From positions 4,154,001-4,218,000 of the forward strand of contig NZ_CP039432.1 in the NCBI RefSeq assembly GCF_005484805.1: 64,000 bases of DNA, read 5' to 3'. Under the pieces are notes generated by a model. The model was not told where the DNA came from, ran no database searches, and saw nothing but the letters and a program-made list of their open reading frames with translations. The stretch is from Rhodococcus sp. SGAir0479. GTDB taxonomy: Bacteria > Actinomycetota > Actinomycetes > Mycobacteriales > Mycobacteriaceae. The position numbers and the translations under genes are program-made. This document shows positions 1 through 64,000 of this stretch, in pieces; the first letter of the stretch is position 1, and each line of letters begins with the position of its first letter.

Positions 1-447
1 CGGGAGGAGCACGCGGTGCGGTTCCACCCCCACGGTCGGGGTGGCCAGCACGGCCCGCAGCACCCGCGTGAGGGGGCCGTACAGCCGCTCCGCGGCGAGG
101 ATCAGCGCCGCGCACACGACAGTGGCGGCGGCGTGCGCGGCCAGCATGCCGGCCGCGGGGACGTTGCGGTGGACGTGCAGGTCGGACGCGACGGTGAGCG
201 CGACGTGGGTGGCGCCCTGACCGGCGGCGAGGGCGCCGAGCAGCGCCCAGCGGCTGCGGGTCAGGACGGGCACACCGGCGACCACGGCGCCCGCGCTCAC
301 CGCCACGGCCAGCAGCAGCGTCAGGGCCGCGGTGTCGGGCAGTCCGCCGCCGCCGAGCCCGTGCGCGGCGACCGCCAGGGACGCGGCCGTCGCCCCGACC
401 GCGCCGCCACGGAGGGCGGCGGTGGGGGCGGGGCGACGGGCGGGCAC
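1..447 (-). CDS. Actinobacterial membrane protein, 3' part outside the window
   Basis: An open frame on the minus strand starts at a GTG (445-447), 13 bases after the stop of the DUF6474 gene, and runs off the left edge, so only about 149 N-terminal residues are visible. The translation begins MPARRPAPTAAL and has four hydrophobic stretches (about residues 16-30, 40-60, 68-85 and 98-118) rich in Ala, Val, Leu and Gly, separated by short polar loops with several His. That suggests an integral membrane protein of at least four segments. Spacing and strand suggest co-transcription with the DUF6474 gene. I recognise no family; the function is unknown and the C-terminus is missing. Confidence 0.6.
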   Translation of the reverse strand, partial: MPARRPAPTAALRGGAVGATAASLAVAAHGLGGGGLPDTAALTLLLAVAVSAGAVVAGVPVLTRSRWALLGALAAGQGATHVALTVASDLHVHRNVPAAGMLAAHAAATVVCAALILAAERLYGPLTRVLRAVLATPTVGVEPHRVLLP

Positions 448-460
448 GGCGGCGTGGGGG

Positions 461-1090
461 TCAGCGCACGCCGAGGCGCGCCAGGATGTCGGCCTCGACG
501 CCGTCGAGCTCCGACGACACGGCGTGGTGGGCCTGCTTGCGGCGCGCCGGCGGCATCTGCTCGGCGGCGTGGACGGCGGTGTTCAGGTCGCCCAGACGCG
601 TGCGGATCGCGGCCGCGAACTGCTGGGTCTCGGCGTCGTCGGGATGGCGCGCGAGGATCTCGCCGACCGACTTCTCGGCCCCGGCGATGCGGGCGCTGAG
701 CTTGGCGCCGTGACCGGTGTACTCGCCCAGCTGGTCGACGGCGATCCCCATGCGCTGCGCGCGTTGCGCGTCGAGCTGGCTCCGCAGGGCGGTCGCCCCG
801 CGGTACGCGATCGGCACAACCACGGGCGCGATCAGGCGTGCGACGCCCATGTAGCGGCGCAGCTGCGCGACCGTCAGCCCCTTCTCCGCGGCCTTGGCGG
901 CGGCCTTCTCCTGGGCCTTGAGGGCGGAGATCTGGGCCTTGTCGACCTTCTTCTGCGCCTTCGCGGCCGACCGGTGCTTCCGGCGGTCGTTCTTCGCGCC
1001 CAGCTTGGCCTCGAGCTTGGCCTTGTGCTTGAGGGCCTTCGCCTCGGCCTTGCGCGTGGCACGCCGCTTACGTTTCTTGAACAACCCCAC
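461..1090 (-). CDS. DUF6474-type small basic protein with coiled-coil N-terminus
   Basis: A 209-residue protein with a GTG start preceded by a GGAGGGG ribosome site. Residues 1-75 are extremely Lys/Arg/Ala-rich (starting MGLFKKRKRR) and should form a long charged helix. A short hydrophobic patch lies near residues 83-95 (ARLIAPVVVPIAY). The C-terminal 100 residues are helical with no catalytic motif I can identify. The pattern fits the actinobacterial DUF6474 family, of unknown role. It is divergent from the RecB-like nuclease gene and probably in an operon with the downstream membrane protein. Family assignment is from memory of the pattern, not a search. Confidence 0.65.
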   Translation of the reverse strand: MGLFKKRKRRATRKAEAKALKHKAKLEAKLGAKNDRRKHRSAAKAQKKVDKAQISALKAQEKAAAKAAEKGLTVAQLRRYMGVARLIAPVVVPIAYRGATALRSQLDAQRAQRMGIAVDQLGEYTGHGAKLSARIAGAEKSVGEILARHPDDAETQQFAAAIRTRLGDLNTAVHAAEQMPPARRKQAHHAVSSELDGVEADILARLGVR

Positions 1091-1210
1091 TGGAAAGGCC
1101 CCTCCATCTGGTGTTTCGGTGCAGGCGAAGACTGCGTCACAGCGTATCCGCGTTCGTTTTCGATCGCCGCTTTCGGCTTTACCCTAGGCGAGCACATAAT
1201 CTTGCACATC

Positions 1211-2806
1211 GTGTGTTCCCCGATCGGTCCGTCCGAAAGCGCGCCCGTGCTACTCGAGCCGGGTGCGCTCACGCGATGCCGGCACCGGATCCACCTCGAT
1301 GCCACCTACCCCGACCGGCTCGTCGGCGTGCCCGAGAACACGGGCGTCAAGCAACGGCAGGAGGCCGCCGCCGCGCAGCGAGAGGCCGTCCGCCTGCGGC
1401 TCGCCGAGGCCGAGCCCGACGCGTGGGTGCGCATCGCGCCCGACGGCCCGGCCGGTCAGCGGGCCCGCGCGACGCTCGCGGCGTGCCGCGACGGCGCCGC
1501 CCGGATCTGGGGCGCGGTGCTGCCGTCGGAGCGGGACACCGGGCGGCGCGGCCGCGTCGAGGTCCTGCTGCGCGACACCGACCGCGGCGGCTACATCCCC
1601 GTCATCGTCGTCAACCACAAGGTGACCGATCCGGGCAGCGGCGCCACCACGTCCGGACTGTTCGCATGGGAGCCGAAGCTCGACGAGACCCGCAAGGTCC
1701 GCGCGCAGCTGCGGGACCAGATGCGGCTGGCGCACGTGTACCGGATGCTCGAGCGGCACGAGCTCGCGAGCCCGTCGCTGCAGGGCGGCGCGATCGGATA
1801 CGGCGCCGACTGCGTGCTGGTGCACGACCTGTCCGCCGTCCTCGACGAGTACGACACCCGTTTCGCCGACCGCATCGCCGTCGCCCGCGGCGAGGTCGAG
1901 ACGGTGCCGTCGCAGATCGGTGAGTGCCGCTCGTGCCCGTGGTGGCCGGACTGCCGGGCCGAGCTCGAGGCGACCCACGACGTGTCGCTGGTGGCGTCCG
2001 GGTCGCGCGCCGACGTGCTCCGCGAGCGCGGCGTCCGCACCATCGAGCAGCTCGCGGCGTGGGAGGGTGACCCGCCGGAGGAGTGGCCGCACAACTCGTT
2101 CCACGACACCGTCGTCACCGCGAAGGCGTGGCTGGCGGACGCGCCGCTGGTGCGCCGCCACGAGACGGTCACCGTCACCCGCGCCGACGTCGAGGTGGAC
2201 GTCGACATGGAGAGCTACCAGGAGCACGGCGCCTACCTGTGGGGCACGTTGCTCAACGTCGCGGGCACGTCGGCGTACCGGCCGTTCGTGAGCTGGGATC
2301 CGGTGCCGACCGTCGACGAGGCCCGGTCGTTCGCCGAGTTCTGGACGTGGCTCATGGCCGAGCGGGCCGGCGCGGCCGCCGCCGGGAAAACGTTTGCCGC
2401 CTATTGCTATTCGCGATCGGCCGAGGACAAGTGGCTGCTCGACTCGGCCCGCCGCTTCGCCGGCCGCGAGGGCATCCCCACCACCGCGGAGATCCGCGAG
2501 TTCATCGACAGCCCACAGTGGGTGGACATCTACCAGGCCGTCGGCGAGAACTTCGTCTGCCCGAAGGGCAAGGGCCTCAAGAAGATCGCGCCGGTCGCCG
2601 GCTTCCACTGGCGGGACGCCGAGGCCAGCGGCGAGGCGTCGATGAGCTGGTACCGCGAGGCCGTCGGCTACGACGGAGAGCCCGACCTCACCCAGCGGCA
2701 GCGGCTGCTCGAGTACAACGAGGACGACGTCGTCGCCACCAAGGTGCTGCGCGAGTGGATGAGCGACCGCGCCGTCGCCGAGATCCCGCACGAGTCGGAG
2801 CTGTAG
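1211..2806 (+). CDS. TM0106-family RecB-like nuclease
   Basis: About 531 residues. The N-terminal half has a RecB/Cas4-like nuclease fold with the LVNHK-type motif (VVNHKVTDP) and a Cys cluster (CRSCPWWPDC near residue 240) that could hold an Fe-S centre or zinc. The C-terminal half has a DEDD/RNase H-like domain with VDVDMES near residue 335 and YNEDDVVATKVL near the end. These are the features of the TM0106 family of putative single-strand nucleases; the substrate is unknown. The GTG at 1211 has TAATCT (1197-1202) eight bases upstream and would be leaderless. A second in-frame GTG at 1247 (MLLEPGALTRC) is the alternative start. Confidence 0.8.
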   Translation: MCSPIGPSESAPVLLEPGALTRCRHRIHLDATYPDRLVGVPENTGVKQRQEAAAAQREAVRLRLAEAEPDAWVRIAPDGPAGQRARATLAACRDGAARIWGAVLPSERDTGRRGRVEVLLRDTDRGGYIPVIVVNHKVTDPGSGATTSGLFAWEPKLDETRKVRAQLRDQMRLAHVYRMLERHELASPSLQGGAIGYGADCVLVHDLSAVLDEYDTRFADRIAVARGEVETVPSQIGECRSCPWWPDCRAELEATHDVSLVASGSRADVLRERGVRTIEQLAAWEGDPPEEWPHNSFHDTVVTAKAWLADAPLVRRHETVTVTRADVEVDVDMESYQEHGAYLWGTLLNVAGTSAYRPFVSWDPVPTVDEARSFAEFWTWLMAERAGAAAAGKTFAAYCYSRSAEDKWLLDSARRFAGREGIPTTAEIREFIDSPQWVDIYQAVGENFVCPKGKGLKKIAPVAGFHWRDAEASGEASMSWYREAVGYDGEPDLTQRQRLLEYNEDDVVATKVLREWMSDRAVAEIPHESEL

Positions 2807-2928
2807 CCCCCCTCGTTTCGCGCACTTGTCGCGGGGTCGATCCGGGATGTCCGGGTGAACCTCGCGATGAGTTCTCGGTGGGGGCCGGGTCGGTACCTGT
2901 GACAGCACTCCACGAGACGGAGGTCCCG

Positions 2929-3438
2929 ATGACCGCGCAACTGCCTGCCGCCGAACTCGACCGCCGGTACAGCGAGGAGAACGCGCCGCCGTCGACGTGG
3001 ACGCAGGTGACGGCCACACTCGACGCCGCCGAGGTGTTCTGGCTGTCCACGGTCCGCGTCGACGGTCGACCGCACGTGACGCCGCTGATCGCGGTCCGGG
3101 TCGACGACCGCATGCACTTCTGCACCGGGCCCGACGAACAGAAGGCCCGCAACCTCGCCGGGACTGACGCGTGTGTGCTGACCACCGGGTCGAATGTGCT
3201 CGGATCCGGATTGGACGTCGTGATCGAGGGGCGGGCGGTACGGATCTCGGATCCGGAGTCGCTGACCGGTATCGCTGACGCATACCGTGCGAAGTACGGG
3301 TCGGACTGGAGCTTCGACGTCACGGACGGACAGTTCGTCAACACCGCCGGCGGACCGGCCACGGTGTTCCGCGTCGAGCCGTCCACTGTCTTCGCTTTCG
3401 CGAAAGGCGTCTACGCGCAGACGCGTTGGCGGTTCTGA
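2929..3438 (+). CDS. PPOX-class (pyridoxamine 5'-phosphate oxidase-like) flavin/F420-binding protein
   Basis: A 169-residue protein. The ATG at 2929 follows an ACGGAGGT ribosome site at 2917-2924. The split-barrel fold is recognisable from FWLSTVRVDGRPHVTPL (about residues 42-58), the usual N-terminal strand-turn-strand of PPOX-like proteins, and from the DEQKARNL segment that contacts cofactor phosphate. Members bind FMN, F420 or haem and reduce or oxidise small molecules; the sequence alone does not settle the cofactor or substrate. The gene stands alone between the nuclease and a convergent SDR gene, with a hairpin in the 58-base gap. Confidence 0.85.
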   Translation: MTAQLPAAELDRRYSEENAPPSTWTQVTATLDAAEVFWLSTVRVDGRPHVTPLIAVRVDDRMHFCTGPDEQKARNLAGTDACVLTTGSNVLGSGLDVVIEGRAVRISDPESLTGIADAYRAKYGSDWSFDVTDGQFVNTAGGPATVFRVEPSTVFAFAKGVYAQTRWRF

Positions 3439-3457
3439 CGTTCGAGTCCGCGGAAGG

Positions 3458-3491
3458 TCGACGTCCCGAGGCGCCCGCCCCGGGACGTCGG
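3458..3491. terminator. Hairpin between convergent genes
   Basis: CGACGTCCCG (3459-3468) is perfectly complementary to CGGGACGTCG (3481-3490) across a 12-base loop. It lies between the stops of two convergent genes (PPOX and SDR), so it could end transcription in both directions. There is no clear U-run on either side. Confidence 0.6.
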
Positions 3492-3496
3492 ATCCT

Positions 3497-4264
3497 CTAC
3501 CGCGGCGCCATGCGCAGCGCGCCGTCCATGCGGACCGTCTCGCCGTTGAGGTAGTCGTGTTCGACGAGGAACTGCGCCAGCTGCGCGTACTCGTCGGGCT
3601 TGCCGAGCCGCGACGGGAACGGGATGCCGGCCTCGAGGTTCTTCCGGTACTCGTCGGTGACGCCCGCGAGCATCGGGGTGTCGATGGTGCCCGGGGCGAT
3701 GGTGTTGACGCGAATGCCGACCTGCGCCAGATCACGCGCGGCGGTGATCGTCATGGCGTGCACGCCGCCCTTCGACGCGGTGTACGCGATCTGCCCGATC
3801 TGCCCCTCGAACGCCGCGACCGACGCGGTGTTGATGATGACGCCGCGCTGACCCGAGTCGTCGACGGTCGGCAGATGCTGCATCGCGTTGGCCGCCAGAC
3901 GCATCACGTTGAACGTGCCCAGCAGGTTGACGGTGATCACGGTGCGGAACAGTTCCAGATCGTGCGGACCGTTCTTCGACAGGATGCGACCCGCCCAGCC
4001 GACACCCGCGCAGTTGACGACGGTGCGCAGCGGAACCCCCGACTCGCCGATCTTGTCGACGACGCCCTGGACGTCGGCCTCGCTGGTGACGTCGGCGGGA
4101 AGGAACGTGACCCCCGCGGGCACGTTGTCCCCAGCCCGCTCGATCGACTGCGCCAGGTCGAGGCCGAACACGGTGGCGCCCGCATCGGCGAAACGCTTGG
4201 CCGTGGCAGCCCCGAGCCCGGAGGCGGCGCCGGTGATCAGTGCGGCGGTTCCCTGGATTTCCAC
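3497..4264 (-). CDS. Short-chain dehydrogenase/reductase (HSD10-like 3-hydroxyacyl-CoA dehydrogenase)
   Basis: A classical SDR of 255 residues with a GTG start. The NAD-binding motif TGAASGLG is at residues 11-18, the acidic D36 after the second strand favours NAD over NADP, the NCAG motif is at 84-87, and the catalytic triad is S148, Y161, K165. The overall pattern (VTSEADVQG, NTIAPGTIDTPM) resembles 17-beta-HSD type 10/3-hydroxyacyl-CoA dehydrogenases, used in beta-oxidation of fatty acids or steroid side chains. The gene is monocistronic and its 5' side faces the WxL-like cluster. The exact substrate is inferred only from similarity of pattern. Confidence 0.85.
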   Translation of the reverse strand: MEIQGTAALITGAASGLGAATAKRFADAGATVFGLDLAQSIERAGDNVPAGVTFLPADVTSEADVQGVVDKIGESGVPLRTVVNCAGVGWAGRILSKNGPHDLELFRTVITVNLLGTFNVMRLAANAMQHLPTVDDSGQRGVIINTASVAAFEGQIGQIAYTASKGGVHAMTITAARDLAQVGIRVNTIAPGTIDTPMLAGVTDEYRKNLEAGIPFPSRLGKPDEYAQLAQFLVEHDYLNGETVRMDGALRMAPR

Positions 4265-4629
4265 TGCGTTTTCCCCTTCGCGTCGGGCCGACCCCTCGCG
4301 GTCGGCCGTGTGACCTGCACCATAACGCTTGTCGGCCGGTTCGAGGGGGCGGCGGAGCGGGTGGGTTCACCAAGGTGCTCGCCGAAAAATCTTGTGACCG
4401 CGTTTCCCCAGTTGGCAGCGCCTTTTCGTGATTGAATCCACGCCAGTTGCACATTTGTCCAAGAAAGTGTGCCGGAACTCTGGACACCCGACCCAAGCGC
4501 GTGGATACTTCCAACTGCCTGTTGGTCAACCGTCCAGTTGGTTTACGACGCTCCCGCGGGTCCGACCAATACGCAGGTACGTCCCGGACGTCTCCCGGGG
4601 TGGTGCCCGTAGGAGGGGGTGAACCGACA
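4265..4629. promoter_or_regulatory. Intergenic region with repeated CCAGTTGG motifs upstream of the WxL-like cluster
   Basis: This 365-base gap separates the divergent SDR gene from the WxL-like operon. It contains CCAGTTGG at 4408-4415, CCAGTTG at 4443-4449, and an inverted pair CCAACTG (4511-4517)/CCAGTTGG (4534-4541). The four copies within 134 bases look like binding sites for one regulator. No confident -35/-10 pair was identified. AGGAGGGGG at 4610-4618 is the ribosome site of the first gene. Confidence 0.4.
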
Positions 4630-5523
4630 ATGCGATGCCTGGCCGTACTCGCCACTGCCGCGCTGCTGTCCGTCAGCGGGGCCGCGGTGGCGTCCACCGC
4701 GCCCGCAGCTCCGACGGCCACGGCCGGAATCGCGAACAGCGGAATCGGTATCGAGCTCACGGATGCGCCGGGCCAGGCCGACATCGTCGAAAATCCTGCG
4801 CCGGGAACATCGATCACTCGGCACGTGCGGGTTCACAACAAAACAGGTGCCGCACAGTCGGTTTCCGTCTACGCCGGACCCGCGAGCATCGTTAACGAGA
4901 CGTTCTCGGTCGAGCCGGCCGGCGAGACCAATGCGCTCACCTCATGGACCACCATCGACAAGCCGACCGTGCGACTCGACAACTGGCAGTTCGAGGATGT
5001 GGCCGTGGTGATCACCGTGCCTCCGGATGCGCCGTCCGCGACGTTGTACGGTGCGATCTGGGCGGCGATCGGCGGTAGTCGATCCGGCGTGCGTATGGAC
5101 GTTACGGTGGGTGGCGACAACGGTCCGGCAGCGGACTTCGTGATCACCGGCATCGTGCCGGAGCGTAGGTCCGAGGAGTCGGTGGCCGTGCTCGCGACCG
5201 TGGCCAACACCGGCGGACGCCCGATCGACATCGCCGGCACTCTGCGGCTGAGCGACGGCCCAGGGGCAATGTTCGTCAACGCCGTTCCCGCACAGCCGAC
5301 CAGGCTCGCGGCGGGCACCACTGGAACTGTGTTGTTCGTCGTGCCGGACAGTGCATTACTGCCGGACGGCCCGTGGACGGCCAAGGTTCGGCTCAAGAAT
5401 GGCTACTTCACACACGAGTTCCGAGAAGCAATCACGTTTCCGGACAAGCCGTCCGGAGGCGGTGACAATCCCACGTCGTCGCTGGGTTCGCTCGGTTCGA
5501 CGGGCTCGTTCGGCGGAAATTAG
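4630..5523 (+). CDS. WxLIP-like secreted protein (DUF916/DUF3324-type)
   Basis: A 297-residue exported protein. The signal peptide is residues 1-27 (MRCLAVLATAALLS... then AVAST). The next domain has the DUF916/WxLIP peptidoglycan-binding pattern: TRHVRVHNKT, YAGPASI, ETNALTSWTTI, and VPPDAPSATLYGAIW (about residues 60-150). A second domain (about 160-275) starts at GPAADFVITGI and has the TLRLSDGPG...DGPWTAKVRL pattern of the DUF3324/host-binding half. Unlike classical WxLIPs and the paralogue at 6344, it has no C-terminal membrane anchor but ends in a Gly/Ser tail with SLGSLGS. ATG at 4630 follows AGGAGGGGG. It is first in a four-gene run; the role is inferred as surface anchoring of the WxL-like partners. 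Confidence 0.75.
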   Translation: MRCLAVLATAALLSVSGAAVASTAPAAPTATAGIANSGIGIELTDAPGQADIVENPAPGTSITRHVRVHNKTGAAQSVSVYAGPASIVNETFSVEPAGETNALTSWTTIDKPTVRLDNWQFEDVAVVITVPPDAPSATLYGAIWAAIGGSRSGVRMDVTVGGDNGPAADFVITGIVPERRSEESVAVLATVANTGGRPIDIAGTLRLSDGPGAMFVNAVPAQPTRLAAGTTGTVLFVVPDSALLPDGPWTAKVRLKNGYFTHEFREAITFPDKPSGGGDNPTSSLGSLGSTGSFGGN

Positions 5524-5672
5524 CGAGAACTGCTCTGCATCGACATGGGCATCGAGATTGAGTTCTGACGATTTTGGCAGCTAGTTAACCCACGCGGGAT
5601 CACTCGGGTCAGTCCGCGCGGGGAGCGCAATGACAGTTACTCCGGCCCGATCCCCGACAGAAGGACGAACCC

Positions 5673-6278
5673 ATGCGTAAGAAGCTCATCGCGGCGGCGG
5701 GCCTGGCCGCAACCGCCGGCCTACTGGCCCCCGCGGCGATCGCCAACGCCGCCGACACCCCGGCCACCCCGGCAGACTCGAAGAACACCACGGTGACGAT
5801 GACCGTTGCAGGCCAAGGAGGTGACCTGCGCATCACGGCTTCTGCCGGGTCGATCACCCTGACCCCGAACCTGGGGAACAGCAATGTTCAGGGTCAGTTC
5901 GGCACGGTGACCGGGATCAACGACGGCCGGACGAACGTCTCTCCGCGTAACTGGGTGGCGAGCGTGGCGATGACCGACCTGACAACCGGTGGCGCCAGCC
6001 CGGCGACGATCTCTGCGGACAGGGTCTACTACAAGGTGACCGGCCCCACCTGGGATTCCAACGGAACACGAGAGAACCTCGCGAGCGACTGGGTTGCCAT
6101 CGGTAGCCAGTCGGTTCCGGTCTACAAGCGCGGTGGGCAGACGTACGTCGTCGGCCAGTACACCTCCTGGACGCCGAACATCAAGGTCGAGCTTCCCACC
6201 GTTGACCAGAACGGAACGCAGCTCCCCGCAGTGCCGGCTGGAACCTACACGGGAACGTTGACCACTTCCGTGATCTGA
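5673..6278 (+). CDS. WxL-domain-like secreted protein
   Basis: A 201-residue protein with a clear signal peptide (MRKKLIAAAGLAATAG to AANA|A, about 27 residues). The mature part is all-beta with FGTVTGINDGR...NWVASVAMTDL around residues 80-110, matching the first WxL block (TVTDNRG..GWxL), although the WxL Leu is replaced by Ala (W-V-A). The C-terminus PAGTYTGTLTTSVI is typical of WxL domains. In Firmicutes such domains bind peptidoglycan and WxLIP partners non-covalently; the same role here is inference. AAGGACG precedes the ATG. It lies 149 bases after the WxLIP-like gene and is followed by a strong hairpin. Confidence 0.7.
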   Translation: MRKKLIAAAGLAATAGLLAPAAIANAADTPATPADSKNTTVTMTVAGQGGDLRITASAGSITLTPNLGNSNVQGQFGTVTGINDGRTNVSPRNWVASVAMTDLTTGGASPATISADRVYYKVTGPTWDSNGTRENLASDWVAIGSQSVPVYKRGGQTYVVGQYTSWTPNIKVELPTVDQNGTQLPAVPAGTYTGTLTTSVI

Positions 6279-6294
6279 CCGCAAAAACTAACGA

Positions 6295-6325
6295 GCTGGG
6301 CCAGGGTCGGCCTCCCTGGCCCAGC
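6295..6325 (+). terminator. 12-bp hairpin inside the WxL-like cluster
   Basis: GCTGGGCCAGGG (6295-6306) pairs perfectly with CCCTGGCCCAGC (6314-6325) over a seven-base loop. It lies 17 bases after a WxL-like stop codon and 18 bases before the next gene. There is no U-run, so it may be a partial terminator or an mRNA-stabilising hairpin that gives the upstream WxL-like gene more transcript. Confidence 0.65.
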
Positions 6326-6343
6326 CGCCACAAGAGGGAACCG

Positions 6344-7399
6344 ATGACATTCTTCCGGGGAAACAAGATGCCTCGAATGCTTGTATTCGCAGTGCTTTTC
6401 CTTGCGTTCAATCCAGCCCGTGCGATCGCGGCGCCGAGCTCGGCCGATCCTGCAACGTCCGCGGGATCGATCGGTATCCGGCTGGCAGATGTCGCGGAAG
6501 ACCTCAAAGACGACCCGCGGGCAAACATCTACATCACGGACAATGTCCCACCCGGGGGGAAGGTGACCCATCACGTCACCGTCAGCAACAACACCGACTC
6601 TCCGCAGACGATCGACGTCTACGCGGGGCCTGCGACGCTGACCGACGGCACATTCGCTGTCGCGGAACGTGGAGAAACAAACGCCCTCACGTCCTGGATC
6701 ACCGTTGGGCAGGCAAACGTGCACCTCGATCCGGGAAGTGCGGTTGATGTTCCGGTGGTCATCGACGTGCCGAGCGATGCGCCCGAGGTGGAACAGTACG
6801 GGGCGGTCTGGGCTTCGCTCGCGCAAACTGCGGAAGGCGGCGTCACACAGGTATCCCGGGTGGGTGTCCGCGTCTACCTCTCCGTCGGTGAGGGCAACGG
6901 ACCGCCTGCCGATTTCAGGATCGACAGTCTCGCGCCGACGCGAGGTACCGACGGCAGCGCATTGCTTGTCGCACATGTCCAGAACACCGGCGGTCGTGCC
7001 GTCGACATCTCCGGAACGATGAACCTTTCCGGTGGTCCCGGCGGGCTGACGGCGGAACCGGTCAACGCGGACTACGCAACCATTGCCCCGGGAGCGGAAG
7101 GCAAGGTGGAGTTCGTTGTTCCGAACAGTGCTTCCCTCCCGGCCGGCCCGTGGCAAGCCCAAGTCAAGTTGGAGAGCGGGTTCAACAAGCACGACCTGTC
7201 CGCGTCCGTCACCTTCCCCGACAGGGGTGTCGGCGATGCTGTCGGGGCATCGGGCTCCGGATGGTCGATCGGTGCGTGGGTCGGTCTCGCCATCGGTGTG
7301 CTTGTGGTGGTGCTCGCGTTCGCGGCATACGTCGTGCGCAAGCGCCGCGGTCATGCCGGTAATCTGTCGACGGGATCATCGTCCCAGTTGGATCGGTAG
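6344..7399 (+). CDS. Membrane-anchored WxLIP-like protein (DUF916/DUF3324-type)
   Basis: A 351-residue paralogue of the protein at 4630. It has a signal peptide (about residues 1-29, ending AIAA), a DUF916-like domain (VTHHVTVSNNTDS, YAGPATL, ETNALTSWITV, VPSDAPEVEQYGAVW), and a second domain from GPPADFRIDSL to SVTFPD with the TMNLSGGPGG and LPAGPWQAQVKL motifs. It then has one transmembrane helix (about 308-328) and a basic cytoplasmic tail (RKRRG), the classical WxLIP architecture. The ATG at 6344 is preceded by AGAGGGA; ATG 6368 is an alternative. The next gene starts 3 bases after its stop, so the two are translationally coupled. Confidence 0.78.
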   Translation: MTFFRGNKMPRMLVFAVLFLAFNPARAIAAPSSADPATSAGSIGIRLADVAEDLKDDPRANIYITDNVPPGGKVTHHVTVSNNTDSPQTIDVYAGPATLTDGTFAVAERGETNALTSWITVGQANVHLDPGSAVDVPVVIDVPSDAPEVEQYGAVWASLAQTAEGGVTQVSRVGVRVYLSVGEGNGPPADFRIDSLAPTRGTDGSALLVAHVQNTGGRAVDISGTMNLSGGPGGLTAEPVNADYATIAPGAEGKVEFVVPNSASLPAGPWQAQVKLESGFNKHDLSASVTFPDRGVGDAVGASGSGWSIGAWVGLAIGVLVVVLAFAAYVVRKRRGHAGNLSTGSSSQLDR

Positions 7400-7402
7400 C
7401 GA

Positions 7403-8119
7403 ATGACGTACACACGTCGGGTGACGATCAGCGTGGTTGCGCTTGTCATCGCAGGCGCTCCGATGGCGGCCGCCGAACCGGCCCTCTCGACCACCGGTGA
7501 AACGACGACCCCGGCACCGACCGCATCAGCGAGTGAGCCTCCGATTGCCGAGATGCCTTCGGGCTGCGGGGATGAGAGCGGCGCGTCCACGACTTCTCCA
7601 TGCCTCACGACCTCTCCCCGCCCGACGACGTCGACGAGCACCAGACCCGTGCGGACAACGGCGGCACCGGCGAGTACAACTGCGCTCCCGACGCCGTCCG
7701 AGACCGAACCGACGGTCCCCACCACCGTTGCCGGTTCAGGTGAGTTGCGGGTCGACACCGGGCCGTTCGTCGTGACCGGTCCGGTGCGGGCGGGCGCCGT
7801 CGTCCCCGGAACAATGGACGTCACCGTCACGGACAACCGCCGAGATGGCGCAGGATGGACCGCGGCCGTCAGGGCCACGGCCATGCATGGCGCCCGCGGC
7901 AACGCGTTCTCGCCGGGCCCCGACTCCTTCTATCGCGCGCAGAACACACAGTGCAGCGAGTCGGCTGGGCAGGTTCCGCTGAGCGAGGATGCGGTGATTG
8001 TTGTTGTCGCGCCTGCGGAATGCTCTGCCGCGACGTGGTCTGCCGACGTCGGCATCGCCGTCCCTGTCGACGTGGCCGCCGACACGTACTCCCTCACGAT
8101 CACCCACTCGGTGTACTGA
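7403..8119 (+). CDS. WxL-domain-like secreted protein with Thr/Pro-rich linker
   Basis: 238 residues. The signal peptide is about residues 1-24 (ending MAAAE). Residues 25-110 are a disordered Thr/Ser/Pro-rich spacer that could span the cell wall and be O-glycosylated. The C-terminal domain (about 112-238) carries TMDVTVTDNRRDGAGWTAAVRA, an almost canonical first WxL motif except that the Leu of W-x-L is Ala, and ends DTYSLTITHSVY. Two Cys (about 182 and 203) could form a disulfide. It starts 3 bases after the anchored WxLIP-like gene, which makes it the likely ligand of that protein. Export is well supported by sequence; the binding role is inference. Confidence 0.72.
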   Translation: MTYTRRVTISVVALVIAGAPMAAAEPALSTTGETTTPAPTASASEPPIAEMPSGCGDESGASTTSPCLTTSPRPTTSTSTRPVRTTAAPASTTALPTPSETEPTVPTTVAGSGELRVDTGPFVVTGPVRAGAVVPGTMDVTVTDNRRDGAGWTAAVRATAMHGARGNAFSPGPDSFYRAQNTQCSESAGQVPLSEDAVIVVVAPAECSAATWSADVGIAVPVDVAADTYSLTITHSVY

Positions 8120-8191
8120 GGAGCCGCGGCGATTCGCCCGCGGGCTATGGTCGGGCTCATTCGTTGCTGTCGATCGCAGAGGAGGCACTCG

Positions 8192-8569
8192 ATGTCGATG
8201 ACCGAGGTGTCCGCTGACCATCCGTACAGTCCGGCGTTCGTCGCCGGCGGGCTCATTTTCGTGTCGGGCGCATTGTCCATCGACGAGAGCGGCGATCCGG
8301 TGCCGGGCCGGACGGAAGCGCTCGATGCCGCCGTCGACCGGATGGTCGAGCGTCTCGCGACCGTCGGCGGTGAACTGAGCGACGTCGTAAAGCTCACCTA
8401 CTTCGTCACCGATCTGTCGCTGCGCGAGGAGGCCAACCGGCAGTTCGAGCGCCTCTTCGAGGCGCCCCGGCCCGCGCGTACCTTCGTCGAGGTGAGCGGG
8501 CTGCCCTACGGTGCGACGGTCGAGATCGACGCGGTCGCCACGGCCGGGGCGGGCGGCGCGGGCGGCTGA
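8192..8569 (+). CDS. RidA-family (YjgF/YER057c/UK114) protein
   Basis: A 125-residue protein with an AGAGGAGG ribosome site at 8178-8185 and ATG at 8192. The Rid pattern is visible: YSPAFVAGGLIFVSGALSIDESG near the N-terminus, VVKLTYFVTDLS in the middle and PARTFVEVSGLPYGATVEIDAVA at the end. The Arg that binds the substrate carboxylate in imine deaminases lies at PARTFVEV. RidA members hydrolyse reactive enamine/imine intermediates; some subfamilies lack that activity. The gene stands 72 bases after the WxL-like cluster and is probably a separate unit. Confidence 0.85.
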   Translation: MSMTEVSADHPYSPAFVAGGLIFVSGALSIDESGDPVPGRTEALDAAVDRMVERLATVGGELSDVVKLTYFVTDLSLREEANRQFERLFEAPRPARTFVEVSGLPYGATVEIDAVATAGAGGAGG

Positions 8570-8636
8570 GTCGGGGCGACCGGGCCGGGGTGTCGCCGAG
8601 CGATCGCACCGAAACCCTGGCCACACCCGCGCAGAT

Positions 8637-8657
8637 GAGTGACACTGTGAGTGACAC
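8637..8657 (+). promoter_or_regulatory. Direct repeat GAGTGACAC upstream of the monooxygenase gene
   Basis: GAGTGACAC occurs at 8637-8645 and again at 8649-8657, a 12-base period. It lies just upstream of the chosen GTG start (8678) and could be an operator. No local regulator is obvious. Confidence 0.3.
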
Positions 8658-8677
8658 ATAGCTGGGAGGGTGGAGCC

Positions 8678-10177
8678 GTGGAGCGGAACACGCAGTACGA
8701 CGCCGTGATCGTCGGCGCCGGCTTCGGCGGGATGGGTGCGGCGATCGCCCTCAATCGACTCGGGCTGACCAATCTGGCGATCCTCGAACGCGAGGACGAC
8801 CTCGGTGGCACGTGGCACGTCAACCGCTATCCGGGCCTGGCCGTCGACATCGCGTCGGTCACCTACTCGTACTCGTTCGAGCCGAATCCGCACTGGTCGC
8901 GGTTGTTCGCCCCCGGCGCCGAGCTCAAGCGGTACGCCGAGCACGTCGCCGACAAGTACGACCTGCGCCGCTACATGCGATTCGGCACCGTCGTCACCGG
9001 CGCGCGCTGGGACGAGGACGCGCGGCACTGGGTGGTCTCGACCGCCGGCGGCGAGCAGCTCACCGGGCGCTACCTGCTCACCGCGACCGGGTTCCTGTCG
9101 CAGCCGCAACTGCCGGACATCGCCGGCATCGACTCGTTCGCCGGCCGGGTCCTGCACACCACCGCGTGGGAGGACGGCATCGACCTGGCGGGATCGCGTG
9201 CGGCGATCATCGGCACCGGCGCCACCGCCGTCCAGCTGATCCCCGAGGTCGCCGGGACGGCGCGGGAACTCACCGTCTACCAGCGCACCCCGATCTGGGT
9301 GGTGCCGAAGGTCGACATGCCCATTCCTGCTGGGGTGCAACGACTCTTCGCGCGGGTGCCGGTGACGCAGCGCGTGGCCCGCGCCGTCAGCGACGCCATT
9401 CTCGAGGGCATCATGGTCAGTGCGGTGCTGCACTACCGGCAGGCGAAACTCCTCAACAAGGGTGCGGCGGCGGCGTCCAGACTGTTCCTGCGCACGCAGG
9501 TACGCGACGCCGACCTCCGCCGAAAACTGACGCCCGACTACGACTTCGGCTGCAAGCGTCCCACGTTCTCGAATCACTACTACCGCACGTTCACGAAGCG
9601 GAACGTGGCGCTCGAGACCGCTTCCATCGCGCGGATCGAACCGGACGCCGTCGTCACCACCGACGGCCGCCGCACCGAGATCGACACCCTGATCCTGGCG
9701 ACCGGCTTCAACCTGTGGGATGTGAACTTCCCCGCCATCGAGGTCATCGGGCGAGGCGGACTCGACCTCGGAAAGTGGTGGCGGGACAACCGGTTCCAGG
9801 CGTACGAGGGAGTCGCGGTGCCGAAGTTCCCGAACTTCCTCACCCTGGCGAGTCCGTACTCGTACAGCGGGCTGTCGTACTTCACCACCATCGAATCGCA
9901 GATGGCGCACATGACCCGCCTGTTCACGGAGATGCGGAGACGTGACGCCGACGTCTTCGAGGTGACCGAGGACGCCAACACCCGGTTCCTCGACCGGATG
10001 ACCGCGAACCTCGACGACTCCGTCTTCTACGGCGGCAGCTGCGGTTCGGCGCGGTCCTACTACTTCAACCAGCACGGGGAGGCCGCACTGCTGCGTCCCA
10101 CGTCGACGGCCAACGCGTTCGCGGAGGCGCGGAGCTTCCCGCTGGGCGACTACCGGATGGAGTCGCCCGGCGCGTGA
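8678..10177 (+). CDS. FAD-dependent monooxygenase, Baeyer-Villiger type
   Basis: 499 residues from GTG 8678, which has GGGAGGGTGGA just before it; a further upstream GTG at 8651 is less likely. The FAD Rossmann motif GAGFGGMG is at residues 13-20, the NADP Rossmann motif GTGATAVQ near 180, and the Baeyer-Villiger fingerprint FAGRVLHTTAWE near 155 deviates from FxGxxxHxxxWP/D by Glu at the last place. DLGGTWHVNRYPG is the usual post-FAD block of these enzymes. The likely reaction is oxygen insertion into a ketone using NADPH and O2; the substrate is unknown. The gene is monocistronic. Confidence 0.82.
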   Translation: MERNTQYDAVIVGAGFGGMGAAIALNRLGLTNLAILEREDDLGGTWHVNRYPGLAVDIASVTYSYSFEPNPHWSRLFAPGAELKRYAEHVADKYDLRRYMRFGTVVTGARWDEDARHWVVSTAGGEQLTGRYLLTATGFLSQPQLPDIAGIDSFAGRVLHTTAWEDGIDLAGSRAAIIGTGATAVQLIPEVAGTARELTVYQRTPIWVVPKVDMPIPAGVQRLFARVPVTQRVARAVSDAILEGIMVSAVLHYRQAKLLNKGAAAASRLFLRTQVRDADLRRKLTPDYDFGCKRPTFSNHYYRTFTKRNVALETASIARIEPDAVVTTDGRRTEIDTLILATGFNLWDVNFPAIEVIGRGGLDLGKWWRDNRFQAYEGVAVPKFPNFLTLASPYSYSGLSYFTTIESQMAHMTRLFTEMRRRDADVFEVTEDANTRFLDRMTANLDDSVFYGGSCGSARSYYFNQHGEAALLRPTSTANAFAEARSFPLGDYRMESPGA

Positions 10178-10258
10178 GGGGAGGGGCGCGTCCGGCGCCG
10201 AGTCGACGGGACTCGGCCCAGTATCCTCGAAGGCCGCCCCACAACCCGAGGATCGCCC

Positions 10259-10843
10259 ATGCCTGACATCCATCCCGCCGCGACCGACGCGAACTTCGAG
10301 CTGCTGCAGACCGACCCGTTCTTCGACGTGGTGGTCGACCTGATCGCCGGTTACCTCGCGTCGGCGTTCGACGACCCGGCCGGGGCGGAGGTGGACGGAT
10401 GGACGCTGAGCTGCCTGCCGACCACGAACAAGACCCCCGAACGCCAGCGGTTGTTCACCCTGAACATCGGGCCGATGGAGGTGCTCTACGTGGAGCGCTA
10501 CACCGAGAACGGTGAGACCGTCGACTTCCGCACCGTGCTGTACACGTCGCTGTCGGCGCTGCAGCGCGCCACCGGGTACAGCCTCGACGGCCTCACGTTG
10601 GCCAACCCGCTGCTGCGTTTCCGCAAGACGGAGCTGGCCTCCGCGGACGGTGACGGTGTGCTGATCGACTGGTTCCTGTCCGACGAGGGCGCCGACGAAC
10701 AATTCTTCGAGCTGCCGCTCGACGAGGCGACGATCCGTCCGCTCGCCGAGCGGCTGGTGAGCAAGGGGCGCGGCCCGTACGCGCAGTACCACAACCGCGC
10801 GTTCGCCCAGCACGTGCTCGACGCGATGAACGACGATGAGTGA
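10259..10843 (+). CDS. Conserved hypothetical protein, coupled to a DUF6308 gene
   Basis: A 194-residue soluble protein I do not recognise. It has no signal peptide or membrane segment, and is rich in Asp/Glu/Leu with two halves: a predicted alpha/beta part to about residue 100 (LFTLNIGPMEVLYVERY) and a helical C-terminus (ATIRPLAERLVSKG). Its last 8 bases overlap the start of the DUF6308 gene (ATGAGTGA), indicating translational coupling. The two proteins may therefore act together. Confidence 0.6.
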   Translation: MPDIHPAATDANFELLQTDPFFDVVVDLIAGYLASAFDDPAGAEVDGWTLSCLPTTNKTPERQRLFTLNIGPMEVLYVERYTENGETVDFRTVLYTSLSALQRATGYSLDGLTLANPLLRFRKTELASADGDGVLIDWFLSDEGADEQFFELPLDEATIRPLAERLVSKGRGPYAQYHNRAFAQHVLDAMNDDE

Positions 10844-11477
10844 CATGGCGATCCGCCTTCCGAAGGTGCTCGCGTCCGGTGACGACGCCGCCGTCGACGT
10901 GTTGCGTCGGTACTTCGCCGAACCGCTCGTGAAGACCGGGTACCTGCGCAGCGGGGCCCGGTGGGACACGTGGGATTCGACCGGGACCCGTGAGCGGGAC
11001 GCCGACGTCTTCACGGCGGACGACCTCGTGGCGGTGACGATGCTGTCGGTCGAGGTGTCCCCGGACGGCGCGCAGATCCTGTTGCGGGAGCGCGGCGAGG
11101 AGTTCGCCGAGCTGCTGGCCGCCGTCGGCCCCGACCGCGACCTCGTCGACGAGGTGGACGAGCTGACCGCGGAGTCTCCGGTGTGCCGCCTCGAGACGGC
11201 GCTGTGGACGGTTCCGAGCATCGGCCGCACCGTGGCCTCGAAACTGATCGCCCGGAAGCGTCCGCGTCTGTTCCCGGTCTACGACCGCGTGATCGGCGAG
11301 GTCCTCGACACCAAGCAGGCGCACCTCGATCCCGTGCGGCAGGCGCTGCGTGCGAATGACCGCGAATTGCACCGTCGACTCGTCTCGCTGCGCGAACAGG
11401 CCGGGTTGGACGAGGCGGTTCCGGCGCTGCGGATCCTCACGGTCCTCGCCTGGATGCAGCTCAAGGCGCCGCGCTGA
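10836..11477 (+). CDS. DUF6308 family protein
   Basis: 213 residues, soluble and helical. DDLVAVTMLSVEV near residue 65, LWTVPSIGRTVASKLIARKRPRLFPVYD near 135-160 and ILTVLAWMQ at the end match the pattern of actinobacterial DUF6308 proteins. The middle block looks like a helix-hairpin-helix-type element (IGRTVASKLIARKRPR) followed by a PVYD turn, which hints at nucleic acid contact, but this is inference. It overlaps the preceding hypothetical gene by 8 bases. Confidence 0.65.
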   Translation: MSDMAIRLPKVLASGDDAAVDVLRRYFAEPLVKTGYLRSGARWDTWDSTGTRERDADVFTADDLVAVTMLSVEVSPDGAQILLRERGEEFAELLAAVGPDRDLVDEVDELTAESPVCRLETALWTVPSIGRTVASKLIARKRPRLFPVYDRVIGEVLDTKQAHLDPVRQALRANDRELHRRLVSLREQAGLDEAVPALRILTVLAWMQLKAPR

Positions 11478-11550
11478 CGAGTTCGTCGATGAGTTTCACA
11501 CCTCCGCTCGGTCGATATCTGTGAGACGACTTTCGACCAGGGAGGCACGT

Positions 11551-12156
11551 ATGACGATCCAATTCGACCTGGGGCCGGCCGCGGACGAGGTGGCCCGGGT
11601 GGCCTCGGGTGTGCGCGACGAGCACCTGGACTTACCCACCCCATGCGCGGAGTGGTCGGTTTCCGATCTGCTCCGGCACTTCGTGGAGCTGACGAACGCT
11701 TTCGTCGCTTCGGCACGGAAGGAGCCGTTCCCCAGTGACGGGTCCGGCCGACCGGAGGAACTCCCCGCGGACTGGCGCAGCCGGCTTCCTCGGCAGCTCG
11801 ACGAGATGGCCGCGGCGTGGCGTTCGCCCGACGCGTGGGAGGGGGAGGCGGCCGCCGGTGGGGTGACCCTCCCGGCGCCGGTGATGGCGGCGGTGGCGGT
11901 GGACGAGCTGGTCCTGCACGGATGGGACCTTGCCCGCGCCACCGGCCAGAGCTTCGAGGCCGATGCGGCCAGCATCGCCGCGAGCCTCGGGTTCGCGATG
12001 TCCGTACCGGTCGAGGAAGCGGGCCGTGACGGGCTCTACGGCCGGGTGGTTCCGGTCCCGGACACCGCCTCCGAGCTGGATCGACTCCTCGGTTACACCG
12101 GGCGCGACCCGCAGTGGGCGTCTGCTGCGGTCAGCGGCCTGGATCGATCGCGCTGA
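11551..12156 (+). CDS. TIGR03086-type metal-binding protein (mycothiol-dependent isomerase/DinB superfamily)
   Basis: 201 residues, ATG after CCAGGGAGG. The N-terminal helix-bundle signature TPCAEWSVSDLLRHFVELTNAF (residues about 30-50) and the VDELVLHGWDLARATG segment (about 117-132) are diagnostic of the TIGR03086/maleylpyruvate isomerase-like family. The two His of these segments (H43 and H123) plus a carboxylate would bind a divalent metal. Members are thought to act with mycothiol, the main thiol of actinobacteria. The substrate is unknown. The 3' end overlaps a convergent gene by 26 bases. Confidence 0.8.
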   Translation: MTIQFDLGPAADEVARVASGVRDEHLDLPTPCAEWSVSDLLRHFVELTNAFVASARKEPFPSDGSGRPEELPADWRSRLPRQLDEMAAAWRSPDAWEGEAAAGGVTLPAPVMAAVAVDELVLHGWDLARATGQSFEADAASIAASLGFAMSVPVEEAGRDGLYGRVVPVPDTASELDRLLGYTGRDPQWASAAVSGLDRSR

Positions 12157-12499
12157 TGGCGTGGGTGTTCGACTGCTCGGTGGTTTCGTAGTTGGCCGCG
12201 ATCTTCTCGAACACCGCCCGCATCTGCTCGACGACGGCGATGTGATCGGCGAGCGCCTGATCGAGCGGATACTCACCGCCCGACGCCTTCTGTTCGAACT
12301 TGCGGGCCAGCGCGACGCCCGACGGCAGGTGGCCGAGGCCGTCGATGCGGACGAGATCCAGCGCTTGGGTTCGCAACAACTCCAGACTGTCGAGGAATGT
12401 GGCGCACCTCTGGGCGCACTGCTCGGCAATGCCACGCTCGAGAGAGAGGTCGCCTGTCTCGACCAGTTCGCCCACTGCTCCCCAAATGGAACCGTTCAT
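12131..12499 (-). CDS. Hypothetical helical protein downstream of a DUF3558 lipoprotein
   Basis: A 122-residue predicted all-helical protein starting MNGSIWGAVGELVE, with no signal peptide. It is 13 bases downstream of the DUF3558 lipoprotein gene and in the same direction. Small helical proteins of about this size (sometimes WXG100/EspC-like) often accompany DUF3558 genes, but this one has no clear WxG turn. Its last 26 bases overlap the 3' end of the convergent TIGR03086 gene. Function is not assigned. Confidence 0.6.
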   Translation of the reverse strand: MNGSIWGAVGELVETGDLSLERGIAEQCAQRCATFLDSLELLRTQALDLVRIDGLGHLPSGVALARKFEQKASGGEYPLDQALADHIAVVEQMRAVFEKIAANYETTEQSNTHAISAIDPGR

Positions 12500-12512
12500 C
12501 AGTCGCCCGCCG

Positions 12513-13046
12513 TCACCGAGGCATCGACTTCACTAGGGCGCGTGCGTTTTCGAGCGCCAGAGGACACGGGCCCTCCGGGGGTGTCCTTCCCGTGAGGTAG
12601 CTGGACTTGATCATCACGCTGTCGGAGCCTGACGTAAACAGCACGTCACAAAACTCGTTGCGCTTGTCGGCGGCATCGCGAAAAGTGAAGGCCTCCCGGC
12701 CGTCGAGTTCCACCGGGGTGACGTCACTGAACTGGTCGTCGGCGCGGATGGTGGCGATAGAGCGGCCAGTTGCGAAAACTGTCACGAAGTAGTCAGGTGC
12801 ACGCCACCGGCACACGCTCCAACCGGGTTGTTTTACCCCGACGATGTCGCGAGTGACCGACGCCGGATCCACACCGACCGTGCGCAGCACCTCGTCCGGA
12901 ATGCTGCACGGATCGAAGGTCGGTTCTCCGGCCTCGACCTTGGTGGTCTCGGCCTGGCCCTCGACGCTCGTCGACCCGCAGCCGGCCAGTCCCACGACAC
13001 CGGCCACTACGAGAGCGGCAACTCCCCACCGACCCACTGACCTCAC
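12513..13046 (-). CDS. DUF3558-family lipoprotein
   Basis: 177 residues with a lipoprotein signal: hydrophobic stretch then lipobox LAGC at about residues 20-23, so the mature protein starts at a lipidated Cys on the outer face of the membrane. The mature part begins with the DUF3558 pattern (FDPCSIPDEVLRTVGVDP, then SVCRWRAPDYFVTVFA), including paired Cys (C47, C79, C134, C161) that may form disulfides. The function of the family is unknown. It is divergent from padR; the 171-base gap between them holds the PadR palindrome. Confidence 0.82.
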   Translation of the reverse strand: MRSVGRWGVAALVVAGVVGLAGCGSTSVEGQAETTKVEAGEPTFDPCSIPDEVLRTVGVDPASVTRDIVGVKQPGWSVCRWRAPDYFVTVFATGRSIATIRADDQFSDVTPVELDGREAFTFRDAADKRNEFCDVLFTSGSDSVMIKSSYLTGRTPPEGPCPLALENARALVKSMPR

Positions 13047-13170
13047 GTTCCCCCCTCGATTCGCCCCAACGTCCCGCTCATTGGATCAGACGCGGCGCAG
13101 CCGCACCCGGTTCCATCGCAGCGCCGCCGGGGGCGAGCGGTGACTCACGCCACCCTTTTCAAAGATACGA

Positions 13171-13186
13171 TCACGATATATCGTGA
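13171..13186. promoter_or_regulatory. Perfect 16-bp palindrome, probable PadR operator
   Basis: TCACGATATATCGTGA is a perfect palindrome 31 bases before the padR start codon. PadR repressors usually bind such sites over their own promoter, so negative autoregulation is likely. The divergent DUF3558 gene begins 124 bases away and might also be affected. Confidence 0.7.
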
Positions 13187-13217
13187 GTGTGTCGGTTAAC
13201 GATGGAAGGAGAAACCG

Positions 13218-13865
13218 ATGAGGAACATGAATCACCGGCGAGGGCCGGAAGAGATGCACGGACACCCCGCGTGGGGTGGCGAGATGGGCCGTCCGCGCCG
13301 CCATCATCGCCCGTTCGACGGCGAGGATCCCCGCATGCGCGGTGGCCGCGGCCGCGGACGTGGGCACGGCGGACCTCGCGGACGCGGTGGGCCGCGCCGC
13401 GCAGGCCGCGGCGACGTTCGCGCCGCCGTCCTGCTCCTGCTGAAGGAGGACTCGATGTACGGCTACCAGCTGATGCAGACCGTCACCGACCGCACCAACG
13501 GCGCGTGGCGCCCCAGTGCCGGCGCGATCTACCCGACGCTGCAACAGCTGGAGGACGAGGGCCTGGTGCACACGACAGCCGAGGGCGGACGCAAACTCGT
13601 CACGCTCACCGATGCCGGTCGTGAGTACATCGAGGCGAACGCCGAATCCTGGGGCGACCCCTTCGCTTTCGTGGGATCGGGCCCCGACTTGCGCGGCCCC
13701 CTGCACGACCTGCACGGCGCTGCGCGCCAAGTCCAGATGTCCGGCAACGCGGCACAACTCGCGGCGGCCGAGAAGGTGCTCACCGACGCCCGGCGAGCGC
13801 TGTACCTGATCCTGGCCGGCGACGACCAGGACGCGGGCTCAGGCGACACCCCCACGGAGTCGTGA
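13218..13865 (+). CDS. PadR-family transcriptional regulator
   Basis: 215 residues. Residues 1-65 are a His/Gly/Arg-rich disordered tail (MHGHPAWGGE, RGRGRGHGGPRGRGG), followed by the PadR winged helix: VRAAVLLLLKEDSMYGYQLMQTV and GAIYPTLQQLEDEGLVHTTAEGGRKLVTLTDAG (about 67-135). The C-terminal 80 residues would form the dimerisation helix. The His/Arg-rich N-terminus is unusual and could bind metal or DNA. AGGAG precedes ATG 13218; ATG 13227 is an alternative. The palindrome at 13171-13186 suggests autoregulation. Confidence 0.88.
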   Translation: MRNMNHRRGPEEMHGHPAWGGEMGRPRRHHRPFDGEDPRMRGGRGRGRGHGGPRGRGGPRRAGRGDVRAAVLLLLKEDSMYGYQLMQTVTDRTNGAWRPSAGAIYPTLQQLEDEGLVHTTAEGGRKLVTLTDAGREYIEANAESWGDPFAFVGSGPDLRGPLHDLHGAARQVQMSGNAAQLAAAEKVLTDARRALYLILAGDDQDAGSGDTPTES

Positions 13866-13888
13866 ACATTGGCGTGACCGGTCATCGG

Positions 13889-14134
13889 TCACGAAAGCCG
13901 CTGCGCGCCGAGCGGTTCGAGGTCGAACTCGTTCTCACCGAACAGCTCCACCGCCTCGGCGCGCAGCACCAGCCACAATCCGAACAGTCGTCCCCAGCCG
14001 AGGTCCCGCACGAAGTCGCGATACGACGGCGGGAACCCGCCGCCGTCGGCGAAGGTGAACGTCTCCAACAGCGCGAGATCCAGATGCGCCAGCGTGGGCG
14101 TGCCGTGCACGCGGAGCAGCGAGTAGCCGGGCAT
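13889..14134 (-). CDS. Short SMI1/KNR4-like protein, probably truncated
   Basis: 81 residues. The text FTFADGGGFPPSYRDFVRDLGWGRLFGLWLV resembles the first helices of SMI1/KNR4-like domain proteins, which normally run to 150-250 residues. The frame ends soon after, so this is either a short version or a remnant. Its ATG follows the response regulator stop with no gap (TGAATG), so it is read from the same mRNA. The family assignment is tentative. Confidence 0.45.
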   Translation of the reverse strand: MPGYSLLRVHGTPTLAHLDLALLETFTFADGGGFPPSYRDFVRDLGWGRLFGLWLVLRAEAVELFGENEFDLEPLGAQRLS

Positions 14135-14755
14135 TCAACGAATCCCTTCTCGCCGTAGCGCGATCGAGACCGCCGCGGCCCGCGAGTCGACGCCGAGCTT
14201 GGCGTAGATGTGCGCCAGGTGGGTCTTCACCGTGGCCTCGCTGATGAACAGGCGCTTGCCGAGTTCCTTGTTCGTCAGACCCTCGGCCAACAGAGTCAAC
14301 AACTCGGCCTCCCGCGCCGTCAGTGCCTGGTCGGGCCGGCGCATGCGATCCAGGACGCGGGACGCCACCGGCGGCGACAGCGCGCTGCGGCCCGCGACGG
14401 CATCACGGAGTGCGCCGAAGATGTCCTGCGGCGCCGAGTCCTTGAGTAGGTAACCGATCGCGCCGGCGTCGAGCGCGCGGACCACGTCGGCGTCGGTGTC
14501 GTAGGTGGTGAACACCAGCACCGGTTGATCGTGGCGGGCCGAGCGAATCCGTCGGATCGCTTCCACGCCGTCGATTCCCGCTCCCAGCGCCAGGTCCATC
14601 ATCACCACATCGGGAGCGCGTTCGACGGCGATCGCGACGGCGTCCTCGCCGGTGTCGGCCTCGCCGACCACGTCGATGTCGGGCTGCGAATCCAGCAGTG
14701 CCCGCAGGCCCGCGCGCACGACGAGATGGTCGTCGACCAGCAACACCGAGATCAC
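14135..14755 (-). CDS. NarL/LuxR-type response regulator (SenR-like context)
   Basis: 206 residues. The receiver domain has acidic pocket D8-D9, phosphorylation site D54 (VMMDLAL), T83-T84 and K105. The LuxR/GerE helix-turn-helix covers about 140-200 (LTAREAELLTLLAEGLTNKELGKRLFISEATVKTHLAHIYAKLG). It is the partner of the histidine kinase gene immediately upstream (4-base ATGA overlap). Target promoters are unknown; the divergent HbpS-like lipoprotein gene is a candidate by position. Confidence 0.93.
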   Translation of the reverse strand: MISVLLVDDHLVVRAGLRALLDSQPDIDVVGEADTGEDAVAIAVERAPDVVMMDLALGAGIDGVEAIRRIRSARHDQPVLVFTTYDTDADVVRALDAGAIGYLLKDSAPQDIFGALRDAVAGRSALSPPVASRVLDRMRRPDQALTAREAELLTLLAEGLTNKELGKRLFISEATVKTHLAHIYAKLGVDSRAAAVSIALRREGIR

Positions 14756-15900
14756 GACGCGTCCCGCCGCGGGATCTGTGCGGCGACGACGGTGCCCTCG
14801 CCGGGCGCACTCTCCACCGAGAACGTGCCACCGAGTGCTTCGACGCGCTGGCGCATCGCCGGTAGGCCGAACCCGCTCGTCTCACCCACCACGAATCCGG
14901 TGCCGTCGTCGAACACGTCCAGCGCGACCGCCTCGGGCAGATACGTCAGGGTCACCCCCACAGTGTGCGCGTTCGCGTGCCGGCGGATGTTCGACGCCGC
15001 GCTCTGCACGATCCGCAGCAGCGCGTGCTCGACGTCCGGCGGCAGCCCCACCGGCTCGCCGATCACCCGCAACTGCGCCGACGGCACGTACCCGCGGACG
15101 GCCGCGAGCAGGGCCGCGTCGAGCGACTGTGTCGCGAGGTCGGGCGAGCTCAGGTAGTGGACCAGAGTGCGGGTCTCGGCGAGGTTCTCGCGCAGCGAGC
15201 GGGTGGCCACCCGCACCTCGTCGCGGGCCCGCGTGCCATCCTGTTCCCACATCTCGTCGGCCGCCTCCACATGCAGCAGCGCACTGGTGAGTCCCTGTGT
15301 GACGGTGTCGTGGATCTCCCGCGCCAGGCGCTCGCGCTCGGACAGCACGCCGGCCTCGCGCTCGGTCTCCGCGAGCCGCGACTTGGCCTCGACGAGCTCG
15401 CCGAGCAGGCGTTCGCGTTCGGCGCTGTCGCGCTCCACCTGCCCGTAGGCCAGCACGATGAGCGCGCCGGTGCACAGCGGCGCCAGCAGCACCGCCCACT
15501 CGGTACGGCCACTGAACGACGCGAACTCGATGCCCGCGAACACCGCCAGCGCGGCCACGGTCACATACGCCGCCCAACGGGGGAACGCGCGGGTACACAG
15601 GAAGAAGATCGGGAACGCCGTCCACGCGAAACTCGGCGCCAGCCACACCAGCGCCACCCAGGACGTGAGCACCGGCCACACCCACGGCTGCCACGCGCCG
15701 CCCCGCCGGGACAGCACGACGATCGCTGCGTACAGGACGGCGAGCACGCCGATCAGGCCGGCCACGACCAGCCACCGGCCACTCACCCCGTGATAGGTCA
15801 GGTAGCGGGCCGTGGACGCCGCGAGCAGCACGTTGAACGAGAGGTGGATCGCGACACCGAGCGGTCCGCGGAAGGCGGCGTCGTCCCCGTGGTCCTGCAT
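14752..15900 (-). CDS. Sensor histidine kinase, HisKA_3/NarL family (SenS-like)
   Basis: 382 residues from ATG 15900, which has TAGGAT (15913-15908 on the minus strand) seven bases upstream, fitting a leaderless mRNA; an upstream in-frame start would add 37 poorly conserved residues. The N-terminus has about six hydrophobic segments (18-150), then a coiled coil (155-190), the HisKA_3 box with phospho-acceptor H197 (REIHDTVTQG), and an ATPase domain ending GFGLPAMRQRVEALGG. With little extracytoplasmic sequence, it may sense through its membrane part or an accessory protein. It is divergent from the HbpS-like gene. Confidence 0.88.
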   Translation of the reverse strand: MQDHGDDAAFRGPLGVAIHLSFNVLLAASTARYLTYHGVSGRWLVVAGLIGVLAVLYAAIVVLSRRGGAWQPWVWPVLTSWVALVWLAPSFAWTAFPIFFLCTRAFPRWAAYVTVAALAVFAGIEFASFSGRTEWAVLLAPLCTGALIVLAYGQVERDSAERERLLGELVEAKSRLAETEREAGVLSERERLAREIHDTVTQGLTSALLHVEAADEMWEQDGTRARDEVRVATRSLRENLAETRTLVHYLSSPDLATQSLDAALLAAVRGYVPSAQLRVIGEPVGLPPDVEHALLRIVQSAASNIRRHANAHTVGVTLTYLPEAVALDVFDDGTGFVVGETSGFGLPAMRQRVEALGGTFSVESAPGEGTVVAAQIPRRDAS

Positions 15901-16040
15901 CGGGCCGATCCTACGGACGTCGGAGGGGCCGGGGATCGGCCATTCGGATGATCCGCCGGTGGCCGCGCGGTCGATGCCGCGCCCCCGGCACCGGCGCGAG
16001 GGTGGAATCACTCGATTCCCCCTCGTTCGAAAGGCTCGAC

Positions 16041-16631
16041 ATGACCCTCTCCCGCCGCCTGCCCCGCGCCCTCGCGATCACCGTCCCCGCCGTCGCGCTG
16101 CTCGCCGCGACTGCGTGCGGATCCACCGACGACTCCGGCGCCTCGTCGACCGCCGCTGAGGTGACGCCGGCCGCGATGTCGTCGCAGCGGCCGGGCGACG
16201 CCGAGAAGGGCACCGTGTCGGCCGACCGGTTGTCGGTGGCCACTGCGGGCCGCGCCGCGCAGGCCGCGCTCGCCAGGTGCCAGGCCGACGGGCTCGGCTT
16301 CGTCACCGTCGCGGTGGTGGACCGGGCCGGCAACGTGCAGGCCATGCTGCGCGGCGACAACGCGGCCCAGCACACCGTCGAGGCCGCCCGGGCCAAGGGG
16401 TACACCGCCGCCGCGTTCGGCGCGAACACCAGCGACCTCGCCGGCCGCGTGAAGGGCGAGGGCCCGACGATCGCCGACCTGCCCGGCACGCTGTTCCTCC
16501 CCGGCGGCGTGAGCGTCAAGGTCGGCAATGCGTCCGTCGCCGGGATCGGCGTCGGCGGTGCGCCGGACGGCAACGCCGACCAGGCCTGCGCCGCCGCCGG
16601 TCTGGCGGACATCGCCGGGAGCCTGCAGTGA
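16041..16631 (+). CDS. HbpS/GlcG-family haem-binding-type lipoprotein
   Basis: 196 residues. Signal sequence with lipobox (LLAATAC, Cys about 24) followed by a Ser/Thr/Ala linker. The mature domain has the GlcG/HbpS (haem-degrading fold) pattern: RLSVATAGRAAQAALARCQADG, VAVVDRAGNVQAMLRGDNA, EAARAKGYTAAAFG, LPGTLFLPGGVSVKV and the glycine-rich GIGVGGAPDGNADQACAAAGL. In Streptomyces, secreted HbpS modulates the neighbouring SenS-SenR two-component system in response to haem and redox stress. Here a NarL-type kinase/regulator pair is divergent at 141 bases. Lipid anchoring would keep the protein next to the kinase. Role by analogy. Confidence 0.82.
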   Translation: MTLSRRLPRALAITVPAVALLAATACGSTDDSGASSTAAEVTPAAMSSQRPGDAEKGTVSADRLSVATAGRAAQAALARCQADGLGFVTVAVVDRAGNVQAMLRGDNAAQHTVEAARAKGYTAAAFGANTSDLAGRVKGEGPTIADLPGTLFLPGGVSVKVGNASVAGIGVGGAPDGNADQACAAAGLADIAGSLQ

Positions 16632-17356
16632 GGGCTGCCCTGCTGCTGACCGCCGCCGCGCTGACGGCGGCGGGCTGCGGCACCGGCACGGCGACGGAGA
16701 AACCGCGCGTACCGATTTCTTCCGACGTCGTCGCGAGCGCTCCGGCGCCGGTGTCGACGCCGGAACTCGAGCGGGCGCTGTTCGATGCGGCCCGGGCGAA
16801 CGACGCCGCCGGGGTACGGGCCGCTGTGGAGCGCGGGGCCGCTCTCGAGGCCCGCGACGGGGACGGCCGCACCCCGCTCGTCGCGGCGGTCAAGGCGAAG
16901 GCCGGGGCGGCCGCCGCAGCGCTGATCGATGCCGGCGCCGACGTGAACGCGCAGGACGACATGCAGGATTCGGCGTTCCTGTACGCCGGCGCGGAGGGGC
17001 TCGACGAGATCCTGCTCGCCACGCTGTCGCACGGCGCGGACGTGCGCTCCACCAACAGGTTCGGCGGCACCGCGCTGATCCCGGCGTCCGAGCACGGCCA
17101 CACCTCGACGGTGCGGATCCTGTTGCGCGCCGGGGTGCCGGTCGATCACGTCAACCACCCCGGCTGGACGGCGCTGCTCGAGGCGGTCGTCTACGGTGAC
17201 GGTTCCACTCGCTACGTCGACACCGTCACGCAGCTGCTCGACGCCGGCGCCGACCCGACGATTCACGATGCGCGCGGCCTCACGGCGCTGCAGAACGCGC
17301 GCAACCGGGGCCAGCACGACATCGTCGCGCTGCTGGCGGCGGCGGGCGGGGACTGA
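16628..17356 (+). CDS. Ankyrin-repeat lipoprotein
   Basis: 242 residues, GTG start overlapping the upstream stop by 4 bases (GTGA). Lipobox TAAGC with Cys about 17. From residue 45 on come about five ankyrin repeats (for example GRTPLVAAVKAKAG, ALIDAGADVNAQDD, TALIPASEHGHTSTVRILLRAGVPVDH, GLTALQNARNRGQHDIVALLAAAG). Exported ankyrin proteins elsewhere are linked with defence against peroxide, but no direct evidence exists here. Overlap with the HbpS-like gene implies joint expression. Confidence 0.85.
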   Translation: MRAALLLTAAALTAAGCGTGTATEKPRVPISSDVVASAPAPVSTPELERALFDAARANDAAGVRAAVERGAALEARDGDGRTPLVAAVKAKAGAAAAALIDAGADVNAQDDMQDSAFLYAGAEGLDEILLATLSHGADVRSTNRFGGTALIPASEHGHTSTVRILLRAGVPVDHVNHPGWTALLEAVVYGDGSTRYVDTVTQLLDAGADPTIHDARGLTALQNARNRGQHDIVALLAAAGGD

Positions 17357-17366
17357 CGCGGCGCCC

Positions 17367-18785
17367 TCAGGCGGGATCCTGGATTCGCGCCCAGGGATTG
17401 GCGGCCTCGAGTTCGAACGCCAACTCCAGAAGCGTGCGCTCGTCGCCGTGGTTCGCCGAGAAGTGCGACGCGAGAGGAAGTCCGGTCGATGTCTGGTGCA
17501 GGGGGAGGGAAATCGCCGGGCCGCCCGCCGCGTTGTTCAGCGGAGTGAAGGACGCGTAGGTCACCAGCCGTTCGAAGAGCGTGTCGAAATCCTGAGCGGG
17601 GGAGAGGAATCCGAGTTTCGGGGTGGTGTGCCCGAGCACCGGGGACAGTACGACGTCGTATTGCTGGAACATCCGCGAGTACACCCGCGCCGAACGCCGC
17701 AGCCGGTAGAGCATGCGTGGGGTCTCGACCATGTGCCGGCGGTACACCGCGTCGAGTCCGCGGCTGAGGTTGTCGGTCTTCGCGGCGTCGAACGTGGGAC
17801 CGAACATGCGCTTGCCGCCGGCCAGGATCGCGAACGACAGGAAACCCCAGTACATCTTGAAGTCGCGCATGAACGCCTCGCCGACCGGCAACGCCGCCTC
17901 CTCGACGTGGTGACCGAGTTGGTCGAGCAGGTCCGCGGTGGCCGCGACCGCCTTGCGGGTCTCGTCGTCGGTGGGGACCCCGGTCACCGAGTCGACGATC
18001 ACGCCGATGCGCAGCCGCGCCGATCCGGGGCCCTCGACCAGACGGATCGGCGGCAGTTTCGGGTTCCGGTGGTGCGCTTCGGCCGCGGCGTAGTACCGCG
18101 CGCTGTCGCGCACCGACCGGGTGACGACGCCCTGCGTGACGATGCGGATCGGCATCGTCCTGTCGGTCGCGTCGGGCACCGTTCGGCCGCGGGTGGGCTT
18201 GAGACCGACGAGACCGCAAGCTGCAGCAGGGATCCGGATGGAGCCGCCACCGTCGTTCGCGTGCGCGAGCGGCAGCACGCCGGCCGCGACCAGCGCGGCC
18301 GAGCCGCCGGACGACGCGCCGGACGAGTAGTCCGGGTTCCACGGGTTGCGAACCGGGTCGGCGTCGGCGTACTCGGTGCTGGCACTGAACCCGAACTCCG
18401 GCAAGCGGCTCTTGCCGATGGACACCGCGCCGGTCGACAGGAACTGGTCGGCGGCGGCACTGTTGCGGACCGCCCGGGCCGGGGTGAACGCCGCGCTGCC
18501 GTGGCCGCTCGGCAGTCCGGCCACGTCGATGTTGTCCTTGACGATCGTCGGCACACCGGCGAACACGCCATCGCCGGGCGCATCGGATCGCCGCAGTGCG
18601 CGCTCGAAGTCCCGCACCTGGATTCCGTTCACGGTGGCCTGGACCGACTCCGCCCGATCGATCGACGCCTGGACCACCTCCCGGGCCGACACCTCCCCGG
18701 AGGCGATACGGGCGGCGACCCCGGTGGCGTCCAGGTCGCCGAGGGCGTCGTCACGGAAGGCGTGGATGCGCTGGTTCTCGGCCAT
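17367..18785 (-). CDS. Amidase signature family hydrolase
   Basis: 472 residues. The amidase signature enzymes use a Ser-cisSer-Lys triad: K83 (TIVKDN), cis-Ser about 158 (SSGASSGGSA) and nucleophile S182 in DGGGSIRIPAA, all present. The usual Asp in SDTGG is replaced by the AND segment (HANDGGGS). Such enzymes hydrolyse amides to carboxylate and ammonia; the substrate cannot be read from sequence. TACACT (18797-18792, minus strand) lies six bases before the ATG, suggesting a leaderless transcript. It converges with the ankyrin gene only 10 bases away. Confidence 0.88.
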   Translation of the reverse strand: MAENQRIHAFRDDALGDLDATGVAARIASGEVSAREVVQASIDRAESVQATVNGIQVRDFERALRRSDAPGDGVFAGVPTIVKDNIDVAGLPSGHGSAAFTPARAVRNSAAADQFLSTGAVSIGKSRLPEFGFSASTEYADADPVRNPWNPDYSSGASSGGSAALVAAGVLPLAHANDGGGSIRIPAAACGLVGLKPTRGRTVPDATDRTMPIRIVTQGVVTRSVRDSARYYAAAEAHHRNPKLPPIRLVEGPGSARLRIGVIVDSVTGVPTDDETRKAVAATADLLDQLGHHVEEAALPVGEAFMRDFKMYWGFLSFAILAGGKRMFGPTFDAAKTDNLSRGLDAVYRRHMVETPRMLYRLRRSARVYSRMFQQYDVVLSPVLGHTTPKLGFLSPAQDFDTLFERLVTYASFTPLNNAAGGPAISLPLHQTSTGLPLASHFSANHGDERTLLELAFELEAANPWARIQDPA

Positions 18786-18835
18786 CCCCGGAGTGTAGGG
18801 GCCGAACGCGGCGTTGTGGAGGGGTCGCGAGCGGA

Positions 18836-19606
18836 TCAGCCGGCGGACGGGCGGACCGCGAGGGCCTCCCGGATCGCACGCAGCTCCACCCGCAGCGCGT
18901 CGAGTTCGGCACGCAGGTCATCGGGGGCGCCGGGCCCGGCGGTCGACTGCGCGGCGGGCTTCCGACCGGCACGGGCACGCCTGTTCGCGGCCGGCCGGGG
19001 GGCGCGGGACGGGGACTCCGCGGTCGGCGCGGCGGCGAATCCGTCGAGGAACACGGTGGTGATGGTGTCGGTGAGCGAGTCGATGTCCTTGCGCAACGTC
19101 GTGCGGTGCCACCGGACGGCCATGAACACGCACTCGCGCATCATGCGCTGGAACTCGAAACTGTCTACCCCGGAGTGGAACTCGCCGTCGCGGACGCCGT
19201 CCTCGACGATGCCGAGCCAGGCCGCGTGCGACGACTCGACGGCGGCCTCGATCTCGCGGATCCGTGGCAGAGCAGTCAGATCCGCCGATTCGTTCTGGTA
19301 GATCTCGGTGGCGAACGGGTGCAGTTCGGCGGCCTCGAACGACGCACGCACCATGAGCCCGAGACGTTCTCGGGCCGACGCGTCCGTGGCGACGACCGCG
19401 TCGTAGCGCTCGACCAGATCCGCCAGGAAGCTCGTCAGGACGTCGGAGACGATCGCGTCCTTGGAGTCGAAGTAGTGATAGAGCGTTCCCGAATTGAGCC
19501 CCACCGCGTCGGCGATCTCGCGAATCGTCGTCGCGGCGATGCCGCGCTCGGCGAACAACCGGGCCGATTCGGCCAGGATGGCCTCCCGCCGACCCGCTGC
19601 CGCCAC
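18836..19606 (-). CDS. TetR-family transcriptional regulator with long C-terminal tail
   Basis: 256 residues. The TetR helix-turn-helix is at about residues 7-52 (ILAESARLFAERGIAATTIREIADAVGLNSGTLYHYFDSKDAI). A ligand-binding helical domain follows to about 195. Residues 195-256 are an extra Arg/Ala/Pro-rich linker and a short coiled coil (DLRAELDALRVELRAIREAL), longer than usual for TetR. The general look is like KstR2-type regulators of lipid or steroid catabolism, but this is only resemblance. The next gene upstream or downstream could be the target; no operator was found. Confidence 0.87.
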   Translation of the reverse strand: MAAAGRREAILAESARLFAERGIAATTIREIADAVGLNSGTLYHYFDSKDAIVSDVLTSFLADLVERYDAVVATDASARERLGLMVRASFEAAELHPFATEIYQNESADLTALPRIREIEAAVESSHAAWLGIVEDGVRDGEFHSGVDSFEFQRMMRECVFMAVRWHRTTLRKDIDSLTDTITTVFLDGFAAAPTAESPSRAPRPAANRRARAGRKPAAQSTAGPGAPDDLRAELDALRVELRAIREALAVRPSAG

Positions 19607-19711
19607 GGTTCACCCCTCTGTCCTGTGCTCGATCCGATCGCTACCGGACGAGGCTATCAGCGGGCAAACAGGCGCTCGGCCGACGAAGCGCTTGTTCGGT
19701 ACGGCGGGCCG

Positions 19712-20197
19712 TCAGTCCGCGCGCCGAAGCGCCGCGCGCAGGTGGTGCGTCAGCGGCACCTCGTCGAACGCCATCCACATGTCGTAGGCGAGCACCGAGC
19801 TGCCCTCGGTGAGCTCGAGACGGCGCCGGATCCGGTGCACCGGTTTGGCCGCCGGCGACGCCGCCAGCACGTGCTCGGTGAAGTCGAGGACACCGTCGGC
19901 CAGCTCGCCGCGGTGGATCTCGACGAACCCGGTCGGTTGCGTCACCAGGAGTTCGACCGTCCCGTCCGTCAGGCGCAGATAACCGGTCTCGGTGTGCATC
20001 GGCTGTCCACCACCGGGCTTGCGGGTGCGGGACCGGTAGAACAGGAACGGTTTTCCGCTCGGGGCGAGCTCGATCTCCTCGTCGTACGCGAAGTCGTCGA
20101 TCGTCGGGTAGTGACCGCACCCGCCGCCGACCCACCGTCCGGCGAATGCCGCCAGCTCGCCGAGAGGTGCCAGGAGGTCGGTCTGCGTCTGTGCCAT
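19712..20197 (-). CDS. Nitrobindin-type haem protein (DUF1794/FABP-like)
   Basis: 161 residues. The nitrobindin signature GxWxGxGxGxYP is at residues 20-31 (GRWVGGGCGHYP), and a C-terminal THH (150-152) contains the proximal haem ligand. The ten-stranded beta barrel fold binds ferric haem; bacterial members isomerise peroxynitrite to nitrate and bind NO. TAGACT (20210-20205, minus strand) is seven bases before the ATG, so the mRNA is probably leaderless. It lies 10 bases downstream of the Mn exporter gene and may also be read from it. Confidence 0.85.
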   Translation of the reverse strand: MAQTQTDLLAPLGELAAFAGRWVGGGCGHYPTIDDFAYDEEIELAPSGKPFLFYRSRTRKPGGGQPMHTETGYLRLTDGTVELLVTQPTGFVEIHRGELADGVLDFTEHVLAASPAAKPVHRIRRRLELTEGSSVLAYDMWMAFDEVPLTHHLRAALRRAD

Positions 20198-20207
20198 GGC
20201 GCCCAGT

Positions 20208-20912
20208 CTAGGAAGCGCGTGGCGCGTCGAGCGGATCCACCGCGGACTCGCCCCGGGAGCGCGTCGTGAACCAGCGGACACCGGCGCCCACGGCCGACAC
20301 GGCGACCACGGCGGCCGCGGTGATCGGTCCCGCGGGGCTCTCCGGGAACAGACCCTCGAGCACGAGCCACGCGCCGAACGCGAAGAACAGCACGGCCGCA
20401 CCGATGCGCACGAACGCCTCCGGCAGGTGCTTGCCGAGCAGCGCGCCGACGACGATCGCGAGAGCGTCCGCCGCGACCATGCCGATGGTCGAGCCGATCC
20501 ACACGCCGACCCAGTCGTTGTCGGCCGCCAGCGTCACGGTGGCCAGCATCGTCTTGTCGCCGAGTTCGGCGAGGAAGAACGCGGACGCCACGGCCAGGAA
20601 CGCCGAACCGGTCACCTTGCCGGCCTTCTGCTCCTCGTCGTCGGAAAGGGCGTCGCCGCGCAGCGTCCACAACCCGAAGATCACGAACGCGATGCCGCCG
20701 ACGATCGAGATCGCGGTGGTGGGCAGCGCGGCGCCGAGGAAGTGGCCCACGCCGACCGAGACGAGGTGCACGACGGCGGTCGCGACCGTGATGCCGGCGA
20801 TCACCACCCACCAGCGGTAACGCAACGCAAAGGTCATCGCCATGAGCTGGGATTTGTCACCCAGCTCGGCGACGAAGATGACGCCGAAACTCAGCAGGAT
20901 CGCGGCCAGCAC
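20208..20912 (-). CDS. TMEM165/GDT1 (UPF0016) family Mn2+ exporter
   Basis: 234 residues with six to seven transmembrane segments in two homologous halves, each starting with the family motif E-x-G-D-K-S/T: AELGDKS at about 15-21 and AELGDKT at about 115-121. The motif acids bind the transported cation. Bacterial members controlled by yybP-ykoY riboswitches export Mn2+. The GTG start at 20912 has a CGGAGGAGG ribosome site (20931-20923). The leader upstream is a yybP-ykoY riboswitch with an expression platform that covers this site, so expression should rise with Mn2+. Confidence 0.9.
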   Translation of the reverse strand: MLAAILLSFGVIFVAELGDKSQLMAMTFALRYRWWVVIAGITVATAVVHLVSVGVGHFLGAALPTTAISIVGGIAFVIFGLWTLRGDALSDDEEQKAGKVTGSAFLAVASAFFLAELGDKTMLATVTLAADNDWVGVWIGSTIGMVAADALAIVVGALLGKHLPEAFVRIGAAVLFFAFGAWLVLEGLFPESPAGPITAAAVVAVSAVGAGVRWFTTRSRGESAVDPLDAPRAS

Positions 20913-20993
20913 GTCGTTCGAACCTCCTCCGGTCGATAGTCACGGAGGATGTCGGGAAACCTTCCTCCGGCCGCGAACACACCTGTCGTGCTC

Positions 20994-21110
20994 GTGGCCG
21001 AAGGTCTCGCCCACCGGAGGACATCCGGTTCACTGGGCCGGGCGGGCACCACGTCGTGCCGGCCAGTATGTCGACCCAGCGATTGGGGGCTACTCCCCTT
21101 CGCTCCGGCC
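20994..21110 (-). ncRNA. yybP-ykoY manganese riboswitch
   Basis: On the minus strand the leader of the GDT1-family gene contains the three conserved blocks of the yybP-ykoY aptamer in order: CGAAGGGGAGTAGCC (from about 21103), GTCGACATACTGG (about 21075-21063) and GGGCGAGACCTTCGGCC (about 21013-20997). CGAAGG at the 5' side pairs with CCTTCG at the 3' side as stem P1. The aptamer binds Mn2+ in this family. Downstream, CCTCCG (20948-20943) can pair either with CGGAGG at 20969-20964 or with the ribosome site CGGAGG at 20931-20926, a mutually exclusive pair that points to control of translation. Confidence 0.92.
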
Positions 21111-21185
21111 ACCATACCCGCCGTCAGCGAAAGTGCAAAGGCCACAATATGTTTGGAACGCCGAACTTTCGAATTCCGGTGGCTG

Positions 21186-21710
21186 TCACGCGGCCAGCAG
21201 CATTGCCAGAACCGCGGTGTCGGGATCGCTGATCGGGTCGATCCCCACCCGCGACACCATCGACGTCACAGTGCCGTCCGCTTCCGCCTCCACCCAGGCG
21301 GCGCGATGGTCGAGCCCGAGATGCGGCAGGCCCGGCAGCAGCACGCACCCCGACGCCGCCCCGGCGCACTCGGGCAGCGAGGGCACCGTCTCGGCCGGAG
21401 GATGCAGCATCAGCAGCGCCGGAGGCTGGTGCCCGGCGAACCGTCCGGGGGTGAGCGCCCGCTCGCCCAGGACGGGGCCCTCCGCGATGATGAGTCCGAC
21501 GGTTCCCGGCTGCGGGTCGTCCGGCAGTTCCTCGCGTGCCCCGAAGACCGTCGACGTCGCCAGCAGACCGGGCACCGACGCAATCCGGACCGCGAGAGTG
21601 AGGAGTTGGGCCCACTCGCGGGTGGTCTCGGGCCACCGTCCGGAGATCACGAACCCGGAGAGGTCGCCGTGGGCGTGGAAGGGTGCCATGCCGACGTAGC
21701 GCTCGTTCAT
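21186..21710 (-). CDS. Conserved hypothetical protein
   Basis: 174 residues from ATG 21710 (MNERYVGMAPFHAHGDLSG); a longer frame exists but the added part is Arg/Pro-rich and unlikely. The protein is mostly beta with ends LPGLPHLGLDHRAAW and DPDTAVLAMLLAA. There is no signal peptide, membrane segment or recognised motif. It stands between the Mn riboswitch (divided by about 75 bases; same strand and upstream of it) and SMP-30, so it could be transcribed into the riboswitch leader. Function unknown. Confidence 0.55.
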   Translation of the reverse strand: MNERYVGMAPFHAHGDLSGFVISGRWPETTREWAQLLTLAVRIASVPGLLATSTVFGAREELPDDPQPGTVGLIIAEGPVLGERALTPGRFAGHQPPALLMLHPPAETVPSLPECAGAASGCVLLPGLPHLGLDHRAAWVEAEADGTVTSMVSRVGIDPISDPDTAVLAMLLAA

Positions 21711-21754
21711 CCCGGCCTCGTTTCTCCGGCCTCCCGGACCGGGTCCGACGGGAG

Positions 21755-21793
21755 CGACCGGGCGGGTTCCGATGGTCGGAGCCCGCCCGGTCG
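21755..21793 (-). terminator. Strong hairpin downstream of the SMP-30 gene
   Basis: An 18-pair stem with a three-base loop: arm 21755-21772 (starting CGACCGGGCGGG) pairs with 21776-21793 (ending CCCGCCCGGTCG), one G-T pair. It lies 93 bases after the SMP-30 stop and before the next minus-strand gene, so it should insulate them. Confidence 0.65.
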
Positions 21794-21885
21794 ACGCGTC
21801 GTTCACACCTCGTTGGGTATGTCGAGCATGCGCGCGGGTGCCACTGGCACACAAGAGGTCCCGAGTGCCAACCCGGGTGCGGCGA

Positions 21886-22746
21886 TCAGAATCCGGGACC
21901 GGGGACGGCGACCCGCAGGCGTCGGACGGCGCCGGACCCCAGACGAACCGCGTCCTCCGGGATCCACGTGTCGGCGGTGCACACGAACAGGTCCCGGCCG
22001 TCGGCGCCGCCGAGGGCCACGGCGTACGGGTGCGGAACCGGGATCCGGTCGGTGATCGCGCCGTCCGCGCTCACGCGGAGCACCTGCCCGTCGAACGGGG
22101 ACGCCACCCACACGCCACCCTCGGCGTCGAGTGCGATGCCGTCCGGCAGCACGTTGCGGTCGTCGAACTCGACGAGCGTCCGTCGGTCCACCAGGCTGCC
22201 GTCCGCCTCGATCGTGAACGCCGACAGTCGCCCCGGCGTGGCCCGGGTCTCGGCCACGATCAACGTCGAACCGTCCGGCGTGACGGCCATCCCGTTGGCG
22301 AACAGCATCTGCTCGGCCACGACGTGCGGGCTGCCGTCGGGTTCGACCATGGCCAGGTCGGCGGGGAACGGCGGTGCCGGGGGCGCGCTGTCGTCACCGT
22401 AGTTGCCGACGTAGGCGCGGCCCGTCGCGTCGACCGCCATGTCGTTGAGGTGCCACGTGGCGATGCCGTGGAGGCTCGCGTGCTCGACCAGGGCGCCGTC
22501 CGGCTCGAGGCGGTAGAGCTTGCGCTCGTGCACGGACGCGACGAGCAGGCGGCCGTCGGGCAGAAAGCCTAGACCGGCCGGCCGGCCGGGCACCTCGACG
22601 ACCCGGTCGAGGACTCCGGTCGCCGGATCGAGCCGCAGGACCACCCCGCGGTAGATGTCGGAGAACCACAGTCGGCCCTCGTGCCAGCGCGGGCACTCCG
22701 GGAACGCCAGGTCCGATGCGACGGTCTCGATCGCGATGTCCGACAT
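21886..22746 (-). CDS. SMP-30/gluconolactonase/LRE-like beta-propeller protein
   Basis: 286 residues of six-bladed beta-propeller. Family landmarks: FPECPRWHEGRLWFSDIYRG with the first metal-binding Glu (E17), HLNDMAVDATGRAYVGN with the metal Asn, FANGMAVTPDGSTLIVAET with the second Asn, and LPDGIALDAEGGVWVASPF with the metal Asp. These residues hold Ca2+/Zn2+ in sugar lactonases. The natural substrate is unknown. TAGGGT (22758-22753, minus strand) six bases before the ATG suggests leaderless expression. Confidence 0.85.
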   Translation of the reverse strand: MSDIAIETVASDLAFPECPRWHEGRLWFSDIYRGVVLRLDPATGVLDRVVEVPGRPAGLGFLPDGRLLVASVHERKLYRLEPDGALVEHASLHGIATWHLNDMAVDATGRAYVGNYGDDSAPPAPPFPADLAMVEPDGSPHVVAEQMLFANGMAVTPDGSTLIVAETRATPGRLSAFTIEADGSLVDRRTLVEFDDRNVLPDGIALDAEGGVWVASPFDGQVLRVSADGAITDRIPVPHPYAVALGGADGRDLFVCTADTWIPEDAVRLGSGAVRRLRVAVPGPGF

Positions 22747-22803
22747 GGCGCCACCCTACCTAGTGAGCGCTTGGTCGGTGGGGCGGTCGGGAGGAGAAAT
22801 GCG

Positions 22804-22837
22804 CGACGCCGCGCTCGGTGAACCGGGCGCGGCGTCG
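22804..22837 (-). terminator. Terminator hairpin after sodA
   Basis: CGACGCCGCGC (22804-22814) pairs with GCGCGGCGTCG (22827-22837) across a 12-base loop, 37 bases after the sodA stop. On the sodA strand it is followed by CGCATTTCTCC, a weak U-rich tail. Confidence 0.65.
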
Positions 22838-22873
22838 AAAACCGGTGCTCCGTCGTCGGAGCTACCGCGGCAA

Positions 22874-23503
22874 TCAGGCGGGGACGATGAGTCCGGCGGT
22901 CTGGGTGCGGGACTTCGTGAACCGCTCGGTGACGTCGGCCCAGTTGACGATGTTCCAGAAGGCCTTGACGTAGTCGGCCTTGACGTTCTGGTAGTCGAGG
23001 TAGAAGGCGTGCTCCCACATGTCGAGCATGAGCAGCGGGGTCAGGCCGATGGGGATGTTGCCCTGCTGATCGTAGAGCTGGACGATCTGCAGGCGCTGTC
23101 CGATGGAGTCCCAGGCGAGAATGGACCAGCCGGAGCCCTGGATGGAGTTGGCGTTGGCCGAGAAGTGATCGCGGAAGGCGTCGAAGGAGCCGAACGCGTC
23201 GTCGATCGCTGCGGCGAGCTCACCGTCGGGCTTGTCGCCCCCCTCGGGGGAGAGGTTGTTCCAGAACACCGAGTGGTTGGTGTGGCCGCCGAGGTGGAAG
23301 GCGAGGTCCTTCTCGAGCTTGGTGGCCTGGGCAGCCATGGTGCCGTTCTCGCGGGCCTCGGCCATCTTCTCGAGGGCGGTGTTGGCGCCGGCGACGTAGG
23401 TGGCGTGGTGCTTGTCGTGGTGGAGCTCCATGATCTTCGCGGAGATGTGGGGCTCGAGGGCGGCGTAGTCGTAGGGGAGATCGGGCAGCGTGTAAACAGA
23501 CAC
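22874..23503 (-). CDS. sodA: Superoxide dismutase [Mn/Fe]
   Basis: 209 residues, GTG start with GGAAGGGAA ribosome site. Metal ligands are H28, H77, D161 and H165 ([13 protein letters not shown]). The residue matching H145 of the iron enzyme of M. tuberculosis is Gln here (YDQQGN, Q146), as in the manganese enzymes of other mycobacteria, so Mn is the likely metal. There is no signal peptide, as usual for actinobacterial SodA, some of which are still exported. The enzyme dismutates superoxide to O2 and H2O2. It is monocistronic, with a terminator downstream, and lies near the Mn exporter, nitrobindin and msrA. Confidence 0.96.
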
Positions 23504-23731
23504 GAGATTCCCTTCCTCAGGGGCATGGCGCCCTGACGTGTGCGTTTTATGAGTCGTACTGGGGACAACCCAATCTCATTGGTACACCGTCCGCAACTAT
23601 CTCGCCGAGGGGGGAAGCGCCTCACAAAAATGTTCGGCTGCCCTTAACCGATGCCCCGATCGGGCCTTCGGCGCGACCCGGACAGCGCCCGGAATTGGGC
23701 GCGGAGGTGAACGGAACACTAATATCGCGGG

Positions 23732-24967
23732 GTGCCTTCCGAGACGCCCGCTCCAAATTCGCGGGCCGACCTGGCACCGCGGGTGGAGTTGACCGGCGCC
23801 GATCTGCTGCGCACCGTCGCGGTTCTCGCCGTCGTCTACTCGCACATCTCGTTTTATCTGATCGACGACCTCGGTTCCGGCTGGTGGATGATCGACGGCG
23901 TCTACGCGGTGTTCGTCGAAGGCCTCGGTCTCAATCAGCACCTCTCGTTCGTCGGTGTCGCCATCTTCATGACGCTCACGGGCGCGCTCATCACCCGGTC
24001 GGCGATCCGGCACCACCCGGGCCGGTTCCTGCTCGACCGGGTGGGGCGGCTGTTGCCGGCGTTCTGGGTCGCGATCGCGGCGGCCATCCTGCTGGTCCGT
24101 CTCGGCATCAACGGCATGTTCAGCGGGCAGCCCGGCATTTCCGACTCCGAGGCGGCGCTCAGCTTCGTGCTCGGGGGCTTCTTCCTCAAACCCGAGGTCG
24201 CGGTCCTCGGAGTGACGTGGACACTCGTCGTCCAGGTCCTCTTCTATCTGTACTGCGTCGCGCTGCGCCCGGTCCTGCGCACCCGGCCCATCGCCGTCCC
24301 GCTCGTGGGCGCCGCGCTGTGCGCACTCGTGCTCCTCTACAACCTGTACGTCCCGCAGCCGTACACCGTGCCGATGCTCTCGAAGGTCGCGGCGACGCTC
24401 CCGACCGTCTTCCTGGGGCAGCTCATCTACCTCGGGGCGGCGCGGCTGGTGAACTGGCGCTGGCTGACCGTCGGCGTCCTCGCGCAGCTCGAACTGGTCC
24501 GGCTGGCCACGGAGATCCACGTCTACTGGGCGGGTGACCGCTACCTGTGGACCATCGCGGTCGTCACGGCGCTGGTCCTCGTGCTGGGCCGCTACCGCGG
24601 CCGGCCCACCCGGTGGTCCGTGGTCCGGTGGACCGCGACGCGCAGCTACGCGATCTACCTGGTGCACACGCTGATCCTCTACCGGGTCTACGAGAACACC
24701 GTGGGATCGCTGGGCCGGACCGGCGCGGTGCTGGTCTTCCTCGCGGTCACCGCCGCCGTGTCGGAGCTGCTCTACCGGGGTGTCGAGGTGCCCGCCGCCC
24801 GCTGGATCGCCGGACGCACTCGGAGCATCGGCCGGTCAGGGTCGTCCCACGACGCGCCCGCGGCCCGCGGGGCTCCTGGAACCTCGGACACTCCGGACGT
24901 CCCCGCCGTACCCGAGGCCGTGGAGTCGCCGAGCTCGCGGACGGTGGACGGGCCGGACCGCGCGTAG
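23732..24967 (+). CDS. Acyltransferase 3 family membrane protein (OafA/NodX-like)
   Basis: 411 residues with about ten transmembrane helices. LRTVAVLAVVYSHISFYL contains the His of the acyltransferase-3 catalytic site (near residue 38), and LLDRVGRLLPAFWVA contains the R-x-x-R-L-x-P motif. Such enzymes O-acylate sugars or other envelope molecules. The last 55 residues are a disordered Ser/Pro/Ala-rich tail. TAATAT (23720-23725) lies six bases before the GTG start, consistent with leaderless mRNA. msrA follows after 9 bases but has its own -10 hexamer. Confidence 0.88.
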   Translation: MPSETPAPNSRADLAPRVELTGADLLRTVAVLAVVYSHISFYLIDDLGSGWWMIDGVYAVFVEGLGLNQHLSFVGVAIFMTLTGALITRSAIRHHPGRFLLDRVGRLLPAFWVAIAAAILLVRLGINGMFSGQPGISDSEAALSFVLGGFFLKPEVAVLGVTWTLVVQVLFYLYCVALRPVLRTRPIAVPLVGAALCALVLLYNLYVPQPYTVPMLSKVAATLPTVFLGQLIYLGAARLVNWRWLTVGVLAQLELVRLATEIHVYWAGDRYLWTIAVVTALVLVLGRYRGRPTRWSVVRWTATRSYAIYLVHTLILYRVYENTVGSLGRTGAVLVFLAVTAAVSELLYRGVEVPAARWIAGRTRSIGRSGSSHDAPAARGAPGTSDTPDVPAVPEAVESPSSRTVDGPDRA

Positions 24968-24976
24968 CATCGAATC

Positions 24977-25651
24977 ATGTCTTGGTTCGATGACATCTTC
25001 GAAGGCAGTCTCTCACGCACGAAGTCGGTGATGGTGACGCCGGATCAGGCCCTGCCGGGCCGGGAGACGCCCGTGCCGGTGCCTGCAACGCACTACGTCA
25101 ACGGGCACCCGTTGCAGCCGCCCTTCCCCGACGGCATGCAGACGGTCGTGCTGGGCATGGGCTGTTTCTGGGGCGCGGAGAAGGAGTTCTGGCAGCTCGA
25201 CGGCGTCTACTCGACCGCCGCCGGGTACGCGGGTGGTTACACCCCCAATCCGACGTACGAGGAGGTCTGCTCGGGCCGTACCGGTCACACCGAGGTGGTG
25301 CTGGTCGTCTTCGACCCCGACGTCATCTCGTACGAGGGCGTTCTCAAGCAGTTCTGGGAGAACCACGACCCCACCCAGGGGATGCGGCAGGGCAACGACC
25401 ACGGCACCCAGTACCGCTCGGTGATCTACACCGGATCGGACGAGCAGCAGTCGATCGCGCAGGCGACCGCGCAGGCCTACGGCCAGCGGCTCGCCGCCGC
25501 GGGCTACGGGGCCGTCACCACCGAGATCGAGCCACTGAAGACGTTCTACTACGCCGAGGACTACCACCAGCAGTACCTCGCCAAGAACCCCGGCGGCTAC
25601 TGCCCTGTCCATGCGACGGGCGTGAGCTGCCCGGTGGGGTTGGGCGCCTGA
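24977..25651 (+). CDS. msrA: Peptide-methionine (S)-S-oxide reductase MsrA
   Basis: 224 residues. The catalytic motif GCFWG has C63, and resolving cysteines lie at the C-terminus ([16 protein letters not shown]). [12 protein letters not shown] and [12 protein letters not shown] are conserved substrate-binding blocks. The enzyme reduces methionine-S-sulfoxide in proteins using thioredoxin or mycoredoxin. The N-terminal 55 residues ahead of the core are typical of actinobacterial MsrA. TAGCAT (24965-24970) is six bases before the ATG, again a leaderless pattern. A bidirectional hairpin follows. Confidence 0.95.
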
Positions 25652-25676
25652 CCCTCCGGATCCCGGACATCACGGC

Positions 25677-25713
25677 GCGGGGGCCCGACATCGACACGAT
25701 GCCGGGCCCCCGC
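25677..25713. terminator. Bidirectional terminator between msrA and the MFS gene
   Basis: GCGGGGGCCCG (25677-25687) pairs with CGGGCCCCCGC (25703-25713), an 11-pair GC stem between the convergent msrA and MFS genes. Confidence 0.75.
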
Positions 25714-25722
25714 TTCGTAGGT

Positions 25723-27228
25723 TCAGACCTTCGGTAGCGGATCCGGAACTTCGTCGCTCGGGGCCGAATCGGCCACCGCGCGGGCGACTGTTGCGCTCCG
25801 ATTCCGGTGCAGCGTCATCGCCACGAGAATCGCTGCCAGCGCGGATACTCCACCGATCAGGTACGCGATCGTCATGCCGCTGTCGGCGTAGAAGCCGTAT
25901 CCCTCCACCACCGTCGCGACGTTCGAGTTGAGGACGGCGAACGCGATCACCGGTAGCACCGAGGAGATCAGCGTCTGCGACGCCTGCACCATGCTCGACA
26001 TCGACGCCTGCACCGACGGCGGCACGGAGGCGATGGTGAGGTTCGGGATCGACGCGGTGGTGGCGCCCATGCCGAGTCCGAACAGCAGGATGCCGAAGAG
26101 GACTTCGGGCTTGCCGGTGTGCCAGAACCCGGTCACGATCGATGCGGCCAGCATGAACGCCGCACCGCCGGCGAGCGTCAGGGTCGGGAACTTGGTGCGC
26201 AGCATCCGGCCCACCACGATGCCGCCGACGACGCTGCCGACTCCCATCGGGATCTGGATGAGGCCTACGCCCCTCGCGTCCACACCGAATCCGTAGCCGA
26301 GGCCGAGGACCGACGGCGTCATGCTCATGATCGGAATCAGCGTGGCGTACAGCGAGATCGCGCCGTACGCGAGACCGGCCGAGAGGCAGATGCGCAGCAT
26401 CGGGCCGCGACGGAAGAACCGGAGATCGACGATCGGATCGGTGGTGCGCAGCGCCGACGGCACCCACACCGCGATCACGACGAGCCCGCCCACGATCAGT
26501 CCCAGAGTGCCGGCGTCGGTCCAGCCCCACGACGGTCCGAAGCTGATGCCGGCGAGGATCGCCGCCAGTCCGCCGCCGAGCATGGCCGCACCGACCAAGT
26601 CGAGGCGCGCCGGGTTGCGGACCGGCGTCTCGTCCGTTGTGAGCACCACCAACGGTGCCATGACGATCAGTGCGACGAACAGGAACCAGAAGATCGAGCG
26701 GAATCCCCATGCGTCCACCAGCACGCCGGTGATGAACGGCGACGGAATCGTCATCAGGCCCATTCCGCCGGCGGCGAGGCTCACTGCCAACGCCAGGGTC
26801 CCGGGCGGGAAGACGTCTCGCATGAGGGAGAAACCCAGGAACATGCAGGCGATGAGGACACCGAACAGCGCGCGGCCGACGACGAGGATCAGGAAGCTCG
26901 GCGCCACCGCCGACACCAGGGCGCCCACGGCGGCGATACCCATGCAGATCAGGAAAACCTTGCGCTTGCCGTGGATGTCGGCGAGCTTGCCGGCCAGCGG
27001 GCACGCCACCGCTGCCGCGAGGAGATAAGCGGTTGTCACCCAAGCAATTTGATCGGTCCTGAAGTGCTCGCCGATGGGCATCATCGCGACGGAGGCCATC
27101 GTCGAACTGATCGAGACGATTTCGAGGACCACCGCGATGGAGACCAGCGACAGCACGAGACGCGGAGTCCAGCCGCTTTCGGGGACGGCGCGCGGCGGAG
27201 TGGCCGCGGTGCCGAGAGTTCCTGACAT
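25723..27228 (-). CDS. MFS transporter, DHA2 (14-helix EmrB/QacA-type) drug efflux family
   Basis: 501 residues with 14 predicted transmembrane segments. The motif A region between helices 2 and 3 is GKLADIHGKRKVF (D and R/K kept). Motif C is visible in helix 5 (GGMGLMTIPSPFITGVLVDAWGFRSIFW). It probably exports hydrophobic or cationic compounds against protons; the substrate is unknown. AAAGGCG precedes the ATG. A palindrome GGTCAC-GAT-GTGACC lies 28 bases upstream of the start and probably binds a repressor, though no regulator gene sits beside it. Confidence 0.88.
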   Translation of the reverse strand: MSGTLGTAATPPRAVPESGWTPRLVLSLVSIAVVLEIVSISSTMASVAMMPIGEHFRTDQIAWVTTAYLLAAAVACPLAGKLADIHGKRKVFLICMGIAAVGALVSAVAPSFLILVVGRALFGVLIACMFLGFSLMRDVFPPGTLALAVSLAAGGMGLMTIPSPFITGVLVDAWGFRSIFWFLFVALIVMAPLVVLTTDETPVRNPARLDLVGAAMLGGGLAAILAGISFGPSWGWTDAGTLGLIVGGLVVIAVWVPSALRTTDPIVDLRFFRRGPMLRICLSAGLAYGAISLYATLIPIMSMTPSVLGLGYGFGVDARGVGLIQIPMGVGSVVGGIVVGRMLRTKFPTLTLAGGAAFMLAASIVTGFWHTGKPEVLFGILLFGLGMGATTASIPNLTIASVPPSVQASMSSMVQASQTLISSVLPVIAFAVLNSNVATVVEGYGFYADSGMTIAYLIGGVSALAAILVAMTLHRNRSATVARAVADSAPSDEVPDPLPKV

Positions 27229-27255
27229 GTAACGCCTTTCTGCAGTTGTGTTTCA

Positions 27256-27270
27256 GGTCACGATGTGACC
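27256..27270. promoter_or_regulatory. Palindromic operator candidate upstream of the MFS gene
   Basis: GGTCAC-GAT-GTGACC is a perfect 6+3+6 palindrome 28 bases from the MFS start codon, the usual place for a TetR or MarR-type repressor site. Confidence 0.5.
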
Positions 27271-27718
27271 CCCATTACAGAGGGCGCGTGTCGATTGGCG
27301 GATAGCGCTTCCGTTGAACGGAACACATCTTTCGGAGGTGAGGGCGTCGGCGCGCGGCGGGTGGGCGTCGACGCGGACTCGAGGACGGCCTCCGTGCCCC
27401 ACGGACCCGGATCGCGCACCGAGAAAAACTGTCCGGCAAACGAATTGGTCGGATTGGTCCCGAATGGCGGATAATTCCGTGACCGCCTTCCCGGAATTGA
27501 CCGTATTTCGCGCACCCAAGTTTTCGCGAAATCAATTCCACCTCGGGTTTGCGGATCCAGATGTTAGATTGCTTCCGCCCATATGCATTGGGGGACGCCA
27601 TCTTTTGGTTGGGCTCTGGCTGGGGTGAAGAAAGGGTGGCGCCGCGGCTCCTTTGTCTCCCTGCGGCTGGGCGAATCTCGATGAAATGCTGCGCACGCCA
27701 ATCGAGGAGGTCATATAC
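27271..27718. promoter_or_regulatory. Gene-free leader region of the repetitive surface protein, with structured 3' end
   Basis: About 450 bases without a supportable gene. It is less GC-rich than the neighbours. Near the 3' end GCCGC...GCGGC can form one hairpin (about 27640-27666) and CTCGAT (27677-27682) pairs with ATCGAG (27701-27706), which overlaps the GAGGAGG ribosome site (27704-27710). The leader could therefore limit translation of the downstream gene. No promoter hexamers were identified with confidence. Confidence 0.4.
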
Positions 27719-28591
27719 ATGCCAGCCCACAGGAAATCGGATACACGCACGCTGAAGATGAAGACCCGCATCATGGTTGCGGCGACGGCGGTCGCCTCCC
27801 TCGCTCTCGGCTCACCGGCACTCGGCCTGGCAGCGCCAGGAAGTGCGACGGACAGTCTCGGCGGCAGTTTGGGTAGTGCGACGGACAGTCTCGGGGGCAG
27901 TTTGGGTAGTGCGACGGACAGTCTCGGGGGCAGCTTGGGTAGTGCCGGTAGTGACGAGGGCAGCCTGGGAAGTACCGGGTGCGGTGAAGGCAGTCTGGGC
28001 AGCGAGGAAGGCAGCTTGGGTAGCGCCGAGGGCAGTCTCGGGAGCGCGGAAGGCAGCCTGGGTAGCGCCGAGGGCAGTCTCGGAAGCGCGGAAGGCAGCC
28101 TGGGCAGTGCCGAGGGCAGTCTCGGAAGCGCCGGGTGCGGAAGCCTGGGGAGTGCGGCACTGGGCAGCCTGGGAAGTTCCGGTTCGAGCGGCAGTGCCCT
28201 CCTCGGCAGCGCCGGAGTGGGTTCACTCGGTTCGCTCGGTTCGCTCGGCTCTCTGGGGTCCAGTGGCTCCGGTGGTTCCGGAATCCCCGGTGCCCCCGGC
28301 GTTCCGGGCCCCGGCGCCCCTGGCCCCGGAGCGCCCGGCCCCGGTGCTCCCGGTCCCGGAGCGCCCGGCCCCGGTGCCCCCGGCCCCGGTGCTCCCGGTC
28401 CCGGCGGCGGAATGCAGCCCGCTCCGCCCAGCGGTGGGGGCCAGGTAGGCGTGGTGCCGATGGGTGGCGTCGAGGCCGGCGGTACGGGCGTCTCGGAAGA
28501 TGCGCCCAACGGATTCCTGGTGGGCGGCGCCTTGTTGCTCGCGGCCGCGGCGGGAGCGACTGCAGTGAGCAGGCATCGCCGTCCGTCGTAG
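27719..28591 (+). CDS. Repetitive Gly/Ser-rich surface protein with GSLGS repeats, collagen-like tract and C-terminal membrane segment
   Basis: 290 residues; ATG 27719 lies eight bases after GAGGAGG. There is a signal peptide (about residues 14-39, MKTRIMVAATAVASLALG to LAAPGS), then three 11-residue repeats GSATDSLGGSL (41-73), a degenerate stretch with two Cys, one GSEEGSL and five GSAEGSL heptads (94-135), further SLGS units to about 185, a collagen-like G-x-P tract (GPGAPGPGAP, about 188-225), a Gly-rich linker, and one hydrophobic segment (about 264-283) with the basic end RHRRPS. There is no LPXTG. It is probably a fibrous cell-wall-spanning protein; function unknown. It resembles exported repetitive proteins such as mycobacterial Erp in style only. 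Confidence 0.8.
   Translation: MPAHRKSDTRTLKMKTRIMVAATAVASLALGSPALGLAAPGSATDSLGGSLGSATDSLGGSLGSATDSLGGSLGSAGSDEGSLGSTGCGEGSLGSEEGSLGSAEGSLGSAEGSLGSAEGSLGSAEGSLGSAEGSLGSAGCGSLGSAALGSLGSSGSSGSALLGSAGVGSLGSLGSLGSLGSSGSGGSGIPGAPGVPGPGAPGPGAPGPGAPGPGAPGPGAPGPGAPGPGGGMQPAPPSGGGQVGVVPMGGVEAGGTGVSEDAPNGFLVGGALLLAAAAGATAVSRHRRPS
27839..28123 (+). repeat. Tandem coding repeats (33-bp and 21-bp units)
   Basis: Three 33-bp units (27839-27937, encoding GSATDSLGGSL) are followed, after a degenerate part, by six 21-bp units (27998-28123, encoding GSEEGSL once and GSAEGSL five times). The units are nearly identical in DNA, so unit number may vary between strains by slippage or recombination. Confidence 0.85.
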
Positions 28592-28612
28592 ATTTCGCCG
28601 GCGGATCGACAC

Positions 28613-28660
28613 AGCCCGTCGGGCCGTTACCGGGGCAGTACGGTAACGGCCCGACGGGCT
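28613..28660. terminator. 19-bp perfect hairpin terminator
   Basis: The arm 28613-28631 (AGCCCGTCGGGCCGTTACC) is a perfect inverted repeat of 28642-28660 with a ten-base loop, followed by TTT on the plus strand. It sits between the convergent repetitive-protein and LLM genes and can serve both. Confidence 0.88.
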
Positions 28661-28706
28661 TTCGCGCTGGGGCCGAACGCCTTTCGCCCGGCCGGCGGGC
28701 CGGTAC

Positions 28707-29636
28707 TCACCCGAGCTGGGGCATGACCTCCGACGCGACCAGCTCGAGGTGATCCAGGTCGGCCAGATCGAGGGTCTGCAGGTAGATCCGCTGCGTTCCG
28801 GCTTCGCGGTAGCGGCCGATCTTGTCGACCAGTTCCGCGGGGGTGCCGGCCAGGCCGTTCTCGCGAAGCTCGTCCACCTCGCGCCCGATCCGCTCGGCTC
28901 GCCGCGCGATCTCCTCCTCGGTGCGGCCGCAGCACAGGACCAGCGCGCTGGAGTAGACGAGTGAGTCCGGATCGCGGTCGACCGCCCGGCACGCCTCCCG
29001 GACGCGCCCGAACTGCGCGACGGTGTCCTCGATCGACACGAACGGCAGGTTGAACTCGTCGGCGTACCGCGCGGTCATCGCCGGGGTCCGCTTCTTCCCC
29101 ATCCCGCCCATCACGATGGGGGGCCGCGGCGACTGCACCGGCTTCGGCAGCGCGGGCGAGTCGCTGACGGGGAAATGCGTGCCCGCGTGGCTGAAGGTCT
29201 CACCCACCGGCGTCTCCCACAGCCCGGTGATGACGGCGAGGGACTCCTCGAGGCGATCGAACCGTTCCCCGAGGGACGGGAACGGGATGCCGTAGGCGCG
29301 GTGCTCCTCCTCGTACCAGCCGGCACCCAGACCGAGTTCGACGCGTCCGCCGCTCATCGCGTCCACCTGCGCCACCGAGATCGCGAGCGGTCCGGGGTAG
29401 CGGAACGTCGCCGACGTCACCAGGGTGCCGAGCCGGATCGTGGAGGTGTCCCGGGCGAGGCCGGCGAGCGTGATCCACGCGTCGGTGGGTCCCGGGAGTC
29501 CTTCCACGTTCATGGCCAGGTAGTGGTCGGACCGGAAGAAGGCGTCGTACCCGAACTGTTCGGCGGCCCGCGCCACCGTGAGGAGATCGTCGTACGTGGC
29601 ACCCTGCTGCGGTTCGGTGAAGATTCTCAGGTCCAT
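28707..29636 (-). CDS. LLM-class F420-dependent oxidoreductase
   Basis: 309 residues from ATG 29636 (MDLRIFTEPQQGATYDDLL); a longer frame upstream is unlikely. Luciferase-like TIM-barrel landmarks: FFRSDHYLAM near residue 34, IRLGTLVTSATFRYPGPLA, MSGGRVELGLGAGWYEEEHRAYGIPFPSLGERFDRLEE, and PPIVMGGMGKKR. These match F420-dependent members rather than FMN luciferases. F420H2 would donate a hydride; the substrate is unknown. The gene stands alone between the terminator and the DnaA-box-like region. Confidence 0.85.
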   Translation of the reverse strand: MDLRIFTEPQQGATYDDLLTVARAAEQFGYDAFFRSDHYLAMNVEGLPGPTDAWITLAGLARDTSTIRLGTLVTSATFRYPGPLAISVAQVDAMSGGRVELGLGAGWYEEEHRAYGIPFPSLGERFDRLEESLAVITGLWETPVGETFSHAGTHFPVSDSPALPKPVQSPRPPIVMGGMGKKRTPAMTARYADEFNLPFVSIEDTVAQFGRVREACRAVDRDPDSLVYSSALVLCCGRTEEEIARRAERIGREVDELRENGLAGTPAELVDKIGRYREAGTQRIYLQTLDLADLDHLELVASEVMPQLG

Positions 29637-30010
29637 GCAGTCCACTGTGCCGCACCCACGAGTGTGACGTGCAGCGGGTGATCGCCCGGGCCGCACCACA
29701 CGAGGTGCGTACCGCGCAAATCCACACAACCTGTGGATGACGGGAGAACCCGTGGTGCACAGGTGTCAACGAATCATCCGCAGCAGCCGTCTGACCTGTG
29801 GATGAATCGCTTGCTGGTTGTTCAGAACTGTGGATGAGCCTGTGGAAACTGTGGATAACTCGGGAAATCAAGTGGTTCGGATCACATTTGAGCTGTCATT
29901 CGGACACCATTGCCATCGAGACGTCTCGGTACGGTCACGAACACCGTCGTGGGGTAACACCAGATCGTCTGCCCCGGAACCATGCTCGTGCCAGAATCGG
30001 AGGCGTGACG
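29637..30010. promoter_or_regulatory. Gene-free region with a cluster of DnaA-box-like sequences
   Basis: 374 bases without a gene. TGTGGATAA at 29850-29858 is a perfect DnaA box (complement TTATCCACA). Variants TGTGGATGA occur at 29732-29740, 29797-29805 and 29829-29837, TGTGGAAAC at 29841-29849, and AAATCCACA, on the opposite strand, at 29718-29726. Six sites in about 140 bases exceed chance in GC-rich DNA. No dnaA or dnaN gene is near, so this is not the usual oriC context. GGAGG at 29999-30003 is the ribosome site of the rhodanese gene. Confidence 0.6.
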
Positions 30011-30352
30011 ATGCCGCACGTTCCCACCGTCTCCGTGGCGGAGCTTCCGACGGAGCCCACCGGGGCGACCGTGTTGCTGGACGTGCGCGAGGACGATGAG
30101 TGGGAGCTCGGACACGCACCGCACGCACAGCACATCCCCGTCGTCGACGTTCCGGCCCGCACCGACGAGATCGACATCGATGCCGAGGTGTACGTCGTGT
30201 GCCGCCAGGGAGGCCGGTCGGTCATCGTGGTGGAGTACCTCAACAGCATCGGCTTCGACGCCTACCACGTCGCCGGCGGGATGGTCGCGTGGCAGCAGGC
30301 CGGCTTGCCGTTGACCGCCGACGGCGACCCCGGGTCGGCGAAGATCTACTAG
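30011..30352 (+). CDS. Rhodanese-like single-domain protein
   Basis: 113 residues. The rhodanese landmarks are LLDVREDDEWELGHAPHAQHIPV (about 22-44) and the active-site loop CRQGGRS with Cys64, followed by GFDAYHVAGGMVAWQQAGLPL. The Cys carries a persulfide in sulfur transfer; the acceptor is unknown. Its stop is directly followed by the ATG of the DUF4328 gene, so the two are co-expressed, and the run continues to the phosphodiesterase gene. Confidence 0.88.
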   Translation: MPHVPTVSVAELPTEPTGATVLLDVREDDEWELGHAPHAQHIPVVDVPARTDEIDIDAEVYVVCRQGGRSVIVVEYLNSIGFDAYHVAGGMVAWQQAGLPLTADGDPGSAKIY

Positions 30353-31291
30353 ATGAGCGTCGTCCAGGTCTGCGCCCGCTGCGGGTCCCGGTGGCCGGTG
30401 GCCGCCGCACCCGCGCAGTGGTGCCCGCGCTGCCAGGGCGTACTACTCGCTCCGTTCGACACCGCGCGGCCGGCGGCACCCGCGGGGCGCAACTTCCGCT
30501 GGGTCGCCCGCAGTGCGTACCCGCTGCCCGTTCGCCGGCGCAGCTCCGGCGGGGCCGGCCCCACTCCGCGCTACACCCAGGTATCGCGGTGGGGACTGCT
30601 CGATCCGCCTCCGCCCGAGCGCGACGAGCGACTAACTCGCACCGAGACGGCGGCCGATCTGGCGCCCACCCTGCTGGCGTGCGCGGCACTCGTATTCGCC
30701 CTCGCCGCGGTGTCCGAGGCGTTCCGCTACGGACTGCTGGTGTTCAACCGGAGCCACCTCGTCGACCCGCTGGTGGTCGCTGTATCCGATTCGCTGGTGT
30801 GGGCGACGCAGCTGTCGGCGCCGCTGGTGGCGGTGGCCGCCGCCGTCGCGTCCGCGTGCCGCCTGGTGGTGCTGCGCCGCACCGTGTTCGCGGCACGCGG
30901 GTTGTCCGACCCGCGCTCGCCGCGCTCGATCGCGGTGGGGGTGCTCGTGCCGGTCGTCAACCTCGCGATGCCCGGTGTCTACCTCACCGAGATCGCCGGG
31001 GACGATCACCGCACCCTCGTGACGATCCGTATCTGGTGGGCGACCTGGATCGGCAACGGTGCGCTCGTGGTCGTCGGTGTGCTCTCGCGCAACCGCGACG
31101 GCCTCCAGGCCCAGGCGGACGGCGTGCTGTCGGCCGCGGTCACCTCCGCCGTCGCCGCCGCGACTGCGCTGCTCACTCTGCTCGTGGTGCGTCGGTTCGA
31201 GGGACGGGATCTGTGGGGACGTCGCCGTCGCGGCGCGCGCTGGATCAACGTGCCCCCGCCCGAAACCGCGGAGAAGGCGGCGGTGGGATGA
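30353..31291 (+). CDS. DUF4328-type membrane protein with N-terminal zinc ribbon (Rv3843c-like)
   Basis: 312 residues. The N-terminal CARCG...WCPRCQG (two CxxC pairs, residues 8-27) is a zinc ribbon. A basic Pro/Arg linker follows, then four transmembrane helices (about 100-285) with VLVPVVNLAMPGVYLTEIA and RIWWATWIGNGALVV, typical of DUF4328. Position beside a glycerophosphodiesterase gene matches Rv3843c of M. tuberculosis. Function unknown. It begins immediately after the rhodanese stop and overlaps the next gene by 4 bases. Confidence 0.82.
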   Translation: MSVVQVCARCGSRWPVAAAPAQWCPRCQGVLLAPFDTARPAAPAGRNFRWVARSAYPLPVRRRSSGGAGPTPRYTQVSRWGLLDPPPPERDERLTRTETAADLAPTLLACAALVFALAAVSEAFRYGLLVFNRSHLVDPLVVAVSDSLVWATQLSAPLVAVAAAVASACRLVVLRRTVFAARGLSDPRSPRSIAVGVLVPVVNLAMPGVYLTEIAGDDHRTLVTIRIWWATWIGNGALVVVGVLSRNRDGLQAQADGVLSAAVTSAVAAATALLTLLVVRRFEGRDLWGRRRRGARWINVPPPETAEKAAVG

Positions 31292-32052
31292 GTCCGGACA
31301 GGCGTGGTCCGCTCGTGGTGGCGCACCGCGGTGCGTCGGGGATCCGGGCCGAGCACACCCTCGCCGCCTACGAGTTGGCGCTCGAGGAGGGCGCCGACGG
31401 TCTCGAATGCGACGTCCGGCTCACCCGGGACGGACACCTGGTGTGCGTCCACGATCGTCGCGTGGACCGCACATCCTCCGGCACCGGTGTCGTCAGCGAG
31501 ATGACGCTCGAGTCGCTGGGGGAACTCGACTACGGCGACGGCCACGAGCCGGCCGGACTGCTGACCCTGTCCCAGCTCATCGAGCTCACCCTGAGCTGGA
31601 CGTCCCGCCCGACCAAGCTCTTCATCGAGACCAAGCACCCCGTGCGCTACGGCGGACTCGTCGAGAGCAAAGTGCTGGCCGAGCTGTCCCGGTACGGGCT
31701 CGCCGCGCCCCCGTCCGCGGATCACTCTCGCGCGGTGGTGATGTCGTTCGCGGCGTCGGCGGTGTGGCGGATCCGCCGGTCGGCACCGTTGCTGCCCACG
31801 GTGCTGCTCGGGGACGCGTCGCGCTACCTCGGCGGCGGCGCGGCGACCACCGTCGGCGCCACGGCCGTCGGGCCGTCGATCAGGACACTGCGCGAGCACC
31901 CGGAGATCGTCGACAAGGCGGCGGCCGCGGGCCGGGCGACGTACTGCTGGACCGTCGACGACCGCGCGGACGTCGCGCTGTGCAGGGAACTCGGCGTCGA
32001 CTGGGTCGCCACCAACCATCCGGGACGCACCAAGAAATTGCTGGGCGGCTGA
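31288..32052 (+). CDS. Glycerophosphodiester phosphodiesterase (GlpQ1-like)
   Basis: 254 residues. The catalytic residues of the GDPD TIM barrel are visible: H13-R14 in VAHRGASG, E22, the metal pair E40/D42 (GLECDVRLTRDG) and H55 (CVHDRRVDRTS). It hydrolyses glycerophosphodiesters to glycerol-3-phosphate and an alcohol, recycling lipid head groups. It has no signal peptide, so it is likely cytoplasmic. ATG overlaps the previous stop (ATGA). Gene order matches Rv3842c (glpQ1) next to Rv3843c and ferritin. Confidence 0.92.
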   Translation: MSPDRRGPLVVAHRGASGIRAEHTLAAYELALEEGADGLECDVRLTRDGHLVCVHDRRVDRTSSGTGVVSEMTLESLGELDYGDGHEPAGLLTLSQLIELTLSWTSRPTKLFIETKHPVRYGGLVESKVLAELSRYGLAAPPSADHSRAVVMSFAASAVWRIRRSAPLLPTVLLGDASRYLGGGAATTVGATAVGPSIRTLREHPEIVDKAAAAGRATYCWTVDDRADVALCRELGVDWVATNHPGRTKKLLGG

Positions 32053-32085
32053 GATACCGCGTCCGTCCGTGTAGGTTTTGCCCTC

Positions 32086-33000
32086 GTGGGTAAGAAGAGC
32101 AAGAGAAACAGTGGCCCCAAGCCGGACAGCAACCGCGCCGCGAAGCTCGAGCAGCGCCGTCTCGAGCGCGAGGCGGAGGTCGCCGCGCCGACCCGCCCGT
32201 TCGAGGGACTGGCCGCCGAGTGCGATCTGGTCGCCCTGCGGGAGTTCGTGCCGTCCGCGCTCGTCGAACTGCCGGTCCGCGACGCCGACAAGCCGGTGAC
32301 CGCAGCCACCGTCCTGCCGGGCGCGGTCGCGGCGCTAGTCCGCGACGAGTCCGGTGCCGCCGGCCGCTACGTGGGACTGCAGGTGCAGGCCCACACCGCC
32401 GACCCCGGTGCCGACCTCGGCGCCGCGGTGAGCTGGGCACAGGCCGCCGAACCCGGCAGCTCGCTCGCGTTCGCCGATCCTGGCTCCGAGGGCCCGCGCC
32501 TGGCCGACGTCCTCGTCGCCGACGCGCTGCCCAAGATCACCGTGCACCAGAATTTCGACTGGTGGATCCCCGAGGGCGTCGAGCCGACCGCGGACGTGGC
32601 CGCGACGGTGCAGCAGGCCAACATGGCGATCATGCCGTCCGCCCGAGTGGAGGCGGACGGTGTCGTCGCCGCATGGTGGGTCGACGCCGGTGAGCGCGCC
32701 CACCTGCGGTGGGTCCGTCCGGAGGACGAGGACACGCTGATGCTCGCGCTCGCGCGCGTGCACGCCGCCGGTGGCCTGCACCTGGGCGAAGGCTCCCGGT
32801 TCGCCGGATCCTTCCGCACCCACGGGCTGCTCGTGCCGGTCTTCGATCTGGACCGCGAGAAGCATCCCGACGAGTGGGCCGGCCCCACCGCGGAGCTGGG
32901 CAAGCGCCTCGCGGATGCACTCGCCGTGGATGCGCCGCTCACCGGCGCCGAGGTCCGGGCCCGCGACGGCCTGCGTGGACGCCAGGTCACGCTGCGCTGA
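32086..33000 (+). CDS. DUF5926 family protein
   Basis: 304 residues. A basic N-terminus (MGKKSKRNSGPKPDSNRAAK) is followed by a mainly alpha/beta soluble domain with TVHQNFDWWIPEGVEP near residue 155 and HLGEGSRFAGSFRTHGLLVPVFDLD near 230. The pattern matches actinobacterial DUF5926 proteins, sometimes labelled SecA-like without evidence. Function unknown. TAGGTT (32072-32077) is eight bases before the GTG start, fitting leaderless translation. A 51-base palindromic element follows. Confidence 0.75.
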   Translation: MGKKSKRNSGPKPDSNRAAKLEQRRLEREAEVAAPTRPFEGLAAECDLVALREFVPSALVELPVRDADKPVTAATVLPGAVAALVRDESGAAGRYVGLQVQAHTADPGADLGAAVSWAQAAEPGSSLAFADPGSEGPRLADVLVADALPKITVHQNFDWWIPEGVEPTADVAATVQQANMAIMPSARVEADGVVAAWWVDAGERAHLRWVRPEDEDTLMLALARVHAAGGLHLGEGSRFAGSFRTHGLLVPVFDLDREKHPDEWAGPTAELGKRLADALAVDAPLTGAEVRARDGLRGRQVTLR

Positions 33001-33025
33001 GCGGCTGACGGCCGACTCCCGTACG

Positions 33026-33076
33026 AGCTGAAGGGTCCCTTCATACGCGCGCAGCGCACGAAGGGACCCTTCAGCT
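33026..33076. repeat. 51-nt palindromic element, copy 1 (terminator-like)
   Basis: AGCTGAAGGGTCCCTTC (33026-33042) is the exact inverted repeat of 33060-33076. The middle part is imperfect. It lies between the convergent DUF5926 and ferritin genes. A closely similar 51-nt element, with a perfect 24-bp stem, lies at 47044-47094 after serS. Confidence 0.8.
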
Positions 33077-33091
33077 GTGTCGGGGGTGCGC

Positions 33092-33640
33092 CTAGATCTT
33101 CCCGCCGGCGACCGGCGGTGCTCCGGAAGCGTCGTCGACACTCGTCATCTCGCGGGCCACGAAGTCCTCGAGGTCGAAGAGATTGGAGCCGGCGCGGTCG
33201 GCGATGGTGAGCAGCGTCGTCATGCGGGCCACCTCCTCGACCTGTTCCTTGAGGAACCACTGCATGAACTGCTCACCCAGGTAGTCGCCGTCGTCACGGG
33301 CGGTGCGGGCGAGCTGGACGATCTGCTCGGTGACGGCCTTCTCCTGGGCGAGCGCCAGCGCGATCGGCTCCCGGGCCCCCTCGAAGTGGCTCTTCGCCGG
33401 GTCGACGCCGGTGAGTTCGACGGCGATGTCGCGATCCAGGAAGTACTGGATGATCATCATCGCGTGATTGCGCTCGTCGTTGGCCTGCTTGTAGAAGTAC
33501 TTGGCCAGTTGCGGGAGATCCGCATTGTCGAAATGCACCGCGGTCGCGAGGTACTGATGCGACGAGGTGAATTCGTTTCGAATCTGGTCGTGGAGAAGTG
33601 CGTGGAATTTCGTCCGATGCGAATCGTCTGGTGCACTCAT
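33092..33640 (-). CDS. Ferritin (BfrB-like), downstream copy
   Basis: 182 residues of non-haem ferritin. The ferroxidase site is visible: Glu of IRNEF, Glu and His of DERNHAMM, the later Glu of AQEKAVTEQI, and Gln of GEQFMQWFLKEQVEEV. The C-terminal tail ASGAPPVAGGKI resembles the tail of BfrB of M. tuberculosis. The shell of 24 subunits stores iron as ferric mineral. The 148 bases upstream contain two tandem IdeR-like boxes, so iron-dependent control, probably activation, is expected. It is a tandem paralogue of the gene at 33789. Confidence 0.92.
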   Translation of the reverse strand: MSAPDDSHRTKFHALLHDQIRNEFTSSHQYLATAVHFDNADLPQLAKYFYKQANDERNHAMMIIQYFLDRDIAVELTGVDPAKSHFEGAREPIALALAQEKAVTEQIVQLARTARDDGDYLGEQFMQWFLKEQVEEVARMTTLLTIADRAGSNLFDLEDFVAREMTSVDDASGAPPVAGGKI

Positions 33641-33687
33641 GCGACCAAAGATATCGCTGATCAGGACGAACTGTCATCCAAGTGCAA

Positions 33688-33747
33688 CCTAAATGAGGGT
33701 AGTATCGCCTCATTTAGGTCGGACTCATTTAGGTGTGGCTTTCCGAA
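33688..33747. promoter_or_regulatory. Tandem IdeR/DtxR-like boxes and inverted repeats upstream of ferritin
   Basis: TTAGGTGTGGCTTTCCGAA (33729-33747) matches 14 of 19 positions of the IdeR box (consensus TTAGGTTAGGCTAACCTAA), and TTAGGTCGGACTCATTTAG (33714-33732) matches 12 of 19. CCTAAATGAGG (33688-33698) and CCTCATTTAGG (33708-33718) are perfect inverted repeats, with a third half CTCATTTAGG at 33724-33733. The group lies 48-107 bases upstream of the ferritin start (33640). Confidence 0.65.
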
Positions 33748-33788
33748 TGGTGCCATTCGTCCCGTTATTCCCGAGACGATGGGTTCGC

Positions 33789-34328
33789 TCAGGCGCCGGC
33801 GATTCGCGGCGCGGTGGAATCGGCGGTCACGGCGGAACTCATCTCGCGCGCCACGAAGTCCTCGACGTTGAACAGATTGTCGCCCGCGCGATCGACGATG
33901 GTCAGCAGCGTGGTCATGCTGGCCACCTCTTCGATTTGCTCCTTGAGGAACCACTGCATGAACTGTTCGCCCAGGTAGTCGCCGGTGTCGCGGGCCGTAC
34001 GGGCGAGTCGGGTGATCTGGTCGGTGACGTTCTTCTCCTGGGCGACGGCCAGCGCGACCGGCTCGCGGACCGACGCGAAATCGGTCACCACCTCGTCGAT
34101 TCCCGGCACCGCGATCGGCAGGTCGTTGTCGAGCAGGTACTGAATCATCATCATCGCGTGGTCGCGTTCCTCGGCGGCCTGCCGGTAGAAGCGGCCGGCG
34201 AGCTGCGGAAGATCCTGCGAATCGAAGTAGACGGCGACGGCGACGTACTGCTGCGATGCCGTGAATTCGTTACGGATCTGGGCCTGCAGAAGTTGGTGGA
34301 ACTCGCTCGTGTGTGCCGCTTCAGTCAT
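33789..34328 (-). CDS. Ferritin (BfrB-like), upstream copy
   Basis: 179 residues, clearly paralogous to the protein at 33092 over its whole length (shared GEQFMQWFLKEQ-EEVA-MTTLLTI-DRAG-NLF--EDFVARE). Ferroxidase residues are conserved (IRNEF, EERDHAMM, QEKNVTDQI). Tandem ferritin genes with separate promoters may serve different iron levels. Its own upstream region toward the LCP gene is only 63 bases away and shows no clear IdeR box, unlike the downstream copy. Confidence 0.92.
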   Translation of the reverse strand: MTEAAHTSEFHQLLQAQIRNEFTASQQYVAVAVYFDSQDLPQLAGRFYRQAAEERDHAMMMIQYLLDNDLPIAVPGIDEVVTDFASVREPVALAVAQEKNVTDQITRLARTARDTGDYLGEQFMQWFLKEQIEEVASMTTLLTIVDRAGDNLFNVEDFVAREMSSAVTADSTAPRIAGA

Positions 34329-34391
34329 GAACGAAACCCTACCGCCCGTATTGCCGCGACCGTGTCGGCAAAGTCCGCACAGCGACGAGCG

Positions 34392-35840
34392 TCACGGTGC
34401 GCCGGTCACCAGGCTCTGCGGCACCGGACGATCATTTGCGAGTGCACCGAAGAATTCGGACGCCTTTTCCCGATCCCACAACAGAACGTCACCCCACCCG
34501 TCGACGACGTCGAATCCACCGACCGGAACCGTGGTGGTGATCATCTTGCCGCGCAGCGCCCAGGCCAGGCCCGCGAGATTCCACAGGTGGTCGCCGTCGT
34601 CCACCTGCAGTGAGCCGGCCGTCTTCGACAGCGTCGGCCACAGGCGCAGCGGATTGATCAGGGTCGTCGGCGACGTGGCCTTCTTCAGCAGGGCACTCAT
34701 GAACGCGCGCTGGTTGTTCATCCGATCCAGATCGGCCAGCGCGGTGGCGCGACTGCGGACGAAACCGAGCGCCTGCGGGCCGTCGAGGTTCTGGCAGCCC
34801 TCCTGCAGGTCGATCCCCGCGAGGGGATCGTCGATCGGGTAGGGGACGCACATGTTCACGCCCCCGAGCGCGTCGACGATGCCGGCGAAACCGCCGAAGC
34901 CGATCTCCGCGTAGTGATCGATGCGCAGGCCGGTCGCCTCCTCCACCGTCTGTACCAGCAGCTGTTCGCCGTCTTCCTGCGCGAAGGCCGCGTTGATCTT
35001 CCCGCGCCCCATCCCGGGGATGTTCACGTACGAGTCGCGGGGAATCGACACCATCGTCGTGGCGCCGCTCTTGGGAACGTGGATCAGGATGATGGTGTCG
35101 GTGCGCTTGCCCTCGATGTCGCCGCCCGCCGCGAGAGCGCGGTCCTGGTCGGCGGAGAGCCCGGCCCGGCTGTCCGAGCCGACCAGCAGCCAATTGGTGC
35201 CCGGGGTGTCGGCGAGGCGTCCGGGGTAGTCCGCGAGCGCGTCGATGCGGTTCAGTCTGGTGTCGAGAAGGACCAGGCCGCCGATCGACGCCACCAGCAG
35301 CACGACCAGGGTGAGCGCGATGCGCCGCAGCCACCCGCCGCGCCCTCGTCGGGGCCGGCGTTGCTTCGGCGGCCCACCCGGGGTCGCGGGTGGGCGTGGC
35401 GGCTGCGGGTTGCGCGGCGACGGCCGGAGGTCCCGCGGCGGCGCCGGGGGGATCCGGCGCGGCTCGGCGTACGGACGCGGCTGCTGGGTGGGCGCGTACC
35501 CGCCGGCCGGCGCCTGCTCGCGTGACGGCGTCTGCTCACGGGCCGGTGCCTGCGACCAGGCCTGCGGTTCGGGTGCCTGCGACCAGGCGCGCGCCGGCGG
35601 CGGGGCGTGATCGGCTCCGGGGCCCGGACGGCCGTCGCGGCGGATGACCTGCGTGCCCTCGGGATTGTGTGGGGGCCGCTGCGGAGGCGGCCCGCCGCGT
35701 CGCGGCGGCGGGACGTTGCGCGGCGGCTGGACGTTGCGCGGCGGCTGGACGTTGCGCGGCGGCTGGACGTTGCGCGGCTGCTGGGGCCGGCCGCGGTGCG
35801 GCGGGCCCGGCTGACGTCTGTCGGGGGTCTCGCCGTTCAC
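34392..35840 (-). CDS. LytR-CpsA-Psr (LCP) family wall-polymer ligase
   Basis: 482 residues from GTG 35840, which has TATTCT (35854-35849, minus strand) eight bases upstream. Residues 1-165 are a cytoplasmic disordered Pro/Arg/Gln-rich tail with four hexapeptide PPRNVQ-like repeats. One transmembrane helix follows (about 173-195), then the LCP domain: NWLLVGSDSRAGL, GKRTDTIILIHVPKSG, MVSIPRDSYVNIPGMGRGKINAAFA, QALGFVRSRA--LADLDRMNNQRAF. These contain the Asp/Arg residues that bind polyprenyl diphosphate. In mycolata, LCP proteins join arabinogalactan to peptidoglycan. Same order as Rv3840 next to ferritin. Confidence 0.92.
   Translation of the reverse strand: MNGETPDRRQPGPPHRGRPQQPRNVQPPRNVQPPRNVQPPRNVPPPRRGGPPPQRPPHNPEGTQVIRRDGRPGPGADHAPPPARAWSQAPEPQAWSQAPAREQTPSREQAPAGGYAPTQQPRPYAEPRRIPPAPPRDLRPSPRNPQPPRPPATPGGPPKQRRPRRGRGGWLRRIALTLVVLLVASIGGLVLLDTRLNRIDALADYPGRLADTPGTNWLLVGSDSRAGLSADQDRALAAGGDIEGKRTDTIILIHVPKSGATTMVSIPRDSYVNIPGMGRGKINAAFAQEDGEQLLVQTVEEATGLRIDHYAEIGFGGFAGIVDALGGVNMCVPYPIDDPLAGIDLQEGCQNLDGPQALGFVRSRATALADLDRMNNQRAFMSALLKKATSPTTLINPLRLWPTLSKTAGSLQVDDGDHLWNLAGLAWALRGKMITTTVPVGGFDVVDGWGDVLLWDREKASEFFGALANDRPVPQSLVTGAP
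35711..35782 (-). repeat. Four 18-bp tandem repeats in the LCP gene
   Basis: The unit GGACGTTGCGCGGCGGCT (plus strand) starts at 35711, 35729 and 35747, with a variant at 35765. It encodes the PPRNVQ-type hexapeptides of the cytoplasmic tail. Copy number could vary without frameshift. Confidence 0.85.
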
Positions 35841-35877
35841 GATTTTCGAGAATACGCACGATCCCGGCGGATACGGG

Positions 35878-36696
35878 TCACGGCAGCCACGACAGGTGCC
35901 CGCGCAGCAGCGCATATCCGACGAATGCGACCGCGTCGATGAGGGCGTGCGCGATCACGAGCGGCCACAGCTTGCCGGTCCGCTGCCAGTACCGGCCGAA
36001 GATCAGCCCCATGAGGATGTTCCCGAGTCCGCCGCCGAGCCCCTGGTAGAGGTGGTAGCTGCCGCGCAGCAGCGCCGATGCCAGCAGCGACGAGTTCTCG
36101 CTCCAGCCCAGCCGGCGCAGCCGCGAGATCAGGTACGCGACCACCAGGATCTCCTCGGCGGCCGAGTTGGCGATCGCCCACAGCACCAGCACCGGCAGCC
36201 GCCACCAGTGGTCGTCGATGGTGCTGGGCATCACCGTGAGGTTCATGTCGAGCGCGACGGCGGCGAGGTAGAACACCAGCCCGGGCAGGCCGATGAGGGC
36301 GGCGAGCCCCACGCCGGCGAGCGTGCCGTCGCGCACCTGGCGGGCTCCGAGGCCGATCCGCCGCGGACCGAGGCCGCTGCGCCACAGCAGGTACAGCCCC
36401 AGAGCCGCCCATGCCGCGAGTTTGACGACACCGAGCAGCTGCCGGGCCAGGTCGATGAACGACTGCGTCGAGCGGGACGGATTGAGCGCGACGGCCTGCT
36501 CGGACAGCCCGCCGGGCTGGAGCACCGACTCGAGGAGCGACAACGCGCTGTACACGCCGTTGAGACCGAAGGTGACCAGCAGGACGATGGTGATCTCGAA
36601 CCACAGGGCGCGCCGCTCCCGCGCGTCGGGCGGCGGGTCAGGTTGCGGCGGCGTGCCCGGCCGGAGCCACGAGTCGACGGTGGTGCGGGTGATCAC
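35878..36696 (-). CDS. CPBP-family intramembrane protease/immunity-type protein (Abi)
   Basis: 272 residues, about eight transmembrane helices. CPBP motifs are present: motif 1 EEILVVAYLISRL (AAEEI near residue 180), motif 2 RGSYHLYQG with His near 210, and motif 3 HALID near 250. These Glu and His residues form the metal site of type II CAAX-like proteases. The substrate is unknown. GTG start with TAGCGT (36709-36704, minus strand) seven bases upstream, leaderless pattern. Confidence 0.88.
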   Translation of the reverse strand: MITRTTVDSWLRPGTPPQPDPPPDARERRALWFEITIVLLVTFGLNGVYSALSLLESVLQPGGLSEQAVALNPSRSTQSFIDLARQLLGVVKLAAWAALGLYLLWRSGLGPRRIGLGARQVRDGTLAGVGLAALIGLPGLVFYLAAVALDMNLTVMPSTIDDHWWRLPVLVLWAIANSAAEEILVVAYLISRLRRLGWSENSSLLASALLRGSYHLYQGLGGGLGNILMGLIFGRYWQRTGKLWPLVIAHALIDAVAFVGYALLRGHLSWLP

Positions 36697-36721
36697 CCCG
36701 CCGACGCTAGACGCAAACGGC

Positions 36722-37948
36722 TCACAGGTGGTGCGCGAGGGACTCGGCCTTGGCGCCGAGATTGGGCAGCCGCAGGTCGGCGAACGGGGTGAAGGCGTTG
36801 CCCAGCCGGTTGGTCACGAACGCTACCGAGAGCCCGGAGTCCGGGTCCGCGAAAGCCCCGGAGCCGCCGACGCCGTAGTGCCCGAAGGCCCCGGAGTACT
36901 GGGTGCGGGTGGCGACGAGGGCCGCGTGGTAGCCCAGGCGCCAGTTCATCCGCAGGCCCAGCACGTAATCGCGGGCACCGGTCTGTACCTCGCCGACCTG
37001 GGCGACCGTGTCGGGTTCGAGGAAGCGGATGCCGTCGACGACGCCACCGTTGGCGAACGCCGCGTACATGCGGGCGAGCGCGCGGGCGCTGAACACCCCG
37101 TTCCATCCGGGCATCACGTAGTCGTGGATCGACGGATCACGCACGAGCATGTCGAACCCCTCCGGCATGCCCGCGTCGGCGATGTTCTTGATCCGCGGGA
37201 CCAGACCCATGGCCGCCGACGTCAGCCCCCACGGGATCCCGAACGGGTTGATGTGCGGGAACACCTTCGCGATCCGCTGCTTCTCGGACTCCGGGACCTG
37301 GAACCAGAATGCAGGCAGCCGCAGCGGCTCGGCGATCTCGGTGCGGACCAGCTCGGTGAACGACTTGCCGCTCACCTTCTCTGCCAGCTCGGCGACGAGC
37401 GTGCCGTACGTGACCGCGTGATAGCCGGGCATCCGGGTGCGTCGCGGATCCGGTGGCGCCGCGGCGAGGGCGGCGGCCACCCGCTCGTGATCGAGCAGCG
37501 CCAGGCGACCCGGAACCAACCCGCGGATCCGGTGCAGACCGGCGCGATGGCTCAACAGCTCACGGACGGTGATCGAACCTTTACCGGCCGCCTCGAACTC
37601 CGGCCAGTACGTGGCGACCGGGGTGTCGTAGTCGAGCAGCCCGCGCTGCGCGAGCCGGTGCAGCACCGTGCTGGCGACGCCCTTGCCGGTGGAGAACGAC
37701 AACGTCATGGTGTCGGAGGCCCACTTGCGGGTGGGCGATGCCCAGCCCGCCCAGACGTCGAGTACCGGCTTCCCGTACAGGTAGACGGCGAGAGCGCCGC
37801 CGCCGTCGCGGGTACTGCGGAAGAGGTGGAAGAACTGGGTGGCGAGCGTCTCGAACCGCGGGTCGACGAGCATCGTCGCGGGTGGTCGGTACTCCGACAT
37901 GCGACGTGAGGTCCCGCTCGGGGCACGCCGCGGCGTTGCGGCAGTCAT
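36722..37948 (-). CDS. Beta-lactamase-fold serine hydrolase (class C-like/esterase family)
   Basis: 408 residues. The SxxK motif is at FSTGKGVAST (near residue 86), followed by LLSHRAGL; the second motif is Y-H-A (near 175) rather than YxN, and the third is HYGVGGSGAFAD. This pattern is usual in esterases and LipE/LipL-like members rather than true beta-lactamases. There is no signal peptide. It could hydrolyse esters or amides in lipids or cell-wall products. ATG 37948 was chosen; M17 is an alternative. Confidence 0.85.
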   Translation of the reverse strand: MTAATPRRAPSGTSRRMSEYRPPATMLVDPRFETLATQFFHLFRSTRDGGGALAVYLYGKPVLDVWAGWASPTRKWASDTMTLSFSTGKGVASTVLHRLAQRGLLDYDTPVATYWPEFEAAGKGSITVRELLSHRAGLHRIRGLVPGRLALLDHERVAAALAAAPPDPRRTRMPGYHAVTYGTLVAELAEKVSGKSFTELVRTEIAEPLRLPAFWFQVPESEKQRIAKVFPHINPFGIPWGLTSAAMGLVPRIKNIADAGMPEGFDMLVRDPSIHDYVMPGWNGVFSARALARMYAAFANGGVVDGIRFLEPDTVAQVGEVQTGARDYVLGLRMNWRLGYHAALVATRTQYSGAFGHYGVGGSGAFADPDSGLSVAFVTNRLGNAFTPFADLRLPNLGAKAESLAHHL

Positions 37949-38057
37949 GGCGAGCGCACTTCCGATGTTCGTTCGAGATCACCGTGTGCGATCCCGGTCT
38001 CATCTGTGGAACACCGCGGCGACGGCGCTCATTCCGGAGGCGACGGGCAGGCGGCGG

Positions 38058-38822
38058 TCAGCGGCGGGCGCGCATGCCGTTGACGAACGGGCAACCGACC
38101 AGGATGCGCAGCGCCCGGCTGAGGCCGAGGGCGTCGGCGACGGGCTCGGCGAAGTCCATCCGCACGTCCCGGTCGCCGTCCTCGGCCTCGATCCGCAGGC
38201 GGACACCGTACCGGTCGATGCCGAGCGGGCGGATGCGCCCGGTCCGCAGCGACGACGGCAGGCGACGGGCGAGCATCTCCACCAGATCGGAGTGGTCCTC
38301 TTCGAGGTGCTGCAGCCAGTCCGTCTCGACGTCCCGGAAGGGGTCCGGCTCGGCGGCGAGCAGGTCCGCGACCGCGACCGCTTCGGCACCGCTGCTGTCG
38401 GCGACGACGGCGGACTCGAGCCGCAAGCGCAGCAGCGTCGCCCCGTGTCCGACGTCGAGGAGTGCGGGATGCGGGTTCTCGGCCGCGACAAGGTCGGCGA
38501 GACGCCGCTCGCCGAGTCCGGAGACCGCGGTGAGCGTGCCGCGCAGCCACACCAGCGACCGGACCGGCTCGCGCAGGTCGAGGGGTGCGAAGTCGGTGAG
38601 TTCGAGGACGGCGGGCAACCCGCCCGGTCCGGCCTGCCAGGCGAGTGCGGCGGCGACGCAGTCCGTCGGGGCGGCGACGACCGCGGTGCCGTCGGCGCAC
38701 AGGTGGTGCATCGACGTGACCGCGGGATCGCTGCCGGCGACCGCGAGCACGGCGTCGGCGGCGCGGGCACTCGCGCTCCGCATGCGTTCGGCGGTGGACG
38801 GTCCGAGAGTGGTGCGGGTCAT
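38058..38822 (-). CDS. DUF2470-domain protein, iron-related (Rv3839-like)
   Basis: 254 residues from ATG 38822 (MTRTTLGPSTAERM) with AAGGAA upstream. The N-terminal part is a split-barrel-like domain; the C-terminal 85 residues (WLQHLEEDHSDLVEMLARR to RILVGCPFVNGM) match DUF2470, found in HugZ/HutZ-type haem utilisation proteins. In the M. tuberculosis order this place is taken by Rv3839, an IdeR-regulated gene as I recall. An IdeR-like box (15 of 19) lies at 38869-38887, 47 bases upstream of the start, so repression by iron is likely. Activity is unproven. Confidence 0.8.
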   Translation of the reverse strand: MTRTTLGPSTAERMRSASARAADAVLAVAGSDPAVTSMHHLCADGTAVVAAPTDCVAAALAWQAGPGGLPAVLELTDFAPLDLREPVRSLVWLRGTLTAVSGLGERRLADLVAAENPHPALLDVGHGATLLRLRLESAVVADSSGAEAVAVADLLAAEPDPFRDVETDWLQHLEEDHSDLVEMLARRLPSSLRTGRIRPLGIDRYGVRLRIEAEDGDRDVRMDFAEPVADALGLSRALRILVGCPFVNGMRARR

Positions 38823-38868
38823 GGCGGGTTCCTTCGGGACGGGACGCGATACCGAACCTGCGTCGAAC

Positions 38869-38887
38869 TGAGGTAAACCTAAGCTAA
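38869..38887. promoter_or_regulatory. IdeR/DtxR-like iron box upstream of the DUF2470 gene
   Basis: The minus-strand sequence TTAGCTTAGGTTTACCTCA matches 15 of 19 positions of the IdeR box consensus. It is placed 47 bases upstream of the DUF2470 start and within the 151-base divergent gap to the gene at 38974. Confidence 0.75.
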
Positions 38888-38973
38888 TTCCTGACGTCGT
38901 CGTGGGCAACCCCTCCGAGCGCCCCTCCGAGCGCGAGGAGCGCCGTCGTCCGGTTCCGGGCTAACGTGGTGGC

Positions 38974-39693
38974 GTGTCGCTCCCTGTTTCGTTGTCGATG
39001 CCGACTCTTCCCGTGACCCGCGGTGGGGCAGCCCAGCCGCTGGTCGAGGGGCTGCTGTTGCAGCGGCGCGAATCCGCCGCCCCCCTCGCCGGACGCGACA
39101 CCGCCGCCGCCGGCCCCCAGATCGTCGCGGCGTCGCGGCTGATCGGCGCGGCCGGCACCGACGTCGACGCCGGTGCCGTCGTCGTCGACCTCGACATCGA
39201 TCCCGATGACCTCGCGGGCGCGATCGAGCACCGCCCGGTCCGGTTCCACGTGCACGTCACCGCCGAGCAGGTCGACGACGCGGTGAGCCTGCGGTTGCCG
39301 GCGCCGGTCGCGGTGTTCGTCACGCCCGCGGCCGACCACCCCGCCGGTCTCGCCGAGGCCGCGCAGACCCTGTCCGTCGCCGGGCACTGTCCCGGCCTGG
39401 TCGCGGGCGTCCCGGCCGACGCGGTCGCCGACTTCCTCGCGGTCCTCGCCCACACGTCGGTCGGCTTCGTCGCCCAGGCGCGGGACGGGGCCGAGGTGCT
39501 CGCGCTGCTCGCCGGCACCGTCGCGGCGCTGCGCGGCGACGACGTCCGGGCGGCGCTGGCGCATCCGGACACCGCCGCGCTCGCGGCGCTCAACCCGGAT
39601 GCCGCGGAGGCGGTGCGCGGGGTGCTGCTGGGCATCGAGGTCGAGTCCCCCGAGCAGGTGGAGCAGGTCCTGGCCGACGCCGGACTGCTGTAG
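38974..39693 (+). CDS. Conserved hypothetical protein upstream of pheA
   Basis: 239 residues, Ala/Val/Leu-rich and soluble, with alpha/beta character (AGAVVVDLDIDPDDLAGAI, PVRFHVHVTAEQVDD, PAPVAVFVTPAADHPAGLAEAA). No catalytic motif or domain is recognised. TAACGT (38962-38967) is six bases before the GTG start, fitting leaderless translation; ATG 38998 is an alternative. It shares its short upstream region, including the IdeR box, with the DUF2470 gene, so iron control of this gene is possible. It is 54 bases from pheA, which has its own -10. Confidence 0.65.
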   Translation: MSLPVSLSMPTLPVTRGGAAQPLVEGLLLQRRESAAPLAGRDTAAAGPQIVAASRLIGAAGTDVDAGAVVVDLDIDPDDLAGAIEHRPVRFHVHVTAEQVDDAVSLRLPAPVAVFVTPAADHPAGLAEAAQTLSVAGHCPGLVAGVPADAVADFLAVLAHTSVGFVAQARDGAEVLALLAGTVAALRGDDVRAALAHPDTAALAALNPDAAEAVRGVLLGIEVESPEQVEQVLADAGLL

Positions 39694-39734
39694 CGGGCCG
39701 GGCCCGATCGGCGGGGGCACGGTCGCCGATTGCG

Positions 39735-39740
39735 TAATCT
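39735..39740 (+). promoter_or_regulatory. -10 hexamer of pheA (leaderless)
   Basis: TAATCT with seven bases to the GTG start at 39748; transcription would begin at or next to the start codon. Confidence 0.6.
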
Positions 39741-39747
39741 CGTAGGC

Positions 39748-40662
39748 GTGCCTCGTATCGCGTACTTCGGTCCCACCGGGACCTTCACGGAGATGGCCCT
39801 CGCCCAGCTCGAGGCGGCCGGCACGTTCGACGGCGTCGTCGAGCGGGTGGCCGCGCCCAGTCAGGCGGCCGCGCTGGAACTGATCCGCAGCGGCGACGTC
39901 GACGGTGCCGTGGTGCCGATCGAAAGTTCGGTCGAGGGATCCATCCGCCCCACCATGGACGCGCTCGCGCTCGGCGACCGGCTGCAGATCATGGCCGAGA
40001 CCGAGCTCGAGGTCGCGTTCTCGATCGTCGGACGCCCCGGCGTGCGTCTCGAGGACGTCCGGACCGTGCGGGCCTACCCGGTCGCGACCGCGCAGGTGCA
40101 GGGCTGGCTCGGCCGGTACCTCCCCGACGCCCGTGTCGAACCCGCGTCGTCGAACGCCGGGGCGGCGGAGGACGTCGCCGCCGGCCTCGCCGACGCCGGG
40201 GTGTCCACCGCGCTGGCGGGGGAGCGGCTCGGACTCGTGGCGCTCGCGTCCGGTGTCGCCGACTACGACGGCGCCCGCACCCGCTTCGTACTGGTCACCC
40301 CGCCGGGGCCGGCACCCGCCCGGACCGGCAACGACCGCACCAGCGTCGTGCTGCACCTCGACAACGTGCCCGGCTCGCTGGTTCGCGCGATGACGGAGTT
40401 CGCGACCCGCGGCATCGATCTCACTCGCATCGAATCCCGGCCCACGCGTAAGGAATTCGGCACCTATCTGTTCCATCTCGACTGTGTCGGGCACATCGAC
40501 GACGGCTTGGTCGCGGAGGCGCTCAAGGCGCTGCACCGGTTCAGCGACGTCCGCTTCCTCGGATCGTGGCCGTCGGCGGTCCCGGGCGGGGGCGCGCCGA
40601 TGCCCGACGCCGAGGACACCGCATGGCTCGACCGCCTGCGTCGCGGAGAGGAGAACGCGTGA
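39748..40662 (+). CDS. pheA: Prephenate dehydratase
   Basis: 304 residues. The catalytic domain (1-185) has the start YFGPTGTFTE, VVPIESSVEGS (about 56-66) and the TRF motif (T178-F180 in GARTRFVLV). The C-terminal ACT domain (about 197-275) has the phenylalanine-binding motifs NVPGSLVRA (GALV-like) and ESRPTRKEFGTYLFHLD. The enzyme turns prephenate into phenylpyruvate, the committed step to Phe, and is regulated allosterically by aromatic amino acids. GTG start; the next gene overlaps the stop by 4 bases, as with Rv3838c-Rv3837c. Confidence 0.96.
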   Translation: MPRIAYFGPTGTFTEMALAQLEAAGTFDGVVERVAAPSQAAALELIRSGDVDGAVVPIESSVEGSIRPTMDALALGDRLQIMAETELEVAFSIVGRPGVRLEDVRTVRAYPVATAQVQGWLGRYLPDARVEPASSNAGAAEDVAAGLADAGVSTALAGERLGLVALASGVADYDGARTRFVLVTPPGPAPARTGNDRTSVVLHLDNVPGSLVRAMTEFATRGIDLTRIESRPTRKEFGTYLFHLDCVGHIDDGLVAEALKALHRFSDVRFLGSWPSAVPGGGAPMPDAEDTAWLDRLRRGEENA

Positions 40663-41348
40663 GCGGCAGGCTCATCCTGGTTCGACACGGACAGACCGAG
40701 GCCAACGTCGAACGGCGGCTCGACACCCGGCTGCCCGGTGCCCGGCTCACCGAACTGGGCAGGACGCAGGCGCGGACCTTGGGGGAACGGCTCGCGCCGC
40801 AACCCCCGGCGGCGCTGGTGTCGTCGCAGGCGTTGCGCGCCCGGGAGACGGCGGGTTTCGTCGAGACGGCGTCGGGGCTCACGCTGCAGGTGCGTGAGGG
40901 TCTGCACGAGGCGCAGGCCGGTGAACTCGAGGACCGCTCGGACGTCGAATCGCACAAGATGTTCGCGAAGGTGTTCCACACGTGGCACGCGGGCGACCTG
41001 TCGGCACGTATGCCGGGCGGCGAGTCCGGTCTCGACATCATCGAACGCTATGTGCCGGTGGTGGATTCGCTGCGCGCCGAATACCTCGACGGCGGTGCCG
41101 GGGGCGACGTCGTGGTGGTGAGCCACGGTGCGGCCATCCGCCTGGTGGGTGCGTACCTGGCCGGGGTGCCGGGTGCGTTCGCGGCCGATCGTCATCTGGA
41201 GAACACTTCCGCCGTCGAACTGGTGCCGACCGACACCGGCTGGCGGTGTGTCCGCTGGGGCACGTTCGCGCCGCCGTTCGAGGCCACACCGCAGCGGCCG
41301 TGGTTCGAGGCCGAGGCGACCGAGGCCACCGACGACCCGATGGGCTGA
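40659..41348 (+). CDS. Histidine phosphatase (phosphoglycerate mutase-like) family protein
   Basis: 229 residues. The RHG motif with catalytic His10 is in LILVRHGQTEAN; the second catalytic His is in VVVSHGAAIRLVGAYL, and the acid in REGLHEAQAGELEDRS. In mycobacteria the homologue after pheA is annotated gpm2/Rv3837c; some members are broad phosphatases. The GTG start overlaps the pheA stop (GTGA), so the two are coupled. The last 25 residues are an acidic tail. Confidence 0.9.
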   Translation: MSGRLILVRHGQTEANVERRLDTRLPGARLTELGRTQARTLGERLAPQPPAALVSSQALRARETAGFVETASGLTLQVREGLHEAQAGELEDRSDVESHKMFAKVFHTWHAGDLSARMPGGESGLDIIERYVPVVDSLRAEYLDGGAGGDVVVVSHGAAIRLVGAYLAGVPGAFAADRHLENTSAVELVPTDTGWRCVRWGTFAPPFEATPQRPWFEAEATEATDDPMG

Positions 41349-41352
41349 GCGC

Positions 41353-42147
41353 TCAGGTCAGCTGCGCCAGCAGATCGTCGAGCGCCCGGTGCAGCCGTCC
41401 CGGCGTGCCCGGGCTGAGCGACGTCCACCGGACGCCGTCGGTGGCGATGCTGGTGGTGCCCACGACGCGTCCGTCCGGGGTGTCGAACACCGTCACCGGC
41501 CCGTGCGGGTGCGGTGCCGGGCCGCCCGCGTGCGCGAACCCCACGACCTCGGTGAGCCGGGTACATCCCGCGACCGCTGGTCCGACGACCGCGGCCTCGG
41601 CGTCCGGGACCCCGAGCGCGGTCAGGCCCGCGGCCGCGGCGGCGGGATCGCTCAGCCGGTGGAGCGCGGCGCCCAGGGCGGTGGTGGGGCAGTTCACGAC
41701 ACCGAACGGCAACGGATGGCCGTCGCCGAGCGCCTGCGCCAGCGGGCCCACGCGGTCGGGTCCGAGGGCACGGATCGTGACCGTGTCGCCGCTGCGCAGC
41801 GCCAGCACCGCCCTACCGTCGGCGCCGGCCAGGCAGGCGCGGTGCACGGCGCCGTCGACGTAGCGTCGCGCGGCGAGCTCGACGTCCGGGCGGGCGAGCA
41901 CACGCAGGGCCCGCGCGAGCTCGGCGTCCACCGCGACACCGTCGACCCGGCCCGCGGCGGTGAGCGTCCCGTGGGCGCCGCGGAACACTGCGTCCCGGGC
42001 GGGCAGCGAATCGAACCGCGGCCGGGCGTCCAGCACCACCGGCAGCACGTCGATGTCGAGCAGGTGGACCAGCAGGTCGATCTCGTCGAGGTGCAGTGTC
42101 GTCGGCGGCAGCGTCCCGGCGACCGGTTCGATCCCCAAGTCGATCAC
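41353..42147 (-). CDS. EspG-family ESX secretion chaperone
   Basis: 264 residues. The pattern (LHLDEIDLLVHLLDIDVLPVVLDARPRFDS at the N-terminus, ARRYVDGAVHRACLAGADGRAVLALRSGDTVTIRAL in the middle, GRLHRALDDLLAQL at the end) matches EspG proteins, which bind the tip of PPE partners and keep PE-PPE dimers soluble for the type VII system. The GTG start overlaps the stop of the PPE gene by 4 bases. The order PE, PPE, espG on one transcript supports the call. No ESX membrane gene is in this window. Confidence 0.85.
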   Translation of the reverse strand: MIDLGIEPVAGTLPPTTLHLDEIDLLVHLLDIDVLPVVLDARPRFDSLPARDAVFRGAHGTLTAAGRVDGVAVDAELARALRVLARPDVELAARRYVDGAVHRACLAGADGRAVLALRSGDTVTIRALGPDRVGPLAQALGDGHPLPFGVVNCPTTALGAALHRLSDPAAAAAGLTALGVPDAEAAVVGPAVAGCTRLTEVVGFAHAGGPAPHPHGPVTVFDTPDGRVVGTTSIATDGVRWTSLSPGTPGRLHRALDDLLAQLT

Positions 42148-43358
42148 CGTCCGTCCTCGGGCAGGTCGGCGCCGATCACCGACGGGATCACCGTGCGGCC
42201 GTCCGCGAAGTGCTCGAAGCTGCGCAGGTAGCCGGGGCCGGATCGCACCGCCTCCTTCGAGTCGAGGGTCGCGCGGTGGGCGCCCACCGGGGCCCCGGCC
42301 GCGGGGGTGGCGCCGCGGTTCACGGCCGCCGCGTCGGGGCCGGCCGGGTCCGCAGTCACCGGAGCCTGCGGCGGTGCGCCGACGCCGCTGCCGTGCCGTG
42401 CCGCCGCGTCGAGCCGGCCGGCCTGCGCCCAACCGTCGGGGACGGCGCCGCCGCCGGTGACGCCCGCGGCCCGCGCCGCGACGGTGCCGGACGTGCCCGT
42501 CCCGGCGGCCCCGGAAAGTCCCGCGGCGGCCCGAGAGCCGGCACCCGATCCGCGCGAATCCGGATGTGCGGAGATCGCCGCCGGGGCCCCGGCGCCCACC
42601 CCGCCGAGCACCGCACCGCCCAGGTTGGCGGCCGCCGAGGCCGCGCCGGAAACGGTGCTTGCGACCGTGCCGGCCTGCGAGGCAGCGGCCGCGACGGCCG
42701 GGTTCTGTGCAAACGCGGTGGCTGCGGCGGCAACGGTCCCGACCGGATCGGCGCGGAAGTCGTTCTCGAGTGTGCGACGGGTGACGTCGCCGGGGTCGCC
42801 CGCGGGCCCCGACGTCGCCCCGCTGGTGAGCGGTGGCGGCGGCGGGAACGCGTCCGGGGTGGTGACGATGCTCGACGCCGCCTCGTACGCCTCCATCACC
42901 AGTCCGGCGCGGATGTCCATCGCCCGATCCGCGGCCTCCGCGGCGGCGGCCGAACCGTTGAGGACCCCGCCGGTGGTGTACGCCGCGGTCTTGGCGGTCT
43001 TCACCGTCGTGATCTCCGGCAGGCTCGGCATGGTCAGGGCCGCGGTGGTGTACGCGCCGGCCTCGGTGGACGCCTTGCCCGCGGTCTCGGCGGCGAGCGC
43101 CGCCGTCTGTTGCGCCCACGCAGTGAACGGGGCGAGCCGGGCGAGGGCGGCGTCGGCCGCGGCGCCTTCCCAGCTCGCACGCAGTTCGTCCATGACCCGG
43201 ACCAGGGTGGCGTGCGCGTCCGTGAACGCCTCGGCGACCGCGGTCCATGCGGGACTCGCCGCGCTGAGCGGCACCGGTCCGGCGCCGGCGGTGAGGGTGG
43301 TCGAGTTGACGGTCGCCCCGCGCGGCATCCAGACGACGCCGGTGACACCGATGGTCAT
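42144..43358 (-). CDS. PPE-family protein
   Basis: 404 residues from ATG 43358 (MTIGVTGVVWMPRGATVN). The N-terminal 175 residues are the helical PPE-type domain: VWMPRGATVNSTTLTAGAGP, a WxG turn at W63-G65 (ASWEGAAADAAL), then long Ala-rich helices. A PE-PPE hairpin partner site and EspG-binding tip would lie near residues 110-150. The rest (180-404) is a low-complexity Ala/Gly/Thr/Pro region typical of the surface-exposed or linker tail. It is preceded by a PE-like gene and followed by espG with overlapping codons. Confidence 0.85.
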   Translation of the reverse strand: MTIGVTGVVWMPRGATVNSTTLTAGAGPVPLSAASPAWTAVAEAFTDAHATLVRVMDELRASWEGAAADAALARLAPFTAWAQQTAALAAETAGKASTEAGAYTTAALTMPSLPEITTVKTAKTAAYTTGGVLNGSAAAAEAADRAMDIRAGLVMEAYEAASSIVTTPDAFPPPPPLTSGATSGPAGDPGDVTRRTLENDFRADPVGTVAAAATAFAQNPAVAAAASQAGTVASTVSGAASAAANLGGAVLGGVGAGAPAAISAHPDSRGSGAGSRAAAGLSGAAGTGTSGTVAARAAGVTGGGAVPDGWAQAGRLDAAARHGSGVGAPPQAPVTADPAGPDAAAVNRGATPAAGAPVGAHRATLDSKEAVRSGPGYLRSFEHFADGRTVIPSVIGADLPEDGR

Positions 43359-43404
43359 GATGTGTTCCCCTCCGGTTCGATCGAGCGGTATCGGTGCGGC
43401 CGCG

Positions 43405-43713
43405 TCACATGCCCGCGACGAGCGAGGCACCCAGGGTGTGGTCCTCGTCGCGGTAGGCGGCCGCCTGGGCGCGCAGCGTCGCCGCCGCGGCGATCAGTTC
43501 CTCGATGCAGCGGTCCGCGGCGGTGCCCAGGCCGCCCGCCAACCGGTTGAAATAGCCCGCCGCCAGCACCGAGACCTCCTCGGCGCCCGCGGGCGCGACG
43601 TTCAGCGCGGGCGCCGCGACGGCGATGGTGGTCCGCAGCCGGGCCGCGAGGGCGTCGAGTTCGGCGGCGGCGGTCGAGAGGACGTCGGGGTCGACGAACA
43701 CGTGATCCGACAT
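43405..43713 (-). CDS. PE-family protein
   Basis: 102 residues, two long helices with a turn, starting MSDHVFVDPDVLSTAAAELDALAARL, the usual PE N-terminus. The type VII secretion signal YxxxD/E is present at Y87-D91 (YRDED) near the C-terminus, so this protein should guide the PE-PPE dimer through an ESX system. Length is close to the minimal PE domain, without a C-terminal extension. The PPE gene begins 46 bases downstream. Confidence 0.87.
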   Translation of the reverse strand: MSDHVFVDPDVLSTAAAELDALAARLRTTIAVAAPALNVAPAGAEEVSVLAAGYFNRLAGGLGTAADRCIEELIAAAATLRAQAAAYRDEDHTLGASLVAGM

Positions 43714-43826
43714 GGCGGTGGACTCCTCGGGTCGACGGCAACCGGGCGGCGGAGGTTTGTTCCTCGATTGCTTGGACGCCGCGGCGGGCGGGTCGGTTCC
43801 ACCCGGGGCCGACGAAATTCGGCGGG

Positions 43827-44165
43827 TCAGCCCCAGCCGAGTTCGTGCAGGCGGTCCTCGTCGATCCCGAAGTAGTGCGCCACCTCGTGGATCACGGTGA
43901 CCATCACCTCGTGCACCACGTCCTCCTCGGTGTGGCACACGTCGAGGATCGCGTCGCGGTAGATCGTGATGGTGTCGGGCAGGGCGCCGCCGTAGTGACT
44001 GTCGCGTTCGGTGAGCGCGATGCCCTGGTACAGCCCCAGCAGGGACGGCTCCTCGTCGTTGCGGGGCTCGACCAGCACCACGACGTTGTCGATCGCCGCG
44101 GCCAGCCGGGGCGGGATGAGGTCGAGCGCCTCCGAGACCAGCTCCTCGAAACGGGCGGCCGTCAT
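43827..44165 (-). CDS. Zincin-like metallopeptidase family protein (Rv3836-like)
   Basis: 112 residues from ATG 44165 (MTAARFEELVSEALD). The HExxH zinc motif is VIHEVAHYFGID (H93, E94, H97, D102). The family is a minimal zincin with GLYQGIALTER and PDTITIYRDAIL before the motif. No activity is known for most members. An upstream in-frame ATG at 44204 would overlap the septum-formation gene by 26 bases. The order zincin after septum-formation gene after serS is that of Rv3836-Rv3834c. Confidence 0.85.
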   Translation of the reverse strand: MTAARFEELVSEALDLIPPRLAAAIDNVVVLVEPRNDEEPSLLGLYQGIALTERDSHYGGALPDTITIYRDAILDVCHTEEDVVHEVMVTVIHEVAHYFGIDEDRLHELGWG

Positions 44166-44178
44166 GGTCACCGGCACG

Positions 44179-45279
44179 TCAGGCTCCCGGAAGCGGTGCA
44201 GCACCGGGCAGCGGTGTCGGCGCCGACCGGCCCTCGGGCGCGGGTGGCGGCGGGACGGGCGCCCGGCCGTTGATCATGATGTCGCCCTTGGCGCTGCCGA
44301 CGACGGTCGCGAAGCCGTTGCCGTCGACCTCCTTGCCGATCGAGCAGTTGATCTTGCGGCTGCCGACGAGCCAGCTGTCGAGGTCGAGGTTGTCCCAGAA
44401 CAGGGTCAGCGTCTTGTCCCGCAGCGTGTCGGGGGAGCCGAGGTAGCCGTTGCTGGCGTCGGTGCACGCCTTCTCGAGGTACTTGTCCTGGTCCTCGACC
44501 GAGGGCATCCCGCCCGGGAACTGGCTGGCCAGGTCGATCACGCCGACGACCTCGAACGCGTGGGGCTGCGCGCAGTCCACGGGATCGGACGGCACGTTCT
44601 GGTTGATGCCGATGCAGGTGCCGACGTTCCACACCTTCGACTGGTCCTGCTCGGCGACGCGCCCCTCGATGGGGAGCAGGGTGCCGGTGACGCCGGAGAA
44701 CTGCAGGCCGCAGCGGATGGTCCGCTCGCCGGCGGCCCAGCCGGCCTCGCCCGGGTTGATCAGACCGACGCTGAACTTGCCCTTGGGGTCGAACCGGCCG
44801 CCCAGGTAGGCGCCGACGGCCGGCGCACACTGCTCGTCGCGCAGCTCGGAGAACCGCAGCACGCTCGGGAACTTCGATCCGGGACCGAACTCGACGCTCG
44901 GGTAGAGGCTGAGGTCGACGTCGGTGGCCACCTCGAACTGGTGCGGCTGGGCGCAGTCGACCTTCTCGAGATCGCTCGCGTCCGCGCTGGTCCAGGACAG
45001 GCAGTCGCCGGTGGTGGCGGACCCGAACGCCTCGCCCGCGACCGCGCCGGTGGGCTGCGGCCCGACCCCGCCCGTGTGCACGGGCAGGTTCTCGCCGCGG
45101 TCGAAGCCGCCGGAGAGGAAGATCGTGGCGATCGCGGCCAGCACCGCACCGATCGCGACCAGCGCGAGCGCACGCCGTGTGACCGGCGCAGACAGGTGTC
45201 GACGCCGCCCCGGCTCCTCGGTCGCCGGCTCGGTCGACTGCGGGTTCGACTCGGACTCTTCCACGGACATCCCGTCCAT
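44179..45279 (-). CDS. Septum-formation-domain membrane protein (Rv3835-like)
   Basis: 366 residues. An N-terminal acidic/basic cytoplasmic part (1-33) is followed by one transmembrane helix (about 36-56, ALALVAIGAVLAAIATIFL). The extracellular part has two Septum_form-type halves, each with paired Cys and CAQPHxFEV (DCAQPHQFEVATDVDL and DCAQPHAFEVVGVIDL). The end is Pro-rich. The role is unknown; other members are linked to division by name only. ATG 45279 follows GAAGG. Confidence 0.85.
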   Translation of the reverse strand: MDGMSVEESESNPQSTEPATEEPGRRRHLSAPVTRRALALVAIGAVLAAIATIFLSGGFDRGENLPVHTGGVGPQPTGAVAGEAFGSATTGDCLSWTSADASDLEKVDCAQPHQFEVATDVDLSLYPSVEFGPGSKFPSVLRFSELRDEQCAPAVGAYLGGRFDPKGKFSVGLINPGEAGWAAGERTIRCGLQFSGVTGTLLPIEGRVAEQDQSKVWNVGTCIGINQNVPSDPVDCAQPHAFEVVGVIDLASQFPGGMPSVEDQDKYLEKACTDASNGYLGSPDTLRDKTLTLFWDNLDLDSWLVGSRKINCSIGKEVDGNGFATVVGSAKGDIMINGRAPVPPPPAPEGRSAPTPLPGAAPLPGA

Positions 45280-45330
45280 AATGCCTTCAACCCACCCGGA
45301 TACCGAAGTTTCCGCGTAGGTTCGTGGGGC

Positions 45331-45741
45331 ATGAGTGAGGAACATCCTGCGGGGCCCGACGCCGACGTGCAGGAGCTGGCCGGTCGGCTGTTCGACATGG
45401 CGCGTGGTGGCGACGCGCCCGCGCTGGCGCAGTATGTCGATGCCGGGGTGCCGGTCAACCTGACGAACGACAGCGGCGACACGCTGCTGATGCTGGCGGC
45501 CTACCACGGGCACGCGGACGCTGTCCGCGCGTTGATCGAGCGGGGCGCCGATGTGAACCGGCCCAACGATCGGGGACAGACGCCGCTGGCCGGCGCCGTG
45601 TTCAAGGGCGAGGACGCCGTGGTGGCCGCGCTGGTGGACGCCGGAGCCGATGCCACGGCCGGTCATCCGACGGCGCTCGACGCCGCCCGCATGTTCGGGC
45701 GGGAGGACTATCTGCAGATTCTGGGGAAGCACCCGGAGTGA
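45331..45741 (+). CDS. Small cytoplasmic ankyrin-repeat protein
   Basis: 136 residues, no signal peptide. Three ankyrin repeats: GDTLLMLAAYHGHADAVRALIERGADVNR, GQTPLAGAVFKGEDAVVAALVDAGAD and PTALDAARMFGREDYLQIL. The capping helix at the N-terminus is acidic. Partner unknown. TAGGTT (45317-45322) lies eight bases before the ATG, giving a leaderless transcript; it is divergent from the septum-formation gene and 30 bases upstream of serS. Confidence 0.88.
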   Translation: MSEEHPAGPDADVQELAGRLFDMARGGDAPALAQYVDAGVPVNLTNDSGDTLLMLAAYHGHADAVRALIERGADVNRPNDRGQTPLAGAVFKGEDAVVAALVDAGADATAGHPTALDAARMFGREDYLQILGKHPE

Positions 45742-45757
45742 GCGCGACGTCACCAAG

Positions 45758-45763
45758 TAGGGT
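45758..45763 (+). promoter_or_regulatory. -10 hexamer of serS (leaderless)
   Basis: TAGGGT with eight bases to the GTG at 45772. This spacing favours 45772 over the in-frame GTG at 45766 as the start. Confidence 0.6.
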
Positions 45764-45771
45764 TTGTGGTC

Positions 45772-47031
45772 GTGATTGACCTCAAGTTCCTTCGCGAGAA
45801 TCCCGACGCCGTCCGCGCCTCGCAGCGCACGCGCGGTGAAGACCCCGGTCTGGTCGACACGCTGCTCGAGGCCGACGCGTCCCGCCGCGCCGCTGTGCTG
45901 GCCGGTGACACGCTGCGCGCCGAGCAGAAGGCGTTCGGCAAGAAGGTGGGACAGGCGTCGCCCGAGGAGCGTCCGGCGCTGCTCGCGGGTTCGAAGGAAC
46001 TGGCGCAGAAGGTGAAGGACGCTGCCGCCGCCGAGTCCGCTGCGCAGGCCACGCTGGACGAGGCGCACCGCGCGATCTCCAACATCGTGCAGGAGGGTGC
46101 CCCAGCGGGCGGCGAGGACGACTTCGTCACGCTCGAGACCGTCGGCGAGATCCCGACCTTCGACTTCGAGCCCAAGGACCACCTCGAACTGGGTGAGTCG
46201 CTGGGGCTGATCGACATGGAGCGCGGCGCCAAGGTGTCGGGTTCGCGGTTCTACTTCCTCACCGGCTTCGGCGCGATGCTCCAGCTGGGCATGCTGCAGT
46301 TGGCCGCGCAGAAGGCGATGGCCAACGGCTTCACCATGATGATCCCGCCGGTGCTGGTGCGCCCCGAGGTCATGCAGGGCACGGGCTTCCTCGGCCAGCA
46401 CTCGGACGAGGTGTACCACCTGGCCGACGACGATCTGTACCTCGTCGGTACCTCCGAGGTTCCACTCGCCGGCTACCACTCGGGCGAGATCCTCGACCTG
46501 TCCGGCGGCCCCAAGCGGTACGCGGGCTGGTCGTCGTGCTTCCGCCGCGAGGCCGGCAGCTACGGCAAGGACACCCGCGGCATCATCCGTGTCCACCAGT
46601 TCGACAAGGTGGAGATGTTCACGTACTGCAAGCCCGAGGACGCCGACGCCGAGCACCAGCGTCTGCTCGCGTGGGAGCGGGACATGCTGGATGCGATGGA
46701 GCTCTCGTACCGCGTCATCGACGTCGCGGGCGGTGACCTCGGCTCGTCCGCGGCCCGCAAGTTCGACTGCGAGGCGTGGGTGCCCACGCAGCAGACGTAC
46801 CGGGAACTGACGTCGACGTCGAACTGCACCACGTACCAGGCCCGCCGTCTGGGCGTGCGGTATCGCGACGAGAACGGCAAGCCGCAGACCGCCGCGACGC
46901 TCAACGGCACCCTCGCGACCACGCGCTGGCTCGTCGCGATCCTCGAAAACCACCAGCAGGCCGACGGTTCCGTCCGCGTGCCCGCCGCCTTGGTGCCCTT
47001 CGTCGGGCGTGAGGTGCTCACCGCGCCGTAG
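45772..47031 (+). CDS. serS: Serine--tRNA ligase
   Basis: 419 residues from GTG 45772 (start [18 protein letters not shown]). The N-terminal coiled-coil arm (about 30-100) binds the long variable arm of tRNA-Ser. Class II synthetase motifs: motif 1 around [17 protein letters not shown] ([13 protein letters not shown]), motif 2 [28 protein letters not shown] and motif 3 [17 protein letters not shown]. It charges tRNA-Ser (and tRNA-Sec if present) with serine. It ends in a strong terminator. In M. tuberculosis it is Rv3834c, consistent with the local order. Confidence 0.98.
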
Positions 47032-47043
47032 TTTTCCGTCTAC

Positions 47044-47094
47044 AGCTGAAGGGTCCCTTCATGCGCTGCGAGCGCATGAAGGGACCCTTCAGCT
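47044..47094 (+). terminator. 51-nt palindromic element, copy 2: serS terminator with 24-bp stem
   Basis: Arm 47044-47067 (starting AGCTGAAGGGTCCCTTCATG) is a perfect inverted repeat of 47071-47094 with a GCG loop, followed by TTT. The element shares its outer 19 bases and 17 closing bases with the element at 33026-33076. Confidence 0.9.
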
Positions 47095-47111
47095 TTTCGG
47101 GGGGCGGGTAG

Positions 47112-47600
47112 TCAGCGCAGGATCAGGCACGTGGTCGACGCGGTGGCCAGCAACCGGTCCCGGTCGTCGCGGACCTCGGCGCGCGCGGTCGCGGTGGTGC
47201 GGCCGGTGTGCTCCGAGAACCCGTGCACGCGAATCGGTCCGGAGTCGCCCTTGACGCCTCGGATGTAGCGCACGGTGATGTCGAGGGTGGTGTAACCGAC
47301 GCCGGCGGGCAGGGTGCTCGACACGGCGAATCCCATCGCGGTGTCGATCATCGTGGCGATCACGCCGCCGTGGACACTGCCCACGGCGTTGTAGTGCCAT
47401 TCGGCGGGTTCGGCGGTGATCTCGACGAAGCCCTTGCGCGCGTCCGTCACGCGGAAGCCGAGCGTGGACGCGGTGGGGTGGTGCGGCACGGTGCCGTCGA
47501 CCAGTCCGCGGACGAACTCGAGTCCGCTGAGGTTCCGGTTGGCCTCGGCGATCGGGGCGGGGTCGTTCCAGGTGTAAGTGCGTTGACGTTCGGTGGACAC
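47112..47600 (-). CDS. PaaI-family hotdog thioesterase
   Basis: 162 residues from GTG 47600, with TACCGT (47613-47608, minus strand) seven bases upstream (leaderless pattern). Hotdog landmarks: EWHYNAVGSVHGGVIATMIDTAMGFAVSSTLP, with the HGG loop and the Asp of the active site, and YTTLDITVRYIRGVKGDSGPIRV. Such proteins hydrolyse acyl- or aryl-CoA thioesters. The substrate is not evident. It converges with serS, separated by the terminator. Confidence 0.88.
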   Translation of the reverse strand: MSTERQRTYTWNDPAPIAEANRNLSGLEFVRGLVDGTVPHHPTASTLGFRVTDARKGFVEITAEPAEWHYNAVGSVHGGVIATMIDTAMGFAVSSTLPAGVGYTTLDITVRYIRGVKGDSGPIRVHGFSEHTGRTTATARAEVRDDRDRLLATASTTCLILR

Positions 47601-47863
47601 GCCTCGGACGGTACCGCGTGGGCCGCGGTCTCCGGGATCGGCCGGGCGGAGGCCTCCCCGATGGTCGCGATCGTTCGGCAAAAGCGAATTCGGCGGATTC
47701 CGCCACATAGTTGGACGGTTGTCCGATAACCTTTGGGCGCTCGCCCCGACCGCTGCGGCGTCAGGGCCGGACGAGTGTCGCGGGGGACGGTTCATGGATC
47801 TGTAAACCATTGACAACACAGCGATTTCGCTGATCGCCCACAGTGCATCGGAAGGAACCGGAG

Positions 47864-49120
47864 ATGGTTCGATCATCGATTCGTGGCCTCGTCACGAGGG
47901 TCACGGCAGGCGCGTTACTCGTCGCCGCCGTCGGCCTCGGCCACACCGTCGCAGGCCAGACCGTGGCCGCCGCCGCCCCGCGTGACAGTGCCACGCAGAC
48001 GGTGGTGAACGACAACATCACGGCCACCAAGACGGTGTCCCCGGCGACCGCGTATCGCGGCGAGGACGTCACGGTCCGGATCCGCCTCGAGGCCGACGGT
48101 ATCGTCGACCGCTACCTCCGGGAGTTCACCGATTACGCGCCTGCCGGCTACGAGCTGCGGTCGGTCTCGGCCACAGTGTGGCGCAGCGGACCGCTCTTGG
48201 GTAATTGGAACAAGGGCGGCCAGTACGACGGCACCCCGACCCAGGACGCCAACGGCGCCGTCAGAGTGAACTGGCTCGGTGACGGTGACTGCGCCGGCGC
48301 AGCGTGCAAGCTGGTGCTGGTGAACAAGGGTGCCGATCTGACGTTCACGTACAAGGTGCGCGGTGACGCCGCCTACGGGCCGCGCCAGACCGGCATGTCG
48401 ATGAACGTCTACGCCTTCATCGGAACCCAGATCTGGAACCCGATGACGCGCCTGAACCTGTCGGTGGCCCAGCCGACGGTCGCGACCACCACGACGGTGT
48501 CGGTCCCACCGGCGGCCACGGTCGGGGCGACGGTGCCGCTCATCGCGGCGGTCAGCCCGTCCGACGCGACCGGCAGCGTCCAGTTCAAGGAAAACGGCGT
48601 CGACATCGGTGGCCCGGTGACCGTCTCGGGCGGCAGCGCCCGCCTCGACCACGTCTTCGCGGCCGCGGGCACCCGTCCGATCAGTGCCACCTTCACGGGC
48701 ACCGGTGCCTACGTGAACTCGAACGGCGCAGCGAGGAACATCGTGGTGACGGTGCCCAGCCCGGACGACAAGGCGACCACCACCATCATGACCTCGCCGT
48801 CGACTGCCGTGACGGGCACTGCAATTACTTTGTCGGCGCAGGTCTCCGGGGCATCCCAGTACCCCGGAACGGTCCAGTTCTACGACAACAACGCCCCGAT
48901 CGGCGGACCGGTGAGCGTCGACACGTCCGGCGTCGCGGCGCTGAGTCACACGTTCACGACGGTGGGTGCGCACGACATCGTCGCGGTGTACTCGGGTGGC
49001 GCGGGCGTGCTCGGTTCGGTGGCCGACCCGCAGACCGTCAACGTCACGCAGGGCGACCCGGGTACCGGTCCGTGGCCGGAAGTCACCGGATCGCTCGGCA
49101 GTCTCGACCTCGGCATCTGA
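47864..49120 (+). CDS. Secreted Ig-like repeat surface protein A
   Basis: 418 residues. Signal peptide about 1-41 (to VAAAAP). N-terminal domain (about 45-205): NITATKTVSPATAYRGEDVTV, DYAPAGYELRSV, WNKGGQYDGTPT, two Cys (CAGAAC); this part is about 70% alike to the paralogue at 49156 and looks like a DUF11-type adhesion domain. Then two Ig-like (Big_3-type) repeats starting TTTTVSVPPAATVGA and TTTIMTSPSTAVTGT. The C-terminus is GSLGSLDLGI, with no anchor. It probably acts as a surface adhesin or structural protein. ATG 47864 follows GGAAGG. Confidence 0.85.
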   Translation: MVRSSIRGLVTRVTAGALLVAAVGLGHTVAGQTVAAAAPRDSATQTVVNDNITATKTVSPATAYRGEDVTVRIRLEADGIVDRYLREFTDYAPAGYELRSVSATVWRSGPLLGNWNKGGQYDGTPTQDANGAVRVNWLGDGDCAGAACKLVLVNKGADLTFTYKVRGDAAYGPRQTGMSMNVYAFIGTQIWNPMTRLNLSVAQPTVATTTTVSVPPAATVGATVPLIAAVSPSDATGSVQFKENGVDIGGPVTVSGGSARLDHVFAAAGTRPISATFTGTGAYVNSNGAARNIVVTVPSPDDKATTTIMTSPSTAVTGTAITLSAQVSGASQYPGTVQFYDNNAPIGGPVSVDTSGVAALSHTFTTVGAHDIVAVYSGGAGVLGSVADPQTVNVTQGDPGTGPWPEVTGSLGSLDLGI

Positions 49121-49155
49121 TCGACCACCCGGCACCCTCCCGAAGGGAAAATGAC

Positions 49156-50967
49156 ATGACGCGATCGTCACTACGATCGGCCGTCTCGCGGGTACTGGTC
49201 GGTGCCGTCGCGGTGGCGACGCTGGGGCTCGGCCAGGCGGCGCTCGCACCGGCGACCGCGTCGGCCGCCGAGTCGAGCTCACAGACGGTGTCCACCAGCA
49301 ACATCACGGCCACCAAGACGGTCACGCCCGCGGCGGCGCTGCCGGGGCAGACCGTCGAGGTCAAGGTTCGTCTCGAGGCCAGCGGCACGGATCGGTACAT
49401 GCAGGACTTCACCGACTACGCACCCGCCGACTACGTGCTGCAATCGGTCACCGCACGCGTGTGGCGGAGCGGGCCGGGCCTCGGTGACTGGAACAAGGGC
49501 GGCCAGTACGACGGCACCCCGACCCTGGACGCGTCGGGTGCGGTCGCGGTGAACTGGCGCGGTGGTGGCAACTGCGCCGGCGGCGGATGCCGACTGGTGT
49601 TGCTGGACAAGGGTGCCGACCTCACGTTCGTCTACAAGGTCCGCGACGACGCGTCGATCGGCCCGCGCGAGGCCGGCATGTCGTTCCACGTCTACTCGTT
49701 CAACACCGAACAGTCCTGGAGGCCGTTGAACAAACTCTCCCTCTCGGTGGCCCCCTTCGCGACGACGACCACCGTCCCGTCGCTGTCGCCGGTCACCGAG
49801 GGGGAGACGGCCACCCTGAAGGCCGGCGTGGCGCCGGCCGCGGCGACCGGCACCGTCCAGTTCCGAGACGGCGGCGTGAACATCGGTGTGCCCGTGCCGG
49901 TCTCGAACGGGCAGGCGCAGCTACCCCATACGTTCGAGGCAGTGGGCGACCACGACATCTCCGCCGTCTTCACCGGCACCGGACAGTACGCCGGCTCCAC
50001 GTCGGGTACGACGAAACTGCAGGTGACCGAACGCCCCACCCTCGCCACCACCACGACGCTGCAGGCCCCGTCGTCGGCGGTGCAGGGCACCCCGGTGACG
50101 ATGACGGCGTGGCTGGATCCGGCGCACGCCGTCGGCAGCGTGCAGTTCAAGGAGAACGGCGCTCCGATCGGCGCGCCGGTCCCGGTCAGCGGCGCCGCCG
50201 CGCAACTGTCGCATGCGTTCACCCAGCTCGGAAGTCGCAGCATCACAGCGGAGTTCACCGGCGGTAAGGGATTCGCGAACTCGACCTCCACGTCCCGCGC
50301 GATCTTCGTGAGTGCACCGGTCACGCCCGACGTCGCCACCGCCACCTCGCTCACCGTTCCGCCGACGGCGCAGACCGGTCAGCCGGTGACGCTCACTGCG
50401 CACTTGGACCCGGCGGCCGCGGTCGGCACGGTGCGGTTCCGCGACAACGGCGCCGACATCGGCGATCCGGTTCCGGTGTCCGGCGGTGTCGCGAGTCTGC
50501 AGCACATCTTCGCGACGTCCGGCGCACACGACGTCGTCGCGGTGTTCACGGCCGGCGCCGGGTTCCTCGGCTCGACGTCGGCGGGCAGGACGGTCGTCGT
50601 CACCGACCCGGCACCGGGGGACGTGGCATCCACGACCACGCTGACGGTGCCGGCGACCGCGTCGGTGGGGCAGTCGATCCAGTTGACCGCTCAGATCTCG
50701 GGGGCCGAGACGCTGCCGGGTTCCGTGCAGTTCTACGACGGCGCCACCCCGATCGGGACGCCGCAGGCGGTGTCCGGCGGCACCGCGGTACTGACGTACA
50801 CCTTCCCCACCCCGGGAGCGCGTGAACTGACGGCCGTCTACTCCGGCGGGCCGGGAGTCGTCGGATCCTCGTCGGATCCGCAACCCATCCAGGTGACCGA
50901 AACGGACACCGGCGGGCCGGGCGGCACCGGATCGCTCCTCGTGGGGATCCCGCCGGCCGGCTCCTGA
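49156..50967 (+). CDS. Secreted Ig-like repeat surface protein B
   Basis: 603 residues, ATG after CGAAGGGAAAATGAC. Signal peptide about 1-40 (ASA|AE). N-terminal domain (about 42-200) closely matches protein A (same WNKGGQYDGTPT and CAGGGC). Four Ig-like repeats follow, starting TTTTVPSLSP, TTTTLQAPSS, TATSLTVPPT and STTTLTVPAT, each with GTVQF-type and LxHxFxxxGxHxIxAxFTG motifs. The C-terminus is GSLLVGIPPAGS. The two genes are 35 bases apart, a tandem duplication with repeat-number expansion. A hairpin terminator ends the unit. Confidence 0.85.
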   Translation: MTRSSLRSAVSRVLVGAVAVATLGLGQAALAPATASAAESSSQTVSTSNITATKTVTPAAALPGQTVEVKVRLEASGTDRYMQDFTDYAPADYVLQSVTARVWRSGPGLGDWNKGGQYDGTPTLDASGAVAVNWRGGGNCAGGGCRLVLLDKGADLTFVYKVRDDASIGPREAGMSFHVYSFNTEQSWRPLNKLSLSVAPFATTTTVPSLSPVTEGETATLKAGVAPAAATGTVQFRDGGVNIGVPVPVSNGQAQLPHTFEAVGDHDISAVFTGTGQYAGSTSGTTKLQVTERPTLATTTTLQAPSSAVQGTPVTMTAWLDPAHAVGSVQFKENGAPIGAPVPVSGAAAQLSHAFTQLGSRSITAEFTGGKGFANSTSTSRAIFVSAPVTPDVATATSLTVPPTAQTGQPVTLTAHLDPAAAVGTVRFRDNGADIGDPVPVSGGVASLQHIFATSGAHDVVAVFTAGAGFLGSTSAGRTVVVTDPAPGDVASTTTLTVPATASVGQSIQLTAQISGAETLPGSVQFYDGATPIGTPQAVSGGTAVLTYTFPTPGARELTAVYSGGPGVVGSSSDPQPIQVTETDTGGPGGTGSLLVGIPPAGS

Positions 50968-50985
50968 TCCCACACCGACCGGTCG

Positions 50986-51018
50986 CCGTGGCGGGGCGCG
51001 AAGTGCGCCCCGTCACGG
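50986..51018 (+). terminator. Terminator hairpin after the Ig-repeat genes
   Basis: CCGTGGCGGGGCGC (50986-50999) pairs with GCGCCCCGTCACGG (51005-51018), one G-T pair, five-base loop. No U-run. Confidence 0.6.
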
Positions 51019-51040
51019 TCCGCCGACTACGCTGCCTTCT

Positions 51041-51796
51041 GTGGAACCCTTCTACCGAACGATCATCGGCGTCGCCCGCACAGTGTTCGCAGGCCAGGGA
51101 CTGAAGTTCACCGTCACCGGCGAGGAACACATCCCCTCTCACGGTGGTGCGGTGGTCGCGATCAACCACACCGGCTACATGGACTTCACCTACGCGGGCC
51201 TGCCGGCCCGCGCGGTCAAGCGGTACATCCGGTTCATGGCGAAGAAGGACGTGTTCGTCCACAAGATCTCCGGCCCGATGATGCGGGCGATGAAGCACAT
51301 TCCCGTCGACCGGTCCGCCGGTGGCGACTCGTACCGGGCTGCCGTGCAGGCGTTGCGGGACGGCGAACTGGTGGGCGTGTTCCCCGAGGCGACGATCAGT
51401 CGCAGCTTCGAGCTCAAGGAGTTCAAGTCCGGTGCCGCGCGCATGGCCATCGAGTCGGGCACCCCGGTGGTGCCGATGGTGATCTGGGGTTCGCAGCGCG
51501 TGTGGACCAAGGGTTTCCCGAAGCGCCTGGGTCGGACCAACACCCCCATCTCGATCGCGGTCGGCGAGCCCATCGCGCCGTTCGAACCGGCGGCGGAGAT
51601 GACGGCGCTGCTGCACACGCGGATGGAAGAGCTGTTGCACGGCCTCCAGGCGAACTACGACCACCCCGCGGGCGAGTACTGGGTGCCGGCCCGGCTCGGC
51701 GGCGGAGCCCCGACGCTCGAGGAGGCCAACCGGATGGACGCGGAAGAGGCGGAGGCGAAGGCCGCCCGACGCGCCGAGGGGTCCGGCGGCAACTGA
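51041..51796 (+). CDS. 1-acyl-glycerol-3-phosphate acyltransferase family (PlsC; Rv3816c-like)
   Basis: 251 residues. The acyltransferase motif HX4D is INHTGYMDFTYAG (H43, D48), block III is FPEATISRS (near 115), and block IV is VPMVIWGSQRVW. It transfers acyl chains to lysophosphatidate or a related acceptor at the membrane. The C-terminus has an acidic/Ala tail. TACGCT (51028-51033) lies seven bases before the GTG start. It starts the second conserved envelope block (Rv3816c to Rv3805c). Confidence 0.9.
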   Translation: MEPFYRTIIGVARTVFAGQGLKFTVTGEEHIPSHGGAVVAINHTGYMDFTYAGLPARAVKRYIRFMAKKDVFVHKISGPMMRAMKHIPVDRSAGGDSYRAAVQALRDGELVGVFPEATISRSFELKEFKSGAARMAIESGTPVVPMVIWGSQRVWTKGFPKRLGRTNTPISIAVGEPIAPFEPAAEMTALLHTRMEELLHGLQANYDHPAGEYWVPARLGGGAPTLEEANRMDAEEAEAKAARRAEGSGGN

Positions 51797-51881
51797 CCGT
51801 GAAGCCGGTCCGAGCGGTGAGTTGGCGCTCATCGCCGTCGGCCGGGGGCCGGATGTCGCCGGGAAGGGGCAGAATGGCCCG

Positions 51882-52709
51882 GTGCTCACCGAACTGCCCA
51901 GCCTCGTCGCCAGCGATGTCGACGGCACCCTGATCGACGACGCCGAACGCGTCACCACCCGCACCCGCGACGCGGTGCGTACGGTCGTCGAGTCCGGCAC
52001 CCCGTTCGTCCTCGCCACCGGCCGGCCGCCGCGGTGGCTCGCGCCGGTCGTGGACGGGCTCGGTTTCGCGCCGCTCGCGGTGTGCGCGAACGGCGCGGTC
52101 CTCTACGACGCGGCGGCGGACCGGGTGCTGGACGCCTCGACGCTGTCCCTCGAGACCCTCGCCTGGCTGGCCGATCTGGTCGAGTACGAGCTTCCCGGGG
52201 CCGGGTTGGCGGCCGAGCGCGTCGGCGCCACCGCGCACGACACCGCCACCGCACAGTTCGTCAGCGCGCCCGGCTACGAGCACGCATGGCTCAACCCCGA
52301 CCACACCGAGATGGCTCCCGAGGACATCCTGTCGGCGCCGGCGGTCAAGATGCTGATCCGCATCCCCGGCGCGCGCAGCGCCGACATGGCCGCGAAACTG
52401 CGCCCGTTGGTGGGGGAGCGGGCGGACCTGACGTACTCGACCGACAACGGTCTGATCGAGGTGTCGGCTCCGGGCGTGACGAAGGCGTCGGGGCTGCGAC
52501 AGATGGCGCGCCGCCTCGAGGTCGCCGAGACCGGGATCGTGGCGTTCGGGGACATGCCCAACGACATCCCCATGCTCGCGATGGCCGGCCACGGCGTCGC
52601 CGTCGAGAACGCGCACCCCGAGGCGAAGGCGGCCGCCGACGAGGTCACCGCCACCAACTCCGACGACGGCGTCGCGCGCGTCCTCGAGCGACTCTGGTCG
52701 GACCGGTAG
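51882..52709 (+). CDS. HAD-superfamily Cof-like phosphatase (Rv3813c-like)
   Basis: 275 residues from GTG 51882. The HAD motif 1 DVDGTLID (D12, D14), motif 2 LATGRPP, motif 3 Lys in the TKASGL segment and motif 4 FGDMPNDIPML with its acids are all present; the C2-type cap lies between. Substrates of the Cof family are small phosphates (sugar phosphates, FMN, pyridoxal phosphate). A CAGAAT hexamer six bases before GTG could serve as -10. An upstream ATG would add 20 residues that are not conserved-looking. A 17-bp hairpin follows. Confidence 0.88.
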   Translation: MLTELPSLVASDVDGTLIDDAERVTTRTRDAVRTVVESGTPFVLATGRPPRWLAPVVDGLGFAPLAVCANGAVLYDAAADRVLDASTLSLETLAWLADLVEYELPGAGLAAERVGATAHDTATAQFVSAPGYEHAWLNPDHTEMAPEDILSAPAVKMLIRIPGARSADMAAKLRPLVGERADLTYSTDNGLIEVSAPGVTKASGLRQMARRLEVAETGIVAFGDMPNDIPMLAMAGHGVAVENAHPEAKAAADEVTATNSDDGVARVLERLWSDR

Positions 52710-52727
52710 CCGAGACGGACACGAGAA

Positions 52728-52766
52728 CGCCGCTGCCCCTCCACCGTTCGTGGAGGGGCAGCGGCG
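52728..52766. terminator. 17-bp hairpin between convergent genes
   Basis: CGCCGCTGCCCCTCCAC (52728-52744) pairs perfectly with GTGGAGGGGCAGCGGCG (52750-52766) across CGTTC, between the HAD phosphatase and the convergent amidase. Confidence 0.85.
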
Positions 52767-52790
52767 TCAGTGCGTCGTGCGGCCGACGGC

Positions 52791-54806
52791 TCAGTTGATC
52801 TGGACCGGGACCTCGGAGACGGCGTCCGCCTGAGCGGGAGCCGGAGCCGGAGCCGCGGCGTCGGCCGGCTCCGCGGGGGTCAGAATCGTCGTGACCTGCT
52901 GGGTGACCTCGTCGAAGATCATCGAGCCGTGCTCGAAGTCGGTGCGGAAGCCGTTCGACACCTTGTACTCGTCGGTGACCGGCAGACCGATGTTGCCCAG
53001 CACGCCGCCCGCGGACTGCCACGCCTTGAAGATCTCGCCGACCACCGAGACCACGTTGCCGAGCGGTGACGAGAACACCGCGCCGTTCTGGAAGATCGCG
53101 TACAGCTGTCCGCTCGCCGTCGTGAGCAGGCCGGTGAGCGCGTCACCGAGCATGCCGCGGTTACCGCCCATGGCGAGCCACTGCCGCGCGATCGGGTTGG
53201 AGTCGGCGATCGAGAGGATGCCGTTCACGACGTTGGGGATCTGTGCGTTCAGGTCCAGCGAACCGGCCGGGCTGGGGGCGGGGGTGTTGCCACCGCCGTT
53301 GCTCGGATTGGTCGGGGGAGTGCTGCCGCCACCGCTGTTGCCGCCGTAGTTCGCCGCCGCGATGTCGCGAATCTGACCCATCTGCGCGTAGGCGGCGCTG
53401 CCCGGGCACTCGGTGTAACCGACGTCGCGGTGCGCGAAGATGGTCGGCAGCACCACTCGCTGGCCCTGCGCGTACTTCGAGTACTGGGTGCCCTCGGAGT
53501 ACATGGTCACCTGGCCCTTGGGGTTCAGGTTCGCGAGCTTGAGGCGCCAGCCGAGGTACTTGCCGACCGACTCGATCGCGGCGGCCGGGGCCGGCTCGTT
53601 CACGAAGTTACCCATCATCGCGATGCCGACGGTGTTCTCGTTGAAGCCACCGGCGTGCGCACCCTGGACGGGACGGTCGAGGCCACCGAAGCGGCCCTCG
53701 AAGATCTGTCCGTAGCGGTCGACGAGCACGTTGTAGCCGATGTCGCACCAGCCCAGCGTCTGTGCGTGGTAGGCGTAGATGCCGCGCACGATGCTCGCGG
53801 ACTGCTCACGGGAGTAGTTGTTGCTCTCCGCCGTGTGGTGCACGGTGGCACCGCCGGTGGAGTCGTCGTAGGTGGGGTTCTGGCAGCGGATGCGCTCGTC
53901 GGCGCCCCACCCGGCACGCGAGATGACCTTGACGCCGTTCACCGACGTCGGCGTCGCGATGTCCGACAGGTTCGAGTCCTGGGGGCCGGTGCCCGGATTG
54001 ATCAGCACCGCGGAGACGTCGTCGGCGGTGACGGGGGCCAGCGGCTCGGACAACGCGGCGGGCACGTACCCCAGCGGCTGCGGTTCCGGCGCCGACTCCA
54101 CGGGGGCCTCGGCGGGAGCCGGGGCCGGGGTGTCGGTCGTCGCGGGTGCGTCACCGGCCGGAGCGGAGGCGCCGGAATCCTTGGGCGCGACCAGGATCTG
54201 CACGGCGTTGGTGTCGCCCACGAAGACCGGGTCGGTGCCCTGCTTGCCGGTGGAGGTGGCCATGTCGCTGCCGCTGTCGATGACGTCGGGCGAGAACCAC
54301 TGGCCCCACGAGCCGTCGGCGAGCTTCGCGCGCAGCTTGGTGACGCTCGACTCGAGATCCGCCGCGGTGAGCGCCACCATCGAGAACGGTTCGTCGCGCG
54401 TGACCTCCTTGACGGTGGCACCGACCTGGTCGGCCGGATCCGAGGGGACGGCCTCGGGGGCCGGCGTCGGCTCGGGCTCGGCGACGTCACCCGGCGCCGA
54501 CGGCTGGGCGGACGGCAGCTCGAGCGAACCCGCACCGGGGATCGGGACCTCGGTCGGGAGCGGCATGTCGCGCAGGTGGATGTCCGGGAGGTCGAGGCCG
54601 GTCAGTTCCTTGATCGGAATGACGATGTCGGGCACCGACGCCAGCAGGATCTCCGAGATCTCGGTGGGGATCGTGGGAGTGGAATCACTCGCGGAACGGA
54701 CGTCCGACGAATCGCTTCCCAGTGCCTGGACAGCGAACGGCGCGGCAACCGCCACTGCGGCGACTGCGGCCAGAACGATCGAGTTCTTAGGTCGACGGTG
54801 CGGCAA
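52791..54806 (-). CDS. Secreted N-acetylmuramoyl-L-alanine amidase with LGFP repeats (Rv3811-like)
   Basis: 671 residues starting at a TTG (54806-54804) eight bases after GAGGAG; the frame extends upstream but without a better site. Signal peptide about 1-30. Residues 30-310 are an Ala/Pro/Asp-rich region with an AAxLESSVTKLRAKL segment. The PGRP/amidase-2 domain (about 315-470) keeps the zinc ligands (VHHTAESN; HRDVGYTECPGSAAY). LGFP-type repeats follow (about 530-640: LGNIGLPVTDEYKV). LGFP repeats tether proteins to the mycomembrane or wall. It would cut peptidoglycan stems; divergent from the SpoIID gene. Confidence 0.9.
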   Translation of the reverse strand: MPHRRPKNSIVLAAVAAVAVAAPFAVQALGSDSSDVRSASDSTPTIPTEISEILLASVPDIVIPIKELTGLDLPDIHLRDMPLPTEVPIPGAGSLELPSAQPSAPGDVAEPEPTPAPEAVPSDPADQVGATVKEVTRDEPFSMVALTAADLESSVTKLRAKLADGSWGQWFSPDVIDSGSDMATSTGKQGTDPVFVGDTNAVQILVAPKDSGASAPAGDAPATTDTPAPAPAEAPVESAPEPQPLGYVPAALSEPLAPVTADDVSAVLINPGTGPQDSNLSDIATPTSVNGVKVISRAGWGADERIRCQNPTYDDSTGGATVHHTAESNNYSREQSASIVRGIYAYHAQTLGWCDIGYNVLVDRYGQIFEGRFGGLDRPVQGAHAGGFNENTVGIAMMGNFVNEPAPAAAIESVGKYLGWRLKLANLNPKGQVTMYSEGTQYSKYAQGQRVVLPTIFAHRDVGYTECPGSAAYAQMGQIRDIAAANYGGNSGGGSTPPTNPSNGGGNTPAPSPAGSLDLNAQIPNVVNGILSIADSNPIARQWLAMGGNRGMLGDALTGLLTTASGQLYAIFQNGAVFSSPLGNVVSVVGEIFKAWQSAGGVLGNIGLPVTDEYKVSNGFRTDFEHGSMIFDEVTQQVTTILTPAEPADAAAPAPAPAQADAVSEVPVQIN

Positions 54807-55194
54807 GGCGAATTCTCCTCGTGTTAGTGCGCGGGGTGTCTTCGTGCGCTGCGAGCGACCTTTCGGCCGAACCGATCCCGGAGGGGTCGGGACTCGGACT
54901 GAATCCTGGGCGCCGGGGGTGATTCGCGTCCAGCAGTCACCCGAGGATGTCTGCAACTTGTGATGCTTATGTTACGGCTGTGACTGAAGTTGTCAGTGGT
55001 GCAGATGTTGCCAACACCAGTCACTGTTGCCACACTAGTCGCAACATCTCTAACGCTCAACCTTAACTTGAGCCTTATGGAAGTTCCGGTCTCGCCCGCG
55101 CCCTTCTCATCTCTCGCGGCCGCAGACCGGCCTCTACCGACCACCCATGGACCCGGAGCCGGACCGACGTCCGGTCTTCAGTGAGGAGTGCCGG
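54807..55194. promoter_or_regulatory. Divergent promoter region of two cell-wall hydrolase-type genes
   Basis: 388 bases between the amidase and SpoIID/LytB-like genes. AGATGTTGC (55003-55011) and GCAACATCT (55041-55049) are perfect inverted repeats 29 bases apart, with further GTTGC/GCAAC half-sites between them. This could be a shared operator. A 64-codon frame inside is judged chance. Confidence 0.4.
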
Positions 55195-56922
55195 ATGGCG
55201 ACCCCCCGTCTCCGCGCGATCATGAATCGTGGTGTCCGCCGCCGCCGTCTGGGCGGCCCCTCCCTGTCGCTACGGCGCGCGGTCGCCGTCGGACTCGCCC
55301 CGGCGCTCGTCGCGGGTGCCGCCGTCGGCCTGTTCGTGACCCAGCGTGGGGACGAGCCCGCGATCCTGCCGGCGGTGGCAGCCGAGACCCCGATCGTGCT
55401 CAGCGGTCACGGGTACGGGCACGGCCGCGGCATGGGGCAGTACGGCGCCTACGGCTACGCCAGGAATCAGGGCTGGTCGGCGGAGAGGATCGTCGGCCAC
55501 TACTACGGCAACACCAACCTGGGCCGCGTCGACGACCCGTGGGTGGGGGTGCGACTGCTCGGCCGCGACGACAAGCGTCTGGACGTCTACGCGCAGGCTG
55601 GGCTGAACGTGGCCGGCCGGTACTTCGGCCCCAACTCCTCCGCCCACCTCACCCCCAAGCCCGGCGGGGCCGACGTGATCGTGACCGACGGTTGCGGCGG
55701 CCGGGAGATCTGGCGCGGCTCGACCAACGCGCCGTGGGTGGACCCCGTGAACCTCGGCGGCAACCGTCCGGCCAACGAGCACCTGCGACTGTGCGACGGC
55801 AACGTCCCGTACCGCGGCGCGATGGGCGCCCTGCGCGACGGCAACGGCGCGTGGCGCACCGTCAACCGGGTGCTGATGGAGGACTACCTCTACGGCGTCG
55901 TGCCGGCCGAGTCGATCCCGTCGTGGGCCGACTCCGGCGGCATGCAGGCGCTGCGCGCGCAGGCCATCGCGGCACGCTCGTATGCCGCGGCCGAGCGCCG
56001 CTACGGCTACGCCCAGACATGTGACACCCAGTCCTGCCAGGTGTACACCGGCTCCTCCCGGGAGGACCGTCGCACCACCGATGCCGTGAACACCACGGCC
56101 GGCACCGTCATCAAGCGTGGCAATCAGACCATGGCCGCCGAATTCTCCTCGTCCACCGGCGGATTCACCGCGGGCGGCGTGTTCCCGGCCGTCGTGGACG
56201 ACGGCGACGTCGTGTCGCCCAACCACAACTGGACCCAGACCGTCACGGCCGGCGCCATCGCGCGGGAGTACGGCGTGGGCGAGCTGATCTCCTTCGAGGT
56301 GATCGGCCGCAACAATCTCGGCGCCGACGGCGGCCGGGTCACCCGCGTCCGGGTGGTGGGCACGACGCGCACGGTCGAGGGATCCGGTGACGAGGCGCGC
56401 TGGAAGCTCGGGCTGAAGTCCGACTGGTTCACCGTCGGTGGCGCGCCGGGGCCGATCCCGGGGCTACCGGACATTCCGGGCCTGCCGCTGGGCTCGCTCG
56501 AGCAGCTCCCGCTGCCGCCGCTGCCGGAGATCACGCCGGGCTCGATCGAGTCCCTGCCCATTCCGCCGTTGCCGCCCCTGCCCCCGCTGCCGCCGGGCTC
56601 GGCGGGACCGCTGCCGATCGCGCAACCCGTCGAGGCGGTCGACACCGCTGCTCCTGCCGCGGACACCGCCGCCGAGAACGTCGGTGAGCCGAACGCCGCC
56701 GCTCCGGAGTCGCCCATCGACGCGAAGTACCGCGAACTCGGGGGCGCGGCCGGGACGCTGGGTGAGCCGACCGGACCGGAACTGATGCTGGTCGACGAGT
56801 CCGGCAAGTTCCGCACCTACGCCGGCGGCACGATCGTGTGGACGCCGACACTGGGCGCCCGGGTCGTCGACACGAGCGTCGTGCTGCAGGAGGTGCCGTC
56901 GGAGAACGGCGTGCCCGCGTAG
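55195..56922 (+). CDS. SpoIID/LytB-domain secreted protein with C-terminal LGFP-like repeat
   Basis: 575 residues from ATG 55195 (GAGGAG upstream; ATG 55147 is less likely). Basic N-terminus, one transmembrane/signal helix (about 31-48). HGYGHGRGMGQYGAYGYA and the SpoIID block VLMEDYLYGVVPAESIPSWADSGGMQALRAQAIAARSYA (about 230-268) define the SpoIID/LytB domain, related to glycan-strand lytic transglycosylases. A Pro/Leu-rich spacer (GLPDIPGLPLG...PPLPPLPP) and an LGFP-like repeat (YRELGGAAGTLGEPTGPE) follow. It could remodel septal peptidoglycan together with the divergent amidase. Confidence 0.88.
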   Translation: MATPRLRAIMNRGVRRRRLGGPSLSLRRAVAVGLAPALVAGAAVGLFVTQRGDEPAILPAVAAETPIVLSGHGYGHGRGMGQYGAYGYARNQGWSAERIVGHYYGNTNLGRVDDPWVGVRLLGRDDKRLDVYAQAGLNVAGRYFGPNSSAHLTPKPGGADVIVTDGCGGREIWRGSTNAPWVDPVNLGGNRPANEHLRLCDGNVPYRGAMGALRDGNGAWRTVNRVLMEDYLYGVVPAESIPSWADSGGMQALRAQAIAARSYAAAERRYGYAQTCDTQSCQVYTGSSREDRRTTDAVNTTAGTVIKRGNQTMAAEFSSSTGGFTAGGVFPAVVDDGDVVSPNHNWTQTVTAGAIAREYGVGELISFEVIGRNNLGADGGRVTRVRVVGTTRTVEGSGDEARWKLGLKSDWFTVGGAPGPIPGLPDIPGLPLGSLEQLPLPPLPEITPGSIESLPIPPLPPLPPLPPGSAGPLPIAQPVEAVDTAAPAADTAAENVGEPNAAAPESPIDAKYRELGGAAGTLGEPTGPELMLVDESGKFRTYAGGTIVWTPTLGARVVDTSVVLQEVPSENGVPA

Positions 56923-56937
56923 ACCGCCGCGCACCTG

Positions 56938-56973
56938 CGATCGGGCAGATCCCCACCGGGATCTGCCCGATCG
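56938..56973 (+). terminator. Rho-independent terminator after the SpoIID gene
   Basis: CGATCGGGCAGATCCC (56938-56953) is the perfect inverted repeat of 56958-56973, loop CACC, followed by TCGTTTTT. Confidence 0.92.
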
Positions 56974-56997
56974 TCGTTTTTCGGCCCGACCTTGACC

Positions 56998-57012
56998 TTG
57001 ACGTTGCGTCAA
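56998..57012 (+). promoter_or_regulatory. MerR-type palindromic operator
   Basis: TTGACG-TTG-CGTCAA is a perfect 6+3+6 palindrome 38 bases before the tipA-like start. MerR proteins bind such dyads between -35 and -10, so autoregulation is likely. Confidence 0.65.
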
Positions 57013-57050
57013 CCTGCACGCTGGGTACATCGACGAGGGAGGTGGGGGCG

Positions 57051-57812
57051 ATGGCCCGGTCCGGGGAATGGTCGATCCAGCAGCTCGCGCGGCTCGCCGG
57101 CACGACCAGCCGGACGCTGCGCCACTACGGCAGCCTCGGGCTGCTCGCGCCCAGCCGCATCGGCGCCAACGGCTACCGCTACTACGACGAGACCGCGCTC
57201 GTGCGGCTGCAACGGATCCTGCTGCTGCGGGAACTGGGGTTGGGGCTGCCCGCGATCGCGGACGTCCTGGGCGGGCAGACCGACACGGCGACCGCGCTGG
57301 GGACCCACCTGGAGCTGCTCGAGCGGGAGCGGAACCGGCTGAGCCGCCAGATCGCGTCGGTGCGCACGACCCTGCAGAAGACGAGGAGAGGTGAGCCGCT
57401 GATGGCCGAGGAGATGTTCGACGGGTTCGATCACACCCGGTACCGGGACGAGGTGATCGACAAGTGGGGAGAGAAGGCCTACACCGACAGCGACACGTGG
57501 TGGCGGTCACTGAGCGTCGACGACCGGTCCGGGTTCCGGCAGCGCCAGCTCGACATCGCCGCCGACTACGGTCGCGCGCACGCCGCCGGTCTGGACCCTT
57601 CGGCGCCCGAGGTGCGTGCGATCACCCGTCGGCACTACGAGTGGGTCGCGGCCGGCTGGCAGGGACGACGCCCCACCGCGGAGGCGTTCGCCGGGCTGGG
57701 CGAGATGTACGTGGCGGATCCGCGGTTCGCGGAGAACTACGACCGGCACGGCGCCGGCACCGCGGCGTTCGTGCGCGATGCGATGTCGGCGTTCGCCGCG
57801 GAGGAGCTGTAG
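57051..57812 (+). CDS. TipAL-like MerR-family regulator
   Basis: 253 residues. The MerR winged helix is at about 6-75 (WSIQQLARLAGTTSRTLRHYGSLGLLAPSRIGANGYRYYDE), a coiled coil at 78-112, and a TipAS domain at about 118-253 (MFDGFDHTRYRDEVIDKWGEKAYTDSDTWWRS, and HAAGLDPSAPEVRAITRRHYEW). TipAS domains bind thiopeptide antibiotics. An in-frame ATG at 57402 (M118) is preceded by GAGGAGAGG (57383-57391), so a short form with only the ligand domain can also be made, as for TipAL/TipAS in Streptomyces. Autoregulatory palindrome upstream. Confidence 0.88.
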   Translation: MARSGEWSIQQLARLAGTTSRTLRHYGSLGLLAPSRIGANGYRYYDETALVRLQRILLLRELGLGLPAIADVLGGQTDTATALGTHLELLERERNRLSRQIASVRTTLQKTRRGEPLMAEEMFDGFDHTRYRDEVIDKWGEKAYTDSDTWWRSLSVDDRSGFRQRQLDIAADYGRAHAAGLDPSAPEVRAITRRHYEWVAAGWQGRRPTAEAFAGLGEMYVADPRFAENYDRHGAGTAAFVRDAMSAFAAEEL

Positions 57813-57824
57813 CGATACCGATGA

Positions 57825-60959
<3,135 letters not shown>

Positions 60960-60976
<17 letters not shown>

Positions 60977-61475
60977 GGTCCGGGTCCTGCAGGCCGTGCA
61001 GGGCAGCATCGGGGCCACGCCGGCCGTCGTCCGCGCCGCCCGCGGCATGTCGCACTTCGGTGAGCACGCCCTCGGGTGGGTCGCCGTCGCCGGTGTCGGT
61101 GCGGTGCTCGACAGGCCCCGGCGTCGCCGCTGGGCCGGCGTCGCGATCGGTGCCGTCGGCGCGCACGCCGCGTCGATCGTCATCAAGCGTGTCGTGCGAC
61201 GCCCCCGTCCCACGGACCCGTCCGTCCAGGTCAACGTGTCGACGCCGAGCAAGCTGAGCTTCCCGTCGTCGCACGCGACGTCCACGACCGCGGCGGCGGT
61301 GCTCCTCGGCCGGCTCACCGGGCTACCCTTGCCTGCGGTATTGGTCCCGCCGATGCTGCTCTCGCGCCTCGTTCTCGGAGTGCACTACCCGACCGACGTG
61401 CTCGCTGGAACGGCGCTCGGCGCCGTGTCCGCGGCCGCCGTGGTCCGGGCCGAGCAGAAGTTTGGAGTGAAATGA
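60960..61475 (+). CDS. PAP2-family phosphatase (decaprenylphosphoryl-5-phosphoribose phosphatase, Rv3807c-like)
   Basis: 171 residues with four to five membrane helices. The phosphatase signature is IKRVVRRPRP, then SFPSSHAT, then SRLVLGVHYPTD, with all catalytic Arg/His present. In this operon the expected role is removing the 5-phosphate from decaprenylphosphoryl phosphoribose, between UbiA and the DprE epimerase steps. The GTG start lies inside the glfT2 frame, overlapping by 17 bases, and the stop overlaps ubiA by 4. Confidence 0.9.
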
Positions 61476-62377
61476 GCGAGGAGCCGGCGGTCGTCACCGG
61501 ACCCCCGAAGACCCTGGCCGGCGGCATCGTCAAGGCCGTCCGCCCGCGCCAGTGGGTCAAGAACGTGCTGGTGCTCGCGGCACCGCTGGCCGCGGGGTCG
61601 GTCACCGACGCCGACGTCCTGCTGCCCGTCGCGCTCGCGTTCGTCGTGTTCTGCATGGCCGCGTCGGGCATCTACCTGGTCAACGACGCGATGGACGTCG
61701 AGGCGGACCGTGCGCACCCGACCAAGCGGTTCCGGCCCATCGCGGCCGGGGTCCTGCCGGTCAACCTGGCCTACGCCATGTCGGTCGTCCTGCTGGCCGG
61801 ATCGATCCTGCTGTCGTTCGCCGCGAACTGGCAGCTGGCAGTCGTCATGGCCGTCTACATCGGCATCCAGCTGGCGTACTGCTTCGGGCTCAAGCACCAG
61901 GCCGTGCTCGACATCTGCATCGTCTCGTCGGGCTTCCTCATCCGCGCCATCGCCGGTGGCGTCGCGGCCGAGATCCCGCTGTCGCAGTGGTTCCTGCTGA
62001 TCATGGCCTTCGGGTCGCTGTTCATGGCCGCCGGCAAGCGGTACGCCGAGCTGCAGCTGGCCGAGCGCACCGGCGCGAAGATCCGCAAGTCGCTGCAGTA
62101 CTACACCGGCACCTACCTGCGGTTCGTGTGGACGCTGTCGGCCACGGCCGTCGTGCTCTGCTACGGACTGTGGGCCTTCGAGCAGGACCGCGCCAACGAC
62201 ACCAACTGGTTCGCGATCTCGATGGTGCCCTTCACGATCGCTATCCTGCGTTACGCCGTCGACGTCGACGGTGGCGAGGCAGGGGAGCCCGAAGAGATTG
62301 CACTGGGCGACCGGGTGCTCCAGTTCCTCGCGATTGCCTGGATCGGAGTAGTAGGTGTCGCTGTCTACCTCGTCTGA
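61472..62377 (+). CDS. ubiA: Decaprenyl-phosphate phosphoribosyltransferase (DPPR synthase)
   Basis: 301 residues with about nine membrane helices. The first Asp-rich motif is LVNDAMDVEADRAHP (about 69-83); the second region is AGKRYAELQLAER. PRQWVKNVLVLAAPLAAG is the usual start of this subfamily. It transfers phosphoribose from PRPP to decaprenyl phosphate, the first step to the arabinose donor DPA and the target affected in some ethambutol-resistant strains. ATG overlaps the PAP2 stop by 4 bases, and the aftB start lies 23 bases inside its 3' end. Confidence 0.96.
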   Translation: MSEEPAVVTGPPKTLAGGIVKAVRPRQWVKNVLVLAAPLAAGSVTDADVLLPVALAFVVFCMAASGIYLVNDAMDVEADRAHPTKRFRPIAAGVLPVNLAYAMSVVLLAGSILLSFAANWQLAVVMAVYIGIQLAYCFGLKHQAVLDICIVSSGFLIRAIAGGVAAEIPLSQWFLLIMAFGSLFMAAGKRYAELQLAERTGAKIRKSLQYYTGTYLRFVWTLSATAVVLCYGLWAFEQDRANDTNWFAISMVPFTIAILRYAVDVDGGEAGEPEEIALGDRVLQFLAIAWIGVVGVAVYLV

Positions 62378-64000
62378 GCCGACACGCACAGCCGACGAAC
62401 CCGCCGTGGTGCCGCGCCCGCAGGGCGAGCGGCTGCCGCGCGCGGTGTTCGTCGGCGGCGTCGTGCTCACGGCGTTGCTCTTCGCGTGGGGTGCGTGGCA
62501 GCGGCGGTGGATCGCCGACGACGGCCTGATCGTGCTCCGCACGGTGCGGAACCTGCTGGCCGGCAACGGTCCCGTGTTCAACGCGGGCGAGCGGGTGGAG
62601 GCGAACACCAGCACGCTGTGGACCTACCTCGTCTACGCGTTCGGGTGGATCACCCAGGCGCGGCTCGAGTACGTCGTGCTCGGTCTCGCGCTCGTGCTGT
62701 CGGTCGCGGCGATCGTGCTCGCGATGATCGGCAGCGGCCGGCTCCACCGGGGCCGGGCGAGCGGTGGGGGTCTCGTCCTGCTCGTGCCGGCGGGTGCGAT
62801 CGTCTACATCGCGGTTCCGCCCGCCCGCGACTTCGCGACGTCGGGTCTCGAGAGCTGCCTCGTCATCTTCTGGATCGCGCTGCTGTGGCTGCTGCTGGTC
62901 CGCTGGGCGCAGACCTCGGCGCCGTCGTGGCGGGCGGTGCTGGTGCTGGCGTTCGTCGCCGGACTGGGCCCGCTGGTCCGACCCGAGATGGCGATCGTCG
63001 GCGGACTGGCGCTGCTGTTGATCTTCTCGGCGCCCATCGGCTGGAAGCTGCGGGTGTGGATCGTGGTCACGGCCGGTGTGGCGCCGGTCGCGTACCAGGT
63101 CTGGCGCATGGGCTACTACGGCCTGCCCTATCCGAACACGGCCGTGTCGAAGGATGCGGGCGGTGCCAAGTGGTCGCAGGGCTTCGCGTACCTGTGGAAC
63201 CTCATGGGGCCGTATGCGCTGTGGCTGCCGCTCGTCGCCCTCGCGATCACGGTCGCGGTGCTGGGGTGGCGGCGCCCGGCCCGAGCCGCGACCGCCCGTG
63301 ATCTGGATCACGATTCGCAGGGACGGTGGGACCGCTTCTCGCGGCGCCTGCATTCCCCGGCCGCGGTGGTGCTGTTCATTCTCGCGTGCGGTTTCATTCT
63401 CGCGGTCTATTCGATTCGCGTCGGTGGGGACTTCATGCACGGGCGCGTTCTCCTGCCCGCCCTCTTTTGCTTTCTCGTTCCTATCTCGGTCATTCCCATT
63501 CGAATTCCGCCGCGGTCGGAATGGGGACGAAACAATGCGACGGGCGTATTCGCCGCCACCGCGGTGGCGTGGCTGACCGCGATGGTGTGGGCGGTGTTTG
63601 CCGCGAACACCGTCGGAATGCCGGCCGGGGCGGTCGTCGGAAAGTCCGGCATCGTCGACGAGCGCGCCTTCTACTCGCTCAACACCGGTCACCGACACCC
63701 GATCCTCGCCGAGGACTACCTCGACTACCCGCGGATGCGGGCGATGGTGCAGGCCATCGCCGACACCCCCGACGGTGGTCTGCTGCTGCCCACGCCGTCG
63801 TTCACCAACTGGGACGTGGTGCCTCCGCCGGTCCCGATCCCCGAGGGCGGAGCCGGCCACACGGTCTTCTTCCTCAACCTCGGAATGACGAGTATGAACG
63901 TCGGTCTGGACGTGAAGGTGCTGGACCAGATGGGTCTGGCGTATCCGGTGGCCGCGCACACCGAGCGTCTCGAGGGCGGCCGCATCGGGCACGACAAGGT
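62355..64000 (+). CDS. aftB: Terminal beta-(1->2)-arabinofuranosyltransferase AftB, 3' end outside the window
   Basis: About 548 residues visible from GTG 62355; the frame runs off the right edge. A Thr/Pro/Glu-rich start precedes the first helix (about 30-48). The GT-C motif DD is in RWIADDGLIVLRTVRNLLAG, just after helix 1, followed by NAGERVEANTSTLWTYLVY. About nine further helices are seen, then the start of the extracellular domain. The family adds the terminal beta-1,2-arabinofuranose that carries mycolates, using DPA. Order after ubiA equals Rv3806c-Rv3805c. Confidence 0.92.
   Translation, partial: MSLSTSSEPTRTADEPAVVPRPQGERLPRAVFVGGVVLTALLFAWGAWQRRWIADDGLIVLRTVRNLLAGNGPVFNAGERVEANTSTLWTYLVYAFGWITQARLEYVVLGLALVLSVAAIVLAMIGSGRLHRGRASGGGLVLLVPAGAIVYIAVPPARDFATSGLESCLVIFWIALLWLLLVRWAQTSAPSWRAVLVLAFVAGLGPLVRPEMAIVGGLALLLIFSAPIGWKLRVWIVVTAGVAPVAYQVWRMGYYGLPYPNTAVSKDAGGAKWSQGFAYLWNLMGPYALWLPLVALAITVAVLGWRRPARAATARDLDHDSQGRWDRFSRRLHSPAAVVLFILACGFILAVYSIRVGGDFMHGRVLLPALFCFLVPISVIPIRIPPRSEWGRNNATGVFAATAVAWLTAMVWAVFAANTVGMPAGAVVGKSGIVDERAFYSLNTGHRHPILAEDYLDYPRMRAMVQAIADTPDGGLLLPTPSFTNWDVVPPPVPIPEGGAGHTVFFLNLGMTSMNVGLDVKVLDQMGLAYPVAAHTERLEGGRIGHDK

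Follow-up and report, generated by a model that had tools for sequence, protein, structure and literature searches.

Four adjacent genes in Rhodococcus sp. SGAir0479 (a Prescottella) probably specify a divergent actinobacterial WxL/WxLIP surface complex, made of the products of three of them (B, C and D), together with a WxLIP paralogue (A) that no longer docks WxL proteins. They lie within a 64-kb window, by which we mean the whole stretch of DNA analysed. All are on the + strand, in the row described by the sequence-only reading: A (4630–5523; 297 aa) is a WxLIP paralogue, predicted to be exported and without a membrane helix; B (5673–6278; 201 aa) is a small predicted exported WxL-like protein with a signal peptide; C (6344–7399; 351 aa) is WxLIP-like, with a signal peptide, two Ig-like domains and a C-terminal membrane helix; and D (7403–8119; 238 aa) is predicted to be exported, with a spacer followed by a WxL-like domain. 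Their mutual adjacency fits the composition of a WxL cluster, provided that WxL is taken to cover divergent WxL-like proteins. Profile matches, gene order and the predicted C fold relate B, C and D to WxL/WxLIP proteins; the most likely role of the putative complex is surface attachment or wall decoration.

C has the signal peptide and C-terminal transmembrane helix that mark a WxLIP, the helix (aa 309–335, 7268–7348) being called by both hydropathy and AF2, as expected from the earlier remark that one paralogue is anchored in this way. In the predicted fold two Ig-like domains take the WxLIP arrangement. Domain 1 is WxLIP_PGBD-like (aa 43–181, 6470–6886), includes a sub-threshold PF06030 match (aa 68–154) and closes with a terminal hairpin (aa 150–181, 6791–6886). 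Near its N-terminus is DDPRANIYITDN (6509–6544), which differs in its letters from the WxLIP motif NQIDKxxxYFDLK and was matched to it in position by eye. Domain 2 (about aa 191–293, 6914–7222) occupies the WxLIP_HBD position by fold match only. PF11797 gave no match to C at E ≤ 1 and does not figure in the 22 families listed for the 29 C rows, so the term DUF3324-like, suggested for one half, describes fold but not sequence. No viral relatives of C were confirmed.

WxLIP is the top fold match to predicted C, ∼4 Z units above pilus chaperones, in keeping with the WxLIP relatedness first proposed. The rmsd to WxLIP is 6.3 and that to the best pilus chaperone 4.0; the larger WxLIP value may reflect the inter-domain angle. 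A single-sequence search of the PDB with C placed WxLIP (E 1.8) behind PcoC (E 0.31). Alternatively, C could act as a donor-strand chaperone tethered to the membrane and build a fibre out of B (or D), much as chaperone-usher pili are built but without an usher; clamping would then be no more than a step. Shared fold proves no function, WxLIP ranks higher by the margin just given, and inspection by eye recognised neither a donor extension in B nor an usher among the four proteins; we hold this fibre role to be quite improbable.

The WxL-like domain of B (about 5751–6275) carries the motifs NDGR...NWVA and SWTPNI, and that of D (aa 109–238, 7727–8116) carries TVTDNRRDGAGWTA, TWSADV and a Cys pair; each is a putative WxL beta-sandwich. 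BLAST finds no useful similarity between B and D (E 0.14), but a profile of B relatives recovers D at E 2.3e-9. The two Trp-x-Leu motifs that are the PF13731 signature are absent from both proteins: the first Trp lies in W-V-A in B and W-T-A in D, which agrees with the Leu-to-Ala change reported from sequence, and the second in W-T-P and W-S-A, respectively. Upstream of the first Trp, the Asp and Arg of Asp-x-Arg(-Gly) are invariant in all 25 B rows and D has TDNR, while the Gly is missing in window B and D; the first Trp is retained in 19 of the rows and the second in 22. Between its signal peptide and this domain D has the Thr/Pro spacer already described, 82 Thr/Pro/Ser-rich residues counted by eye (aa 27–108, 7481–7726). 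No recognised domain was found ahead of the WxL-like part of D, consistent with the earlier statement that a WxL partner with a large domain is missing, and by eye none of the four window proteins is a 500–900 aa CscC-type or LPxTG protein.

HMM searches with PF06030, PF11797 and PF13731, proposed as a check, gave a divided result. The window proteins lie below the curated cut-offs: C scores 17.2 bits with PF06030 (cut-off 27.3), the D domain scores 14.5 bits with PF13731 (cut-off 25), and B matches nothing in Pfam at E ≤ 1. Profiles of B and D used against the PDB likewise brought up no WxL chain among their matches. Relatives do match, PF06030 at E ≤ 0.1 in 19/29 C rows (best 2.6e-4) and PF13731 at E ≤ 0.1 in 11/25 B rows. 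The same genome moreover encodes a second WxL-like pair in the same B-C order (about 4397535–4399333; G000:C1, L052), without adjoining A or D, whose B reaches 30.0 bits and so exceeds the Pfam WxL cut-off. The PF13731 matches uphold the relatedness to WxL proteins asserted at the outset. They also weigh, together with the conserved gene order described below and the first-ranked WxLIP fold, against the view that these are unrelated Ig-like exported proteins whose WxL likeness is sequence convergence of beta-sandwiches. That view can point to the sub-threshold scores, to the absence of the first Trp from 6/25 B rows, to fn3_5, which outscores PF06030 on C (E 3.5e-4), and to DUF4232 (PF14016), which matches 6/29 C rows better than PF06030 does (best E 1.4e-8; in L075, the one row inspected for position, the match sits in domain 2). 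We give it very little credence.

Gene order is kept for 26/26 genes and at 17/20 loci. Co-occurrence of the four genes was thus borne out for a B-C core, often with D, but not for the full set: among the genomes surveyed, sets that include A occur only at the window locus, in P. defluvii and in two Rhodococcus. Nor is the core pair tied to mycolic-acid actinobacteria, since B-C pairs also occur in Cryobacterium and Pseudarthrobacter. Distribution is patchy in the family (19/121 genomes), and matches to the C profile at E ≤ 1e-5 were found in 66/396 genomes of the phylum, many of them partial. At three loci (L057, L060 and L062) the neighbours are genes that we take to be ycnI/copC/copD-like; a copper-gene link was dropped, these neighbours being on the opposite strand and absent at the window locus. 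Hoyosella was likewise dropped as a mycolate-free control, reports of missing mycolates being called mistaken in the part of PMC5936774 available to us.

GC3 is 0.782 in A, 0.822 in B, 0.727 in C and 0.774 in D, against 0.898 ± 0.036 in the other called genes of the window (n = 51; ≥120 aa, two evident miscalls left out), so the remark that codon use here is less GC-rich was right. Horizontal transfer, with which this had been called compatible, was not borne out. In five further Prescottella genomes the orthologues too have GC3 below their neighbours (the drop is clear in P. defluvii, L053, as it is in the window, and weaker at four other Prescottella loci), and in a tree C branches within a Prescottella/Rhodococcus clade. 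Recent transfer from Firmicutes is accordingly not supported; given the patchy distribution, an older one may have taken place. Upstream of the genes, a promoter scan gave a single weak sigma-70-like site (4481–4509; 1 observed, 0.4 expected), to which we give no weight. Between B and C lies a stem-loop (6294–6326) of 13 pairs with G-T allowed and 12 perfect, not followed by a T-run on the + strand. Since this hairpin separates B from C in the message, B is probably made in excess. Among 18 B-C gaps folded, 4 did not surpass shuffled sequence (z above –1) and that of L063 was weak; the B-C gaps of 10/26 helix-bearing genes, in most cases shorter than such a stem requires, were left out.

A and C are paralogues, as first described (43% identity over 305 positions, E 2e-64), but A departs from a plain second WxLIP. 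Two conserved stretches of domain 1 are absent from it, namely the one that contains KDDPR and most of the hairpin preceding the last strand. It also has no membrane helix, ending instead in SSLGSLGSTGSFGGN, an SLGS-rich tail (5476–5520) with kindred tails in three A orthologues. A would thus be a WxLIP paralogue that stopped being a dock, having lost its presumed WxL-contacting parts and its helix, and probably acts released or tail-attached. Other genera that we compared (17 genomes of our choosing) show no expansion of the SLGS repeat; a reversed-pattern control gave counts as high as the SLGS pattern and is uninformative, because read backwards the pattern gives almost the same repeat. More speculatively, and in our judgement improbably, A could have become a mycomembrane-side component, held outside by mycolic-acid esters on the tail serines. 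Corynebacterium has O-mycoloylated mycomembrane proteins with sites in Ser/Gly-rich flexible stretches (PMC11066868, in the part available), a possible likeness confined to the A tail, whose own mycolate ester is hypothetical. If it were so, with C in the plasma membrane and the D spacer in between, products of the operon would be located at each of the two membranes of a diderm actinobacterium, and Prescottella would use SLGS repeats as a lineage-specific tag for export or for the mycomembrane.

For the WxL/WxLIP complex that we favour, we infer the following arrangement. C would be anchored in the plasma membrane through its helix and stand in the periplasm or wall, where the last strand and hairpin of domain 1 would complete the incomplete beta-sandwich of a WxL-like domain, either B or the C-terminal domain of D. 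The hairpin is presumed to be the WxL contact element by analogy with a prediction on Enterococcus WxLIP-WxL. Soluble WxL proteins would thereby be clamped to the wall, B as a small wall-binding subunit and D in place of a large WxL partner, its Thr/Pro-rich and probably glycosylated spacer reaching outward through arabinogalactan. A different outcome, which we judge unlikely, is an adhesin complex that attaches to a host or polymer surface through the D spacer and the second domain of C. Relatives occur in the environmental genera Cryobacterium, Pseudarthrobacter and Antrihabitans, D has no recognised adhesive domain, and domain 2 has no PF11797 match. In its favour are the membership of P. 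equi in the genus Prescottella and the host binding proposed for the second domain of Enterococcus WxLIP (Hassan et al. 2023).

Published work depicts WxL domains as narrowly distributed and found mainly in gut commensal Firmicutes (>91% of 938 then-known sequences, the other 9% unnamed in the part of PMC9772566 available to us), and the core pair is present in many Actinomycetota. In a literature search that took in a minority of subscription papers, none of the titles listed concerned WxL clusters in Rhodococcus-type bacteria; annotation pipelines may already have named such proteins. The form seen here, with spacer protein D and dock-less A, belongs to bacteria with an outer mycolate membrane, and offers a defined gene set with which to study how proteins are retained in, or cross, the peptidoglycan-arabinogalactan layer; in A, nature supplies a deletion test of which WxLIP parts contact WxL. 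With PapD/FimC-type periplasmic pilus chaperones C shares an Ig-like domain pair and, presumably, strand donation. Like the Enterococcus WxL/WxLIP (PDB 9i25, 9i1y) and Lactobacillus plantarum csc clusters, the locus combines exported WxL proteins with a single protein of two Ig domains that is anchored in the membrane, and it has in common with them the signal peptides, the D-x-R..W signature and the predicted C fold. Unlike those clusters, it has B and D without Trp-x-Leu, a spacer protein, a helix-less paralogue and a mycolate-bearing host.

Genes A to D encode four exported proteins in the same direction (4630–8119, + strand; the window is placed at 4154001–4218000 of contig G000:C1 in a 4.97 Mb genome). 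This system is real and conserved; A is its most unusual member, followed by D. C is a WxLIP-like protein with two predicted Ig-like domains and a C-terminal membrane helix, A is its helix-less paralogue, and B and D are WxL-like.

In a Pfam search B and D gave no match above a cut-off. The Pfam WxL model PF13731 matches 11 of the 25 rows of an alignment of B-like proteins (A1; best E 3.1e-9), and a second B-like protein, encoded elsewhere in this genome, reaches 30.0 bits against a cut-off of 25. A profile of B finds D (E 2.3e-9) and, in other D-like proteins, likewise the C-terminal parts, so that D can be described as a B-type domain preceded by a spacer. The motif Asp-x-Arg ahead of the first Trp, given as a WxL trait (Siezen et al. 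2006), is invariant in the alignment (25/25 rows); 19 rows keep the first Trp and 22 the second. The sequence-only reading had called both proteins WxL-like with Ala in place of the Leu of W-x-L; indeed neither B nor D of the window contains Trp-x-Leu. W-x-L does occur at the first Trp in two more distant actinobacterial proteins above the Pfam cut-off: GWNLT (locus L108) and GWQLT (L110). Judged by sequence, B and D are a divergent WxL-related branch, not textbook members. In 13 D proteins (L067, L068, L070, L072–L075, L139, L141, L142, L146–L148) the spacer carries a Cys pair and the WxL-like part another two Cys; window D has these as well, and most other Prescottella D proteins lack them.

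Family-level single-sequence searches of 121 genomes found relatives of C in 19 genomes (6 of 31 genera), of D in 10 and of B in 8. For the 19 genomes 26 loci were read (the window and L052–L076), holding 29 C-type genes; the D-only partial match L077 and decayed fragments in L066 were excluded. Of the 29 C-type genes, 26 have a hydropathy-predicted membrane helix, and each of the 26 is immediately preceded by a WxL-like gene; 17 have a D-type gene after them. These counts use profiles derived partly from the very loci counted. None of the other three, which have no helix (the A genes of the window and of the P. defluvii locus L053, and L059), has a WxL gene upstream. In named genomes the WxL gene lies upstream in all 24 loci, 12 of which repeat genomes of the family count, and a D-type gene is present in 21, the others being two Cryobacterium loci and one of Pseudarthrobacter. 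At phylum level the C profile matched 66 of 396 genomes, and 20 mostly high-scoring loci from 17 of these were read with flanks of ~5 kb (L193 is truncated by the end of its contig). In 17 of the 20, C has a WxL-like frame next to it on the upstream side, a count that leaves out L206 (a weak match in a different frame), L208 and L211; downstream of C on the same strand no WxL-like match at E ≤ 1e-3 was found in any of the 20. Stop-to-stop frames of 505–960 aa with a WxL-like C-terminal part occur in five (L202, L207, L209, L210, L212). The expected co-occurrence in related genomes is borne out for the core genes.

In P. equi DSM 20307 the C-like gene of a further locus (L063, 6446–7408, − strand) lacks the region around the final strand of domain 1 and is possibly decaying, and in L066 C-like fragments in two frames (about 10771–11224, + strand), by appearance a decayed copy, lie beside an intact one. 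In a second C-like clade (L054, L058, L059, L061) SLGSLGS follows domain 2 and precedes the helix; L059 lacks the helix as well as the upstream WxL neighbour.

The C–D gap is 3 bases. Between B and C lies a perfect 12-bp stem (6294–6326) with no T-run. Perfect stems of at least 9 occur in 8 of 18 B–C gaps versus 5 of 56 control gaps. Of the 18 gaps, 16 come from the 26 family genes and two from L135 and L136; the family's other 10 gaps are mostly shorter than 50 bases. Folding gave z < −2.5 in 12 of the 18, intermediate values in two (−2.08, −1.21) and nothing in four. By eye the stems are unlike in sequence; we read them as a putative device for greater output of B than of C. The intercistronic hairpin, kept in position and not in sequence, is seen at 6294–6326 of the window and in L053, L055–L057, L060, L062, L064–L066, L135 and L136. 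By its title L135 is Rhodococcus sp. IEGM 1379, and its Cyanobacteriota label in the tree looks wrong.

The four genes were said to be less GC-rich in codon use than their neighbours, and their GC3 is 2.1 to 4.7 standard deviations below that of 51 other window genes. Orthologous genes are also below their neighbours in five other Prescottella loci, by a smaller gap in four of the five. This low GC3 is compatible with transfer, as noted earlier, and also with long-resident genes for surface proteins whose codons are weakly selected.

A single clade (support 100/100) unites the A genes found in the window, in P. defluvii and in two Rhodococcus. All four lack the KDDPR-bearing residues (two rows from the alignment, two by eye), have a hairpin at least nine residues shorter ahead of the final domain 1 strand, and end in SLGS-rich tails. 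In Enterococcus a domain 1 hairpin is predicted to enter WxL, completing its sandwich (PMC10599100); the hairpin shortened in A would be this same contact hairpin, and A is probably a former dock.

In Prescottella, exported proteins show an expansion of SLGSLG repeats near their ends: the coding DNA matched 98 times in 11 Prescottella genomes (1–14 each) versus 11 times in 17 others (0–2 each). Among 36 loci read (L121–L129, L154–L180; several represent the same gene twice), a crude rule assigns a signal peptide to 26 frames, and many repeats sit near the C-terminus or shortly after the signal. The repeat is also found in a short peptide (L124), presumably porin-like, and in a further protein, presumably cholesterol-oxidase-like. 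In the window, an exported-looking frame of 320 residues outside the gene calls (27629–28588, + strand) combines a long array of GSLGS with a GAPGP repeat and a hydrophobic stretch at the C-terminus. Two adjacent exported-looking proteins (47864–49120 and 49213–50967, + strand) share NITATKTVxPA near the start, and the first ends in GSLGSLDLGI. Since O-mycoloylation sites are flexible and rich in Ser and Gly, with no strict consensus (PMC11066868), a mycolate anchor for the tail of A is thinkable by analogy. Antrihabitans and Rhodococcoides-type genomes have 0–1 SLGSLG matches, which speaks against such an anchor. These genomes we take to be mycolate-bearing.

What the analysis shows is homology, gene order and the absence of elements from A. 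In our working model C, with its fold as predicted by AF2, would be a dock anchored in the membrane, B a small wall-bound subunit, and D a subunit whose spacer would reach outward. The hairpin would be the element of strand completion, and A would probably act either released or attached through its SLGS tail. The A–D set is a variant form of the known WxL/WxLIP kind.
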